Below are positions 1 to 64,000 of a stretch of 64,000 nt of DNA, in pieces; the first letter of the stretch is position 1; each line of letters starts with the position of its first letter. Under the pieces are notes generated by a model that ran no database searches, was not told the origin of the DNA, and worked only from the letters and a program-made list of their open reading frames with translations. The DNA is from Arabidopsis thaliana (Eukaryota; Streptophyta; Magnoliopsida; Brassicales; Brassicaceae): positions 16,307,001-16,371,000 of the forward strand of contig NC_003075.7 in the NCBI RefSeq assembly GCF_000001735.4, in the 5' to 3' direction. The translations under genes and the position numbers were made by a program.

Positions 1-503
1 CTGCTTCTCTCCTCTGCGGTTTGACTTGAGCTTCCCAATGAAGTCTCGCAGTTATTATGGCGGATAACGACCCCAGAAGTCTGCAGACCACTACCAATGT
101 CCATGTCCTTGCCCAGATTTACATGACTTAACATATGACTAGAGCTTGACCCACGCAAAAAGGACTCTCCAGGTAACAACATACCTGATTGCCCTTCCTC
201 AAATCCATAGCCATCTGAGAGAAGCTGTCGATCAGTCTTTGAACCATTGGAATTTAAATGATCAGAAGGCCCCAATCTAGAGCTGGATTCACCAAAACTC
301 CACCAGTTATGATTTTGAACAACATGCGAGCTAGAGCTTGCGTAAGTTGGTCGTCCTGAACCTGTAGTATTGTTTGGAAACTGAACATCCACTGGATTCA
401 GGATGTTATTGGAAGTAGTCTCTGAATTGGTGCTACAGATGGGTTCTCCATCTGCATAATTTATTCCAGTCGATGAATCACCAGTGCTTCGTGGACCTTG
501 CAT
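1..503 (-). CDS. MBR2: MBR2-like RING-H2 E3 ubiquitin ligase, N-terminal part (runs off the left edge)
   Basis: Reading the minus strand from the ATG at 503-501 gives an open frame of 167 codons to the window edge, starting MQGPRSTGDSSTG. It is Ser/Asn/Gly-rich and low in complexity, with no domain in this part. I recognise it as the N-terminus of Arabidopsis MBR2 (AT4G34040), known as a MED25-binding RING-H2 protein that ubiquitinates the Mediator subunit MED25 and promotes flowering. The catalytic RING should lie at the C-terminus, outside the window, so ligase activity cannot be judged here. The first coding exon starts in the exon whose acceptor AG is at 521-522. A long 5'UTR intron lies upstream. 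Identity rests on recall of the family sequence. The frame and start are clear. Confidence 0.8.
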   Translation of the reverse strand, partial: MQGPRSTGDSSTGINYADGEPICSTNSETTSNNILNPVDVQFPNNTTGSGRPTYASSSSHVVQNHNWWSFGESSSRLGPSDHLNSNGSKTDRQLLSDGYGFEEGQSGMLLPGESFLRGSSSSHMLSHVNLGKDMDIGSGLQTSGVVIRHNNCETSLGSSSQTAEERS

Positions 504-520
504 TGGACTTATTAATACCT

Positions 521-1372
521 CTGACCAAACACACAACAACGCTCCAGGACAGAAACCAGCGAAAAGTTATTAAGTTCTTGAGGAAACCTAAAGCCAGACA
601 AAAAGAAGGAGACACAAAAATTGAACAAACAATCCATTGATGAGAGTTTGGAAAGATATAACACAGGACTGAGAAACATATTCCCGGTTTACCATGTTGA
701 TTTCAAAGGGTCAGCCTATTATTTACTCCAGGCTAAGGAATGTAGCTCCAGGCCAGTTGGTACTCCAAGAACGGAATATCTGAAACGTCAGCGAGTAAAC
801 CATTAGTTTCAAAACATCCATCATATTTCACAAGTATCAATTTCATATAAGAGAAACTGCTAAAACACACTAAAAACTTCATCTGGAAGAACTCCATTAG
901 TAAGCAAACAACAGAAACATTTGCAAAACCATGACTTTAGCAGTTAACTAAGAAACCAACACTTCTGCTTAACTCAGTAAACTTCATTAGGGGACTCACT
1001 GAAATATACGGAAAGAAAAATCAAAGTCCTTGCAACATTATCTCAAAATCTTGTCGGAAATAGAGAAAAGAGAGAATGTAGCTACAGATAACTAAAGCGA
1101 ATTACAAGATTGCATCTTTATACATTCCGATTCATCACAAACAAAAAACAGTTAAGCACTAAAGAGGCTCCAATCATAAAGAAAGAAACCCTAAGGTTAG
1201 AGAATCCCGATCCTTTAGATTCACAGCTATTGCAATTGAATCAACACATTAAAACAAAAACCATTTCCACATAAAAAAAAACGATCCAGTAAATGAAATA
1301 GATTCAAGACCGATCGTCGAGCGGTAGAGAAAGTAAACAAAACAAAGACAGAGAATTGAAGAAACTGTGTAC
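521..1372 (-). other. Intron in the 5'UTR of MBR2
   Basis: On the minus strand a donor GTACAC follows TTTTTGCAG at 1373/1372, and an acceptor CAG lies at 523-521, 18 bases before the start codon. The resulting 852-bp intron separates a non-coding first exon (about 1373-1620; transcription start not determinable) from the first coding exon. Large leader introns often carry expression-enhancing sequence in plants, but that is inference here. Small ORFs inside it have no family resemblance. Confidence 0.6.
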
Positions 1373-1620
1373 CTGCAAAAATACCAATCAGATGGGTCTC
1401 CGCCAAAGTAATCTGCTTAGAAGTTTTGTAAGAAAAAACAATTAAAGGCGTTTCATTTATTGAATTTTCCGGTTGTTTGATTCTCAGGATGAGATTGCCT
1501 ATTTCCTTCAAAAAAGAACTCTTTAATTTACACAGAAAAGCTCTGAAAATTTCCACAGAAAATGAAGAAAGAAAAGAGCGTAAAAGGGGAAAGAGATGAA
1601 ATGGGTTATTAAAAAAAGAA

Positions 1621-3195
1621 GCAGTGGATGAGGGAAGAGAGGATTAAGAGGCGTAGAGATTACATGTGATGAATGATACTATCTTTTCTTACAAACACAT
1701 TTTCGTGTAATTAAAATTTAATTTGGTTCCAAAGATTTTAATCAAAAGAAGTTTGGTAAATTGAAACAGGCAGACATAATTTATTGTAAAGAGTTTTTAT
1801 TTATTTATTCATGACGTTGCTTGATGGTGCTTTACCAATTTTCTTCTCCTACGTTAGATTTTTTTCACTTTTTTTTTTGGTGTTTGTAATAAATGTGAAA
1901 AATGGACCGTTTAAAAACTTAAAGACGTTTGATTACTATATAAAGTAATTGTTTATAATAGAAAGTTAATTGAGACGTGAAATGGTATAATATTATTGTG
2001 TAACAGTTGTGTACACGTAGCTCTCATGCAGTTTTAGTGGACCCATATGGCTTGACTTGTATTCTGTTTTTGGGCTATTAAAGTCCAAAACAGAGACCCC
2101 TCTCAAGCCCTTCCTATTAATCCATCTAGCTAATAGAAACTATAAACGTGTCCTCTCTCTCAATTAAATAAGCTAGAAACATACTCAACCATTCGCATTA
2201 CGCACTTCATAGCGGTAGGTTTAGATTTGTCTAAAATACTTAAAAAAATTTTTGTCTAAGTTGTTGTCCGTTACAAAGTTTTTTTCTTTGTGACAACTTG
2301 ACAACATTGACAAATAGAAAAATAAATTTCGATGAAACCTATGAAATGGGCTATGGCCCAACTAAAAAGAGTGGGAAATTAAAGATGGGATGGTTCAAGT
2401 GTATACTTCGAACTTCCGACATTAGGGTCAAAGGATTTTTAAAAGGCAACCATTTGTTCCACTTTCTCGAACAAAAACGAGCCATTTATTAATATATAGT
2501 ACGGCTGAATTGGTTTTGTTCGTCATTGTGTAAACACAAAGTCATTCGAATTATGTTAGGGTCCGTTGATAATATAGACGGCCCATCCCACGCACATATT
2601 AAGTGTTCAACTCCATAGAATATCATATGGGACACTGTTTTTAATTTATAATCACCATTTAAAATGTTTAAATGTTTATGCAAATTGGATGGCTTCTTCA
2701 CACAACATTTATTTATTGGCCTTTCATTCCATCAAAGTAAAATAGCTTTTCAAATACATTATACTCTATACTCCTATACATGTAAATAACCATATGCATA
2801 TATATTTTTTTCAAATATAGGTCAACGCCATTTAATATAATTTTAAAAAAATTTGTTCGGAAAATATCACATTTCTTTCACTAGACAAGCCTTGTTACCA
2901 CACAATGTATCAATATGATCTAAAGGGCAAACGAAAGATCCTGACATGAAACGTTTAATTCTCATTTTCTCCAAATTTTATTTTTTATGTGAAGTAGATA
3001 AATTAGTATATATATATATATACCAAACTAGTGTGTTATGTTATGGCAAATGTTATATCAATTCGAAGGTTCCGCTATTGCAATATTCATTAATTTTTTC
3101 ATACCAATACTATTTTTCTTTCTCTTTTATTTTGTTTTTTAATAAATAAAAGAAATTAAGGATGATTAGTAAGGAAGTCGCCTACCAAGAGATTC
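1621..3195. other. Intergenic: divergent upstream region of MBR2 and CCoAOMT1
   Basis: AT-rich non-coding DNA with an (AT)n run near 3007-3022. No ORF resembles a protein family and I see no transposon ends. It must contain the distal promoters of the two divergently transcribed flanking genes. Confidence 0.6.
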
Positions 3196-3202
3196 ACCTA
3201 CC
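3196..3202 (+). promoter_or_regulatory. AC-I element (ACCTACC) upstream of CCoAOMT1
   Basis: Exact match to the AC-I box ACCTACC, about 640 bp before the CCoAOMT1 start codon. AC elements bind lignin-pathway MYB factors (MYB58/63/46 type) and are typical of CCoAOMT promoters. The motif is seen; its use is inferred. A similar CCTACCAAG sits just upstream at 3181. Confidence 0.55.
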
Positions 3203-3672
3203 ACGGTACACTTCAACACCGAAGCAGAGTTGTTGAATCCACTTTTTATTCCCTTCTCTAATCTCTACTCACCAAGTCTCCACTTTTTTTTCTCTTTATT
3301 ATATACATTTAAATTATTTAATATACGCCAACTACATACATATCCAGTGTAATTTCTCGTTACGTCACACCCCTTTCGTAATCGTCTAATTTCAGAAAAA
3401 TATCCAGAGGTTTAAATACATATTCCCATCATTAAATCTAGACATAAACACATCATACTCACAAAATTTGGCAGCAAACAGTTACTACAGACCCATAAAT
3501 GAAAAAACGTATTCACTTGTTTTCAATTTTCACATAACCACTTCCCTGAGTTTGGTCTCAATTTGATTGCCCCGCCGAGGCATTACTACGCCAAGTGCGA
3601 TTAAGGTCCCATACAGTGTAACGGGACCCACTATAAGACAGCGACCGACCAATTGCGTGTTAGGAGAGTTTC

Positions 3673-3679
3673 ACCAACC
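3673..3679 (+). promoter_or_regulatory. Second AC element (ACCAACC) in the proximal CCoAOMT1 promoter
   Basis: ACCAACC fits the AC consensus ACC(A/T)A(A/C)C. It lies about 70 bp upstream of the probable TATA box, which is a better position for function than the distal copy at 3196. Confidence 0.55.
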
Positions 3680-3745
3680 CCGGACCGGTTTTTACCGGAT
3701 ATAACAGAACCGGTACGAACCGGTCTCATTATCTTCCATCTTCTT

Positions 3746-3751
3746 TATATA
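3746..3751 (+). promoter_or_regulatory. Probable TATA box of CCoAOMT1
   Basis: TATATA in the context CTTTATATAGACC, 93 bp before the ATG. It would place transcription start near 3775-3785 and give a leader of about 60 nt rich in GAGA repeats. Confidence 0.5.
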
Positions 3752-3843
3752 GACCTCATGCCATGTGTGTGACTCACCAAGAAAAACACAATCGTTTAAT
3801 CTCACCCAAGAAGACAAAAACACAGAGAGAGAAAGAGAGAGAA

Positions 3844-4973
<1,130 letters not shown>

Positions 4974-6410
4974 TTTGACTCCTCCCTACTCTGAGTTTGT
5001 CCACAGTGGATTACTTTCCATCTTCTTATACCTTTCAATCGCATTTTCACCAACCACTAAAATGGACCTTTTTATGTATTTGTGTTAAGTAATATCTCCA
5101 TTGTCCTTGTTTTGCTTTCTTCTGAACAAAGAAATAATATGTACCTTACTTTTCTTCTTGGTCTCGTTCTTTTGTTTTTCTCCATGATACAACATCTAAA
5201 GAAATTATTTGTGTCACAGCAACGTAAGTCGATAAAATTAGTTGAACATATTGAGAAAAAGTTATCATAGACCTTCAATTGTTGAAAGTCGATGTTGGTA
5301 TTTGTCAATTGATATTAGATTACCAAATAAATATTAGACAGTAAGAAACGAACAAAGTAGGAAGATGTAGGTCACCGGTCTTTGAAAATTTATCAGATAG
5401 AATTCATAATACACAGTTAGGTAGTTTCAGTTGAGAGTTAAAAGGGAAAAATATGTAATTGTGTGTGATAAATACGTCAAAAATTAGTTGATGAGCAAAA
5501 TCGTAAACAAAAATACTTTTTTGCATTAGTTTTGTTGGATTCCCTATAAATACGGGTTCCCATATCTAACTCGTAGTTAGCATAATTATAAGCAACAAAT
5601 AAACACAAAATACTGAATTTAGAAATTTTCCAGAAAATTAATTAGAGATTTTACATTATTTTTACAAACTTTAGTGAATTATTTCTTAAACGTATGTTAG
5701 TTATTTATTAACTGAAGTTTCACATATTTGATAGAATAACATTTAAATAAAAAAATTTGAAGTAAGGTTAGAATGTTCTTATAATACTTTATAACTTTTT
5801 TAAAAGGTACAAGCCAAAATTATCGCAAATGTAAATAATAAATCATTGTAAAAATCTTAAACTAATTAAAAGATCTAACGCAATCTAAACAAAGATTTGG
5901 TATCATCGCCCATTTATGTTTTGATATAATCAAAACTGGTTAATAATTAAATTAAATTATCAATTTCTTAATTAGTTAGAATTCTTGTTAATGTAATCAA
6001 CTCACCATTATTTTAATTATTTAAAATATGGGTTAATATCTCTTAATCATATCTAAGATGATATTTTCTTCCATTTATGAAAAGAAAAATATGTTAATTA
6101 AGCATTAAAAAGAAGGAAAAAATAATTTAAATAATATTAAATATATATACATCGTTTTTAGAGTTCGAGTTCTTCCGTATTTACAGTTTCTCTTTTTTCC
6201 AAAGCAGGGTTTGGATTGGTAGTTTTTCTGGATTAATTTTGTCTCAAATTCTTTCTTCTTTTTATTTTTTTTTGTGAAATTCTTTGTTTTAATTGGTGTG
6301 ACATCGTTTCCAAAATATTTTCAAATTTGATTGCTTTTGAAGTTTTTTTTTTTTTTCTATGTTTTGGAATTCATTATACTAGCGTTGTTGTTTTTCTTTC
6401 TGCAAGAGTA
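4974..6410. other. Intergenic: CCoAOMT1 3' region and DML3 upstream region
   Basis: The first 200 bp after the stop are the likely 3'UTR, with T-rich stretches. The rest is AT-rich DNA without a supportable ORF. Near 6170-6410 it becomes pyrimidine-rich, probably the DML3 leader. No transposon ends or tRNA-like sequences were recognised. Confidence 0.55.
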
Positions 6411-9400
6411 ATGGAGTTTTCAATAGATCGAGACAAAAATCTTCTCATGGTTGTTCCAGAGACACGTATCAAAACAAAACAATTTGAAAAAGTTTATGTG
6501 AGAAGAAAATCTATTAAGCTTCCACAAAATTCGGTAATTTTTCCACATGAAATCAAAGATCGTGGTGAAGAAGAGAGTAAGGAGAAGGAATTTTTCCATC
6601 AAGGTAAACAAAATCTCTAATACCTTAATTACTTCCGTTTAGTAATTCTCCTTTTACTTGTTTTTTTTTTAATGAGAGTATGTGACAATTTCATAAAGAA
6701 ATTAGTTGTTTGACATACGAGATGGTTTTTTGACTAATTATATTTTTTGTTTTGAAAGATTTCCAAGCTAATTTTAATGAGCATATTTTTGATTTTATTG
6801 ATTGAGGAAATTTTCAGAATTTCGACATTTAAGTTTTTTTTTTGTTTTAAATATACTTTTGATTCGATGATAAGAGATTGGGAAAGCAGACTAATGATGT
6901 TTTGTTGTCACGTTCATTGATTAGAGATCTCTTATATTCATATTTGTCTACAATATATCATGCATGTGTTGATTTGTTTCGTTAATTCAATTTTTTTTTT
7001 TTCATGTTGACAGATGGTTCACAACACACTTATCAAAATGGCGAGACAAAGAATTCAAAAGAGCATGAAAGAAAGTGTGATGAATCAGCACATCTTCAAG
7101 GTAAATAATTTTAAATTCATTCTTAAAAAAGTTAGCTTATTGGTAAGTTCATTACAATTTATATTTAACCATCGTCACTTTTTATTTAACGAGTTTGATA
7201 AGCATTTTCAAAACCTGTCCTTCATCTGCCGATGCAGATGTGGTTATGTTCATCTTTGATTTTATTGATTGAGGATTTTTTCAGAATTTCGATTCATACT
7301 TGTCTGTAATATATCATCCATGTTGTTTTGTAATCAGTTAATTCACTTATTTTATTTTTAACTTTTATTGTAACAGATAATTCACAAACCACCCATAAAA
7401 AAAAGGAGAAGAAGAATTCAAAAGAAAAGCATGGAATAAAGCATTCTGAATCAGAACATCTTCAAGGTAAATACTTTTGAATTCATTCATTAAAAAAACA
7501 GTTTATTTGTAAGTTCATTACAGTTTATATATATTTAAATTGTTTATGATAATGTATTTTTGCACAATCGACTAATCATTACCCACTCATTCATTTATAT
7601 TTTATTTTATGGTGAAAGATGATATTTCGCAACGTGTTACCGGAAAAGGAAGGAGAAGGAATTCAAAAGGGACACCAAAAAAACTGAGGTTTAATAGGCC
7701 TCGGATCTTGGAAGACGGAAAGAAACCAAGAAATCCCGCCACCACTCGACTGAGAACTATATCCAACAAGAGGAGGAAAAAGGACATAGACAGTGAAGAT
7801 GAAGTTATACCAGAGCTTGCAACTCCAACAAAGGAAAGCTTTCCAAAGAGAAGAAAGAACGAGAAGATTAAGAGATCCGTGGCTCGGACTTTAAATTTTA
7901 AGCAAGAAATTGTTCTGAGTTGTCTTGAGTTCGACAAGATTTGTGGACCAATTTTTCCAAGAGGGAAAAAGAGGACCACCACACGACGCAGATATGATTT
8001 CCTTTGTTTTTTACTTCCGATGCCTGTTTGGAAAAAACAATCAAGAAGGTCTAAGCGTAGGAAAAATATGGTCAGATGGGCTAGAATTGCTTCTTCTTCA
8101 AAACTGCTAGAAGAAACTTTGCCTTTAATAGTAAGTCATCCGACTATTAATGGACAAGCAGATGCTTCTTTACACATTGATGGTAATCGAGTTTTTTTTT
8201 TGTTAATTTATCTGTTACATCAAAATTGTTTATGCTTATATCTAAAGTATCATTGTGTATTATTTTTTGCAGACACACTCGTGAGACATGTAGTCTCAAA
8301 GCAAACCAAGAAAAGTGCTAACAATGTCATTGAGCATTTAAATCGACAAATAACTTATCAGAAAGATCACGGTCTCTCATCTCTGGCAGATGTTCCTTTG
8401 CACATTGAAGGTAATCTAGTCTTATTTTTGTTCTTTTTTAATATATTGATTAAAAAGATTGTGATATATTTATTTAATATATTTTTGTTATATTATATCT
8501 ATATTTTATTGTTTGTACTTTTTTTTTGTAGATACACTAATAAAATCGGCTAGTTCTGTACTTTCAGAACGACCCATCAAGAAAACTAAGGATATTGCTA
8601 AGTTAATCAAAGATATGGGAAGATTAAAGATCAATAAAAAGGTAACAACGATGATCAAAGCTGACAAGAAACTCGTTACGGCAAAGGTTAATCTTGATCC
8701 AGAGACCATTAAAGAGTGGGATGTCTTAATGGTGAATGATTCACCAAGCCGATCATATGACGATAAGGAGACGGAGGCCAAATGGAAAAAAGAAAGAGAG
8801 ATTTTTCAAACCCGGATAGATCTTTTCATTAACCGGATGCATCGCTTACAAGGTACATTATTGTTATTATCATTATTGTTATTATGATCTATTTATACTT
8901 GTATTCTAAATTAGCTTACATATATATATAAGGAATCCAAGTATAAGTGAGTATGCTAAGTATATGATCATTTTTTGAAATTATGTTTCCTTCCATGATG
9001 TTTAAATGATTGTCTTGCAGGCAATAGAAAGTTTAAACAGTGGAAAGGCTCAGTTGTTGACTCAGTGGTTGGAGTTTTTTTGACACAAAATACTACCGAC
9101 TATCTTTCAAGGTAAAATCTTTGTTTAAATTGTTAAGAAATTTGAAAAACTAATTCATATAATAGATGATCACTTTGATTGTGAGTTTCTACAGCAACGC
9201 GTTTATGAGCGTGGCTGCAAAATTTCCTGTTGATGCAAGAGAAGGTCTATCATACTATATTGAGGAACCTCAAGATGCTAAAAGTTCTGAATGTATCATT
9301 TTATCTGATGAGTCAATATCAAAGGTGGAAGATCATGAGAATACTGCAAAAAGGAAAAACGAGAAAACCGGTATTATAGAAGATGAGATAGTTGACTGGA

Positions 9401-12254
9401 ACAATCTTAGAAGGATGTACACGAAAGAAGGATCTCGTCCCGAAATGCATATGGACTCTGTTAATTGGAGTGACGTGAGATTATCTGGCCAAAATGTTTT
9501 GGAAACCACCATTAAAAAACGTGGACAATTCAGGATTCTTTCAGAAAGAATATTGGTAAGAAAAACAAAACTTCTAATGAACTTTGTGAATAATTTATTC
9601 AAATGATTTAAGACTAACACTTTTTTTTTTTTCCTTGTTTTCTCAAGAAATTTCTTAACGATGAAGTTAACCAAAATGGAAATATTGATCTGGAATGGCT
9701 TCGAAATGCTCCATCACATTTAGTGAAGTATGTTTATGTTGGTTTTTATGTTCTCATAGATCTCATTATTAGTAAGCGATCATAAACTCTTTCTATTATT
9801 TTATCAGGAGATATCTGTTGGAAATCGAAGGGATAGGGCTGAAAAGTGCTGAGTGCGTACGACTGTTAGGACTTAAACATCATGCGTTTCCGGTATGAAA
9901 ATATTATTATGATTTTTCATTTAACATATATTATTAATTTTTACTGATAAAACCCATGTGTTAATGTGTAGGTTGACACAAATGTTGGTCGTATAGCAGT
10001 TCGACTAGGTCTGGTTCCTCTTGAACCTTTACCAAATGGAGTTCAAATGCATCAACTATTCGAGTTATGTTTTCTCATTAATTTGATTAAGAAAATACAT
10101 TACAAGTTACTAACAACTATCTCCTATCGATAAACATGAACTCGTTTCAGGTACCCTTCAATGGATTCGATTCAAAAGTACCTTTGGCCACGATTGTGTA
10201 AACTTCCCCAAGAAACTTTGTAAGTTCAAATGTTTTTCCTCAATTTAAGAAGCCAACTATTTTTACGCCATTTGAACACATATTACCTAATTTTATTTCT
10301 AAATATTTTTACAGATATGAACTACATTATCAAATGATAACATTTGGAAAGGTGTGCGTTACTTTTTTCTTTTTTATATTAATGAATAAAATAATATTGT
10401 TGGTTTAATCAAATTTTGTCAACTTTAGGTTTTCTGCACAAAAACTATTCCTAATTGTAATGCATGTCCAATGAAGTCAGAATGCAAATATTTTGCAAGT
10501 GCATATGTCAGGTACAATCTTTTTTCTCTTTCCTACTTTGATACTTAGATATAACTTAATTTGTTAATTCCATAAATATTAAAGAAAAATCTTAGAATAA
10601 TCATAAAAAATAATTGCTAAACGTCTCAGCTATTTTATATAATAAATTTTCTAAATATTGAGAGTGAATTTGAGTTTTAATAATTACATTATATATATAA
10701 ATATATAATGTTAGAATTGACAAATTGTGTTTTTTTTTAATAGTTCTAAAGTTCTTCTCGAGAGTCCAGAAGAAAAGATGCATGAGCCTAATACTTTTAT
10801 GAATGCACATTCTCAAGACGTTGCTGTAGATATGACATCAAATATAAATTTGGTAGAAGAATGTGTTTCTTCTGGATGTAGCGATCAAGCTATATGTTAT
10901 AAGCCACTAGTTGAGTTTCCTTCGTCCCCAAGAGCGGAAATTCCCGAGTCAACAGACATTGAAGATGTTCCATTCATGAATCTTTATCAGTCATATGCTA
11001 GTGTTCCTAAAATTGATTTTGACTTGGATGCATTGAAGAAAAGTGTAGAAGATGCACTTGTAATAAGTGGCAGGATGAGCAGTTCTGATGAAGAAATATC
11101 AAAAGCATTAGTGATTCCCACTCCTGAAAATGCATGCATTCCTATCAAACCACCTCGGAAAATGAAGTATTATAATCGACTAAGAACTGAACATGTGGTG
11201 TAAGTATCTTTATGTAAATACTGATTATACCATATAATTTATATGCATTTTTTGGGAATATATAATCTAATACTTGTTTTTTTTGCAGTTATGTGCTTCC
11301 TGATAATCATGAGCTGCTACACGATGTAAGTATACACATACTTTAAGCTACAAAAAAATGCAACTCTTTTGTATAATTAATTAGAAAATGCTTTTGGTTT
11401 TTTACATATATTATATAGTTTGAGAGAAGAAAACTTGATGATCCAAGTCCTTACCTTCTTGCGATTTGGCAACCAGGTATAATACAAGCATAATTTATCA
11501 TTGTTCACATAACTATAAACTAAATTTTTCATTCGAATAATTTTTAGGTGAAACATCATCCTCGTTCGTTCCACCAAAGAAAAAGTGTAGTTCTGATGGA
11601 TCAAAGCTTTGCAAGATAAAGAATTGTTCATATTGTTGGACTATACGAGAACAAAACTCCAACATTTTTCGCGGAACAATTTTGGTAAACAAAATTTACA
11701 ATTTGATATTTTAACATTGGTGACTTGAAACTCACATAAATTCAATTGATCAGATTCCATGTAGAACAGCAATGCGAGGGGCCTTTCCACTTAATGGAAC
11801 ATACTTCCAAACCAATGAGGCAAGCATTTTTTCTTATAATTTTTTGTCTGAGTTTTTACTTAATGGTTTTAAAGAGAACACAATGGTTTATTTTTCCAGG
11901 TTTTTGCTGATCATGAGACAAGCTTAAACCCCATTGTCTTTCGTAGGGAGTTGTGTAAGGGACTAGAAAAACGTGCACTATATTGTGGTTCAACAGTGAC
12001 ATCTATTTTTAAACTTTTAGACACAAGACGGATTGAACTTTGCTTTTGGACAGGTAACAAACATAAATATATATTAAATTTTTTGTTGAATTATGAAGTT
12101 AAAATAACTGTGGAATGTTGTGTGGTGCTGTGCAGGGTTTTTATGTTTGAGAGCATTTGATCGAAAGCAACGAGATCCAAAAGAGCTTGTCCGACGTCTA
12201 CACACTCCACCTGATGAGAGAGGGCCAAAGTTTATGAGTGATGATGATATATAG
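6411..12254 (+). CDS. DML3: DEMETER-like 5-methylcytosine DNA glycosylase/lyase
   Basis: Excises 5-methylcytosine in the nucleus to start active DNA demethylation. My 21-exon model: 6411-6603, 7014-7100, 7377-7466, 7619-8182, 8273-8410, 8532-8852, 9021-9111, 9195-9555, 9648-9727, 9808-9892, 9972-10063, 10151-10219, 10315-10351, 10429-10511, 10744-11199, 11289-11325, 11419-11476, 11548-11684, 11754-11819, 11900-12053, 12136-12254. It totals 3318 nt, 1105 residues. The N-terminus is Lys/Arg-rich. The HhH-GPD motif has GIGLKSAE with catalytic Lys near 654 and VDTNVGR with catalytic Asp near 672. The 4Fe-4S ligands are C739-x6-C746-x2-C749-x5-C755. The C-terminal demethylase domain holds KCSSDGSKLCKIKNCSYC and a FRGTILIPCRTAMRG-type fold. 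Exon 19 ends in a GC donor. Exons 2 and 3 are duplicates. Matches AT4G34060; the published protein may be slightly shorter at the N-terminus. Confidence 0.93.
7014..7466 (+). repeat. Tandemly duplicated exons 2 and 3 of DML3
   Basis: Exon 2 (7014-7100, 87 nt) and exon 3 (7377-7466, 90 nt) have the same phase and related products: both start D-x-S-Q-T, share K-NSKE-H in the middle and end S-HLQ. Introns 2 and 3 also match: both begin GTAAATA, then share TTCATT-rich and TAAGTTCATTAC segments. Stretches before each exon match too, for example TTTTGATTTTATTGATTGAGG near 6790 and near 7256. This is a genomic exon-plus-intron duplication in the disordered, basic N-terminal region. Confidence 0.75.
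11820..11899 (+). other. GC-AG intron in DML3 (intron 19)
   Basis: The exon ends ...ACCAATGAG and the next bases are GCAAGC, with no usable GT nearby. The acceptor TTTTCCAG ends at 11899. Joining gives the in-frame N-E-V-F-A-D expected in the family. AG|GCAAG is the strong consensus of GC-AG introns, which are about 1% of plant introns. Confidence 0.8.
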
Positions 12255-12411
12255 TTTCATTTTATTCTTTTTGGTCTAGTTAGCAAATTATTTAAACGAA
12301 CGAATCTTTTCTTATAATAACAAGCGATTCAACGATTGAGTAAATGCACGTACGTATTGTTTCTTGATTTAAATGCATGTACATTATAATTATTTCACAA
12401 GTGGTTTTCAT

Positions 12412-12537
12412 ATAGTAGTTGTGGATGAAAAAGAAGAGAGCCCAAGAGTTGGTCTTATGGTTATGCCTGGGTTTTGGATTGGTGGCAGTGTCATTCAAAA
12501 CCGAGTTTATGTTTCTGGTGTGAAGGTCCTTGAGTGA
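12412..12537 (+). pseudogene. Orphan C-terminal tail of a DUF641/GIL1-like gene
   Basis: Translating 12412-12537 gives 41 codons and a stop: I-V-V-V-D-E-K-E-E-S-P-R-V-G-L and then MVMPGFWIGGSVIQNRVYV, ending SGVKVLE. This is the conserved end of plant DUF641 proteins (GIL1 family), in which it follows ...SYMESVVKN-I. The body that should precede it is absent here, but a body ending exactly at VVKNI lies at 19952-21043. The tail is nearly undamaged. The next 100 bp look like its old 3'UTR. There is no start codon for it and it begins about 160 bp after the DML3 stop, so it is probably part of DML3's downstream non-coding DNA or transcript. Confidence 0.82.
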
Positions 12538-13430
12538 AGGATTTCAGGAACTGTCTTAATGCTTCTTCCCACTTTGTTGTGCAACTTTTATTTTCTCTTT
12601 GTTATAAGCAAGCCTATATGTATCAATGATACAGTATCATCTATTGTTCAAAAAAATTGGAATTAATATCTTCTTCGTCTCAACATCTTTGGGTCGATCG
12701 TTATTCGATGACAGTAGCAACTAGCGAGTCTCTTGTGATATATCCTAGCCAAGCGACCTCAAAACTTTTTTTACTTCGATTGTTGTCAGTATTTCTGTTT
12801 CAGACGTTTTTAGCAAAAAAGTTCTCATGGTGATAAAATTAGGCTTAAAACAGTATGACTCTGTCTTTAAGACTCAGTTTCAGATAGTAATAATAAAATT
12901 ACATAAACAAAGAGTGGTCATAGACGTGTATCTGTAAGTGTTGTCAGAGATCTGTTTTAGCTTCTTCTTCTAATTAATGACACACACAACATGACCATAG
13001 GCAGCAGAAAACAATTGTTATGATCGATTTAACTGATTGATTGTTCAATCTGGATATGATAGCTCACATGACAATGACTCCTGCATCAAGCAACTCTTAG
13101 TTAGATAGTCTTCTTGTGTCTCTCTTGCCACCTTTTCACTCATCAAGCAACTTGACCACTTGTATCGCTTTGCCCTCTAAAATTCTGCAATGAATCTCTC
13201 ATTATTGTATCCCCTGCTCATGCGCTTTCTCTTATAACAGCTGGAGAAGGTAGGCACTTGCATGTAAATTTTCTTACGATTTTTTTGTGTTGATTCCAGT
13301 AGTTTCATTTCATTCTCTTGAATCTTCTACTTTTTTCTCATACTTATGTTTATCACTGCAGCAAGTCATCTTGATTGAATTTTCGTGCACTGACAATATT
13401 GGATTCACAAGTATTGATTTGCTCAGCAGC
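12538..13430. other. Non-coding DNA after the DUF641 tail
   Basis: About 890 bp with no recognisable coding sequence. The first part resembles a 3'UTR (GT- and T-rich). The remainder is unassigned. Confidence 0.4.
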
Positions 13431-13431
13431 A

Positions 13432-16077
13432 ATGGAGCCATACAATGATGTTTACCATGGTATGTTTATTTATCTCTTTCAAAGCATGGAGAGATTTATT
13501 TCATTTCTAGCCCCCTGCATAGGTTAAACCAAGCTATGTTACCAAACAAATTTCTTAGGAATAGGTTTAGGCTTCAGCCTTCAGGGTAAAAAGTTTCTTG
13601 GCTCTTGATTCTGAGATTTTTGGAATTTGAAAGTTTAATCATTTCCTACACTTGTTGTAATGTGCAACGACTACTGTGGTTTTGGATATTTTTCTGTCAG
13701 TTCATAGTTTGTGATCATTTTGCGTTGGGCCAGAAATGCAAATTACAGTTAATTGTGGTTTGGTTTACATGGTTTTGAAATTGAAATTGATTTCGGTTTG
13801 GTTTACTTTGGTTTTGAAATTAAAATTGAATTTCGTTCGGTTAACAATTGGTTTTGAGAAAGAAAAAAAAAACTAAAAGAATCACGCGATGGAGAATTTG
13901 GAGAGATATGCGTCGATAAAAATTGGCATGAATTGGAAAGGGGTTTACCCACAGAATCGCCCTCACTCGCTCAACGCGCTCTTTCTGCGAGTGGGTACGA
14001 AATAGAGCCTTCTGATTGGCTTAAAAACTAAAAAAAAAGTGCAATAGTATAGTTGTTGCTAGCTATGTTATTATTTGCTTTTCGTCTTCTTCTCTAATTT
14101 TACGCAAAAACTAGATTCACGCTTTTAGATTTGGACTGGTGAGTGCTAAAATATGTATAAACCTTAATCATTGCTAATCTCTTCTTTGTTCTGGTATAAA
14201 TTTTTTGGTTGTCCTACTCTGTTTTTACTTTGTTGCCGAGTAATTTTACTAAATCTAGTAAAGCTAAGCTCGTTTGTCATGTTTAATTTGGAGCACTAAA
14301 TTGTTCTTCTTCCTCCAGTGGATGTGAATTTTATGTTTGTTCTTTATTTTCATTGTGTTGACTTGTCAGTTTTAGTGGAATGAACAAAATGAGAGTGAAA
14401 CTGAGACTAGTCGTCCTCTGTTTCTTTCAGATAAAGAGCAACCACATATACCACATTGCAAAGACTCTGTGCATGAAAAGGTTTTGTTTTCTATTCATTT
14501 TCATGTCTTTAACTCTTTGGTGTATATTAACTAAAGGAAGGAGATGGATAGTTGGATACTTAATAATACTTTATTTGTCCTGTGACACATTTTGTATCAG
14601 TTTTTTTTATTTCGTCACCTTTTTTTTTCAAACTAAGTCTAGTTGATGTTACTTCATCCCATCCCTCTGAGCTGATCTCAAACTCGAGTCCTCTTAAGTG
14701 ATGCATTCACAGAAAGAAAAAGCATATCAAGCATAGTGATCTGAAATTCAACACTTTTAGTTAACTTTACTAAACCATTTGATTGCCAAAGTATATGCTT
14801 CATAGTATTATCTAATGATGATATGAATATCTATTTGTGGCAGTAAATTTCAGAAACTTAACGAGCTGGTCCAAGATCTAAGGAGGCAGTTGCCGCAATG
14901 CAGAAATGAAAATCAGGTTGAGTTGACGAAGCTAGAAACTGAGCTTGATCAGCTGCTGTTAAGAGGTGTTCAGTCCATTTTTACAGGTACATTGTTTTCT
15001 CCTAGTACATGTGGTTGATTTCTTCTAACATATTAAAACTACTGTAAAGTGACTCATGATTGAAAGCATTCATCGACTTAACAGTTACTATTGATAAATT
15101 TTGGGATTACCTATTAATTTAGGTTTTAGATATGGTGGATGGCTAGAATCAATTTGATGCAGTAGGAGATATTGGATATGAATCTCATTGTTAGATGATC
15201 AGCTGCTACATTCATCATGTTTCACGAGTGCTTTGCTTGCTGTCTCGACCCTCGACCCTTTACTTTAGAGATTTCAATAGATCAGAAGAGAGTTAAGAGG
15301 TAGTTGACAACTTTTATAAGCTAGCCAGAGATATAATCAAGGCAAGTACCTATTTGCTTGAAGTTAAAAGGTTTCACTCTAGTTGATCATGAGTATTCTG
15401 AATTAGATCTTGGTGTGTGTGCAGGTTGATGCGTTCAACAGAGGATATCATCTTTGGAACAAATTAGAGCTCATGGTAAAATCTTCATTTTTTGGTTATG
15501 GATCATCAACTATATGTTTGGTTTTTTTTTGTAAGTGTGTAGCATTACAAAGGTGCCCAATTAGCCGATCACATATAAGCCATATATAGCTGCTTCTTTC
15601 TGTGATTGGTCAGTATGTCACCAATATAAGTATCTTGTTGGTAGCCTTTTCTGAATGTGTGCAAATTTGCGTTCTCTTTTCTTAGCTATTAACTGTACAC
15701 AGTACACATTAAAGTACTCATTTTTACTCTCATTATGAGCCACATTCTCTTCAGCTAGTAAGTAGTTCCGAAGAATTTGTTTCTCTATATAACATCACAA
15801 CATTATTTTGATATTTGGAAACTCTCTATAGGTGGACACGTTAGTCAGCCATATTGTTCTATATGTGGGTGGCGGTAATGCCCACCTAGATGTTTTGTTG
15901 GTGGCTTCTTTCACGAAAGTAGATTTCTGCTTTCACTTCCTAGCTACCAACTACATTTTTGATTCTAAAGTTTTTGATGGAGAAATATCTTACCAATCAG
16001 AGAAGAATCTCAAAATCGCCGGTGTGAATTTTGATAGAGAAATAGAGAGACGAGTCTATTTCTCTAGTAGTTAGTGG
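13432..16077 (+). pseudogene. Unidentified coiled-coil gene fragments
   Basis: Several pieces look like exons with good splice borders. 13432-13460 is a short start exon, M-E-P-Y-N-D-V-Y-H. 14844-14986 encodes a heptad-rich K-F-Q-K-L-N-E-L-V-Q-D-L segment followed by QVELTKLETELDQLLLRG. A piece ending near 15342 encodes DNFYKLARDIIK. 15425-15475 encodes VDAFNRGYHLWNKLELM. From 15832 there is VDTLVSHIVLYVGGGN, open to 16074. The pieces cannot all be joined in one frame and the exon near 15200-15342 contains stops, so the gene is probably broken. I do not recognise the family. The helix-rich, charged composition suggests a coiled-coil protein. Blocks around 14104-14330 look like a 5'UTR exon and intron, and are repeated at 18241-18480. 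Confidence 0.35.
13585..14330 (+). repeat. Duplicated non-coding blocks, left copy (order A-B)
   Basis: Block A (about 13585-14064, best conserved 13872-14064) matches about 18502-18941. Its core runs from CTAAAAGA-TCACGCGATGGAG through TTTACCCACAGAATCGCC to GTTGTTGCTAGCT, with only a few differences over about 190 bp. Block B (about 14104-14330) matches about 18241-18480, from AACTAGATTCA-GCTTTTAGATTT to TTGTTCTTCTTCCTC. In this copy A precedes B. Confidence 0.8.
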
Positions 16078-16201
16078 AGTTAGTGGCGGTGTTGAGGTAA
16101 CAACATCAAATGGTCTATAATGGCAAAAAGATGACACTATTATTCCCAAGTTTAAGAATCAAACCCAATGAATCACAACCAAAAAGGAACCAAACACTTA
16201 A

Positions 16202-16368
16202 TCACTTGGTAAGCCAAGGGTATACGTCAGGCGATGAAGGAAGCCTCGCTGTTAAAACCTCAACACCAGTCTCAGTTACCAATAGGGTATGCTCAAACTG
16301 AGCGCTGCGTTTTCCATCTGCGGTAACTGCAGTCCATCCATCAGGCCATGTTCGATCCCTCCATCCCC
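16202..16368 (-). pseudogene. Last exon of a methionine aminopeptidase 1 gene (fragment)
   Basis: On the minus strand, after an acceptor-like GATAG at 16372-16369, the frame reads [19 protein letters not shown] and then [20 protein letters not shown], ending [15 protein letters not shown] and a stop at 16204-16202. This is the C-terminal part of type 1 methionine aminopeptidase, including the metal-ligand glutamate in SAQFEHT. The upstream exons with the other metal ligands are missing, so no enzyme is made. The copy has no internal stop and is well conserved. From memory, Arabidopsis MAP1A (AT2G45240) lies close to a DUF641 gene (AT2G45260) on chromosome 2, the same pairing seen here. Confidence 0.8.
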
Positions 16369-16475
16369 CTATCATGACAATGCCCTTATGGTTGTAAATA
16401 GATAACTCAAGTATGGAGTAACAAATTTAAACATTTAACGAATGCAGTTTAAGGACATTTAACATTGAACTCAAC

Positions 16476-16570
16476 CAGTGGCGGATCCAGAAATTTTTTT
16501 TGTAGGGGGCGGCAATATATTTATATTTTATGTCTTGATTCTACTCGGTCAAGTTTAAATGATGTTATGT
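16476..16570. mobile_element. Possible transposon terminal sequence beside the TLDc gene break
   Basis: CCAGTGGCGGATCCAGAAA followed by a T run and GTAGGGGGCGGC near 16478-16520 resembles the CAGTGGCGGAxCCAG start common at the ends of plant hAT-like elements. It lies about 70-100 bp beyond the point where the TLDc gene is cut off. I could not find the matching opposite end or a target-site duplication, so this may be a solo remnant or chance. Confidence 0.25.
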
Positions 16571-16586
16571 TACAGTTGAGAAACAC

Positions 16587-17995
16587 TCACGATGTGTGTC
16601 CGAGGAATGTGTTGAAGCTTTGACCGTGTAAGGAACTGCGATACAACAGCTTCCACTCTACAAGCTCGTGGTGAGGAAGAGCTCCTCCAATATGCCAAGC
16701 GTATTCCTTCTTTAATAGTAGCCTATCTGAACTCACACTATCTTCATATAGCAGATCCGGGACTTGATATCCAGGTCTCACTATATAACAAGGTTCAGAG
16801 GATATAAAAAAGTGAAAAAAGGAAAATTTTGACCAGTTTTGTCAACAAGATATGAGTTAAAGACGAGAGAAGACAAAGAATCAACCTGGACCCGGGGGAA
16901 TAAGCAAGCTGCCGAGGAACTTTCTGATAGTTGGAACGAGTGGGCACCAGCTTCTGAAGTCTTCAAAAGACATTCCTTTTTCAGAACCATCATCAGATTT
17001 TGAGAAAGTAGCGGCATCGAGTAGCGCATCTACCATCTCCTTGTAATCACTTGATTCCGCATCAGAACTCTCAGTGGAGAACACACTCTTCAAAATCACC
17101 ACCAGGAACGACTCTAAATCAGACCTGAAGACATACTAGAATGTGTCACATTCAGAGAATAACCCCATCTAATCTAACAATCTCAATTCATTTTCTATCC
17201 AAATATGTTAAGTGGATCAAGAGACCAGTAATGGACATACAACAAAACAGGTAATGAAACTTGGATAACAGAAGCAACTTGAAGCCACAAGATGGATACC
17301 TTCTCAAGACCCCATTGCCATTAACATCCAAAGTCTGGTAAATAAACTCAGCAATCTCATCATCAGTTCCTTTCTCGTATGTTGCCTAAAAAGCAACAGG
17401 AATTGAGTTGAACACAATCGAATCTCTCAAATTCTATATCGAGTCCTAGAACTGCTAATCCTATTGAACTCTGCATTTTAAGATCTTCAAAAGCTCAGAA
17501 GAAGAAACCAAATGATTAAGAGGATAAAAAGACTTGAGTATACCTTAGCAATAACAAGATCTTCAAAAGTCATTTTATCATCTTTCCTGTGTTGAGTAAC
17601 CATATCAAAGATCCTTTCTCCTAAAGAACCACTCAGACCAAAATACTCCTGTGAAAATCGAAATCCGACACACATCGTGTAAGGCTTAATTCAAAATTAT
17701 CAACCACAAAAACCAGATGACAACAGAACACAATTTTTTTTTTGTCAAAACCTGGAAAACAGGGTACGAGACGTATTGGTCATTGCTCTGAGACTTGGAA
17801 GCGAGGGAAAAAAAGAGAGATTTGAGATCAGCGAGCTTCTTCTGAGTAAAAGCTCTGCAATAAAACACAAACACACAATTGATAAGATCGATTTTCAATT
17901 TAGAAATTAGAGAGTGAAAGTGAGATTGGTTCCGATGAAGACCTGGAAGCAGAAGTGAAGCAATGATCAACAGAAGACGAATTCGAATTTCCCTT
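16587..17995 (-). pseudogene. Truncated EF-hand/TLDc-domain gene
   Basis: Six exons on the minus strand: from 17995 down to 17943, 17752-17854, 17544-17648, 17300-17385, 16886-17124 and 16587-16780. The product reads G-N-S-N-S-S-S-V-D-H at the start, has an EF-hand-like loop D-V-N-G-N-G-V-L (exon 4), and enters a TLDc domain (LLYRSSLHGQSFNTFLG). It stops at TGA 16589-16587, about 60 residues into the TLDc domain. Family members go on for roughly 150-200 residues more. The codon where the family has its initiator Met (17995-17993) reads AAG, and no in-frame ATG lies before the upstream stop. The remaining exons have intact splice sites and no internal stop, so decay is recent or a shortened product starts elsewhere. 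Corresponds to the locus annotated as an EF-hand family protein (AT4G34070). Confidence 0.75.
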
Positions 17996-18240
17996 TTTCG
18001 CCGGGTTTTTTTCTCCCCTCAGTTCTCCGGCAGGTTTCGTCGTCTCTGTTCTTCTATTATTTTTGATTGATCTTCCACTTCTTCAAAATTACAACTTCAA
18101 CCCCTTAAAATCGAAATATTCTTAATGTACTCCATTACTTTTAATGCGTTGATCTCGAAGCAGCAGAGTAAAATATAAAAGTTGTGAGTTGAAATCACAC
18201 AAAGAACAGAAAATAAAGGGGGGCAAACACGAAGAGCTCA

Positions 18241-18941
18241 CAACTAGATTCATGCTTTTAGATTTCCACTGGTGAGTCTAATCTGTTTAATTATTGCAAT
18301 TCGTTCTTGTTCTTGTCGAATATACAGTTCTGTTTTAGTATCTTTTTTTATGTGTTCATGTCTGTTTTGACTTTGTTGCCGAGAAATTTTACTGAAACTA
18401 GTAAAGCTAAGCTCTCTGAATCGTTTTTCATGTTTAATTGAAGCAGTAGATTGTTCTTCTTCCTCTATTGGATGCCATGGAAGTAGAAATCTTCAGGATT
18501 CTTCTTGGCTTTGATTCTGAGATTTTGCAATTTGAAAGTTTAATCAAAGGCTACTGTGATTTTTTTGGATATTTTTCTATGATTTATGATTTTGAGTTGT
18601 GGTGTTTTCTCTTTTTTCCGTTGTTGAGATGTTGATAAATTTTCTGTCCAGAATTGTTGCCTCACACTATTTGCTGATTCGGTTTGGTTTGTATTGGTTT
18701 TGAAATTAAAACTGATTTCGGTTCGGTTTCATTGGTTTTGTTGAAAATAACTAAAAGAGTCACGCGATGGAGAATTTGGAGAGATGTGCGTCGATTAAAA
18801 AAGTCATGAATTGGAAAGGGGTTTACCCACAGAATCGCCCTCACTCGCTCAACGCGCTCTTTCTGCGAGTGGGTACGAAATATAGCCTTCTGATTGGCTT
18901 AAAAACTCAAAAAAAGTGCAATAGTATACTTGTTGCTAGCT
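18241..18941 (+). repeat. Duplicated non-coding blocks, right copy (order B-A)
   Basis: Block B (about 18241-18480) precedes block A (about 18502-18941; best conserved 18751-18941). Both match 13585-14330 in the same orientation but in the opposite order. That is what remains if a tandem A-B-A-B array was split by other sequence. Block A has a short ORF from ATG 18767, but the two copies differ in frame, so it is not a conserved protein. Confidence 0.8.
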
Positions 18942-19622
18942 CTTATTATTTGATAAAGTTTTGTACTTGCATCTTTTTTTTCAGTCACCGAAAGTTGGAA
19001 TTTCCTTTGTGATAAGATCTAAACAAATATCAAAGTCTACAAATGCTGGATTAAGCAAGTTAAAGCCTTTGTGATTCCCTTGTATTTTCAACAACCTCGT
19101 CTTCAAAACTTTATCCAAAGACATATGTGGATAGCCATAGCAAGCCACAGTTACATTATACAGGAAAGGTACCACCTTAAGGCTCTGCATTCCAAAGAAA
19201 ATGTCATAGTCACTTTGTTTGATATGTTTGTTCTGTGGATTGTTAACATTGGTTTATGCTTGAGTGAGGTCCCAGACAGGAAATCAAACTCACATTATGC
19301 ATGTAGCTAGTGTCGTTCTGTTGACCCTATAAAGCCTTTACTTTTACTGTAGTTAGCTTATAGTTGCATTCTTTAGGTTAGTTCTCTGCTTTACACACTT
19401 TGCAACCTAGTAGAACTTTTCTCTTATGACACCCATGGTCAATACATTGGTTGACAATAATGAAAGTGGAGCTGCTATAACATCTTTTCTTTTTATCAAG
19501 TGATTTTATGTTCGGTAATAGCTTACTGTTTCATTAACTCTGACAAACTGTTTATTATTGCACTGTCTGAACACTTAAAGATGAACAACGGACCATAATT
19601 TCACTTTCACATATATCTGCAG

Positions 19623-19730
19623 AACCTCATTGACCTGGCAGGTTCTGAAAGCTCAAAGGCTGAAACCAGTGGTTTAAGGCGCAAGGAAAGGTCTTATATA
19701 AATAAAGCTTTGCTGACTTTAGGGACTATG
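19623..19730 (+). pseudogene. Kinesin motor-domain exon fragment
   Basis: After an acceptor CTGCAG ending at 19622 the frame encodes N-L-I-D-L-A-G-S-E-S-S-K-A-E-T, then SGLRRKERSYINKALLTLGT. This is the switch II region of kinesins (DLAGSE) with the following INKSLLTLG helix, most like the plant CENP-E-like kinesin-7 group. After 19730 similarity ends and stops appear. No other motor exon was found in the flanking kilobase, so this is an isolated, captured or residual exon. Confidence 0.8.
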
Positions 19731-19951
19731 AGTTCTTGGTTATCATTGTTTTCCCCCAAGCGACAATAGTTTTTCGAATTTAAGAACCTTTTTTGCAAGT
19801 TGGATCGTTCTTTTGCAAATTTGTAGGTACTTGTTATAGTATTTGATACTCTTATTTACTTTCTGTTGGTGACATGCATAATGCTGATTTCACTGTCTCT
19901 TATATTTTTATGATCCAAACATGAAACACATACATAATCCATCCTCAACCA

Positions 19952-21043
19952 ATGGAAGAGTCTATCAATCAAAATCCTGAAGCTATGGAAGCACTTATCT
20001 CCAATCTCTTTGGAAACATCTCGTCTTTGAAATCTGCTTATATCGAGCTTCAAAGTGCTCATACTCCTTACGATCCCGAGAAGATTCAGGCAGCGGACAA
20101 AGTTGTCATTTCTGAACTCAAGAATCTTTCCGAAATGAAGCATTTTTACAGAGAGAATAACCCCAAGCCTGTATGTGTCTCTCCACAAGACTCTCGTTTA
20201 GCTGCAGAGATTCAAGAGCAGCAGAGTTTGTTGAAGACTTATGAGGTCATGGTGAAGAAGTTTCAGTCTGAGATTCAGAACAAGGATTCCGAGATCACGC
20301 AGATGCTGCAGAAGATTGAGGAAGCAAACCAGAAACGGCTTAAGCTTGAGAAGAATCTTAAGTTAAGAGGAATGTCTACAAACCAAGGTTCTGGTGGAGA
20401 TGGAAATTTACAGTTTCCTGACTTGACTACTGAACTCTTTGTATCTACTTACGAAGCTGCTGCTAAAGTTGTGCATGATTTCTCCAAGCCGCTAATCAAC
20501 ATGATGAAAGCAGCAGGATGGGATCTTGATACTGCAGCCAATTCTATTGAGCCTGATGTTGTTTACGCCAAGAGGCCTCACAAGGAATATGCATTTGAAT
20601 CATACATATGCCAAAGGATGTTCAGTGGGTTTCAGCAGAAGAACTTCTCAGTAAACTCAGAGAGTGCTACGGTTATGGCCGATGATGACACAGACACCTT
20701 TTTCCGCCAGTTTCTTGCTCTCAAGGACATGGATCCACTAGATGCTCTAGGTACAAACCCTGATTCCAACTTTGGTATATTCTGCAGGAGCAAGTAGCTC
20801 CTCTTAGTCCACCCAAAGATGGAAGCTTCTTTCTTTGGAAATCTAGACCAGCGTGACTACGTGACAGGAGGTGGCCACCCGAGGACTGCATTTTACCAGG
20901 CCTTCTTAAAACTTGCAAAGTCGATATGGATCTTGCACAAGCTTGCTTACTCTTTTGATCCAGCTGCAAAGATCTTCCAAGTGAAAAAGGGTAGTGAGTT
21001 CTCTGATTCATACATGGAAAGTGTTGTGAAGAACATACATTAA
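19952..21043 (+). pseudogene. DUF641/GIL1-like gene body, interrupted by a stop and lacking its tail
   Basis: An intronless frame from ATG 19952 runs to TAG at 20795-20797 (281 residues) and continues in the same frame to 21043 without another stop, ending SYMESVVKNI-H. It has the DUF641 N-terminal helix (AMEALISNLFGNISSLKSAY), a coiled coil (about 80-140), the middle segment (LTTELFVSTYEAA) and, beyond the TAG, FFGNLDQRDYVTGGGHPRTA. Where relatives read CRSK-Y-LLLVHPK this copy has TAG in place of the Tyr codon. The final 40 or so residues are absent but are found at 12412-12537. The N-terminus also seems about 60-70 residues short of relatives. GIL1 relatives act in light-dependent gravitropism. 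The locus corresponds to AT4G34080, usually annotated as the short 5' ORF. I judge it a recent pseudogene or a truncated gene. Confidence 0.8.
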
Positions 21044-21050
21044 TATGGAT

Positions 21051-23110
21051 TCAATCTGTGTACAAAACGAAATTAGAGATATGGTGTAATCCAGCTTCCT
21101 CATAACATTTAGCAATATGGTTTAAAGATTCGGACCAAGTTCCTTCGATAGAAGCCAAATCCAAGAGAAAAGCCGCAACATCCAACGCAACTTGGATTGG
21201 AGCTTTGCCTTTATGCAAATCTTCAAAACGACCTTCATCACTCACTTTTTCCCTTATGAATTCGATCTGCTCGTCTTCCCATTGTGCTATACTAGCAACC
21301 TCCTGCATGTTTTCAAGATACCATGACCATGAATATGTCTCTATGCTTTAAAACTCAGTACAACCGAAAAAGAAGAACAAAAAAACTTTTGTCATACCTC
21401 ATACGGACATCCTAATGTCCACCACGGTGATCTCAATGCTACCCTAGCCGCATCTTTTGCTTCTACATTCCGCCCTACCCTGCGAATAAGAATCTGAAGA
21501 TAAGTGGCTACATCTTTCTCTACGAAAATAAAATGGAGATATGTTTTAGGTATGTAAAGTTTACAAACTTCTGTAGTATGTTTGCATAATATACAAAAGG
21601 TCGTCCAAATCCTGGAAAGAGGTCTTTCTTTGTGTAAAATTCTCCTGTCACCATAGCTGAAACCTTCCATAGACAAAAAGAAGAAAATGTCCTGAAAAAG
21701 TGTCACAGAAGAGAGATTCATGATAATAGAATGTCATATCATATGCGTCAAATGTCTTACATGATCTCCTTCATCAAAATGCCGTAATACTTTCCGCTCC
21801 AACAAATCTGGAAACAGTCCAACCTAGACGATACAAAACAAAAGCAAATACTGTTTATTGTGGTGTACATAACCTTTTATCTATAAGTCATGAGTTTTTC
21901 AGTCTTGCCTTTTTCAAAACATAGACATCGAGATTGTCAATTTCAGATTCAGCAAAAGCACCCTTTTCGTAAAGTTTTTCACCTGCCTCTCCCGAAGCAC
22001 GATATAGTTCTGTCAACTCTTGTGCATCTTCTTCAACTAGAATCCGGTGAATGTATTCATCTACCTGAATATCAAAAAATGTAAGATTGTTTCTTGGTAA
22101 CACAAAAAAGACATAAATCCTCTTAAAAGGATAAGCTACGTATAAACAGAATGAGAAGTCTTTACATTTCTAGCTATAAGCCTGACTCCACTCCTCCAAA
22201 CTTCCACAACCGGCATATCCATTCTGTTCTCGAATACAAAAAAGTTAAAAACCAAGAATAACCCAACAACATATTTTTACTACTGCAAGAGTTACCAAGA
22301 AAGAGATCCAAATCTCTTACCCTGGTGGAGCAGTAGGCCATCTCAAAAGCGCAGTAACAGAGCCTACTTAGACAAAAAAAAAAACCAGAAAAACAAAACT
22401 AAAGACAAGCTCCTGGAAAAAGCTAATGGATTCTATCGAAAGTGTGGTCTTACCTGACGAATTCTTCGAAAGCGGAATAGCAAGAGGGATCAGTCCCTGC
22501 TTAGCTCCAGGAGATATGATTGTCTCACCTGCAGAAGATATATGAAGCAACTGAGACTTTAAGAACCATAAGTTTCCCTTTCTCCATTATTACAAATCCA
22601 GAATAAGTGATGAAAAGAAACGAATACATAAGTTTGGACATAAATGAGGAACAAAATTGAGCATTATTTTACCTCTTGTTTGAAGCACTTTGAGTAAGTG
22701 ATGAAGATGCATTGGAGGTTCAGTGGCAGCAACATCTTTGATAAATGATACATGCCCTACACAACAACGCTAATCTTAAGTCAATCCCAATGTGTCTCTT
22801 TGGAAGAATTATTACACATTCTTTTGTTAATTTGTTGTCTCCACCAAGAATAATCAAAAAGACAGTCATAGTCACTGCATTTTCCTACAAAAGATTGTTC
22901 TAAAATACTCAACAAAGATATAAGCTCAAGCATTTTCTCGATTTGAAAAGCCATCAAACAATCGACAATTACTATAATTCGACAATCACATGCAATTCTC
23001 ACAAACGGAGGAAAAACGAAATTACCAGAAGAGCAACAAGAGACTCTAGCTCTGAAATGGCGTATAGGGAGAGCAGTAGAGGGAGTTATGTGCATCGAAA
23101 TCGAACCCAT
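21051..23110 (-). CDS. Plastid-type protein of unknown function (ten exons)
   Basis: Minus strand from ATG 23110. Exons 23026-23110, 22673-22756, 22454-22528, 22321-22363, 22166-22223, 21909-22064, 21761-21823, 21565-21663, 21398-21517, 21051-21302 total 1035 nt, 344 residues. The borders of exons 8 and 9 are the least certain. The first 35 residues (MGSISMHITPSTALPIRHFR...) are Ser/Arg/Thr-rich with few acids, like a chloroplast transit peptide. The body contains WPTAPPGMDMPVVEVWRSGV, VGLFPDLLERKVLRHFDEGD, LIRRVGRNVEAKDAARVALRSPWW and a helical C-terminus (VALDVAAFLLDLASIEGTW). I know no enzymatic motif in it. It matches the locus annotated AT4G34090 (cyclin delta-3), a name the sequence does not justify. 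Intron 6 uses a GC donor. The stop lies only 7 bp from the end of the convergent DUF641 remnant. Confidence 0.85.
21824..21908 (-). other. GC-AG intron in the plastid-type gene (intron 6)
   Basis: On the minus strand the exon ends TTGAAAAAG and is followed by GCAAGACTG. The acceptor GTCTAG precedes GTTGGACTG. Joining gives VLKK-VGLFPDLL. Reading through the donor reaches a stop within eight codons and no GT is available nearby, so GC is the donor. It is the second clear GC-AG intron in the window. Confidence 0.75.
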
Positions 23111-23249
23111 GGCTTCTTCTTATCTCTCTATCTTTCTCTTCACTCTGCTTCCTCAACCTCACAGAATTTTCGTAATTCAGCAGTAGCAGCAAAAGATAGC
23201 CATTGATTTTGTTTCTGATTCAGCAAAAAAAAAAGAAAAAAAAATGAGA

Positions 23250-23279
23250 TGGGCTTAGTCTGTTACAATTTAAGGCCCA
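23250..23279. promoter_or_regulatory. Paired site II motifs in the bidirectional promoter
   Basis: TGGGCT at 23250-23255 and AGGCCCA at 23273-23279 lie in the 479-bp interval between the divergent ATGs at 23110 and 23590. Site II (TGGGCC/T) motifs bind TCP factors and are common in promoters of plastid and housekeeping genes. Use by one or both genes is inferred. Confidence 0.45.
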
Positions 23280-23589
23280 AACCCAACAAAGACTAAAGAC
23301 GCGTAACCGACAAAAACCGTCATTAAATGTGCAAGAGGGAAGGTCAATTTCGTCAACTACCGGTTTACAAGACCCGGTTAGGCCTACCATATAATCAATT
23401 TTCTCGGTGTCTTTGATTTTTTTTCCGATCTTTTTCTATTTTAATTCTCGAGGATAATAATTATTCGCGATAGACGACGCCTTTCCTCTTAGCTCGGCGT
23501 TATCAGACTCACCGAGTCGACTCGCTCCGCCGTTGCCGTCTCCGTTACCACCGTCTGCGCAATACGTAATTCATAGCCCGGATTTCTCT

Positions 23590-26500
23590 ATGGAGATTTC
23601 CCCGGCCGATTCGTTGTCCATCTCTGGCGCGGCTGCTTCTGAGGTCGTCTCCGAGCCTTCCGTATCTTCTTCTTCTTCCTCTTCCTCGCCGAATCAGGCA
23701 TCACCCAATCCTTTCTCAAACATGGATCCTGCAGTTTCGACGGCGACAGGATCGAGGTACGTTGATGATGACGAAGATGAAGAGGACGTTTGCAGGATCT
23801 GCAGAAATCCTGGTGATGCAGACAATCCGCTTCGGTATCCGTGTGCCTGTAGCGGAAGTATCAAATTTGTTCACCAGGATTGTCTCCTTCAGTGGCTTAA
23901 TCACAGCAACGCTCGTCAATGCGAGGTTTTGTTTCTTTTCCTCTTTATTATTTGATTGTTGAGATTTTGAAGATTCGTATTCTAATTAAGATCTGGATTC
24001 GTGTTGATTTGAATGCCTTTTAGGAATTTTGATATGGGTAAATGAATGGGCAATTGCATATTTCTGTGTGCTCATATTCAACGTTGACAGTTTAAAGTCT
24101 TCTCTTTTAATATGTGTTTCTTAAGTAGGAGTTCCACATAGAAGAGAACACGTGCTTATTGTTAATTTCATCTCTGCAGGTTTGCAAGCATCCTTTTTCA
24201 TTCTCCCCAGTATATGCTGACAATGCTCCGTCAAGGCTCCCTTTCCAGGAGTTTGTAGTTGGCATTGCTATGAAAGCTTGCCATGTTTTACAGTTCTTTC
24301 TGCGGTTGAGTTTTGTGCTTTCTGTCTGGCTTCTCACTATACCTTTCATTACATTTTGGATATGGCGTTTGGCTTTCGTGCGAACTTTTGGTGAAGCTCA
24401 AAGGTTGTTCTTAAGCCACATCTCCACCACAGTAATTCTCACTGATTGCTTGCATGGGTTCTTACTATCTGCAAGTATTGTCTTCATCTTCCTTGGAGCT
24501 ACTTCATTAAGGGACTACTTTAGGCACTTACGAGAGCTTGGGGGACAAGAAGAGAGAGATGATGATGTGGACAGAAATGGTGCTCGTGCTGCAAGAAGAC
24601 CTGCTGGACAGGCTAATAGGAATCTTGCTGGAGAGGGGAATGGTGAAGATGCTGGGGATCAGGGTGCTGCGGTTGGTCAGATTGCTAGAAGGAATCCTGA
24701 AAATGTTCTGGCAAGGTTGGACATACAAGCAGCTCGTCTTGAGGCTCAGGTTGAACAGATGTTTGATGGGTTGGATGACGCTGATGGTGCAGAAGACGTT
24801 CCATTTGATGAGCTGGTTGGAATGCAAGGTCCAGTGTTTCATTTGGTTGAGAATGCCTTTACTGTAAGTTGATGTTTCTACTTTTTGGCAATGTATATTT
24901 TAAATTCTATGTTCCTTCTTCTTCACTATTGGCCCTTATTAAATCTTCATGATGTGCATAATTTTGCAGGTTCTAGCAAGCAATATGATATTCCTTGGTG
25001 TTGTTATCTTCGTGCCCTTTACCTTGGGACGGATTATATTGTATCACGTGTCATGGCTTTTTGCTGCTGCTAGAGGCCCTGCTGTGGCTGCATCATTGCA
25101 TCTTACAGATACCGGACTCTCATTGGAAAATATTACTCTGAAGAGTGCGCTGACTGCTGTCTCGAATTTGACTAGCGAGGGCCAAGGAAATGGGCTGCTT
25201 GGTCAGCTCACTGAAATGATGAAAGTCAACGGAAGTGAATTGAATGGAGCAAACAATACGCTATCAGTTGCTACTGATCTCCTGAAAGGTTCTACTGTTG
25301 GGGCCTCAAAGCTTTCTGATATTACAACTCTGGCTGTTGGGTACATGTTTATCGTATTTCTGGTGTTCCTTTACCTTGGGATCATTGCACTGATTCGATA
25401 TGCCAAGGGTGAGCCACTGACTGTTGGAAGATTTTATGGTATTGCATCTATAGTAGAAGCTGTACCATCCCTCCTTAGACAGTTCTTGGCAGCAATGAGG
25501 CATCTGATGACCATGATCAAAGTTGCCTTTCTTTTGGTCATCGAGCTTGGGGTCTTTCCTCTGATGTGTGGTTGGTGGCTAGATGTTTGCACTGTTAGGA
25601 TGTTCGGTAAAACAATGTCCCACAGGGTACAGTTTTTATCAATTTCTCCTCTGGCAAGCTCACTTGTTCATTGGGTTGTTGGAATCATGTACATGTTGCA
25701 AATAAGCATCTTCGTCAGCCTTCTTCGAGGGGTACTGTGTTGTCCCTACTCATTTTCATTCTAGAAATAGTTTTTTTCGCTGCTGCTATCTAAATATATC
25801 TTTTCACTTTGTGCCAATTGCAGGTTCTTCGTCCTGGAGTTCTGTATTTCCTTCGTGATCCAGCAGATCCTAATTACAATCCATTCCGAGATTTGATTGA
25901 TGATCCAGTGCACAAGCATGCTCGGAGGGTACTGTTATCAGTTGCAGTGTATGGAAGTTTGATTGTGATGCTGGTATTTTTACCAGTCAAACTTGCGATC
26001 CGGATGGCTCCTTCAATCTTTCCACTTGACATATCGTAAGAAATATTGACTAACCTCTTGTTTTTGGAGATTTTGTGTTTGATTAGGTCTTTCCTAACTT
26101 GGGCATATATGCAGTGTATCCGACCCATTCACTGAGATTCCCGCCGACATGCTTCTGTTTCAAATATGCATTCCATTTATCATCGAGCATTTCAGACTTC
26201 GGACCACAATTAAGTCCCTTCTACGCTGCTGGTTCACTGGGGTTGGTTGGGCGCTTGGTTTAACAGACTTCCTCTTGCCAAGACCAGAAGACAACATTGG
26301 TCAGGACAATGGAAATGGTGAACCAGGAAGGCAGAACAGAGCACAAGTGTTGCAGGTCGGAGGACCTGACAGGGCCATGGCTGCGCTTCCAGTAGCTGAT
26401 GACCCTAACAGAAGTCGCCTCCGTGCTGGGAATGTCAACACGGGTGAGGAATATGAAGATGATGACGAACAATCTGATTCTGAGTAAGTTCTTACTTTAA

Positions 26501-27864
26501 AAATAAGCTAATAGCTTGTTTGATATTAAGAATTTTGGCATACTTGAATAAATTAACAGGACTTTTCGCTTGGTATATAGAGTTGACTAAGTACTTTAAG
26601 ACTCCCATTAGGGCTTCCCCTGATATGAATGTATATTTTTAGCAGGTACAACTTTGTGGTCCGGATAATTCTCCTTCTACTTGTTGCATGGGTGACTCTT
26701 CTTCTCTTCAATTCAGCATTGATAGTTGTGCCAGTTTCGCTGGGACGTGCTCTATTCAGTGCCATTCCCATTCTTCCAATAACTCATGGCATCAAGTGCA
26801 ATGGTAATGTTTGTTAATTTTGATCTTCTGAGTCATTCTTTGGCACGGGTTACACATTATTAACAGTATTCCCTAAAAATATGTAGATCTGTATGCTTTC
26901 GTCATTGGCACATATGCCTTTTGGACTACCATATCTGGGGCCAGGTATGCTATCGAGCATGTCAAGTCAAAGAGGACTTCAGTCTTGCTTAACCAAATAT
27001 GGAAATGGTGTGGGATTGTATTCAAGAGCTCGGTGCTGTTAGCCATATGGGTAAGTGTTTTGTGCTGTTAAATTTTCAATATACGAGAAACTCTAAACTC
27101 TACTAAATGTGGATTCTGTACTTTTCAAATGGTGATTGAACAGGTTTTTATCATTCCGGTGCTAATTGGACTTCTGTTTGAGCTTTTGGTGATTGTCCCA
27201 ATGAGAGTCCCAGTTGATGAAAGCCCTGTGTTCCTCCTGTATCAAGACTGGGCTCTTGGGCTCATCTTTTTGAAAATCTGGACTAGACTGGTAAGTAATT
27301 TTCTCCAACAATCAGCAACTTATTTCCGCAGAAGAAGATATTTTGTCACTAAAAAACAACGTCAATGGACAGGTAATGCTGGATCATATGCTTCCAATAG
27401 TGGATGATAGCTGGAGAGCAAAGTTTGAGCGGGTAAGAGAAGATGGCTTCTCGAGGCTTCAAGGGTTATGGGTACTTAGAGAGATTGTGTTCCCGATCGT
27501 CATGAAACTCCTAACGGCTTTATGCGTGCCTTATGTGTTGGCAAGAGGAGTGTTCCCAATGCTCGGATATCCGCTTGTTGTGAACTCAGCGGTCTACAGA
27601 TTCGCGTGGATAGGTTGTCTTTCAGTGAGCCTCTTCTGCTTCTGTGCAAAAAGATGCCATGTCTGGTTTAGAAACCTTCACAACTCTATCCGTGATGACC
27701 GTTATCTCATTGGTCGGAGACTGCATAACTTTGGGGAAGCTGCTTTAGCTAATCAAAACCAAAACCAAAGTAGTGAGGATGCAGGAGATGGTGTCTTGAT
27801 AGGACGAGAGGGAGATGTTGATAATGGACTTAGGCTCAGACGTGCAATCCAACAAGAAGCTTAG
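23590..27864 (+). CDS. CER9: Doa10/MARCH6-type ER membrane E3 ubiquitin ligase
   Basis: ER-associated degradation ligase, also called SUD1. In Arabidopsis it affects cuticular wax and cutin, HMG-CoA reductase activity and ABA responses. Nine exons: 23590-23925, 24180-24863, 24970-25731, 25824-26035, 26115-26483, 26643-26803, 26887-27050, 27144-27290 and 27373-27864, giving 3327 nt and 1108 residues. The N-terminus is Ser-rich. A RING-CH finger (about 68-118) shows CRICRNPGDADNPLRYPCAC, then HQDCLLQWL and CEVCKHP (C4HC3). Many hydrophobic segments follow, as expected for about 14 membrane passes, including the conserved central region (about 330-700). An acidic loop (NTGEEYEDDDEQSDSD) lies near 800. 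The frame is open upstream of 23590 only from a TTG; the ATG at 23590 gives the family start MEISPADS. Matches AT4G34100. A partial copy of its last exon lies downstream. Confidence 0.95.
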
Positions 27865-28259
27865 AAAGAAACTGTGCACTGAGGCGTTTAACATTTTGTG
27901 TACTTAAGCCGTTAAGAGATGGCTTTGAAAGATTTATTATTAGTCGATGTGTAAATTATTATATCCGTTGATGATTCTCTTTTTTTTGTTTTTGTGTACG
28001 AAACTAAAAGATCTTTAGAATAATGCTTCGTTTGTCCATATGCCTTGTGTGTTTCTATGATAATGCTTCTAGAATACCTTCGCTTACTGCAAATTCTTGT
28101 CTTTTGTCTCTTATGTTAGTGCATGTAAGCCTTAAGGAATTGGCGTTGAAGATCTATTTGGCCGATGTGTGATTGTAGACATACTCGTTGATACTGTTTT
28201 TGGTTTTTTATTTTCCAACAGAATAAAAATAAGAGGAATGTTATAACCCCATTAGATAG
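27865..28259 (+). other. CER9 3'UTR and spacer
   Basis: Non-coding. It contains the CER9 3'UTR (for example CTGTGCACTGAGGCGT), parts of which recur after the duplicated exon near 28670-28900, and a second degraded repeat of the UTR motif near 28140-28200 (GATGTGTGATTGTAGAC...CGTTGAT). This suggests more than one round of local duplication. Confidence 0.55.
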
Positions 28260-28695
28260 ATGTCCATATCAGGTTCATCTCAGACCCATATGCTTCAAGG
28301 GTTATGGGTACTTAGAGAGATTGTGTTCCCGATTGTGATGAAACTCCTAACGGCTTTATGTGTGCCTTATGTGTTGGCGAGAGGAGTGTTCCCAATGCTC
28401 GGATATCCGCTAGTAGTGAACTCAGCGGTCTACAGATTCGCATGGATAGGTTGTCTCTCAGTGAGCCTCTTCTGCTTCTGGTTTAGAAACCTTCACAACT
28501 CTATCCGTGATGACCGTTATCTCATTGGTCGGAGACTCCATAACTTTGGGGAAGCTGCTTTGGCAAAACCAAAGTAGTGAGGATGCGGGAGATGGTATCT
28601 TGATAGGACTTTAGGGAGATGTTGATAATGGACTTAAGGCTCAGACGTGCAATCCAACAAGAAGCTTAGAAAGAAACTGTGCACTGAGTCGTATT
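28260..28695 (+). pseudogene. Tandem partial duplicate of the last exon of CER9
   Basis: 28296-28695 is a close copy of 27456-27890 (QGLWVLREIVFPIVMKLLTA and onward). It lacks 21 nt, removing C-A-K-R-C-H-V (27648-27668 region) in frame. It ends early at a stop after EAALAKPK (28575-28577). It then continues as recognisable but frame-disrupted C-terminal and 3'UTR sequence (CAATCCAACAAGAAGCTTAG). There is no promoter, RING or upstream exon, so it is a non-functional fragment. High identity implies recent origin or gene conversion. Confidence 0.88.
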
Positions 28696-29731
28696 AACTT
28701 AGGCTTGGAAATATTTACTAGTCAATGTGTATCCCGTTGATCCTCTTTTGTTTGTGTATAATATCCAAAGGATCTTAAGAAATGAGTAATGACGCTTCGT
28801 ATATATATATGCCTTGTGTGTTTCTACTTTCTATTGTAATGCTTTTTGAAATGATTGCGTATTGCAAAATCTCATCTCTCATCTTATGTTCTTTCGTGTC
28901 ACAATTCTACTGGAAGGCCAATCGTGTATTAAGTTGAATTGTTTTGATAAGTCAAATCTTAACATATTGGTTATTTAATTAAGATACTTTTTGCATACCA
29001 TATAAAATCGTGCGGTAAATATTAATATTAACAACTTTTACTTTAGGAAAATCAAAATTCATCAAGATCCAGTGAGAATATTGCTAATCAGAGTTAAGAA
29101 ATGTTAAGATAAATCAAAGAAAATATCATCACTGTACAAAATTTTAACAAACTTGGTTACTAATTAGATTCGAAAGTGTCAAACACGCGCGTATCTGTTT
29201 GACTTTTCCGAAAGTGACGAGAAGGAAGACGACCTTATCAATTCACCAGCAACTCTAAAATCAATCCTACGATTTACTTCAGACTCGATCCAACGGCTGA
29301 GATCAATCTCACACTCCTAGGGTTCTTCTAGGGGAATTAAAGGTTTCTTTTTTTTGTTGGGTTAATAATATAAAAGCAAAGAAAAGGAGAAACCGTAATG
29401 CTTCTTTTTCATCTATCGTAATTGTGCTTGTTTCGCCTAGAATCTCTCGGCCCCCAAATATCTCACTCGCCGTCGCAGGCTTCGCCGCCGGCAATTTCTT
29501 ACCCTATTTCATCTTCCCTCTCCTCTGATATACCCATAAAAACACAAAAAAAACGAAAAGATAAAAACTTTGGCTTTAGTTTTGTTGATTTTGTCATTCG
29601 ATTCGATTTCTTTTTCTTCTTTCAAATTCTAGGGTTTTCGATTTGGTTTCAGTCTAATAACGAGAGGGGAGGGAAGAGTAACTAAAACCCCAAAAAAAGT
29701 CAAAAAAGTTTCGAAAATCCAAAAAAAGATA
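28696..29731. other. Intergenic: PAB2 promoter and leader
   Basis: Continuation of the duplicated CER9 3'UTR to about 28900, then AT-rich DNA. From about 29290 the region is a PAB2 promoter/leader with CTAGGGTT and AGGGTTTTC motifs, typical of translation-related genes. The segment 29690-29731 just before the ATG is A-rich (AAAACCCCAAAAAAAGTC AAAAAAG), a possible poly(A)-binding autoregulatory site as known for PABP leaders. Confidence 0.5.
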
Positions 29732-32700
29732 ATGGCGCAGGTTCAACTTCAGGGTCAGACTCCGAATGGTTCGACCGCGGCGGTCACTTCTGCTCCGGCG
29801 ACGTCAGGTGGAGCAACGGCGACCCAGTTTGGTAACACGTCGCTTTATGTGGGGGATCTCGATTTCAATGTGACGGACTCGCAGCTTTTCGATGCGTTTG
29901 GCCAAATGGGTACTGTGGTCACCGTTCGTGTCTGTAGGGATTTGGTCACTCGCCGATCTCTTGGCTATGGATACGTTAACTTCACCAATCCCCAAGACGG
30001 TTAGTCTCCTTAATTTTATTTGGACTTCTTCTTACAATTTCCAATTTTTAGGGTTTGCTCGATAGTACCAGTACTGGATTTGAATGAGGTGTGTTTTAAA
30101 TGTTGATACTTTATGGTGTTTGTATGTATGCAATGTGGTTGGTGCTGTTGGAAAGCTTATCCCCTGCTTAATCAATCTTTTTAATGCTACTTCTGTCTTC
30201 TAATGGTACTTTATCTCGTGTCTTTGTTGCAGCTGCAAGAGCGATCCAAGAACTGAATTACATACCTCTTTATGGAAAACCTATTAGGGTTATGTATTCT
30301 CATCGTGATCCTAGTGTTCGCCGAAGTGGCGCTGGCAACATTTTTATTAAGGTACGCTTGTCTCTATCCTTCTGACATTTGAGTTGCTGTAAGACGAGAT
30401 GATTGTTGCGAAAAAATTTGTATCTTGTATTATTCATTGAAAAGTCTGGCAAAAGTAGTTGATTTCTTTAGTTATGTAAGTTTTTTTATTGGGTGTTCTT
30501 TCTCTCTTTCTGATGCTAAACCTGGCTATAATATGCAGAATTTGGACGAGTCCATCGACCACAAAGCACTGCATGATACTTTTTCATCGTTTGGAAACAT
30601 TGTGTCGTGCAAGGTAGCTGTCGATTCTTCAGGCCAGTCAAAAGGCTATGGGTTTGTGCAATACGCCAATGAAGAATCTGCCCAGAAAGCTATAGAGAAA
30701 CTGAACGGCATGTTGCTCAATGACAAGCAAGTGTATGTGGGTCCTTTCCTGAGGAGACAAGAAAGAGACTCCACTGCTAACAAAACGAAATTCACCAATG
30801 TGTATGTGAAGAATCTCGCGGAAAGTACTACCGATGATGACTTGAAGAATGCTTTTGGCGAGTATGGAAAGATAACAAGTGCTGTCGTGATGAAAGATGG
30901 AGAAGGGAAGTCCAAGGGCTTTGGGTTTGTCAACTTTGAAAATGCTGATGATGCTGCTAGGGCTGTGGAGTCTCTCAATGGGCACAAATTTGATGATAAG
31001 GAGTGGTATGTTGGTAGAGCCCAGAAGAAGTCAGAGAGGGAAACAGAATTAAGGGTCCGTTATGAACAGAATTTGAAGGAAGCTGCAGACAAGTTTCAAA
31101 GTTCAAACTTGTATGTTAAGAATTTGGATCCTAGCATTTCAGATGAGAAACTTAAAGAGATCTTTTCTCCTTTTGGTACCGTTACATCTAGCAAGGTTCA
31201 ATGTCCCTCTCTCTCTCTCTTTATTTGTAGTGAGTTGACTCTCCTAGTTCATTATTTAAGAAGTTCTTTTATTAAATATTACAGGTGATGCGGGATCCTA
31301 ATGGAACAAGCAAAGGCTCAGGTTTTGTTGCTTTCGCAACTCCCGAAGAAGCAACTGAAGCTGTAAGTCAGTTGTATCGTCTTGTTGATTGTATTTATGA
31401 GGACTTTGATTGTTAGTAACAGTGGAATACTGTACAGATGTCACAGTTGAGCGGTAAAATGATCGAAAGCAAGCCACTCTATGTGGCTATTGCACAGCGG
31501 AAGGAAGACAGAAGGGTCAGACTACAGGTTTGCTTCTCTTGGAATCACCTCGTCTTGTGATACACTTACTACTCCTACTTTGCCTGTTGGAGTTTCAACT
31601 CTAAACAATTGGACCCATCATGTACAAGTCTTAGAATGTCCCACTGCGTATAATTATCAATACTGATGCTGATTCTTCTTTATAATCAAGTGCAACAATA
31701 TATAAAGCATAAACAACATATGTCCTAGTATTTTTGTATCACAGAAAAATCTCTTTTTTCTCCTGCTGCTGAGTATTTGCATTGATGTGAATAGGCTCAG
31801 TTTTCCCAAGTGAGGCCAGTTGCAATGCAGCCGTCTGTTGGTCCCCGCATGCCAGTGTATCCCCCGGGTGGTCCTGGTATTGGACAACAAATGTTCTATG
31901 GTCAGGCCCCTCCTGCCATGATTCCTCCCCAGGTAATCTTCATGTTACTCTACTTTAAGTAGCCGTGTACGATTTTACACAAAGATATGCACATGTTTAT
32001 TTTCTACCTTGGGTATAATGAATTACAAGCTGACAGATGCTTTTAAGTCACATGAAAAGTTTTTAAATTCTTTAGCTCTATAGTTGCTATACTCATACTT
32101 GAGCCTTTCCAAATCTATTTTGAAACTGCTGGGATAATATTAACCTGTACTTATGCAATGCCACAGCCTGGGTATGGATACCAACAGCAGCTTGTTCCTG
32201 GAATGAGACCTGGTGGGGGTCCTGTACCCAGTTTCTTCATGCCTATGGTTCAGCCACAGCAGCAGCGTCCTGGAGGAGGAAGACGTCCTGGGGGAATCCA
32301 ACACTCCCAGCAGCAAAATCCCATGATGCAGCAACAGGTTCTTCTCTTTTCCTTATTTAATTGCAATAAAGGCTGCTTTGCTTGCTTGGCTCTCTTTTAA
32401 TAGTTGATCGTATGGTTTTTCTGTTTGGATGGTGGTTAGATGCATCCAAGGGGTCGGATGTTCCGGTATCCCCAAGGGCGTGGTGGTAGTGGTGATGTGC
32501 CTCCATATGATATGGGCAACAACATGCCATTGACTATTGGAGCTTTGGCTTCAAATCTGTCTAATGCTACTCCAGAGCAACAGAGGACGGTGAGAGAATC
32601 TCTTAAAAACCAAATAGAGAGACTGGTTTTGCTTGGATTATAATAATGTGACCCTTTGGGTGTGTTTGTACAGATGCTGGGTGAGGTGCTGTACCCGTTG

Positions 32701-32892
32701 GTGGAGCAGGTTGAGGCAGAGTCTGCAGCCAAAGTGACTGGGATGCTTTTGGAGATGGACCAGACTGAAGTGCTCCATCTGTTGGAGTCACCAGAAGCTC
32801 TCAAGGCCAAAGTTGCAGAGGCTATGGATGTTCTCAGGAGTGTCGCTGCTGGTGGTGCAACCGAGCAGCTCGCTTCCTTGAACCTCTCTTAA
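29732..32892 (+). CDS. PAB2: Poly(A)-binding protein
   Basis: Cytoplasmic PABP; binds mRNA poly(A) tails and supports translation initiation and mRNA stability. Nine exons: 29732-29999, 30233-30351, 30539-31195, 31285-31362, 31438-31527, 31795-31932, 32167-32337, 32440-32589 and 32674-32892, giving 1890 nt and 629 residues, as usual for the family. Four RRMs are visible by their RNP motifs: [15 protein letters not shown] (about 36-114), [16 protein letters not shown] (about 124-201), [15 protein letters not shown] (about 214-291) and [16 protein letters not shown] (about 318-395). A Pro/Gln/Gly linker follows ([17 protein letters not shown]). The MLLE/PABC domain lies at about 540-617 ([20 protein letters not shown]). 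A-rich leader sequence precedes the ATG. Matches AT4G34110. Confidence 0.97.
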
Positions 32893-34193
32893 ATTGCTTT
32901 TTATCATTTGATCTTTGGCTTTTGTCTCTCCCATACAATTGGAGTTGTTTCTTTGCTATTCGTTTTCTCCCTGGGAATTTGGATTCCTCCACATAACTGC
33001 GTTTGTGTTATTTTAAACCTTCGTTTTTAAACCACAAAGGAAAAACCTATCTGCTTTGTTCTTTTGATTTAGTTGCGTGTTCTAGCTTGTTCGATCTAGT
33101 GTTCACGGAAGATGAATTTGATTACCAATAAGGCCAATGCTGGTGATCCCCCTCTTTGGCCTTTTGACTGTTGGTGGTTGTTGCTTCTAGTCATTTTTTT
33201 TACCAGTTTTTCAAGCTCTATTTTATGGTAAAAAGGTGTCCTGGTAAAAATGGATGAATGGGTCTCATTCTCAGCAGACAATGTTTGAATGAGAAAGAAA
33301 TACATTTTAAACTTTTTATACACTTTGCTTCTAGATTGATTGGGACTAGTCGAATAGAAATCTTAGTAGAGGTCTAAGGAAACATGATACACATCTTGTT
33401 TGGTTGAAATCTTACCATTGTTTTTGGTTTCAGTTATTGATCTGGTTTTTGGACTACTTTTTCTGCAACTATTTGAGAATGAGAAATTACTTACCAAAAA
33501 AAAGAAAGTCTTCATCTACGCCAAGGATTTAGAATATTCGTACATGAATTTTGATTTCCAGTACATTGCGTCATGAACTATATAGTCTACTTGTTTTTTT
33601 TTGTATCTATTTGACATGCAGCAAAGCCAGCAACACATCTTTTATTGAGTCTGATGATATTTGTGAACTAATTCGAAAATATTTAAAAGATTCGAGTGTA
33701 TGAAAGGTTTAACTATTATCAAAATCTCTAGATATTTCAACTGATGGCAACACTCAACAATCTCACAATCACGACATAAAAATCCAATAACACTTGAAAC
33801 CAAAAGAGGGTTCAAATTAGGGTTTCTTGTTAAATCGAAATTGGACTTTTATTTATTTATTAACATCTGACTTTTGAGTTTTGACCAAAAAAAAAGATGG
33901 AAAATATCGCTTTGAAATTGAGGACCCAAAGGAAACGTAAATATGCCGACCAATCAACCATATACCAAAAATTGATATGTGGCTATGTCCCCACCACCAC
34001 CACCTATCATATCACAAGTTCTCTCTACTTTTCTCCGAATTTTACCACCCAATCAAAACGCTTCTCTCTTCTTCTACTTCTTCACTTCTCTCTCCTTCAA
34101 CAAAATTTTCTACCTTTGTTTCTTCTCTCAGATTTCATAAAGAAAAGATTTAATCTTTCATTGGAATCTGTGAGTAACAGAGGATAAGCGAAT
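32893..34193. other. Intergenic: PAB2 3'UTR and CBSX2 upstream region
   Basis: 3'UTR-like sequence to about 33110, then AT-rich DNA with no supportable ORF. The last 150 bp are CT-rich (TTCTCTCTTCTTCTACTTCTTC), typical of a plant leader with Y-patch promoter elements. Confidence 0.55.
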
Positions 34194-35893
34194 ATGGGTT
34201 CAATCTCTTTATCCAATTCTATGCCCATAACTCGACTTCCACTACTTACATCACTCTATCATCAAAGCTTCCTTCCGATTTCTTCTTCATCTTTCTCTCT
34301 TCTTCCTCTCTCTAATCGTCGTCGCTCCTCCACTTTTTCACCGTCAATCACCGTCTCTGCCTTCTTCGCTGCTCCTGCCAGCGTTAATAATAATAACTCT
34401 GTTCCGGTGAGTCAACTTTGCTCCTTTTAGATAAATCCTTTTATTTACCTAATAACCCTTTTGGCTTATGGTTTGAGATTTGTTTTGGCTCTTTTGGGTG
34501 TTTCAGGCAAAAAATGGAGGTTACACAGTTGGGGATTTCATGACTCCGAGACAGAATTTGCACGTTGTTAAGCCCTCTACGTCGGTCGATGATGGTAATT
34601 ATGCGGGAACAGATTTTCCATGAATTTAACAGTCAATCCTTGTACTAGTCTCGTAAAAATTGTCTTTTTGGTTGTCTTTCAGCGTTGGAACTTCTGGTTG
34701 AGAAGAAAGTCACGGGATTGCCTGTAATTGACGATAATTGGACACTGGTAAAACTAAGAAACTATATCTTTTGTCATTGTGTTCCTCTGTTTAGAGTCTT
34801 GAACAACAAGCTCGTGATTAAACTTAGTCATGAATAACAAGCAACGTCGGTTTAGTTACTGATTTATTGGATTTAGAAGTTAACAAAATATGCTTTGTCT
34901 TACTTACTCCTCTGCTGTAATTTCTCCTGCAGGTTGGTGTTGTTTCTGATTACGATTTGCTTGCATTGGACTCCATCTCTGGTAATATATACATGTTTTT
35001 TGTACTCAAAAGTATTCTTAGATCTTCTGTTGGTGTGATGATCACCACTCTTTCAGTTTCATTATAATCAGTTAAGAAGGGCTTAAGTCATAATCTACTT
35101 GTAGGATTTCACTTCTGGACTTCTGGTGGATCTTAGTTTTGTTGGCACATAGCTTTCATGTTTAGTTTTGTTGTCATGAACGTTTTATGGTTTTGTATGG
35201 CGCAGTTTGGTGAAAACAACTTAACCTCTTGTCCTTTGTAACAGGTCGCAGTCAAAATGATACAAACTTGTTCCCTGATGTCGACAGTACCTGGAAAGTA
35301 TGTTTCTCCCTATCTGTTTATCTACGTTTTGCTTTATCTGAGGACTATTGTTTGTTTCATTTGCATGAATTTCCTTGGAATGAGGTTTACTTATATAATG
35401 CTTGAATTCTCTTTTGGCCAGACGTTTAACGAACTACAGAAACTGATCAGTAAGACATATGGAAAAGTTGTTGGAGACTTGATGACACCGTCTCCTCTCG
35501 TTGTCCGTGATTCTACCAATTTAGAAGATGCAGCCAGGTATCTTCTTCTTTATGTTTTCGCTTTGCAAACATTAAGTTGAGAGGCTTAGGAGGAATGAGT
35601 TCAATAAGATTTTTCTGGGGACATTATAAGCAACGTTCTTACAAGAACTGTAACCATTTGGTCTTCAGGTTGCTTCTGGAAACAAAGTTCCGAAGATTAC
35701 CCGTTGTTGATGCTGATGGAAAACTGGTAAGCATCCCAATTCTTCTTCTTTCTGCAGTTTGATTTTGGTCTGATCTTTTCAGTTTCTAAACACTTCTTTT
35801 TGCTTTCCGTGCAAGAAGATTGGGATCCTTACAAGGGGAAACGTTGTAAGGGCTGCGCTGCAGATCAAACGGGAAACCGAGAACTCTACATAG
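34194..35893 (+). CDS. CBSX2: Chloroplast tandem-CBS-domain regulator of thioredoxins
   Basis: Binds adenosine ligands through paired CBS domains and activates plastid ferredoxin-thioredoxin system thioredoxins. Also named LEJ1/CDCP1. Eight exons: 34194-34406, 34507-34594, 34683-34747, 34933-34981, 35245-35297, 35422-35537, 35669-35726 and 35819-35893, giving 717 nt and 238 residues. Residues 1-70 are a Ser/Leu/Arg-rich transit peptide. CBS1 (about 78-145) begins YTVGDFMTPRQNLHVVKPST and includes KKVTGLPVIDDNWTLVGVVS. CBS2 (about 168-235) begins KVVGDLMTPSPLVVRD and includes ETKFRRLPVVDADGKLIGIL. The last exon uses the AG at 35817-35818, which restores L-I-G-I-L-T; the nearer AG at 35814-35815 would add one Lys codon, a possible minor NAGNAG variant. 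Matches AT4G34120. Confidence 0.95.
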
Positions 35894-36167
35894 CTAGGAA
35901 GCAGCAGTGATGGAGCAGATCTGAATCTGCCATAGTTAATAGCGAAATCTATTTATTCCATTGATATAAGTATATATGTAACCATTCTCTGTCAATTTTC
36001 GGTTTTCAGAAGCAATTTTTGTTACTTTAGGAGTAACATTTCTCAGACTCGGAACTGAAGACAAATGGTATATTTGATACATATATGTTTATTGTAGCAC
36101 AGGTCTACTCTTATCACCAAGACAAAGACTAAGCAGAATCGAACTAATTTTCAATTTCTTACTGAGG

Positions 36168-36262
36168 TCTTTTCAATGAAGCTATTCAAATCGAGAAACG
36201 AAGACCCTTTTTTCTCCACCGCCGGCTTTGGCCATCACAGCCTCTTCTCTGCCATATTCTCT
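36168..36262 (-). pseudogene. Degenerate C-terminal remnant of another UGT73B gene
   Basis: Read on the minus strand, 36168-36255 gives a damaged copy of the end of UGT73B3 just beyond that gene's own stop. KR-L-(stop)-WPKPAVE-K-GSSF-LDLNSFIE aligns with [26 protein letters not shown]. Frame changes and stops are present. It lies in the same orientation with about 108 bp offset, so it is the residue of a further tandem copy or a local tandem slip. Confidence 0.65.
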
Positions 36263-36267
36263 GCTTA

Positions 36268-37713
36268 TTACGAGGTAAACTCTTCTATGAAGCTGTTTAG
36301 ATCGTTGAAAGAAGACCCTCCTTCCACGGCAGCTTTAGCCATCTCTGCCAACTTCTTTGCCCTCTCCCGCCTCTCATCCGCCTCTTCCCCAACCAACACC
36401 TCCCTCACCGCTTTAACCACTTTCTCTCTGCTAATGAAATCTCCCGTAGTTCTTACATTCTTTTTCGCTCCCACGCTCACTCCTGTTCTGAGCACTTGCG
36501 TAACCAATTTCTCATTGTAGAATTGCTCCGCTGCTACAGGCCATGTCACCATTGGTAGCCCTGCAGCCACTCCTTCCAGAAGCGAGTTCCAGCCGCAATG
36601 GGTCACAAACCCACAAGTTGCTTGATGATCAAGTATGAGCACCTGTGGTGCCCATCCTCTTATAATCATCCCTTTTCCTTTCACCCTCTCTTCGAACCCT
36701 TCTGGTAACCATTCTTCTTTTTCAATACCTATGTTTTTCCTAACAACCCAGATGAAATTTGCTCCAGAAGTTTCTAATCCTGCAGCGATCTCGAATAGCT
36801 GCTCGTTCTTGAAGCAAGCCACGCTCCCAAAAGAAATGTAAATGACTGAATCTGGTTTCTTGGAGTCAAGCCATTTGAGGCATTCAACCTCATTAATGCT
36901 TGCTTTCTTTCCTCTCTCAGCCTTCTCCTCAAATCCTCTGTTGTAAACCGAAAGCGGACCGATATGCCACGCTCTCTTCAGTACAACACTCTTGTAAAAG
37001 TCGGCGTAATCAGGTTCAAGCTCGTAGAAGCTGTTTACAATAACACCTGAGCTCTTCACATCAGATTCTTTGACCTCAATCATAAACTTCCCCATCTCGC
37101 TTTCTTCGTCACGGTCTGCTATCTGTTCTTGAGTTATCACTATGTTCCCCGGGAGATCAGGAATCACAAATGGCTCGTACCTTGAAGCTACTATGTTTTG
37201 TGGGTTATGCACTCTGATGCAATATTCAGAGCATAAAGAAAAGTAGCCAGTACCGTGGAACACAAGTCTTGGCACATTGAACTTCTCAGCAGCTTCCGTA
37301 GCCCAGGGGAAGAACATGTCGGCGATAAGACAGTCTGGTCTCGTTGTCTCGAGGAGCTTCTCAAGCTGATCTTTGAAAAACCTTGTCGACTTAAAGAACT
37401 TCAAGGTCAGATACTGTCTATCATCATTGTTGTTTGAGGTGAAGAAATCGACGTTTTCGCATCCTTCTGGTAACCCGAGATCCACGCAAGGGAAATCGAA
37501 GATCTGGATGTCGATTTCGAAACTCGGATTCAGGTTCTTGAATCTTTCGATGGGTTTTTGGAAGATCTTGGAGTTGAGAGGTGTGGTGAGGATTGTAGAT
37601 TTGGCTCCTCTGCTAGAGAAAAGCTTAGCCATGTCTAGAGTTGGTATCATGTGACCATAAGCCATGAAAGGGAAGAACACAACATGGAGCTTACGATGAG
37701 GATCACTACTCAT
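36268..37713 (-). CDS. UGT73B3: Flavonoid/phenolic UDP-glucosyltransferase, intronless member
   Basis: Family 1 glycosyltransferase that transfers glucose from UDP-glucose to small phenolics in the cytosol. In Arabidopsis it is needed for normal redox status and resistance to Pseudomonas. Single exon, 481 residues. Visible features: the N-terminal [20 protein letters not shown] with catalytic His at about 22 (GHMIP); the acceptor region; and the PSPG box starting [20 protein letters not shown] and continuing [12 protein letters not shown]...W-P-V-A-A-EQ (about 351-394). The last position is Gln, as in glucosyltransferases. The paralogue at 38476-40016 has an intron after W-V-V-R-K; this gene lost it but kept eight former intron bases as coding (see findings). 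Promoter as-1 element at 37913. Matches AT4G34131. Confidence 0.95.
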
Positions 37714-37837
37714 GTTTGACTTTGATCGAAAAGAAAATTTAAAAAATAATAAAAAGAAATCAGAGATTTTGAAGCTCCTAGAAAAGTGATGTTTTCTTGT
37801 CGTGTTGAATGATGTGGTAAGAGCTTATACTTTTATA

Positions 37838-37856
37838 CATATCTATATATAGCACA
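37838..37856 (-). promoter_or_regulatory. TATA box region of UGT73B3
   Basis: CTATATATAG on the minus strand, about 130 bp upstream of the ATG at 37713 and about 60 bp downstream of the as-1-like element. Confidence 0.5.
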
Positions 37857-37912
37857 TAAAATCCACACGGAAACTTGAATTCTGGGGAGACTATTTTGGG
37901 TAATAACGATTT

Positions 37913-37932
37913 TGACGTCGTGACATACGTCA
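37913..37932 (-). promoter_or_regulatory. as-1-like element, UGT73B3 promoter
   Basis: On the gene strand this is TGACGT-ATGTCA-CGACGTCA: two (T/C)GACG half-sites 12 bp apart, the spacing of the as-1 element (TGACGT-AAGGGA-TGACGC). It lies about 200 bp upstream of the ATG. TGA bZIP factors bind such sites after salicylate, xenobiotic or oxylipin signals. Confidence 0.7.
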
Positions 37933-38475
37933 CTTGTTTCCGGTACGTCTTTGCATACGTCGCTTGTTGTTTAACTTATTATTTTGGTAAATGTCTTAAT
38001 CATGACAATAAAGTGTTTTACTAATCGTCTATGTAAACATCTAGTACTTTATTGTTGTACATGTACGAAAAAATACCAAGTAAATAAAAACAGTTATACT
38101 TTTGTTTTGCCATTTACGGAATTATTTATTTCTCTAATGGATTGGGTCTGTATATTAGAGGAAAGTGAGACAATAATGTGTGGGTTAGTGGTCCACCAGT
38201 TAGAAGAATACAAATTGCAACTCGCCTTGTGTGGGTTAGTGGTCCACCATTATTGTTCAACAAATTCATTGTTAGCATTTGAAAATAGTGAATCTTGAAC
38301 CATTGATTTTCTCCTAACAAAACAGAGGATTATGCTGAAGATAATAGAGACTTAGAGTGATGTCTATGGTAGAGGTTGCTGCCATTTGAATTTAACTCAT
38401 ATCTCTTATATTTTACATTAGCTTTCATCTTACTTCTGCTATGGAATTTCTAAATAGAATCTATATATATGAAGA
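37933..38475. other. Spacer between UGT73B3 and UGT73B2 with duplicated remnants
   Basis: It contains a short direct repeat TGTGTGGGTTAGTGGTCCACCA (near 38178 and 38230) whose GGTCCACC core also occurs near 40661 upstream of UGT73B2. A segment near 38302-38385 matches the UGT73B1 intron around 41812-41875 (ACAGAGGATT-TGCTG and GAGTGATGTCTATGGTA). These show that the spacer was built from copies of UGT73B intron and promoter DNA. Confidence 0.6.
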
Positions 38476-40016
38476 TTATGAACTAAACTCTTCCATGAAG
38501 CTGTTTAGATCGTTGAAGGAAGACCCTCCTTCTTCCACGGCAGCTTTAGCCATCGCCGCTAGCTTCTTTGCCCGTCTCCGCCTCTCCTCTGCTGCTTCCC
38601 CAGCCAAAACCTCCCTCACCGCTTTATCCACTTTCTCTCTGCTAATGAAATCTCCCATCATAACTTTCATATGCTTGCTCGCTCCCACGCTCACTCCTGT
38701 TCTGAGCACTTGCGTAACCAATTTCTCATTGTAGAATTGCTCCGCTCCTACAGGCCATGTCACCATTGGTAGCCCTGCAGCCACTCCTTCAAGAAGCGAG
38801 TTCCAGCCGCAATGGGTCACAAACCCACCGGTTGCTTGGTGGTCAAGTATCAGCACCTGTGGTGCCCATCCTCTTATTATCATACCTTTCCCTTTCACCC
38901 TCTCTTCGAACCCTTCTGGTAACCATTCTTCTCTATCATCTGTTCACACCAAATCTTGTGTCAGATTAAAATCAAAGCTACCCAAATTACAGCTATATAA
39001 TATAGGCTTCAAACGTCAATTTCAATACCTTTGGTTTTCCTAACAACCCAAATGAAACTTGTACCGGAAGCTTCTAACCCTGCAGCGATCTCGAATAACT
39101 GTTCATTCTTGAAGAAAGCCACGCTCCCAAAGGAAACATAAATGACTGAATTTGGTTTCTTGGAGTCAAGCCATTTGAGGCATTCAGCCTCATCAATGTT
39201 CGCTTTCTTTCCTCTCTCAGCCTTCTCCTCAAATCCCCTGTTGTAAACCGATAGCGGACCGATATGCCACGCTCTCTTTTGTACACAACTTTTGTAAAAA
39301 TCGGCGTAATCATGTTCTAGCTCGTAGAAACTATTCAAAACAACTCCTGAGCTCTTCACTTCCGATTCCCTAACTTCAGTCATAAACTTTCCCATGTCGG
39401 ATTCTCCATCGCCATCTATGATCTGTTCTTCAGTTATCACAATGTTCCCAGGGAGCTCGGGAATCACAAATGGCTCAGAGCTTGAAGCCACTCTCTTCTG
39501 TGGTTTATGCACTCCGATGCAATAACCAGCGCATAAAGAGAAGTAGCCAGTGCCGTGGAACACAAGTCTTGGCACATTGAACTTCCCAGCAGCTTCAGTA
39601 GCCCAGGGGAAGAACATGTCGGCGATAAGACAGTCTGGTCTCGTTGTCCCGAGGAGTTTCTCAAGCTGGTCTTTGAAAAACCTTGTCGAGAAAAAGAATT
39701 TCACGATCATCTCGTTTTTATCATCATTGTTGTTTGAAGTGAAGAAATCAACGTTTTCACATCCTTCTGGTAACCCCAGCTCCACGCAAGGGAAATTGAA
39801 GATCTGGATGTCGATTTCGAGACCCGGATTCAGATTCTTGAATGTGTCGATGGGTTTTTGGAGGATCTTGGAGTTGAGAGATGTGGTGAGGATTGTGGAT
39901 TTGGCTCCTCTGCTAGAGAAAAGCTTAGCCATGTCTAGAGTTGGTATCATGTGACCATAAGCCATGAAAGGGAAGAACATAACGTGGAGCTTTCGATGAT
40001 GATGATCACTACCCAT
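38476..40016 (-). CDS. UGT73B2: Flavonol 3-O/7-O-glucosyltransferase type UGT
   Basis: UDP-glucosyltransferase acting on flavonols. Two exons on the minus strand: 39029-40016 (988 nt) and 38476-38939 (464 nt), 1452 nt or 483 residues. The start [10 protein letters not shown] at 40016 fits its paralogues; the frame is open further upstream, but that is leader. Motifs: [15 protein letters not shown] with catalytic His near 24, and a PSPG box starting [20 protein letters not shown] and ending with EQF. The 89-bp intron (38940-39028) is phase 1 and joins T-K-D-D-R-E-E-W. It is about 80% identical by eye to the neighbouring intronless gene. An as-1-like element lies about 200 bp upstream, exactly as in that gene. 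Matches AT4G34135. Confidence 0.94.
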
Positions 40017-40216
40017 GATTGGCTGGTTGAAAAGAAAACTAGATGTTTCGAGAAATTTGAGAAAAATAATTAAGAGAGACGAAAGATTCTGAAGTTCGTA
40101 GAAAATAGTACTATTTTTCCTCGTTGTATATATAATAATGGTTGCAAGAGTGTGGAGTATATATAACGTATAAAGCACCAAAATTTGGGTTTAGATGATT
40201 AATGGGTAACGGATAC

Positions 40217-40236
40217 TGACGTCGTTGCATACGTCT
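40217..40236 (-). promoter_or_regulatory. as-1-like element, UGT73B2 promoter
   Basis: On the gene strand: AGACGT-ATGCAA-CGACGTCA. It has the same architecture and position (about 200 bp before the ATG) as the element at 37913, with a few substitutions. The TATA-like sequence is at about 40156-40166. Confidence 0.65.
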
Positions 40237-41266
40237 CTAGTTTTGGTTTCTTTGGTACTTTCTCTCTTAACGTGCCAGAGTAGTGTCAGTTTTCAAGGTC
40301 TTTTGGAACCAAAACCTTGTAACTTGTAAACTAATTTCCAGATTAATAAATCATGTTTAATTTATTATGAAAAGAAAAAGGGAGAAGAGAAAAAACATAA
40401 GGTATATATACAATCAAGTTAATCCAAAACAAAGTGTGGTTAATTGACCAATATAAAAAAAAATCACGGCCGGATTAATATTATTGTATTAATTATAACA
40501 ATTATTTTGTTTTCCTGACTTTTTTAATCATGACACAACACATACACATACACACCGATAACATCAATACAAAGCAATGGGTTACTTGACTTGGTCAATG
40601 CATTGGGTTACTTGTCTTGATCAATTTGGGTCATTGCAATAGAGAAAAGTGAGGTTATATGGTCCACCGGTTTAGCAGGACTTAGAAGAACGTATATAGC
40701 CATTCGCCTTTTGGACTTTTAAAAAGATGAATTTTTAGCCGTATATATCGATGTGACTGATCGAAAGAACAAACCAAAAAAACTCTTAATGGAGTTGTAA
40801 TACATAAATAAGACAAGTTGTTAGAAGAAAAACTGAAGTCGATAAGCATAAAAGTGATGTTATATAATATCATGGAGTCACCCAACAGATATGTTTCTTC
40901 TAGAAATAGTTTGACGATGCTAATCAAATAAAATGTCTTGTAATTTAAATTTCTTTTAAAATTATTTTACTTTTTAGAAAGAATTAAAGGTTAGGTATTT
41001 GATATTGGTGTGTACCAAATCTTAGTAGACTTTTATGGTTTTTGTTCTTTCTTTTAACAGAACGAACAAATCTAAACGGAACTAATGTTGGGTTTGCGTC
41101 CTGATGGCTCAAGAACCTAACTTCACATTCACTTACCAATACTACAAACTAAAAGATCATCCATTGTAAATTTGAATGAACAAATACAATCTTTTACTGT
41201 TGTAACTCAAACCATCAGAATTACAAAAACATTATTGTTCCATAACTTGCAATACATTCAACTTCT
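40237..41266. other. Spacer between UGT73B2 and UGT73B1
   Basis: AT-rich distal promoter of UGT73B2 and the 3' flank of UGT73B1. Apart from the GGTCCACC-containing segment near 40661, shared with the other UGT spacer, no feature is supported. Confidence 0.5.
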
Positions 41267-42858
41267 TTATACCTTCTCTTTTTGCAGTTTAACTAACGTA
41301 AGCTCTTCCATCAACCTATCTACCTCTAGATCTGAAGATCCTCCTTCTTTCACCGCATTTTTCGCCATTTCTGCTAACTCCTTGGCCCGTTTCCTCCTCT
41401 CTTCTCCAACCATCACTTCCCTCACCGCTCCCTCCACTTTCTCTCTGCTAATGAAGTCTCCAACTACTTGCATCATCTTCTTCACTCCCACACTCACTCC
41501 TGTTTTCAACACTTGTGTCACCAATTTCTCGTTGTAGAACTGCTCGGCTCCCACGGGCCATGTCACCATTGGCAGGCCCGCTGCCACCCCTTCTAATAAC
41601 GAGTTCCATCCACAATGCGTCAAAAATCCGCCAATTGCTTTGTGCTCAAGTATCAGCACTTGTGGCGCCCACCCTCGGATTATCAATCCTTTTCCCTTGG
41701 TCTTCTCTTCAAACCCCTCTGGTAACCAATCTTCCTTCTCAACTATTTATATGTAATGCAAACGCAAAAGTTAGAGTTTGAAACAGTAGAATCCTAATTA
41801 GATCATTGGTTTTTCTCTAAAACAAAAACAGAGGATTTTGCTGCAAAGAGAGTGATGTCTATGGTACCTTGGCTGCCTTTTCTGTTAACCACCCAGACAA
41901 AATCATGTCCTGACATATCTAAACCAGCTGCAATCTCTATCAGCTGCTCGTTTTTAAAGCTAGACATGGTTCCAAAGGCCATGTAAATCACTGAATCACA
42001 TTTCTTGGAGTCGAGCCATTTCAAACATTCATGCTCATCAATGCTTGCCTTTTTGCCTCTTTCTGCTTTCTCCTCGAACTTTCTATTTCCTAAGGAAAGC
42101 GGACCGATATGCCACGCTCTTTTCGCCACAAAGCTCTTGAAATAATCTGAGTAAGCCTGTTCAAGCTCGTAGAAGCTGTTCACCAACACGCCAAAGCTAT
42201 CTCTCTCTGAGTCTCTTATTGCCTTCATAAACCTCCCCATTACAGACTCTTCTTCTGTCTCCATGACCTGTTCCTCTGTAATCAAAATGTCTCCCGGGAG
42301 ATCAGGAATCACAAAGGGCTCAGAACTTGTTGCCACATTCTTAGGGAGCCTTATGCAATGAGAAGCACATAAAGAGAAGTAGCCTGTGCCGTGGAACACA
42401 AGTCTCGGTACTCCGAACTTCTCAGCAACTTTAGTGGACCAAGGGAAGAACATGTTACCGACAAGACAGTCTGGTCTCATTGTCACGAGGAGCTCCTCTA
42501 GTGGCTCTTCGAAATATTTCATTGCGAGTAAAAACTTTTGACTCAAGTCACCTACGTTTAGGTCAGGTGTGGAGAAGATGAAATCAGTATTCTCACAGCC
42601 ATCAGGCAAACCAAGCTCTGTGCAAGGGAAATTAAGGATCTGGATGGTGATGTCTTCGAGTCCCGGGTTGTCTTGGTTGAATGATTTGATGGGTTTCTCG
42701 AAGAAGAGCTTGGCATTGAGAGGTGTAGTGAGGATAGTGGATTTAGCTCCTTTGGTGGCAAAGAGCTTAGCCATGTCTAGAGTTGGTATCATATGGCCAT
42801 GAGCCATGAAAGGGAAGAGCAAGAAATGGAGCTTAGAGACTTCGACAGGAGTTCCCAT
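41267..42858 (-). CDS. UGT73B1: UDP-glucosyltransferase, most divergent member of the cluster
   Basis: Two exons on the minus strand: 41868-42858 (991 nt) and 41267-41742 (476 nt), 488 residues. The start [12 protein letters not shown] at 42858 is the family start. It contains [15 protein letters not shown] with catalytic His near 22 and a PSPG box starting [20 protein letters not shown] and ending EQF. The 125-bp intron (41743-41867) is at the same place and phase as in UGT73B2, so the ancestor had it. The C-terminus is longer and Lys-rich (LVKLQKEKV). Activity on flavonoids and ABA-type substrates is known for relatives in vitro, but the natural substrate cannot be read from sequence. Its as-1-like element lies farther upstream (about 510 bp). 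Matches AT4G34138. Confidence 0.94.
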
Positions 42859-43368
42859 GTTTAACTGATGAGAAATCAAGATCCTGGTTTTTGTAGAGCT
42901 AATTTGGGAACTCGTTTCAGAAAGAGATAAGAATGTGCTTAGGAGGTTGAAGCAAGAGGCAAGGTAAGAGAGTGAAGTTTGGGAGATAACGCTTGCTTTA
43001 TATATACAGTATAACAAAACAACTACAATATATGGTAACGAAAGTCCGAAACTGCACCGTTTTGTTCAACAAGATATGGATTTAAATGTTGCTAATCAAT
43101 CACGTGTCGCTTTTACAATCACAAAACGGACCCATAACCTAATGTTTTTTAAAGAAGTAAAGAGATCAATCGTTGCAGATATTTGAGAAACTTTCTAAAG
43201 TTGATGATATGGGAAAAATTTGATATCCTTATGATAGGAGTTGAATAAATCTAAACGGGCTTATCTCCAAGTCGGATTTGTTTTGTCTTCCTTATTTTGT
43301 CAGCAATGACAATGACATGTCTAATTACAACAAAAACAGTTGATAGGAATTTTGGTAGGAGTTGAATC

Positions 43369-43388
43369 TCACGTCATTGCATTCGTCA
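43369..43388 (-). promoter_or_regulatory. as-1-like element, UGT73B1 promoter
   Basis: On the gene strand: TGACGA-ATGCAA-TGACGTGA, two TGACG half-sites 12 bp apart. This is the third such element in the cluster, better matched at the half-sites but farther from its gene (about 510 bp). Confidence 0.6.
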
Positions 43389-43650
43389 TTCTTCTTCCCT
43401 TTTCTCACTCTTTCTCTCTACATACTTCTTTGAGTTATCTTCTATTGTTTTTTTCTCTTTCAACAACAATAATTTGTTAGGAATTAGGACTTAGCTTCAT
43501 TGATTCTTATATTCAGTGTATGATTCTGGTAATAACTTCTTGCAATCACATTCCCTTTGACGATAACATGAGATGGTGAATGAGAAAACAATACAGTTAG
43601 AAAGACTTCACTAATAAAAGCTTCTGTCATTGACTTGGGTTTCTACTTGA

Positions 43651-43672
43651 TGGGCCTAAACCTTACTGGGCC
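43651..43672 (+). promoter_or_regulatory. Two site II boxes upstream of the OCRE/G-patch gene
   Basis: TGGGCC at 43651-43656 and again at 43667-43672, each followed by TAAACC, about 270-290 bp before the ATG at 43942. Paired site II plus telo-box-like motifs mark growth-related plant promoters (TCP binding). Confidence 0.5.
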
Positions 43673-43941
43673 TAAACCGTAACACTCCGGTTTTTTAACA
43701 GTAAACCGTAAATTGGATTCGGAAACGAGAGATGGTTTTCCGAGTTACCCTCCTCCTCGTTTCTCTTCAACAGAACTGTAGATTCCAGTTTTTGAAACCA
43801 AAATTTGAAAAGCGATTATTGATTGAATCATCATCGTCAAAGTAATGATCTTTTGCTCAATTTGATTGTCCAGGATCTAGTTTCAGCAATCTTTGGTTGC
43901 AATCTTTGGTTGTTTCGTTGAGATTCCAGCAATCAATCCTC

Positions 43942-46900
43942 ATGCCCGACGACGATAAAGAGTTGCAGGAACCCAAGGAAGAAGACTCCTACGTTTGGGA
44001 CAGCGATACGCAGCTATATATCCATCACAGGCTACGTCTCTTCCCAAATCTATCGATTCTATAGCCTAATTTCCTTAGTTTGCTTTAGTTTTGATTGAAT
44101 ATAAGCAGAAATTGTCCATTGTGTTTAGGTTTGATTGTCTTAGTGTTAAAAGCTTTATCTGCTATTTATCGTTTTTAACTATAAAGAGTGATGAAAAAGG
44201 CAGAGACTTTATTGAGATTGATGCTTAATTCCATTGAACTAAGGACTCTATTCATTTTTGCATGCTAACTTTTGTTTCGATTTGTGAATTGCAGTAGTGG
44301 GTTTTACCATGACCCAAATGCTGGTTGGTATTATTGTAGCAAGGATGGTCGTTACTACAAGCATGAAAATGGCGAATATGTTCCCTTGGAATACGACGAG
44401 TCTTCGGTGAACCCTCCTGGAGATATTGTCACCTATGAGCCATCTGAAGATGACTTAGGCAGAAAATGTGCATTTTCTCAGGCTGAGAATGTTGAAAATG
44501 GATGTGAAGTTTCTCTGAGTAATCCTGGAGAAACTCCTTCAGGTAAATTTTCATCTAGTGTTCCGGTGGATTATTGAGTAGCATCTATAATATTTAACTG
44601 ATACTGATAGACACGTTATTTGCTCGAAAGAGTCAACAGGGTGCCCAAATGACCAGGAACCTGAACATCGTCAACGACCTTCCTCATGGTTGGTGGTTAT
44701 ATCCTTTAGTAGATCATGGAGATTAATATATGTTTTTTCATCAAATGGTTTATGAAACTTTTTTATCAGGGTGGAAGATACACTAATTGAACTTTATCTG
44801 GATGGTTATAATCAACATCCCAGTGCTTCCAGCTATGAGAGGGCTTCTGGGGAAAATAATCAGGATTGTCAGATGTTGTCAGCTAATGGTCTTTGCCTGG
44901 GATAATGCTTATTAGAATTTTATATTGCATACGTTGGAATGAATTTGCTCTTCAAGTTTGGAATTTAAGGAGAGAAGCTACAAATTGTGTTTGTTCTCCA
45001 GGAGATGATGATGCTGAGGAACTTGAAGAGGGAGAATGGATTCCTGAAGAAGATTTTGATCCACAAGAAGAGAACTTTGGTGAAGGTTTTTATCTCTTCT
45101 GTTCTTTTCATTTGCTTTATTTCCGCTCCATATCAGCTTTCTTGGTCATGGTTTTTGATATATGAAGCTAAATAAATCCTTATTCCTCATGGTGGATAGT
45201 ATTTTTCTCTCGTAAGCTGATCTTAAAATTTGAAATAATTAACTAACCCCCGTAGTGCTGTTTAGGGGGATCTTATTACTTCGATGATGTGTTTTCTTCG
45301 GCTCATATTCATAGCTTTCATGCTCACTGTTTCATTTCTAGCTGCTCCTTCAAGCGAGGAAGAAAGATGGCTAGCACAATATGGTCAAGTCATCGAATCC
45401 CCTGGGAAGACCCTGCCTGAGATCCCGTCTGTTGATTTGTGGGATTGGAAACTTGTATGTGAAACCAGAGAAGCTGACAATGAACAGGTGGCTAGGTTAG
45501 TAGGGAGGCTGGTCAGACAGTCGGCGAACCTTCATCCATCTGTGGTTTCTGGTGGCACACTTTTAAAAACTGCCCCAATTTGTGAAGCTCGGCTTCACCT
45601 AGTGCGAGTTAGGACAGGTTTACCATTTTCCTTCTAACCGAGCCTTGTTCCTGTGAAATGTGAATAAATATTGTGTTGCTGCAATCGATTTTTGTTAACC
45701 TGGTGTGCTCTGTTATATGGGGAAACGTAGAAAACGAATTTGATTTTCAAATGATTTATTCCAGGTCAGGTCTATAAACTTCGAAATCCTAGTGCCAAAT
45801 ACCTTGCATCCTTGTCAGTATATGACGCCTCCAACCCAACAAAAGATTGGGAATTCCCTGATATTTCAACTGAATGGCAAAATCCTGATACAAAACGCAA
45901 AGCCAAGAAGGGGAAACCAAAAAGGGCCAGCAAACTTACAGTGAAGCCTAGTGAAGTAGACATGATTGAAGAGGTACTCCAAATCCACCTTCATGGCTGA
46001 ATTCTTGTATTTTATGTTTGAAAATGTTTGTGAAGGATGTAAACACCTCTTGAGATTCTGTCAAATATCTAGCAGAAGACAAAACGCAAAGCTAAGAAGG
46101 TAAAACCAAAAGCTGACTGCAAACTTACGGTGAAGCCTTGTGAAGTCGACATGTTTGAAGAGGTACTGCAAATCCATCTTCATGGCTGAATTCTTCTATT
46201 TTTTGTTTCAAACTGTTTGTGAAGGATATTAACACCCTGCTTCTTGAATTTTTGCCAAATATCTAGCAAGAGACAAAACGCGAAGCTAAGAAGGTGAAAC
46301 CAAAAACTGACTGCAAACTCACAGTGAAGCCACGAGATGAAGTCAACATGATTGAAGAGGTACTCGGACCTCACCTTCATGGCTGGATTCTTGTATTTTA
46401 TGTTTCAGAATGTTTGTGAAGGATGTAAACATCCTGCTGCTTGAACTTCTGCACAATATCTAGCAGGAGACATTTTTCTAAAGCTCTGTGTATGGGGAAA
46501 TTCAGTGAGAAACTTAAATCTGTTAAGAGTATTTCGAAGGCATAGTTTAGTGTTATTAGAACCCTAGTAAGCTAGTATTTTCATTGTTGCTCCTTGTTGT
46601 TTATCAGCAGAGAAGCTGTTCATACAGAGATAGAGCCGCTGAGAGAAGAAATTTGCATGGTGGATATGGTGTTGGACCAGGTCAAAAAGGAACAACAGTG
46701 GACCATAACACGGACGAGCATTCAGTTCCCGACACTGGTTCTGAAGAGGATACTGTAGCAGAAGCATTGGAGCTATCATTTGGATCTGGAAGTTATGCAA
46801 GGAGGATAATGGGAAACATGGGTTGGAAGGAGGTAACTTGTGGATCTTATCACTTGTGAGTTGTGATGTTATTTGGTGTCACCGTAATTTATGATTACTG

Positions 46901-47022
46901 GGGAAATGCTAATGCAGGGTGAGACGCTAGGGAAGAATACAAAAGGTTTGGTTGAACCGATACAAGCAGTGGGCAACACTGGGAATGTAGGGCTAGGATT
47001 TCCTCAAAGGAGAAGGAAATAA
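43942..47022 (+). CDS. OCRE and G-patch (D111) RNA-processing protein
   Basis: Probable nuclear RNA-splicing factor of the AGGF1/OCRE-G-patch type. Eleven exons: 43942-44030, 44295-44542, 44631-44688, 44770-44888, 45002-45079, 45342-45617, 45765-45973, 46076-46162, 46267-46359, 46608-46832 and 46918-47022, giving 1587 nt and 528 residues. The OCRE repeat (about 16-65) shows YVWDSDTQLYIHH, SSGFYHDPNAGWYYCSKDG and RYYKHENGEYVPL. An acidic linker follows (DDDAEELEEGEWIPEEDFD). Exons 7-9 encode Lys-rich repeats (T-K-R-K-A-K-K-x-K-P-K ... LTVKP). The G-patch (about 485-528) has GSGSYARRIMGNMGWKEGET, then LGKNTKGLVEPIQA. The first intron starts with GC rather than GT. Matches AT4G34140. The role is inferred from domains. 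Confidence 0.88.
44031..44294 (+). other. GC-AG intron 1 of the OCRE/G-patch gene
   Basis: Exon 1 must end in phase 2 to join the in-frame OCRE motif H-H-S-S-G-F-Y-H-D. The only phase-2 break is CATCACAG|GCTACG. GT dinucleotides nearby (44036, in CTACGTCTC) give the wrong phase. The acceptor TTGCAG ends at 44294. The donor is a weaker GC site than the usual AG|GCAAGT. Confidence 0.65.
45892..46475 (+). repeat. Tandem triplication of an exon with its intron (about 190-bp unit)
   Basis: Three copies start ACAAAACGC(A/G)AAGC(C/T)AAGAAGG at about 45890, 46080 and 46272. Each has the same exon body (LTVKP, then EV-M-EE) and the same donor GTACT followed by CACCTTCATGGCTG(A/G)ATTCTT, TGTTTGTGAAGGAT and TATCTAGCA before the next copy. 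The second and third copies are whole exons of 87 and 93 nt, both multiples of three, so inclusion or skipping keeps the frame. Confidence 0.88.
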
Positions 47023-48034
47023 TATGAGGTACAAGATATTCAGTTTAAGGGACTCTTAGTGTTCATATATTACTTGAGAAATTGAGTTACTATATAAACT
47101 TGGATTGGCTTATAACAAGAGAGGTTGCAATAGGTAGCTAAATTTCATCTAGACTTGTAAGAGTTGAGAATCATTTACTTGCTGATTTTGAGAAATAGAA
47201 TGAGAAATCGAAGTACCAAGCAATAGACAAGTTGGTTTCGATTTTTATTGGACCAAGCAATAGAACTGTATCAAGAAAACAACATATCGGATTTATGGTC
47301 CATTTTCTCTTGGTCGACAATTTTTTGAAATGGCGCGACGTTGAACAAAAATTATACGAACAAAGAAAGCTATTTCCAGGTTACTGCCTTTATATTTGGA
47401 TGACTTGTTCCAAGGGGAAACTTTTTTTTTTTTTGTCTGTCATCTGATGATATTAGAACTTTCAAAGGAACCAAGATGATTGCAACAGCTACACTGTAAT
47501 CTATAACCATCATGCCATTGGACGCATCCTAGTAAATACATAAGAAAGACACTCCCTTTATTTTGGTCTCCGTTCTTCAGCCACACCTTATAATATCATC
47601 CACAAGATAATAAGTGGTGTCTAGCAAATAACAAAGCGAAGCTATATCTATATTTATTTACTTATTGATTGTCGTGAATCTATCTTTAATGGTGACATGC
47701 CATAGAATTATCACTATTGTGTGGTTGTGCTTGTAATTGTTTGTAAAAATTTTGATTTTATGAATCAAAGATTATCAACATCTAGACTTTAATAGTTAAG
47801 GAAATAATAATATTTAAAAAACGCGTACCTAAATCTAATGAAAAGTCAAAATTACGGTCAACGCCTTACGAGACGCGTCTGGTTCTTGAAAGCAAGTTCT
47901 GCGTTATTTCATCATCAATCAAAGTCGCCATTTTATTTTTATTTAAAGTCTCACGTCACGGAATTATCTCTCTGAATTCATCATCTTCATCATTACCTTC
48001 TTTTTCTCAATCTCGATTGTTTTCTTCCAAATTC
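47023..48034. other. Intergenic: OCRE/G-patch 3' region and C2-gene promoter
   Basis: No supportable gene. The proximal C2-gene promoter region holds AAAGTCAAAATTACGGTCAACGCC near 47845-47865 (W-box-like GTCAA motifs) and ACGCGT near 47820 and 47873, which could mediate stress or calcium responses. Function is inferred. Confidence 0.45.
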
Positions 48035-49955
48035 ATGTCGATGATGGCGGGTATACAAGGCCAGATTCTCGAGGTCACTGGTTCGTACCTTTCTCACATC
48101 CCCAATTCTATTATGTTCTTCAACCTTATCTATGATCCGTTGAAATGTTAACTTTTAAAATTTCTGGGATTCTTTTGATTTGTCAGTTGTTGGGTGCCAG
48201 AAATTGAAAGACACGGAATGGTTTTCAAGACAAGATCCATACGTCGTCCTTGAGTATGGTGGCAGAAGTCACCGTACCAGAACCTGCACAGGTTATTTTT
48301 AATACCACCTCTTTTATTCATAATTTGTTCAGATCCAGAAAAAATTGAACAAAGTTAAGATCTTTCAATGAATTTGATTGATGGGTTTGTTTTTTCAGAT
48401 GGTGGAAAGAACGCTGTTTTCCAAGAGAAGTTTATCTTCACTTTGATTGAAGGGCTTAGGGATCTTAAGGTTGCTGTCTGGAATAGCAACACTCTCTCCA
48501 CTGATGACTTCATTGGCAATGCAACGTATGTGTCACTTCTTATCATTGCCTTGTTATGCTTTTTAATACCCGCTTTGGATTTGGAATTGAGTCTTTTGTT
48601 GTTTGGTTGTTATTAGGATTCAATTGCAGAAAGTTCTTTCTCAGGAATACGACGACTGTACCTGGACTTTGCAGAGTAAAACTGGGAGGTAATTACATTG
48701 GCTTTACTAGTTTTTGTTCCTTTTCCATTAAGTATCATGTTTGGTAATCTCGATTATTGCATGGTTCACATTTGTCTAGCTGATTTTGGTGCAACTTTTT
48801 GATGTGGTTTCTACTATATAGTGCTTGAATATATAGTTTCGCCAGTTGCTTTGCTTTGCTTTGCTTTGTTCTTGTCATTTACTTACAGTGCTGACATGGT
48901 TTTGCTCACTGATCAGAGTCGTTATGTGTGTTTTTGTGTCCTAAATTGTTAATCTGTGTGAACTACTTGTTCGAATGTTCTGTTTCTACATTGAGCACAC
49001 TCACAATTGATGTAGCATTTTGATTAGGTTTCTCTGGAACTTATGAAAGATAACTAGACATTTTGACATAAATGGAGCTTCTATTGTCTGTTGTTAGGTT
49101 ACCTCAGTAAAGAGATGTGAAGTTGCGTTTAAACATTGTAGCATCAAATTAGAATTTCTTAAAACTGGTCTCTTGAGGTATTCCATTTTTGTTTTTGAAA
49201 AAGAGAAAGTTATGTGTTTTTTAATCCATGGCTATGTGTTTTGTTTTCTTAAATTCCTGGAAAATCGGTTACAATGTGCCAAGATTTTGGTAGCTTGTCC
49301 TCAGCGATTGCTCCTTGTAAAAGATTACTTTTTTGATTAAAAGCCTTGTGAAAAACATCAACCTTTCTGTCTTGTAGATTCGCTGGAGAAGTACAACTCC
49401 TACTGCATTATGCGGGAGCAAAGGTAAGTCGAGCCTCAATTAGCAACATTGGTTAACATGTTCCATTATAAACAAAAGGCTAAACACACAATCCACTCTT
49501 GTATGCAGAAACATAATTACGGGTCTGCGCCATCAGCACCGTATGCACCTCACGTACCTCAATACTCAGCACCGCCTTCTGCATCTCCGTATTCAACAGC
49601 ACCACCATACTCTGGACCATCTCTATACCCACAAGTACAACAATACCCTCAGCCATCAGGATACCCTCCAGCTTCAGGGTATCCTCCTCAGCCATCTGCC
49701 TATCCACCTCCCTCAACCTCGGGCTACCCTCCGATCCCTTCAGCTTACCCACCTCCTCCGCCATCCTCAGCTTACCCTCCTCAACCATACCCTCCGCAAC
49801 CATCATATTACCCACAAGGTACCTTCCTTTCTTTCCTGTTCTATGCTGCAATTGATCGCATTTGCTTGTCTCTAACTATAGTCAGTGGTGGTTGATCTTT
49901 TTTCTTCTTGTTTCCAGGTCCATATCCAGGACAATACCCACCTCCTCCATACTAG
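48035..49955 (+). CDS. C2-domain protein with a proline/tyrosine-rich tail
   Basis: Small calcium/phospholipid-binding C2 protein, probably stress-related and membrane-associated. Seven exons: 48035-48080, 48187-48291, 48399-48525, 48617-48688, 49378-49423, 49509-49818 and 49918-49955, giving 744 nt and 247 residues. The C2 domain covers about 8-125: LEVTVVGCQKLKDTEWFSRQ, then DPYVVLEYGG, and later DDFIGNATIQL; the Asp of D-P-Y is the usual Ca ligand. From about 132 the tail is repetitive: units such as SGYPPASGYPPQPSAYPPP recur about ten times, as in Pro-rich membrane-trafficking and BON/BAP-type partners. Intron 4 is unusually long (48689-49377, 689 bp). Matches AT4G34150. Calcium dependence is inferred. 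Confidence 0.92.
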
Positions 49956-50902
49956 AGCGTTTGGCGTTTAGAATTTGACGGGAAGTGGTCATGATGTATA
50001 GATTATAGTTATGGTGTTTTCTAGAATTTGGCAGACGAATTTCTTTGTTTTGTTTTTTTTATATCATCTTCCTTGTGCTATTGCTAGCGTGATGGTTAAT
50101 TTTTGAGTTGGTCAGTGAAACTTATTGAGAAGTTTGGATCTTTTCATGTTTAACCAGATCGCAGATTATATTGAATTATTACTCTAAATCCTTGGTTTTG
50201 TGTGTTCATCATCCTCTTGAGTTAAAATTATGTTAAAAACAAAAAAAGGTTTTGGTTCTGTCTTTAACTTTAAGAAACGGAACTTATCGGCGTATAATCA
50301 TCGCACTTGTGATCAGATGCAATTAGAAAAAGGTTATTTGGTCAATGTATAGCAATATCTTTAGGTTCTAACAAAAACATTATTGTTGACAAATAGCCCA
50401 AAAGTAGTAGAATTTAGCCGACAGATTTTACTGCACTTTGGTTTCTCGATCTCTACTCCAAATGAGTAAAAAGTGGGTAAAGCGGGAAACAGCAAAAGAA
50501 ATCACACATTTAATAAAAAATAAAGAAAAAGAAATTCCACATTAAATAATCACAACAAGAAAAACAAATAATATATTAGTAAAAGACAAACGTAAAAACC
50601 ATCTCTCGGCCTTCTCTCATAAATCAATCTCTCTTCTTATCACTCTCCGAAACCCACTTCCAGCTTTTTCCTCTCTCTTTCTCTCTCTAGTCTCTCTTTT
50701 GTAGCTCTCCCCTGCTAAGCTAACCACTGCACGTTTCCATAGAGAGGAAAGATGAGTCTCTCTCCGAGAGATTTTCTCTCTATCATCTTATCTTCTTCCG
50801 TGTAATGCTCTGAGCCAAAACCCAATAACTAAATCAACAACAATATAGAAGAGAAGAGAAAGATCTTATCTTTCTTCTCATTCTTGAGTTTAGTCCCCCA
50901 CA
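49956..50902. other. Intergenic: CYCD3;1 promoter and long leader
   Basis: 3'UTR of the C2 gene to about 50190, then AT-rich promoter. From about 50600 to 50760 the strand is strongly CT-rich (CTCTCTCTTTCTCTCTCTAGTCTC), the usual composition of a plant cyclin leader. The leader may be about 250 nt and includes no long upstream ORF in frame with CYCD3;1. Confidence 0.5.
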
Positions 50903-52304
50903 ATGGCGATTCGGAAGGAGGAAGAAAGTAGAGAAGAACAGAGCAATTCGTTTCTTCTTGATGCTCTCTACTGCGAAGAAGAGAAATGGGACGATGAAGG
51001 AGAAGAAGTTGAAGAAAACTCTTCCTTGTCTTCTTCTTCTTCTCCATTCGTTGTTTTGCAACAAGATTTGTTCTGGGAAGATGAAGATCTGGTTACACTC
51101 TTCTCCAAAGAAGAAGAACAAGGACTCAGCTGTCTCGATGATGTTTATCTTTCCACGGATCGAAAAGAAGCTGTTGGTTGGATTCTGAGAGTCAACGCTC
51201 ATTATGGCTTCTCTACTTTAGCAGCTGTTTTAGCCATAACTTATCTCGATAAGTTCATCTGTAGCTACAGCTTACAGAGAGACAAACCATGGATGCTTCA
51301 GCTCGTTTCTGTCGCGTGTCTCTCATTAGCTGCTAAAGTCGAAGAAACCCAAGTCCCTCTTCTTCTAGACTTTCAAGTAAATGATGATACTTGCAATAAA
51401 TTTCCTTAAAGTTTAAGTCTTTTATCCCTCTGTTCTCATCTCTCTGTTTTTTTGGGGGTTTGCAGGTGGAGGAGACAAAGTATGTGTTTGAAGCAAAAAC
51501 CATACAGAGAATGGAGCTACTGATTCTGTCTACTCTCGAGTGGAAGATGCATCTCATTACTCCAATTTCGTTCGTAGACCACATTATCAGGAGATTGGGA
51601 CTTAAGAACAATGCTCACTGGGATTTCCTCAACAAATGCCACCGTCTCCTCCTCTCTGTAATCTCCGGTTCGTAAACGACAAAAAGAAAAAAGCCACTCC
51701 ATTTCGTTTTACCATCTGCTGAATCTGAGTAATCATCTTACATTCTTGTCTTATCTTCCTCAATTGTCTTTGTCAGATTCAAGATTTGTCGGGTACCTCC
51801 CATCAGTAGTTGCCGCAGCTACCATGATGCGAATTATAGAGCAAGTTGATCCCTTTGACCCTCTTTCATACCAAACTAATCTCCTCGGTGTCCTTAACTT
51901 AACCAAGGTTAGCTTCTCTAATCATCTCTCTACTTGTTTTCACTCAGTCATTTTCTCAAACAACTCTCGTGCATTAACAGGAAAAGGTGAAAACTTGCTA
52001 CGATCTAATCCTCCAACTACCAGTGGACCGCATCGGTTTACAGATCCAAATCCAATCTTCCAAGAAACGCAAGAGTCACGATTCATCATCATCGTTGAAC
52101 AGTCCAAGCTGCGTGATTGATGCAAACCCTTTCAATAGCGACGAAAGCTCAAACGATTCGTGGTCAGCGAGTTCGTGCAACCCACCAACGTCGTCGTCGT
52201 CCCCGCAGCAACAACCTCCATTGAAGAAGATGAGAGGAGCTGAAGAGAATGAGAAGAAGAAGCCGATTTTGCATCTGCCATGGGCAATCGTAGCCACTCC
52301 ATAA
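50903..52304 (+). CDS. CYCD3;1: D-type cyclin
   Basis: Partner of CDKA;1 that drives G1/S entry, is induced by cytokinin and phosphorylates RBR. Four exons: 50903-51376, 51466-51667, 51777-51907 and 51981-52304, giving 1131 nt and 376 residues. The N-terminus carries the retinoblastoma-binding LxCxE motif as LYCEE at about 22-26. The cyclin box (about 85-190) includes DRKEAVGWILRVNAHYGFS, TYLDKFICSY and LSLAAKVEETQVPLLLDFQV. The C-terminal fold follows (GYLPSVVAAATMM, LNLTKEKVKTCYDLI). The tail is rich in Ser, Asn, Glu and Pro (about 290-360), like the PEST regions that make D cyclins unstable. Matches AT4G34160. A very long gene-free region follows. Confidence 0.97.
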
Positions 52305-55300
52305 TCGAAAGCTCGATTTCGTTTATATGATATTTACTGTTTTTTTAAACTTTGAGAACAATCTTTGTTGTATTAAGCTTTACCCGTTTGCATATACGAA
52401 ATGTCGCGAATGCCCTTACGTGCCATGGCTTGATAGAGTTAATGGGTAAAGGGTATTCATGACATTTGACTGCATGGGATGTGACGAAGGAGAGAATTAG
52501 AAATAATAATAATAATATTGCGTAAATTTTGAGGCTTGCCCAATCTTTGGGCCGTAATCTCCGGCGTTATTCATATTTTATTAATGTTTTATATTATGAG
52601 TAGTAGTATGTTCTAAAATCTGCTTTGCTGAAGGAAATAATAATTACATACATATTCTTTTACTCCTGTAGTTTAGGAAAGAAAAAAACGCATTTAAATC
52701 CGTGCTATTTGATAACTACATTTTTTTCGTCCAGAATGGTGGATAATACAAAATTTAAGAAATGAGATGTCACAATGTTTTAATATTTGAATGAGACTGT
52801 TGTGTTTATGATCGAAAGTGAAAGATTTAGCGTTTTTAGCTTTGACTTTTGGGAGAAGAGCCAATTGTTGCTGCTTTTTTTGTCAGTCTTTAAATATAAT
52901 CGCTTTCAAAGATGAATCAATAATTAAAATTTTAAAACGGAAAGACAAAAATGAAAACGTAACACTATATTATTGCTTTAGATTTTTTGTCTAAAGTCTT
53001 GTCAAAACCTGCTCTACACTATATTATTGCGTATCAAATAACTAACTACACATGAACATGTAAGTTGTCGAAAATAACAACATATAATTATAAATGTTTT
53101 TAAAAATCAAACAGCGAAACTTAAATCAAATCTACAGAGTGTAGATCTTTCGTTGACCAGTAGATAAATTAACTGCGACAGACAGACACAGGACAAGAAG
53201 GAGGAAGTGAAGTAAACGCGCCATATATAGGTGAGTGTTGTTCGACGACGATAAAAATGTGGTGCAGCATTAGTAACAACACCAGAACCAAAGTAACCTG
53301 CTTCCACTCTGAGCACCTGGGATTAAGACACGTGGCAAAAAGTATCCAGCGTTACTATTCTTTTTTTCTTTTAATAACATCAAATAATCGTCAATTAATT
53401 ACGAAAATTGAAGATATTAAATTTAACAATTTACTATTATAAAATCCCTTTTGTATCACGGAAAAGCTTATATGATAATGCGATTGAATCACGAGAAATT
53501 GATTTTTTTTTTTTAAACAAAACTTTAGGTTGTGTGAAAATCTTGGCTCCTTCTTTTACACTTTTTCTTTTCCAATTTTATTTTCTCTTTGGACTTTTTA
53601 TTTATTTATTTTCTTGGCAATAAAAAAAGAGAATTTAAATCTATAACTTTTTTCACGTGTGACACGAATTTTCTACTTTGGGGGATTCAGATTCATCGTT
53701 CTTTTTCCTTTATATTCTCAATTTCATTTCGCTACTTAGAAAAAAAACGAATTGCTTTAGCTGATGTCGTTTCTTAACGCTCAGCCTCACGTCATCAAAG
53801 CATTTAAACTCCCCTCGTTCATGTAATCTTACATTAATACGTATGCGTAATGCGTTTATGTATTGTTTAAAACAAAAGATCCGTTCTCTAACTTCAACTA
53901 AAAAGTTAACATCCATGCATATGTATTAGAATATCAAATTAAGCACAAATATTAACATGTTAGCAAAAACATGACTCTTTATTTCTACAATATGTATATC
54001 GACTTTTAATCACAAGTTTACTGGCTGTAGAAAATAGGTATATTTGTGTATATACGATTGAAAGTGTTCATATATTATATATATGATATGTTTTATTTTT
54101 GCCGTTGTTCTTGAGCAACTATATGCTAATATATATAGGAAGAAATAATATATTCTTCTTATTATTCTTATTTTGTATTTTTAAAAATAATATTTTATAA
54201 TTTGCAGAAGAACGGGAACAATGTGATATATCAAAACTGAACAAATAAAAATACTGAAATTTGAGTAGTTAATCTAATAAAAGAATCTCTAGTGCAAAAA
54301 CACTGGTTTAAAATTAAACAATTAAGATGATATATCAAAACTTGCATACCAAACTATACAAAAATTATAATCGGCCACATGCATTACTATAATTTTATGA
54401 TAACATTTGAAAATCTGGAGTAGGGCATGTAGCTACATAATTGATGAAAGGTGAAAAAGGATGTATGTGGAAATCGGGAGGTTTTCAAAATGGGAGACCA
54501 AAAAATCTTTGTAGTTATTCGTTTTCTTTTACAAATTTCAAATAATAAATATGTTGTGGAGAATGTGTTTTCTGTCCTTTTTTTTTTTTTTTTTTTTTTG
54601 TCTCTTCTAATGGTCTTCTCCTCTTTAAGGTATGTTATCAATATCATGGTACCATACGCATCTCGTGAACCATATAATGACTTGCCATAAATTATTTATT
54701 TCCTGAAACAAAGATAAGATGAAAAAGAGATTACTTGCTACGAAGAAAATAAGTTCTTTTAACCAAAAAAAAATTGGTCGAAAAAAAAAATTCTTCACAT
54801 CTATTTACAGTCTTTACTTTTGGGTATAATATATACTCTTCTGGACCGAATAATTCATTCCCTTCCCATTCCATCCCATCAAATAAATGTGAAACTATTC
54901 TTAGTCAGCTTTGAATTTTGGTAGTTTTATTTTTAATTTTTAATTAATAGGTGTTAAAATCGATGCTTTTTTATTGAAGAAAACTCAGTTATTAAAAAAA
55001 GAAATCAAAATATATTTGTATTGGTAAAAACAAATGAAAAAAGTTTAGAAAAAATGGGAAAGGAAAACAGCTTGCACCCAACATGGAGAAAGGGCAAAGA
55101 GGTCAATGTGTCCCCACAACAATAATTATAGAATATTATTATCATTCTCAATGGCTTTGTGACCTTTATATCTTAAATATTTCTTCTTTTGACCTAGTCT
55201 CTTCCCTTTTTACTTCCACTCTTCTTTTTTTCTTTTATTGTAATTTGAAGTGACGAGAATGTGTGTATGGTCAAAATGTTATACCGGGGAGAAGATTACA

Positions 55301-58300
55301 ATACATCAAAATTTGTTACAGAACTGCTGCATATGCTTATCAGTATTCTCTGAGAAATTAAGTAAGTTAAGATAAATCACAAGTAGAGTAAACTGTGGAA
55401 ACACTTCTAATCTAGCGATTCATCGATATGGTTTAACATTATCTCTTACGATCGATTTACTTCACTAATTAAGTGAATGTCTTTTTTTTTTTTGCTTAAT
55501 AGTCGAAAAAAGTTTGAAGTATATATAGGTCCATCATCTTTTCGGATCATTATTTTAATCCTCATTTGTTTTATCGGTGTTTGAATTCGTGTTTTTGAAA
55601 AACTCTTTCCTCCTGATAGTAAGCAAACTATCAACAGCGATTTAAATGCATCGTTTGTGTATGCACATTTTTTACGTCGTCTCATACCACGCGCTACTTG
55701 CCTATTCTATCTATGGCTCTATGCATACGAGTCTCCTTAATTAACGTTGCAACTTGCATGTAGCAATATTTGCTCCATGGTTAAACAAATAAACAATCAG
55801 ATCAGATAGTCATTCATTGAAAGAATTCGGTGTGTTTATCGCTGTCTCCATCCTCTTCGTTCATATATGTACAATATATTTAACAAATTTTAAATTACAG
55901 ATTTATTTTATGATACAACATAAATAACTTAAATGTTTAATAGTTTTTTTTTTATAGTGCCATAAATCTTGAGTTTGAATATGATCCAGAGTTTCAAAAT
56001 TATGTGTCTCATTTAAAACTAAAAGAACTCCAAAAACACATCTCCATAGATTTCTACAAGCTATAACAAACAGATCTCCATAGATTTCTACAAGCTACTT
56101 TCATTAATTTGCCACATGCAATCATCAAAAGATTAAAGTAAGCCTTCAAATTGCTTATGTGTTTACCCATATAAAAGAATATACGCCGTGTTAAGAGTTT
56201 CTTAGAAGAAGTCATGACTTGAATTATTCTCTTTGTTGACGATTTGATCGAAGCAAACCAAAAGTACATATATATCATAAACTAATTATACTTTTACAAT
56301 TGAGTACTGCACATACGTTTTTTACTAGTCAAGGGATGTTGACAAATTCACATGCATTGAAAATCAGGACATGATTAGCTTCAAAACAAAGGAAGTATAA
56401 AAAGAAGTAAAAAAAACAAAAACAAAGAGCTGCATTCTCAAAATTTGTATAGTCCATGATTATGTCTCACAGCTGCAAAGTCTATATGGTGGTTCATAAA
56501 ACCAAGTAATCATTGGTCCAATGCAGTAAATAAAACAAAAAAGATATTCATATGTGGGAAATTATAACAAATAAACAAGGAAATATATACTGTATTTTAA
56601 TATCATATGATCACATATATATATATATATATACTTTTTGAAGTGTCTCACAGTCAATATGGGATTAGAACTCAGGTTTTGATGTTATATCTTTCAACGT
56701 GGGTTGGTAATTTCTTTCCGGAAAATGGATGACATCCCGAGACACTATTTAGAATCTATGGTTTAGACTTTTTAGATAAAGATTATTTCAACTATAGTTG
56801 ATAAACTACGTACTGACCATATTTCAACAGCTACGATCGGATAGTCAACAATTATCTTAAATGAAATACCACAATTTATTCAATGCAATGTATACTGACA
56901 CGCCCATTTGTTAGTTTCTATTTTATCAGAAAATTTTATAATATACCATTTAAATTATTTTTATTGAAATTAATGATAAAAATAATTTAATTAATAAACA
57001 ATTATTGAGGAAAAGGTTCTTCTAAGGATGAGCGAGTGGCGAATCAGACTCCTTCCTACTTTAATGAATTTTTGTAATAACTTTTTTTTTTACTGCAAAT
57101 TTTTGTATTGATTAAAAAATTATGTTATCGGCTTCATATCGATGTATTCCGAATATTTAAGGCAAAGATGGAAAAAGGTGTAAGCAATTCATTAGCTTTT
57201 AGTTCCAAGCCATATACAAACTAAAACCAAACTGAACTATTGAGCTTTTTTATATTTCTGACTCGGTCCAAATTCTACATTTTTTTTTTTTTGTTTAGGC
57301 AGAGGTCAAATTCTGCATAGAAATTTAGAAAACTACATAAACCAATGAATATGTTAGAATATATGTAAATTAAACATGCAACATAAGACATAAATGGGAT
57401 GCATCCAAAGATCTCTTCTAATGATTAGTAATTAATTGAGCAATTATGGCAATAATGATAGAAAAATGAAAATGAAAACTATAAGGGTTATAAATGAAGT
57501 AGGTCCAAAAATGAAATATAATATTAATGGAAAATAACAGAAAAAAAGAAGAAGAAAGGGTATAGTGTGAGCTGCAATTGCAGAACCTGTCGCTATGGCC
57601 CTCTCCTTAAGACAAATCAGACTGCAGGTCCCAAACCCTTGTTCTATTTCGTGATTCACATTATTGTATGCTTTTATCTCCACACTTCTCCGTTCTCATA
57701 TATACATGCATATTTTATGTCTATTTTATATGACTATAGCCTGTACATGTTATCTTAAATATCCGTACGTATAAATATAATATATGCATAGCAATTTGAG
57801 CCTTTTAGACCATTTTCAATCAATATACCACACCCAAATGAATGTAACATTTAGTTGATTATTCTATTAACAGCCTCTTAGATAACGAAGATACCTGAAA
57901 TTTTGTCTAAATGATGATGTCGAAAATATGAAGATTCATGATGTTGTGTCTCAAAGTCAAATATTCGTATATGAGGCTTTTAACAATACTATGATAAAAA
58001 AAAAAAAATTGATTCTGTTAAGTGAATTCACATATTTATGATAAATATATTGTTGGCAATTAAAAGTTACAGAAAATACATAAATGTTGTTAAATACATT
58101 GGGTGAACAAATAAAACGAGGTTAATTATGTATAGAAGACATGATGAGTAATGTGTTTTTTTTTCCCGGCGTACATGAGAGTAATGGTAATTAGTAAGAT
58201 TAAAAAATGCTCACTACAAAAAATAAAAAGATAAAAATGTTATTGAATTATATATACTTGTTCTTTATCAAAAAGAGTATATGTTTAATGAAAGATTTTC

Positions 58301-61086
58301 TTATAAACAGACCGAACCCCAGTATTGCAACTGGTATCCAATGTGGAATTTGTGTATCCATATAATTCAATAGTGGTCACAATTTCATATATGAAGCCAA
58401 ATCTATAGTCTCACGGTTTCACAAAGAAACATCAAGAAACATACAAAATGTCCTCAAACATTTTCTCCTTTTTTGCATCATTTATCGATTGGAGCTACAG
58501 AAACAGTTTCTTTTTGAAATTAGAATATTTCGATAGTAGCCACTCTACGATAAGTCGATAAGTTATTTTAACATCCAGTACTCCATGCATACGTTATACG
58601 CGCACAGTGTAGTGAATTAGTGATATATGTACAATGAAAGAAGCATATATATGTTAAGAAATACCACTTTTGTTATTATTTGGTTTCTACGTTCTGTCCA
58701 TGTCCACTAGAAATGACATCAAGAGAGATTATCAGTTTTTAATTTTTTGGGAAATAAGAAACTACTGTAAATTAAATTGAATATATATAAATGATATGAA
58801 TAATTGTAAGATTATTTTCGGATTTTTGAAGTTTAATATCTATAAAAGTAAATAAAGAAGTTTAATATCTATGTTATATTGGGATTTCGATTTTCATGTT
58901 GTCGTATTGGAGTAAGGTAATCATCATATATATGGTACAACAATTAGAGAAGAAAGGTGAAACTCACGAGATATGTATTACATGTTGTCCAAATTCGTGG
59001 GCAAACGATTCACTCTGAAATCGTGGTCACACAAAATAATTATGACTCGATCAGAATATATTTTTTTTTTGGTACGCTCAAATTTTTCATATACTTTTTT
59101 TTTCTTGGTAGATGAACAAAAAAAACTAAAAATAAGACATATATGTAGGTATAATGCATATTATGGAGTTGACGGTTGGATCGTACGTACGTATTACTTG
59201 AACAAGTAAATGTCGGGATTTTGACAGAGGAAGCGAATGAGCAAAACTATGCCAACATATTAAATAAAGTCAGAGCTTCGTTTCATTTTTTATCCTCATG
59301 AGTTGTAAGATTCATTTCAACTTATTTTTTTACCTACCATTACTACTCTTGTACTTTTGATATTTATTGAATTTTATCTGTTCATTTTTTATTTTATTAC
59401 CTTTATTTTTGTTAATTTTATTACCTATAAACAAAAAATAAAGTATAATTTTCTAATTAGTATTATAAAAAGACTTATAGTATTACGTACATTCAACTCG
59501 TTGATACATTTAAATTTAAAGATATATATGAATCTTACATGTTCTTGCATATTTTTCTTCCATGTAAAAGCCATATATATCTCAAACTACAATACAAAAT
59601 AAAAATTGTGGGAATTATCTACAAACATTTGGTTAGACAAGTGACAATAGATAAAAAAACTGTTGTATAAAAAAGGAAAGAATTTTGAGTTAATCTGAAA
59701 CTTTTTAATTTCTGAATTTTTACTGTTGACAAATTTTAATTCTAAGTTGCCTTTTGAGAGATAACTATCTATTAAATAATAAATTAATTGATTTATGTTC
59801 CTATGTATATGGTTCGTATGGCAACTAATCCACCTTTGTGAGCACAGATTAGAGTGCTCGAAACGAAATTGAGTGTCTGTCTAAATGATTGTAGCTCCTT
59901 CTGTTTTTGGAATGTTCCAGAAACAATTAATATATCTTTTGGACAGTTAAATGTTAGATGGTTATATTCAATCCGACTGGTCCAGCTAGAATCAAAGACA
60001 ACACATATATGCAGGGTTTAATCAAAGCTTGCATCTACGAAAATAGAAACAACATCGAGTCAAAACTTGCATGTACCCATATAAACTTGTCAAAGTAATT
60101 GAGTCGATAGAAGTATTTGGGAGGGTCAGTAATTGTTTCTAGCAAGGTGTGGGTAAGAAATTAATTGCAATAAGAAATTCGAGGTCAAAGAGTTGACAAA
60201 ACAAAACAAAAAGTAAAATAAAACCTGAATGAAGCAAAGGGATTGGTTTTTCAACTATTACCATATTTAAAGTTTTATTATGACATACTAACATAAATGT
60301 GTTGATTCTGAATGAAGTAATGAAGAGGGTTTGGATGATGTCTCATCAGTCACCACTGCAAAAGGATGTCCTGTAATTTGTTTAGACAAAGATTTTGTGG
60401 GTATCTTCTCTCTCTACTACTTTTAAGATTGACCTATCTTCTCTATGTATATTTACTTTTACCTTATTTACATTATAGAAAAATAGATAAATAAATCTCT
60501 TTTTTGTTTGGTATGTGAAATAGAGGCATTCGCTCGCATGTCCTGGTTAAAAGCCCCTCATAACCTTAAATTTCTCTTGAAAACCCAACGAAAATTTTAT
60601 TCAACGCTCGAACTCACTTGGCAGGCTTTAAAGCCAAGCCCATTCAGACAGTGGCATCAAGTGAGCCAATAGCTAGCTACAAATCCTAAGAGAATGGTTT
60701 AAGGAATAGAGACACCTAGCTTACTATAATTTGTCGTTGTCAACAAAAACAATATATATACTTTCTTAAACCCATAAATATGCTGATGATAAAATTAAGG
60801 AAAATATCTTAGTTAAAGAATATTCATATGTTTTACAAATTCACGATATTCAGGAAATTAAGGAAAATATCCTAGTTAAAGAATATCCATTTGTTTTACA
60901 AATTCACGATATTTAGGAAATAACACGTTGAGAATCCTAATAAAATTATGACTGAGATAATTCCCTGTAGAAAGATTTTAGGCGAGAAATTTGGAGACAG
61001 AAAAAAAGCTTACTTAAGGAAAAAGAAAGAGCTTCTTACTTGATAAGCAACCTTGACCACTCAAAGGGAAAAGGTGATCGGCAACC
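52305..61086. other. 8.8-kb AT-rich region without a supportable gene
   Basis: Many short ORFs occur here, but all are low-complexity (Phe/Tyr/Ile/Lys-rich), have no family resemblance and no splice-linked partners. Visible items: a T22 tract at 54578-54599; an (AT)n run at about 56614-56633; a 31-bp-spaced direct repeat of ATCTCCATAGATTTCTACAA near 56040 and 56071; and a 63-bp tandem repeat at 60792-60920. I saw no transposase or reverse-transcriptase coding sequence, clear tRNA or long inverted repeat. Unusually long for this gene-dense region. It may hold distal regulatory DNA of CYCD3;1, an unannotated non-coding RNA, or decayed transposons. Confidence 0.5.
60792..60920 (+). repeat. 63-bp tandem duplication upstream of the F-box/kelch gene
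   Basis: Two adjacent copies, each starting AAATTAAGGAAAATATC and ending TTCACGATATT(C/T)AGG, at 60792-60854 and 60855 to about 60920. They differ at about four positions. Located about 170-300 bp before the ATG at 61087, i.e. in its promoter or leader region. Confidence 0.85.
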
Positions 61087-62025
61087 ATGGATGATGGAGA
61101 AGAGCTACCGGTTAAAACAATGCTGATGCTTCATGATGATTTAATATTAAACTGCTTAGCGCGCGTCTCAAGATCAAACCATCCAACTCTCTCATTAGTA
61201 TGTAAGAGATTTCACTCTCTCCTTGCTTCAGTAGAGCTTTACCAAACCCGAACCCTCTTAGGCCGCACCGAGAGGTGTTTCTACGTGTGCTTACGACTCC
61301 GTACTGATTCTAAACAACTACATTGGTTCATTCTTGGCCAGAGACAATATAGTTCCAGAAAGATTTTGGTCCAAATTTTATCTCCCAATTCTACCTCTGC
61401 GGGTATTGCAGTGGTTGGTCCTAATATCGATGCCATTGGCGGAGGAATAAAGAGTAATACTTTGTCTAGCGTTATGGTCATGGACTCTCGTTCTCACACG
61501 TGGCGTGAAGCTCCAAGCATGCGGGTGCCCCGCATGTTCCCATCAGTTTGCACCCTTGATGGGAAAATATATGTAATGGGAGGCTGTGATAATCTAGATT
61601 CAACGAATTGGATGGAGGTTTTTGATACGAAAACTCAAACTTGGGAGTTTTTACAGATCCCTAGCGAGGAGATATTTGGAGGCTCTGCGTACGAAAGCGT
61701 AAGGTATGAAGGAACCGTCTATGTTTGGTCTGAGAAAAAGGATGTGACTTACAAGCTACATGAAGGTAGATGGAGTGCAGCAGACATGTCGGCGAATGGT
61801 TGGGGTTGGCCAGGATCTTCTTATTGTGTGATAGAGAATGTGTTATACAGTTGTTTTGTCCACAAAATCCGTTGGTATGACCCCAAAGAAAGAGTATGGA
61901 CACCTTTAAAAGGACTGCCTTCCTTGCCTTGTAATGGCCACGTTAAATTGGCGGATTATGGTGAAAAAATGGTGATTTTGTGGGAGAAGTATGTGGATGT
62001 TGATGAGAAAAAAATGATTTGGTGA
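61087..62025 (+). CDS. F-box/kelch-repeat protein with a frameshifted C-terminus
   Basis: Probable SCF substrate-recognition subunit from the large, fast-evolving plant FBK family. Single exon, 312 residues. A degenerate F-box (about 12-55) reads [20 protein letters not shown], then [18 protein letters not shown]. Kelch motifs (about 130-240) include [32 protein letters not shown] and [12 protein letters not shown]. The ORF ends at TGA 62023-62025, but shifting one base there reveals the rest of a typical FBK C-terminus up to 62161. The gene may still make a shortened protein. Intronless and recently copied families often carry such lesions. Corresponds to AT4G34170. Confidence 0.85.
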
Positions 62026-62161
62026 TGCGGAAATTGCGATAAAAAAACGCCAAAATGGAGAAATTTGGGGAACGGTAGAGTGGTTTGACAATGTGTTTAT
62101 GTCCAATGGGCCAAACGCTTTAATGGGTTTAGTGCATGCGCTTACTAGTACGGTTTGGTGA
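62026..62161 (+). pseudogene. Out-of-frame remainder of the F-box/kelch gene
   Basis: After the stop at 62025, the frame shifted by one base reads [14 protein letters not shown], then [16 protein letters not shown], and ends ...LTSTVW with a stop at 62159-62161. C-A-E-I-A-(I/L)-x-x-R-x-x-G-E-(I/L)-W-G is the standard FBK ending after M-I-W. One extra base in TGGTGATGCGG explains the break. Confidence 0.8.
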
Positions 62162-63059
62162 CATGAACGTGTGAACTGAATCAAAGTCACCCAAATTTAG
62201 TTTTATTTTGATTTTTCCTTTTTGATATTCTTGTCGAACCCGAGACCTTGGAGAATTGTTTGGTTATGATTTTTCTTTTGCAATTCGTTTGGCAACATCT
62301 AACAATCTAATTTTAGTGGTAAGCAGAGCTGGTTCACTTCTATTATCATTCAACTGATGAACCACGAGAACGCTCTCTTGTGCATTCAGAGGCTTCTCCT
62401 TGGTGCTAAGTACGCTAGCTTTTTGCAAGCTAGATGGGACTTGCATGTCTCTTTCAATATAATGGAATACAACCAAAACACACAGATTGTGTTTCCTTTT
62501 TCCCCTGTCCAAAAAGAAAACGTGCTTCAACTCCTGCATGCTTCTTTTCTTTCGATTCTACAAATTCCAAGACCATCTGTTTATTGCTTGTTCTGGAGAA
62601 TCTGCTATTGCCTATTGTATGTTTAAATAATTTCTGGGTTGTTTTTTTGTACTTACTTATTCAATAAAGAGAGCTTGAGGAAGAATGCTATTGTTGCAAG
62701 ACAGAAACTTTTGGGCCAGCAGTTACTTTGTTGTGTGAAGTGAGAGTTTCAGATAATATGGAGATGAGATTACCTTTGATTTACTTTTGGTCGCACGTCT
62801 AATCAGATTCATGCATTCACTGCAAGTGGTTATATTATTCGTTTGTTTCAGTCTAGGTTTATTATCATGTCCTTCAGAATTACAAATATACTGTCATACA
62901 TAATACATTCACACGTTTATAAAGGTATGCTTCCTTTTACAACTGAATCATCACATCTGCTTCATGGGTTCTGAGATCTTGTAAAGTAAGAAGCATATTA
63001 TTCATTATCAGTTTGGTATACTGAACAACTTACACAGAAGAAGAAGAAGAAGAACTGAA
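62162..63059. other. Intergenic between convergent genes
   Basis: 3' flanks of the F-box/kelch gene (plus) and the cyclase gene (minus). ORFs here (for example around 62264-62539) have no family resemblance. A GAA microsatellite (TTCTTCTTCTTCTT on the minus strand) lies at about 63039-63055, just after the cyclase stop. Confidence 0.5.
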
Positions 63060-64000
63060 TCACTTGATGAGAATGCATCTTGTCGGTGCTCCTTCCGCTC
63101 CAACTAATCTCAGCGGTAAGCAATGAAGCGAGTATGTTCCTACCTCCACACCATCCAGCTTCAGCGCTTCCACTGGGATTATATCCTGAAAACATGTGTA
63201 TCTCACGTGTTAAGACGTAGTTCATCTCCCTTTTAAGCCTACCTATCTCTCTCACTTTCTTGTCCAGTGAATACCGCTATATTCAATCATATCCCATGGT
63301 TTGACATCCAAACATCACAGGAGAATTGGAAATGTTTAGGTACTTGAATATTTTTTTATAGAGAAAGATATACTAACCCGTCCTTTAAGTATAACCCTGT
63401 GTGTTGCAGGTGATTCCTCAAAAGCAGCAAATGAAAGATAATCAAGCCCTGGATTCCACAATGCAGAATAACCGGTTTCAGAAAAAAATGTGTAATACAA
63501 GCTATCGATCATGAAAAGCTAAGAAACCGAAATTGTCCATCTCTTACCAATAAGTTTGATGTCTGTATTCTCAACCAACCATTTAGCCCCATCGGTCATG
63601 AACCCAGCAAAGCTTGAATCAAACTCTTTCTTAAACATAAGCCGCCTAATATATATATCAAACACAGAGTGAGTAAGCTTATGCTCTCTAGTTGTTTTTA
63701 CCAAGATTAAGGTAATAACACACACTCTCAATACTGAGACTCTTACTTGTCGGTGTTGGATGTTCTAAAGAGCACACGACGAACTCCTCTTTGTATATGA
63801 AGTGATTCCATTACCTCAGCTAATAAATAATAATCCAACCCAAACACAAATCATTAGACAAAAGATACTAACTTTAAATTTTCGTTACAAATTCAACAAC
63901 TCACCAGTAATGTTCTTATCTCTCGGAACATCAACCAACAAAGCAGGACCTATATACACAAAAACCCCAATTTCAAAACTTTATCACTAACCCAACTAAA
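63060..64000 (-). CDS. Cyclase-family (kynurenine formamidase-like) protein, 3' part
   Basis: Minus-strand gene entering from the right edge. Exons read from the end of the protein: 63060-63185, 63378-63448, 63548-63645, 63747-63819 and 63905-63949; earlier exons lie beyond the window. The product reads ...[43 protein letters not shown], then [20 protein letters not shown], then [20 protein letters not shown] and [20 protein letters not shown], ending [10 protein letters not shown]. The GLDYLSF...HR-LL segment is typical of the cyclase (PF04199) fold; the HxGTHxD metal site should be in the missing N-terminal part. In Arabidopsis the locus (AT4G34180, CYCLASE1) encodes a secreted protein reported as a negative regulator of cell death. 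No tryptophan-catabolic role is implied. Confidence 0.88.

Follow-up and report, generated by a model that had tools for sequence, protein, structure and literature searches.

How can the two parts of one gene lie on the same strand of a chromosome with the end of the gene upstream of its beginning? A DUF641 gene on chromosome 4 of Arabidopsis thaliana raises this question. It lies in the 64,000-bp stretch of DNA that we analysed (C4:16307001-16371000, hereafter the window; positions given without a chromosome are window positions). A first-pass annotation had read a body and an upstream tail of one DUF641 gene, both on the plus strand. It had offered two explanations: tandem copies with complementary losses, or excision and re-integration of a circular segment opened inside the gene.

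The swapped gene copy and its donor

An intact gene on chromosome 2 (C2:18664471-18665880, minus strand) carries both parts contiguously in a single open frame of 401 codons, with a DUF641 domain at residues 8-134 and a GIL1_IRKI_C domain at residues 341-393. We take this donor to be At2g45260, and the other loci concerned presumably bear the names At2g45240, At4g34060 to At4g34090, At4g33320 and At4g36100. The gene body in the window (19938-21037, plus strand) matched C2:18664781-18665880 (minus strand) at 97.5% over 1100 nt, with 27 mismatches and no gap, and homology began 14 bp upstream of the ATG (19952). The tail block (12416-12913, plus strand) comprised the last 40 codons, the 3' end of the gene and the native chromosome-2 3' flank, extending 376 bp beyond the stop codon (12535-12537). 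Its portion at 12416-12740 corresponded to C2:18664471-18664782 (minus strand; 92.9% with indels, 8/311 substitutions), and the whole block aligned at 94.2% over 498 columns with C2:18659005-18659488 (minus strand).

Taken by itself, the window body gave a Pfam match to DUF641 (E = 4.8e-47), and the tail by itself matched GIL1_IRKI_C (E = 3.5e-7, 30.6 bits against a cut-off of 27); these E-values and the lengths of the matches exclude chance similarity. The genome held 12 Pfam matches to DUF641 (12/12 candidates scored), with the window body and C2:18665465-18665845 tied at the top. In the window the two domains stood in reversed order, separated by 7.4 kb, and the cut in the gene lay inside GIL1_IRKI_C. 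We thus confirmed that 19938-21037 and 12416-12913 are parts of a single DUF641/GIL1-type gene copy in swapped order, as the annotation had read them. The body is no longer an intact frame because of a nonsense codon at 20795-20797 (TAT to TAG); relative to the donor, 24 codons had changed (13 silent, 10 amino-acid and 1 nonsense).

Separate origins of the two pieces, which the annotation had named as the outcome that would overturn its reading, were not indicated. Body and tail were equally distant from the intact gene (27/1100, or 2.45%, and 8/311, or 2.57%; chi-square p = 0.91).

Insertion points

The left breakpoint (12415..12416) joins target DNA to donor DUF641 sequence within GIL1_IRKI_C, and the right breakpoint (21037..21038) joins donor DUF641 sequence to target DNA; the stop codon that closes the right neighbour's open frame (21051-21053) is 13 bp away. 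Across the cut the donor reads ...GTGAAGAACATAGTTGTGGATG. The right end of the insert reads ...GTGAAGAACATA and is followed by target CATTAATATGG, and at the left end target ...TTTTCATATAG is followed by TAGTTGTGGATG. The two outer breakpoints are therefore one donor position, with an overlap of 2 bp (TA) and no gap. The earlier claim that the tail begins exactly where the body stops held in that the pieces are complementary, with this overlap, but its limits had to be moved: the body occupies 19938-21037 and the tail starts at 12416. Positions 21038-21043, previously assigned to the body, are not part of the gene, as homology stops at 21037.

This coincidence bears directly on the proposal that chromosome 4 once carried two tandem copies, of which the first lost its body and the second its tail. 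Such losses would produce the same order, but two independent breakpoints would have to coincide, for which the chance is 5/8622 (~6e-4) if they are uniform over the unit and 5/1425 (~0.35%) if both are confined to the gene. The lost halves would also have vanished from the window nearly without remnant, given that 0/1085 15-mers of the body and 2/483 of the tail recur there. With that coincidence and no remnant of a second body in the window, we disfavour complementary losses and consider them very improbable. For a ring that was cut once and inserted, complementary ends follow with nothing more to assume.

The last exon of the left neighbour gene, a DEMETER-like gene that we take to be DML3, was undisturbed (12138..12254, plus strand; Pfam RRM_DME, E = 4.9e-6, 27.1 bits, below the cut-off of 34.6) and ends 161 bp ahead of the insertion. 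A genome search found no second copy of the flanks at 12240-12415 and 21038-21400. At the cut, target flank and donor showed no homology, the local scores being 13 and 14 against shuffle means of 14.8 and 14.3, and guidance of the insertion by target-site homology was dropped, as the flanks contained none. Because the insertion lies 13 bp past the stop codon of the right neighbour (21038-21053), the 3' untranslated region of that gene is probably inserted DUF641 DNA in antisense.

Composition of the insert

The tail block is followed by 3.2 kb (12914..16094) that is foreign to the order on chromosome 2, where 5 bp (CAACA) stand in its place. This stretch contains kinesin pieces (12912-13097 and 13202-13506), a promoter-like module with gene G2 (13595-15432), a piece from C5:1.808 Mb (15429-15960) and a piece from C2:18656 kb (15993-16058). 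Next comes the 3' end of a methionine aminopeptidase 1 gene (16095..16473, minus strand), which matched C2:18658634-18658999 at 94.7% with 5/365 substitutions. Its 65-aa translation had no Pfam match and was identified by phmmer (E = 4.7e-22). On chromosome 2 the end of this gene lies just past the 5 bp that follow the equivalent of 12913, and the gene carries on from there, with Peptidase_M24 at C2:18658245-18658628; it is the native neighbour of the DUF641 3' end.

Downstream of the tail, then, the donor's neighbours keep the order and orientation that they have in the donor. That is, the whole chromosome-2 block is rotated, and a block that ran from ATG through body, cut, tail and flank to the aminopeptidase end now runs from tail through flank and aminopeptidase end to, farther on, the body. 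The annotation had taken the decayed mosaic between the gene pieces to be the duplicated or re-inserted segment. The presence of the donor's neighbour gene end inside it upholds this in part, but the mosaic also contains fragments of several other loci.

The remainder begins with 54 bp of filler (16474..16527) at the proposed circle joint, which was spanned nowhere else in the genome (4 matches, window included). After the filler come an EF-hand/TLD-type gene segment (16528..18120, minus strand; 93% to C5:1903384-1904965), a second copy of the promoter-like module (18139..18951) and rearranged kinesin fragments (18947..19909, plus strand; C5:2.0516-2.0551 Mb), and then the 14 bp before the DUF641 ATG. 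The TLD match (E = 8.6e-5, 23.0 bits) fell just below its cut-off of 24.5, and the Kinesin match (E = 1.2e-7) came from a 46-aa reading inside 19600-19740. One kinesin gene (C5:2.051-2.055 Mb) has pieces on both sides of the mosaic (12912-13506 and 18947-19909), out of order. The EF-hand/TLD-type segment is presumably At4g34070. As this locus would lie inside the inserted mosaic, the antisense pair At4g34070/At4g34071 (16240-18010) may have come about through the insertion. From this pair, a passage of PMC3439971 describes nat-siRNAs and a 30-nt small RNA.

An interior of this kind is also what break repair by copying would leave. In such filler-type repair, a chromosome-4 break would have been extended from one end or from both by copying chromosome 2 and other templates, with switches among them from tail position p to body position p and with no circle. 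Such copying would account for a patchwork from several loci and for adjoining pieces that overlap by a few bp (12912/12913, 15429/15432, 15176/15181), but nothing in it makes the first and last copied base identical, and both ends would have had to pick one donor base without homology. We regard repair copying as unlikely.

Retroposition and transposons with fixed ends fit poorly. A retrocopy of a spliced mRNA was rejected because the copy goes 376 bp beyond the stop codon and then, past the 3.2-kb insert, into an oppositely oriented neighbour gene; the piece of that neighbour reaches a splice-site-like GTGAGT, from which we infer an intron. Helitrons have fixed ends (TC...CTRR with a hairpin) and an AT target, but here both insert ends are DUF641 coding sequence, the flanking bases are G and C, and related loci end elsewhere. 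Pack-MULEs and other terminal-inverted-repeat transposons have terminal inverted repeats and a target-site duplication, but of 3 short inverted pairs in 10000-24000, 0 lay at the insert ends, and the insert flanks had no long target duplication. The module forms a direct repeat within the window (13866-14037 and 18744-18915, 95%). Campbell-like integration at this repeat was dropped because the tree gives the two modules different sources: module 1 falls beside C5:1.619 (support 100), module 2 among chromosome-4/2 copies.

The module is itself of interest. The segment at 13785-14085 had 40 matches in the genome, both window copies included (39/39 candidates scored): 13 on the right of chromosome 4, 11 on the left of chromosome 3, 11 on the right of chromosome 2, 4 on the left of chromosome 5 and 1 on the left of chromosome 2. 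None of the 40 was on chromosome 1, and 39/40 lay no more than 3.5 Mb from a chromosome end, a cut-off that was set after looking. The other mosaic donors came largely from the same arms. A core of CACGCGAT, ATTGG and TGTTGCTAGCT was conserved across 16 aligned copies, and at several chromosome-5 loci the module stands between divergent genes. Rather than a classic transposon, the module may be a promoter that spreads.

Related loci and age

The joint between kinesin and DUF641 (19937/19938) was common to two other chromosome-4 loci, C4:16057085-16059658 and C4:17081012-17082883. The EF-module-kinesin block of the window (EF-hand/TLD-type segment, module and kinesin pieces) has no close sister outside chromosome 4. 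The locus at C2:18.498 carries EF-module-kinesin sequence up to the joint, without DUF641, and differed from the window by 4.6% (EF), 6.3% (module-kinesin) and 3.0% (kinesin). The module-kinesin segment of the window was 5.1% from C2:18.659 and 5.0% from C2:18.701, against 3.5% and 4.2% from the two chromosome-4 copies. A direct duplication of 930 bp (95%) lies near the copy at C4:16.058 Mb, as does a perfect 171-bp tandem repeat (in C4:16042001-16046253 and 16055306-16055644).

One chromosome-2 locus, C2:18658634-18661216, holds equivalents of window 17664-19250, 20917-21037, 12416-12913 and 16095-16473 in that order, and it was first taken as a clean sister permutation and as proof of a circle. 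This reading was weakened, as the part equivalent to 12416-16473 is simply the native chromosome-2 order. The joint 19250-CCAT-20917 of this locus and a C-to-T change were common to C2:18.703 Mb, and a module tree set the three chromosome-4 copies apart from C2:18.659 (support 98). The EF-module-kinesin block of this locus may have been acquired in a separate event, in which case the locus would not be a clean sister of the circle. We did not count it as proof because its association of that block with DUF641 may be independent.

On chromosome 2 the DUF641 3' end is also directly repeated over 431 bp (99.1%), at C2:18659178-18659607 and 18664471-18664901, and between the copies lie 3.25 kb of other mosaic and an EF-module-kinesin block. 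The two 3' ends are 2/311 apart in the tail, each is 8/311 from the window, and both are without 14 bp of the window; for these reasons the repeat looks younger than the window copy, or homogenised by gene conversion. The intervening C2:18661217-18664470 is a second patchwork with 74-bp direct repeats (98.6%) about 1 kb apart, and its best relatives, at C4:17.94 Mb (93%), C3:1.53 Mb (95%) and C4:17.82 Mb (94%), are on the same arm ends.

With this arrangement, a linear fragment that began in the tail of one DUF641 copy and stopped in the body of the following one could have moved from a chromosome-2 tandem array to chromosome 4. On chromosome 2 the presumed AT2G45260 is indeed followed, at a distance of 5 kb, by a second DUF641 3' end with native flank, and EF-module-kinesin sequence lies between them. 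That the fragment should measure exactly one unit (2-bp overlap) would, however, be a coincidence, the counts above make the tandem arrangement look more recent than the window copy unless gene conversion homogenised it, and the 3.25 kb between the chromosome-2 copies is unlike the window interior. A linear copy is in our judgement decidedly unlikely. Tandem duplication and deletion in the compared locus can nevertheless mimic a rotated pattern, as a section of PMC7188851 points out, and the corresponding false-positive arrangement, a swapped block on both sides of another block, exists here in the DUF641 3' end that occurs twice on chromosome 2, a duplication that looks younger than the window copy. 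Chiefly because the pattern can be imitated, and the repeat is younger or homogenised, we hold our confidence in a circle to a modest preference.

The 3' flank differed from chromosome 2 by 7/173 substitutions, and divergence was homogeneous across tail, flank, aminopeptidase end and body (pooled 47/1949, p = 0.30). At a mutation rate of 7e-9 per site and year, the pooled value gives an age for the insert of only roughly 1.7 million years. A passage of PMC3756979 places the split from A. lyrata 5-10 million years ago, so the insertion would be expected to be absent from that species. The same paper gives At4g34080 as a parental gene of a newer duplicate, with the partner unnamed; this fits C4:16.058 Mb being a later copy.

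Discussion

Within the one A. thaliana reference genome from which we drew the argument, the reading that we somewhat prefer is that 12416-21037 is a single insertion of formerly circular, probably chimeric DNA, which would have joined chromosome 4 without homology. Of the annotation's two explanations, this favours circular re-integration, because the outer breakpoints coincide within 2 bp, divergence is equal and the order swap includes the gene's neighbours. In the proposed course of events, a circle, probably chimeric, would have been closed by end joining. It would have contained a chromosome-2 block in which 19938-21037 ran on into 12416-16473, joined at 19937/19938 and at 16473/16528 to the block of EF/TLD segment, module and kinesin pieces; the 3.2-kb insert could have been present already or been gained later. 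The circle would then have opened once, between DUF641 body and tail, and entered the gap between the DEMETER-like gene and the right neighbour by non-homologous end joining.

The donor blocks stand in the recipient in swapped order and the same direction, as in a circularly permuted duplication, and the swapped border has no gap or sizeable overlap (2 bp), the further mark of such events given in part of PMC7188851. Against a circle we counted that the joint 16473/16528 is present only in the window, genome-wide; that the 3.2-kb insert and the 54-bp filler demand additional steps; and that we found no close source of the EF-module-kinesin block.

Circle-mediated, rotated insertions have already been described in yeast, humans and, reportedly, cattle. 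Colour sidedness in cattle was reportedly traced by Durkin et al. in 2012 to serial translocation by circular intermediates, in which a circle from one chromosome is said to have been inserted, rotated and chimeric, into another, involving hundreds of kb and a coat phenotype. The present insert is likewise rotated and chimeric, but it is a decayed gene copy without known effect. The Arabidopsis mutants considered last below are presumably of the window's own species.

The eccDNA-mediated duplications of the human genome (Takahashi and Innan 2020, PMC7188851) were, in the cases that the relevant section presents, likewise inserted elsewhere, rotated and in the same direction, with no gap at the rotated border. 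They span 20-130 kb, whereas the insert here is a chimeric 8.6 kb in a plant; its opening point falls within a coding domain, and the donor gene is intact. The 17-kb Z. bailii region B of wine yeasts (Galeote et al. 2011, PMC3053389), as portrayed in part of that paper, shares the circular permutation, a gene broken at the opening point and junctions with 0 or 2-3 bp in common. Unlike the present insert, that region is foreign DNA, has a functional replication origin and was inserted several times with different openings; here there is one opening point and one insertion. In Arabidopsis epigenetic mutants, a portion of PMC10462705 reports circular DNA and chimeric insertions, one of which duplicated a gene. 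Those events were new and tied to transposons, with large duplications that had no matching circle, whereas ours is a fixed locus of the reference genome with no transposon ends. In the open-licence literature searched we recognised no natural plant case of rotated or circle-mediated duplication.

A lasting chromosomal effect of plant circular DNA is hard to show, though circles are readily sequenced. We suggest, tentatively and as a rather improbable extension, that a natural multi-fragment circle, with contributions of chromosome 2 and of one or more further distal loci, reached the germ line of a plant with a small genome, and that the same kind of circle traffic may explain why the module and the gene fragments attached to it are nearly confined to four arm ends. 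Since one reference genome suffices here to name the donor gene, the opening point and the insertion point, the circle model is testable in relatives and accessions. 'Fragment genes' like the annotated DUF641 copy may have been rotated, so that the part they lack is to be sought upstream.
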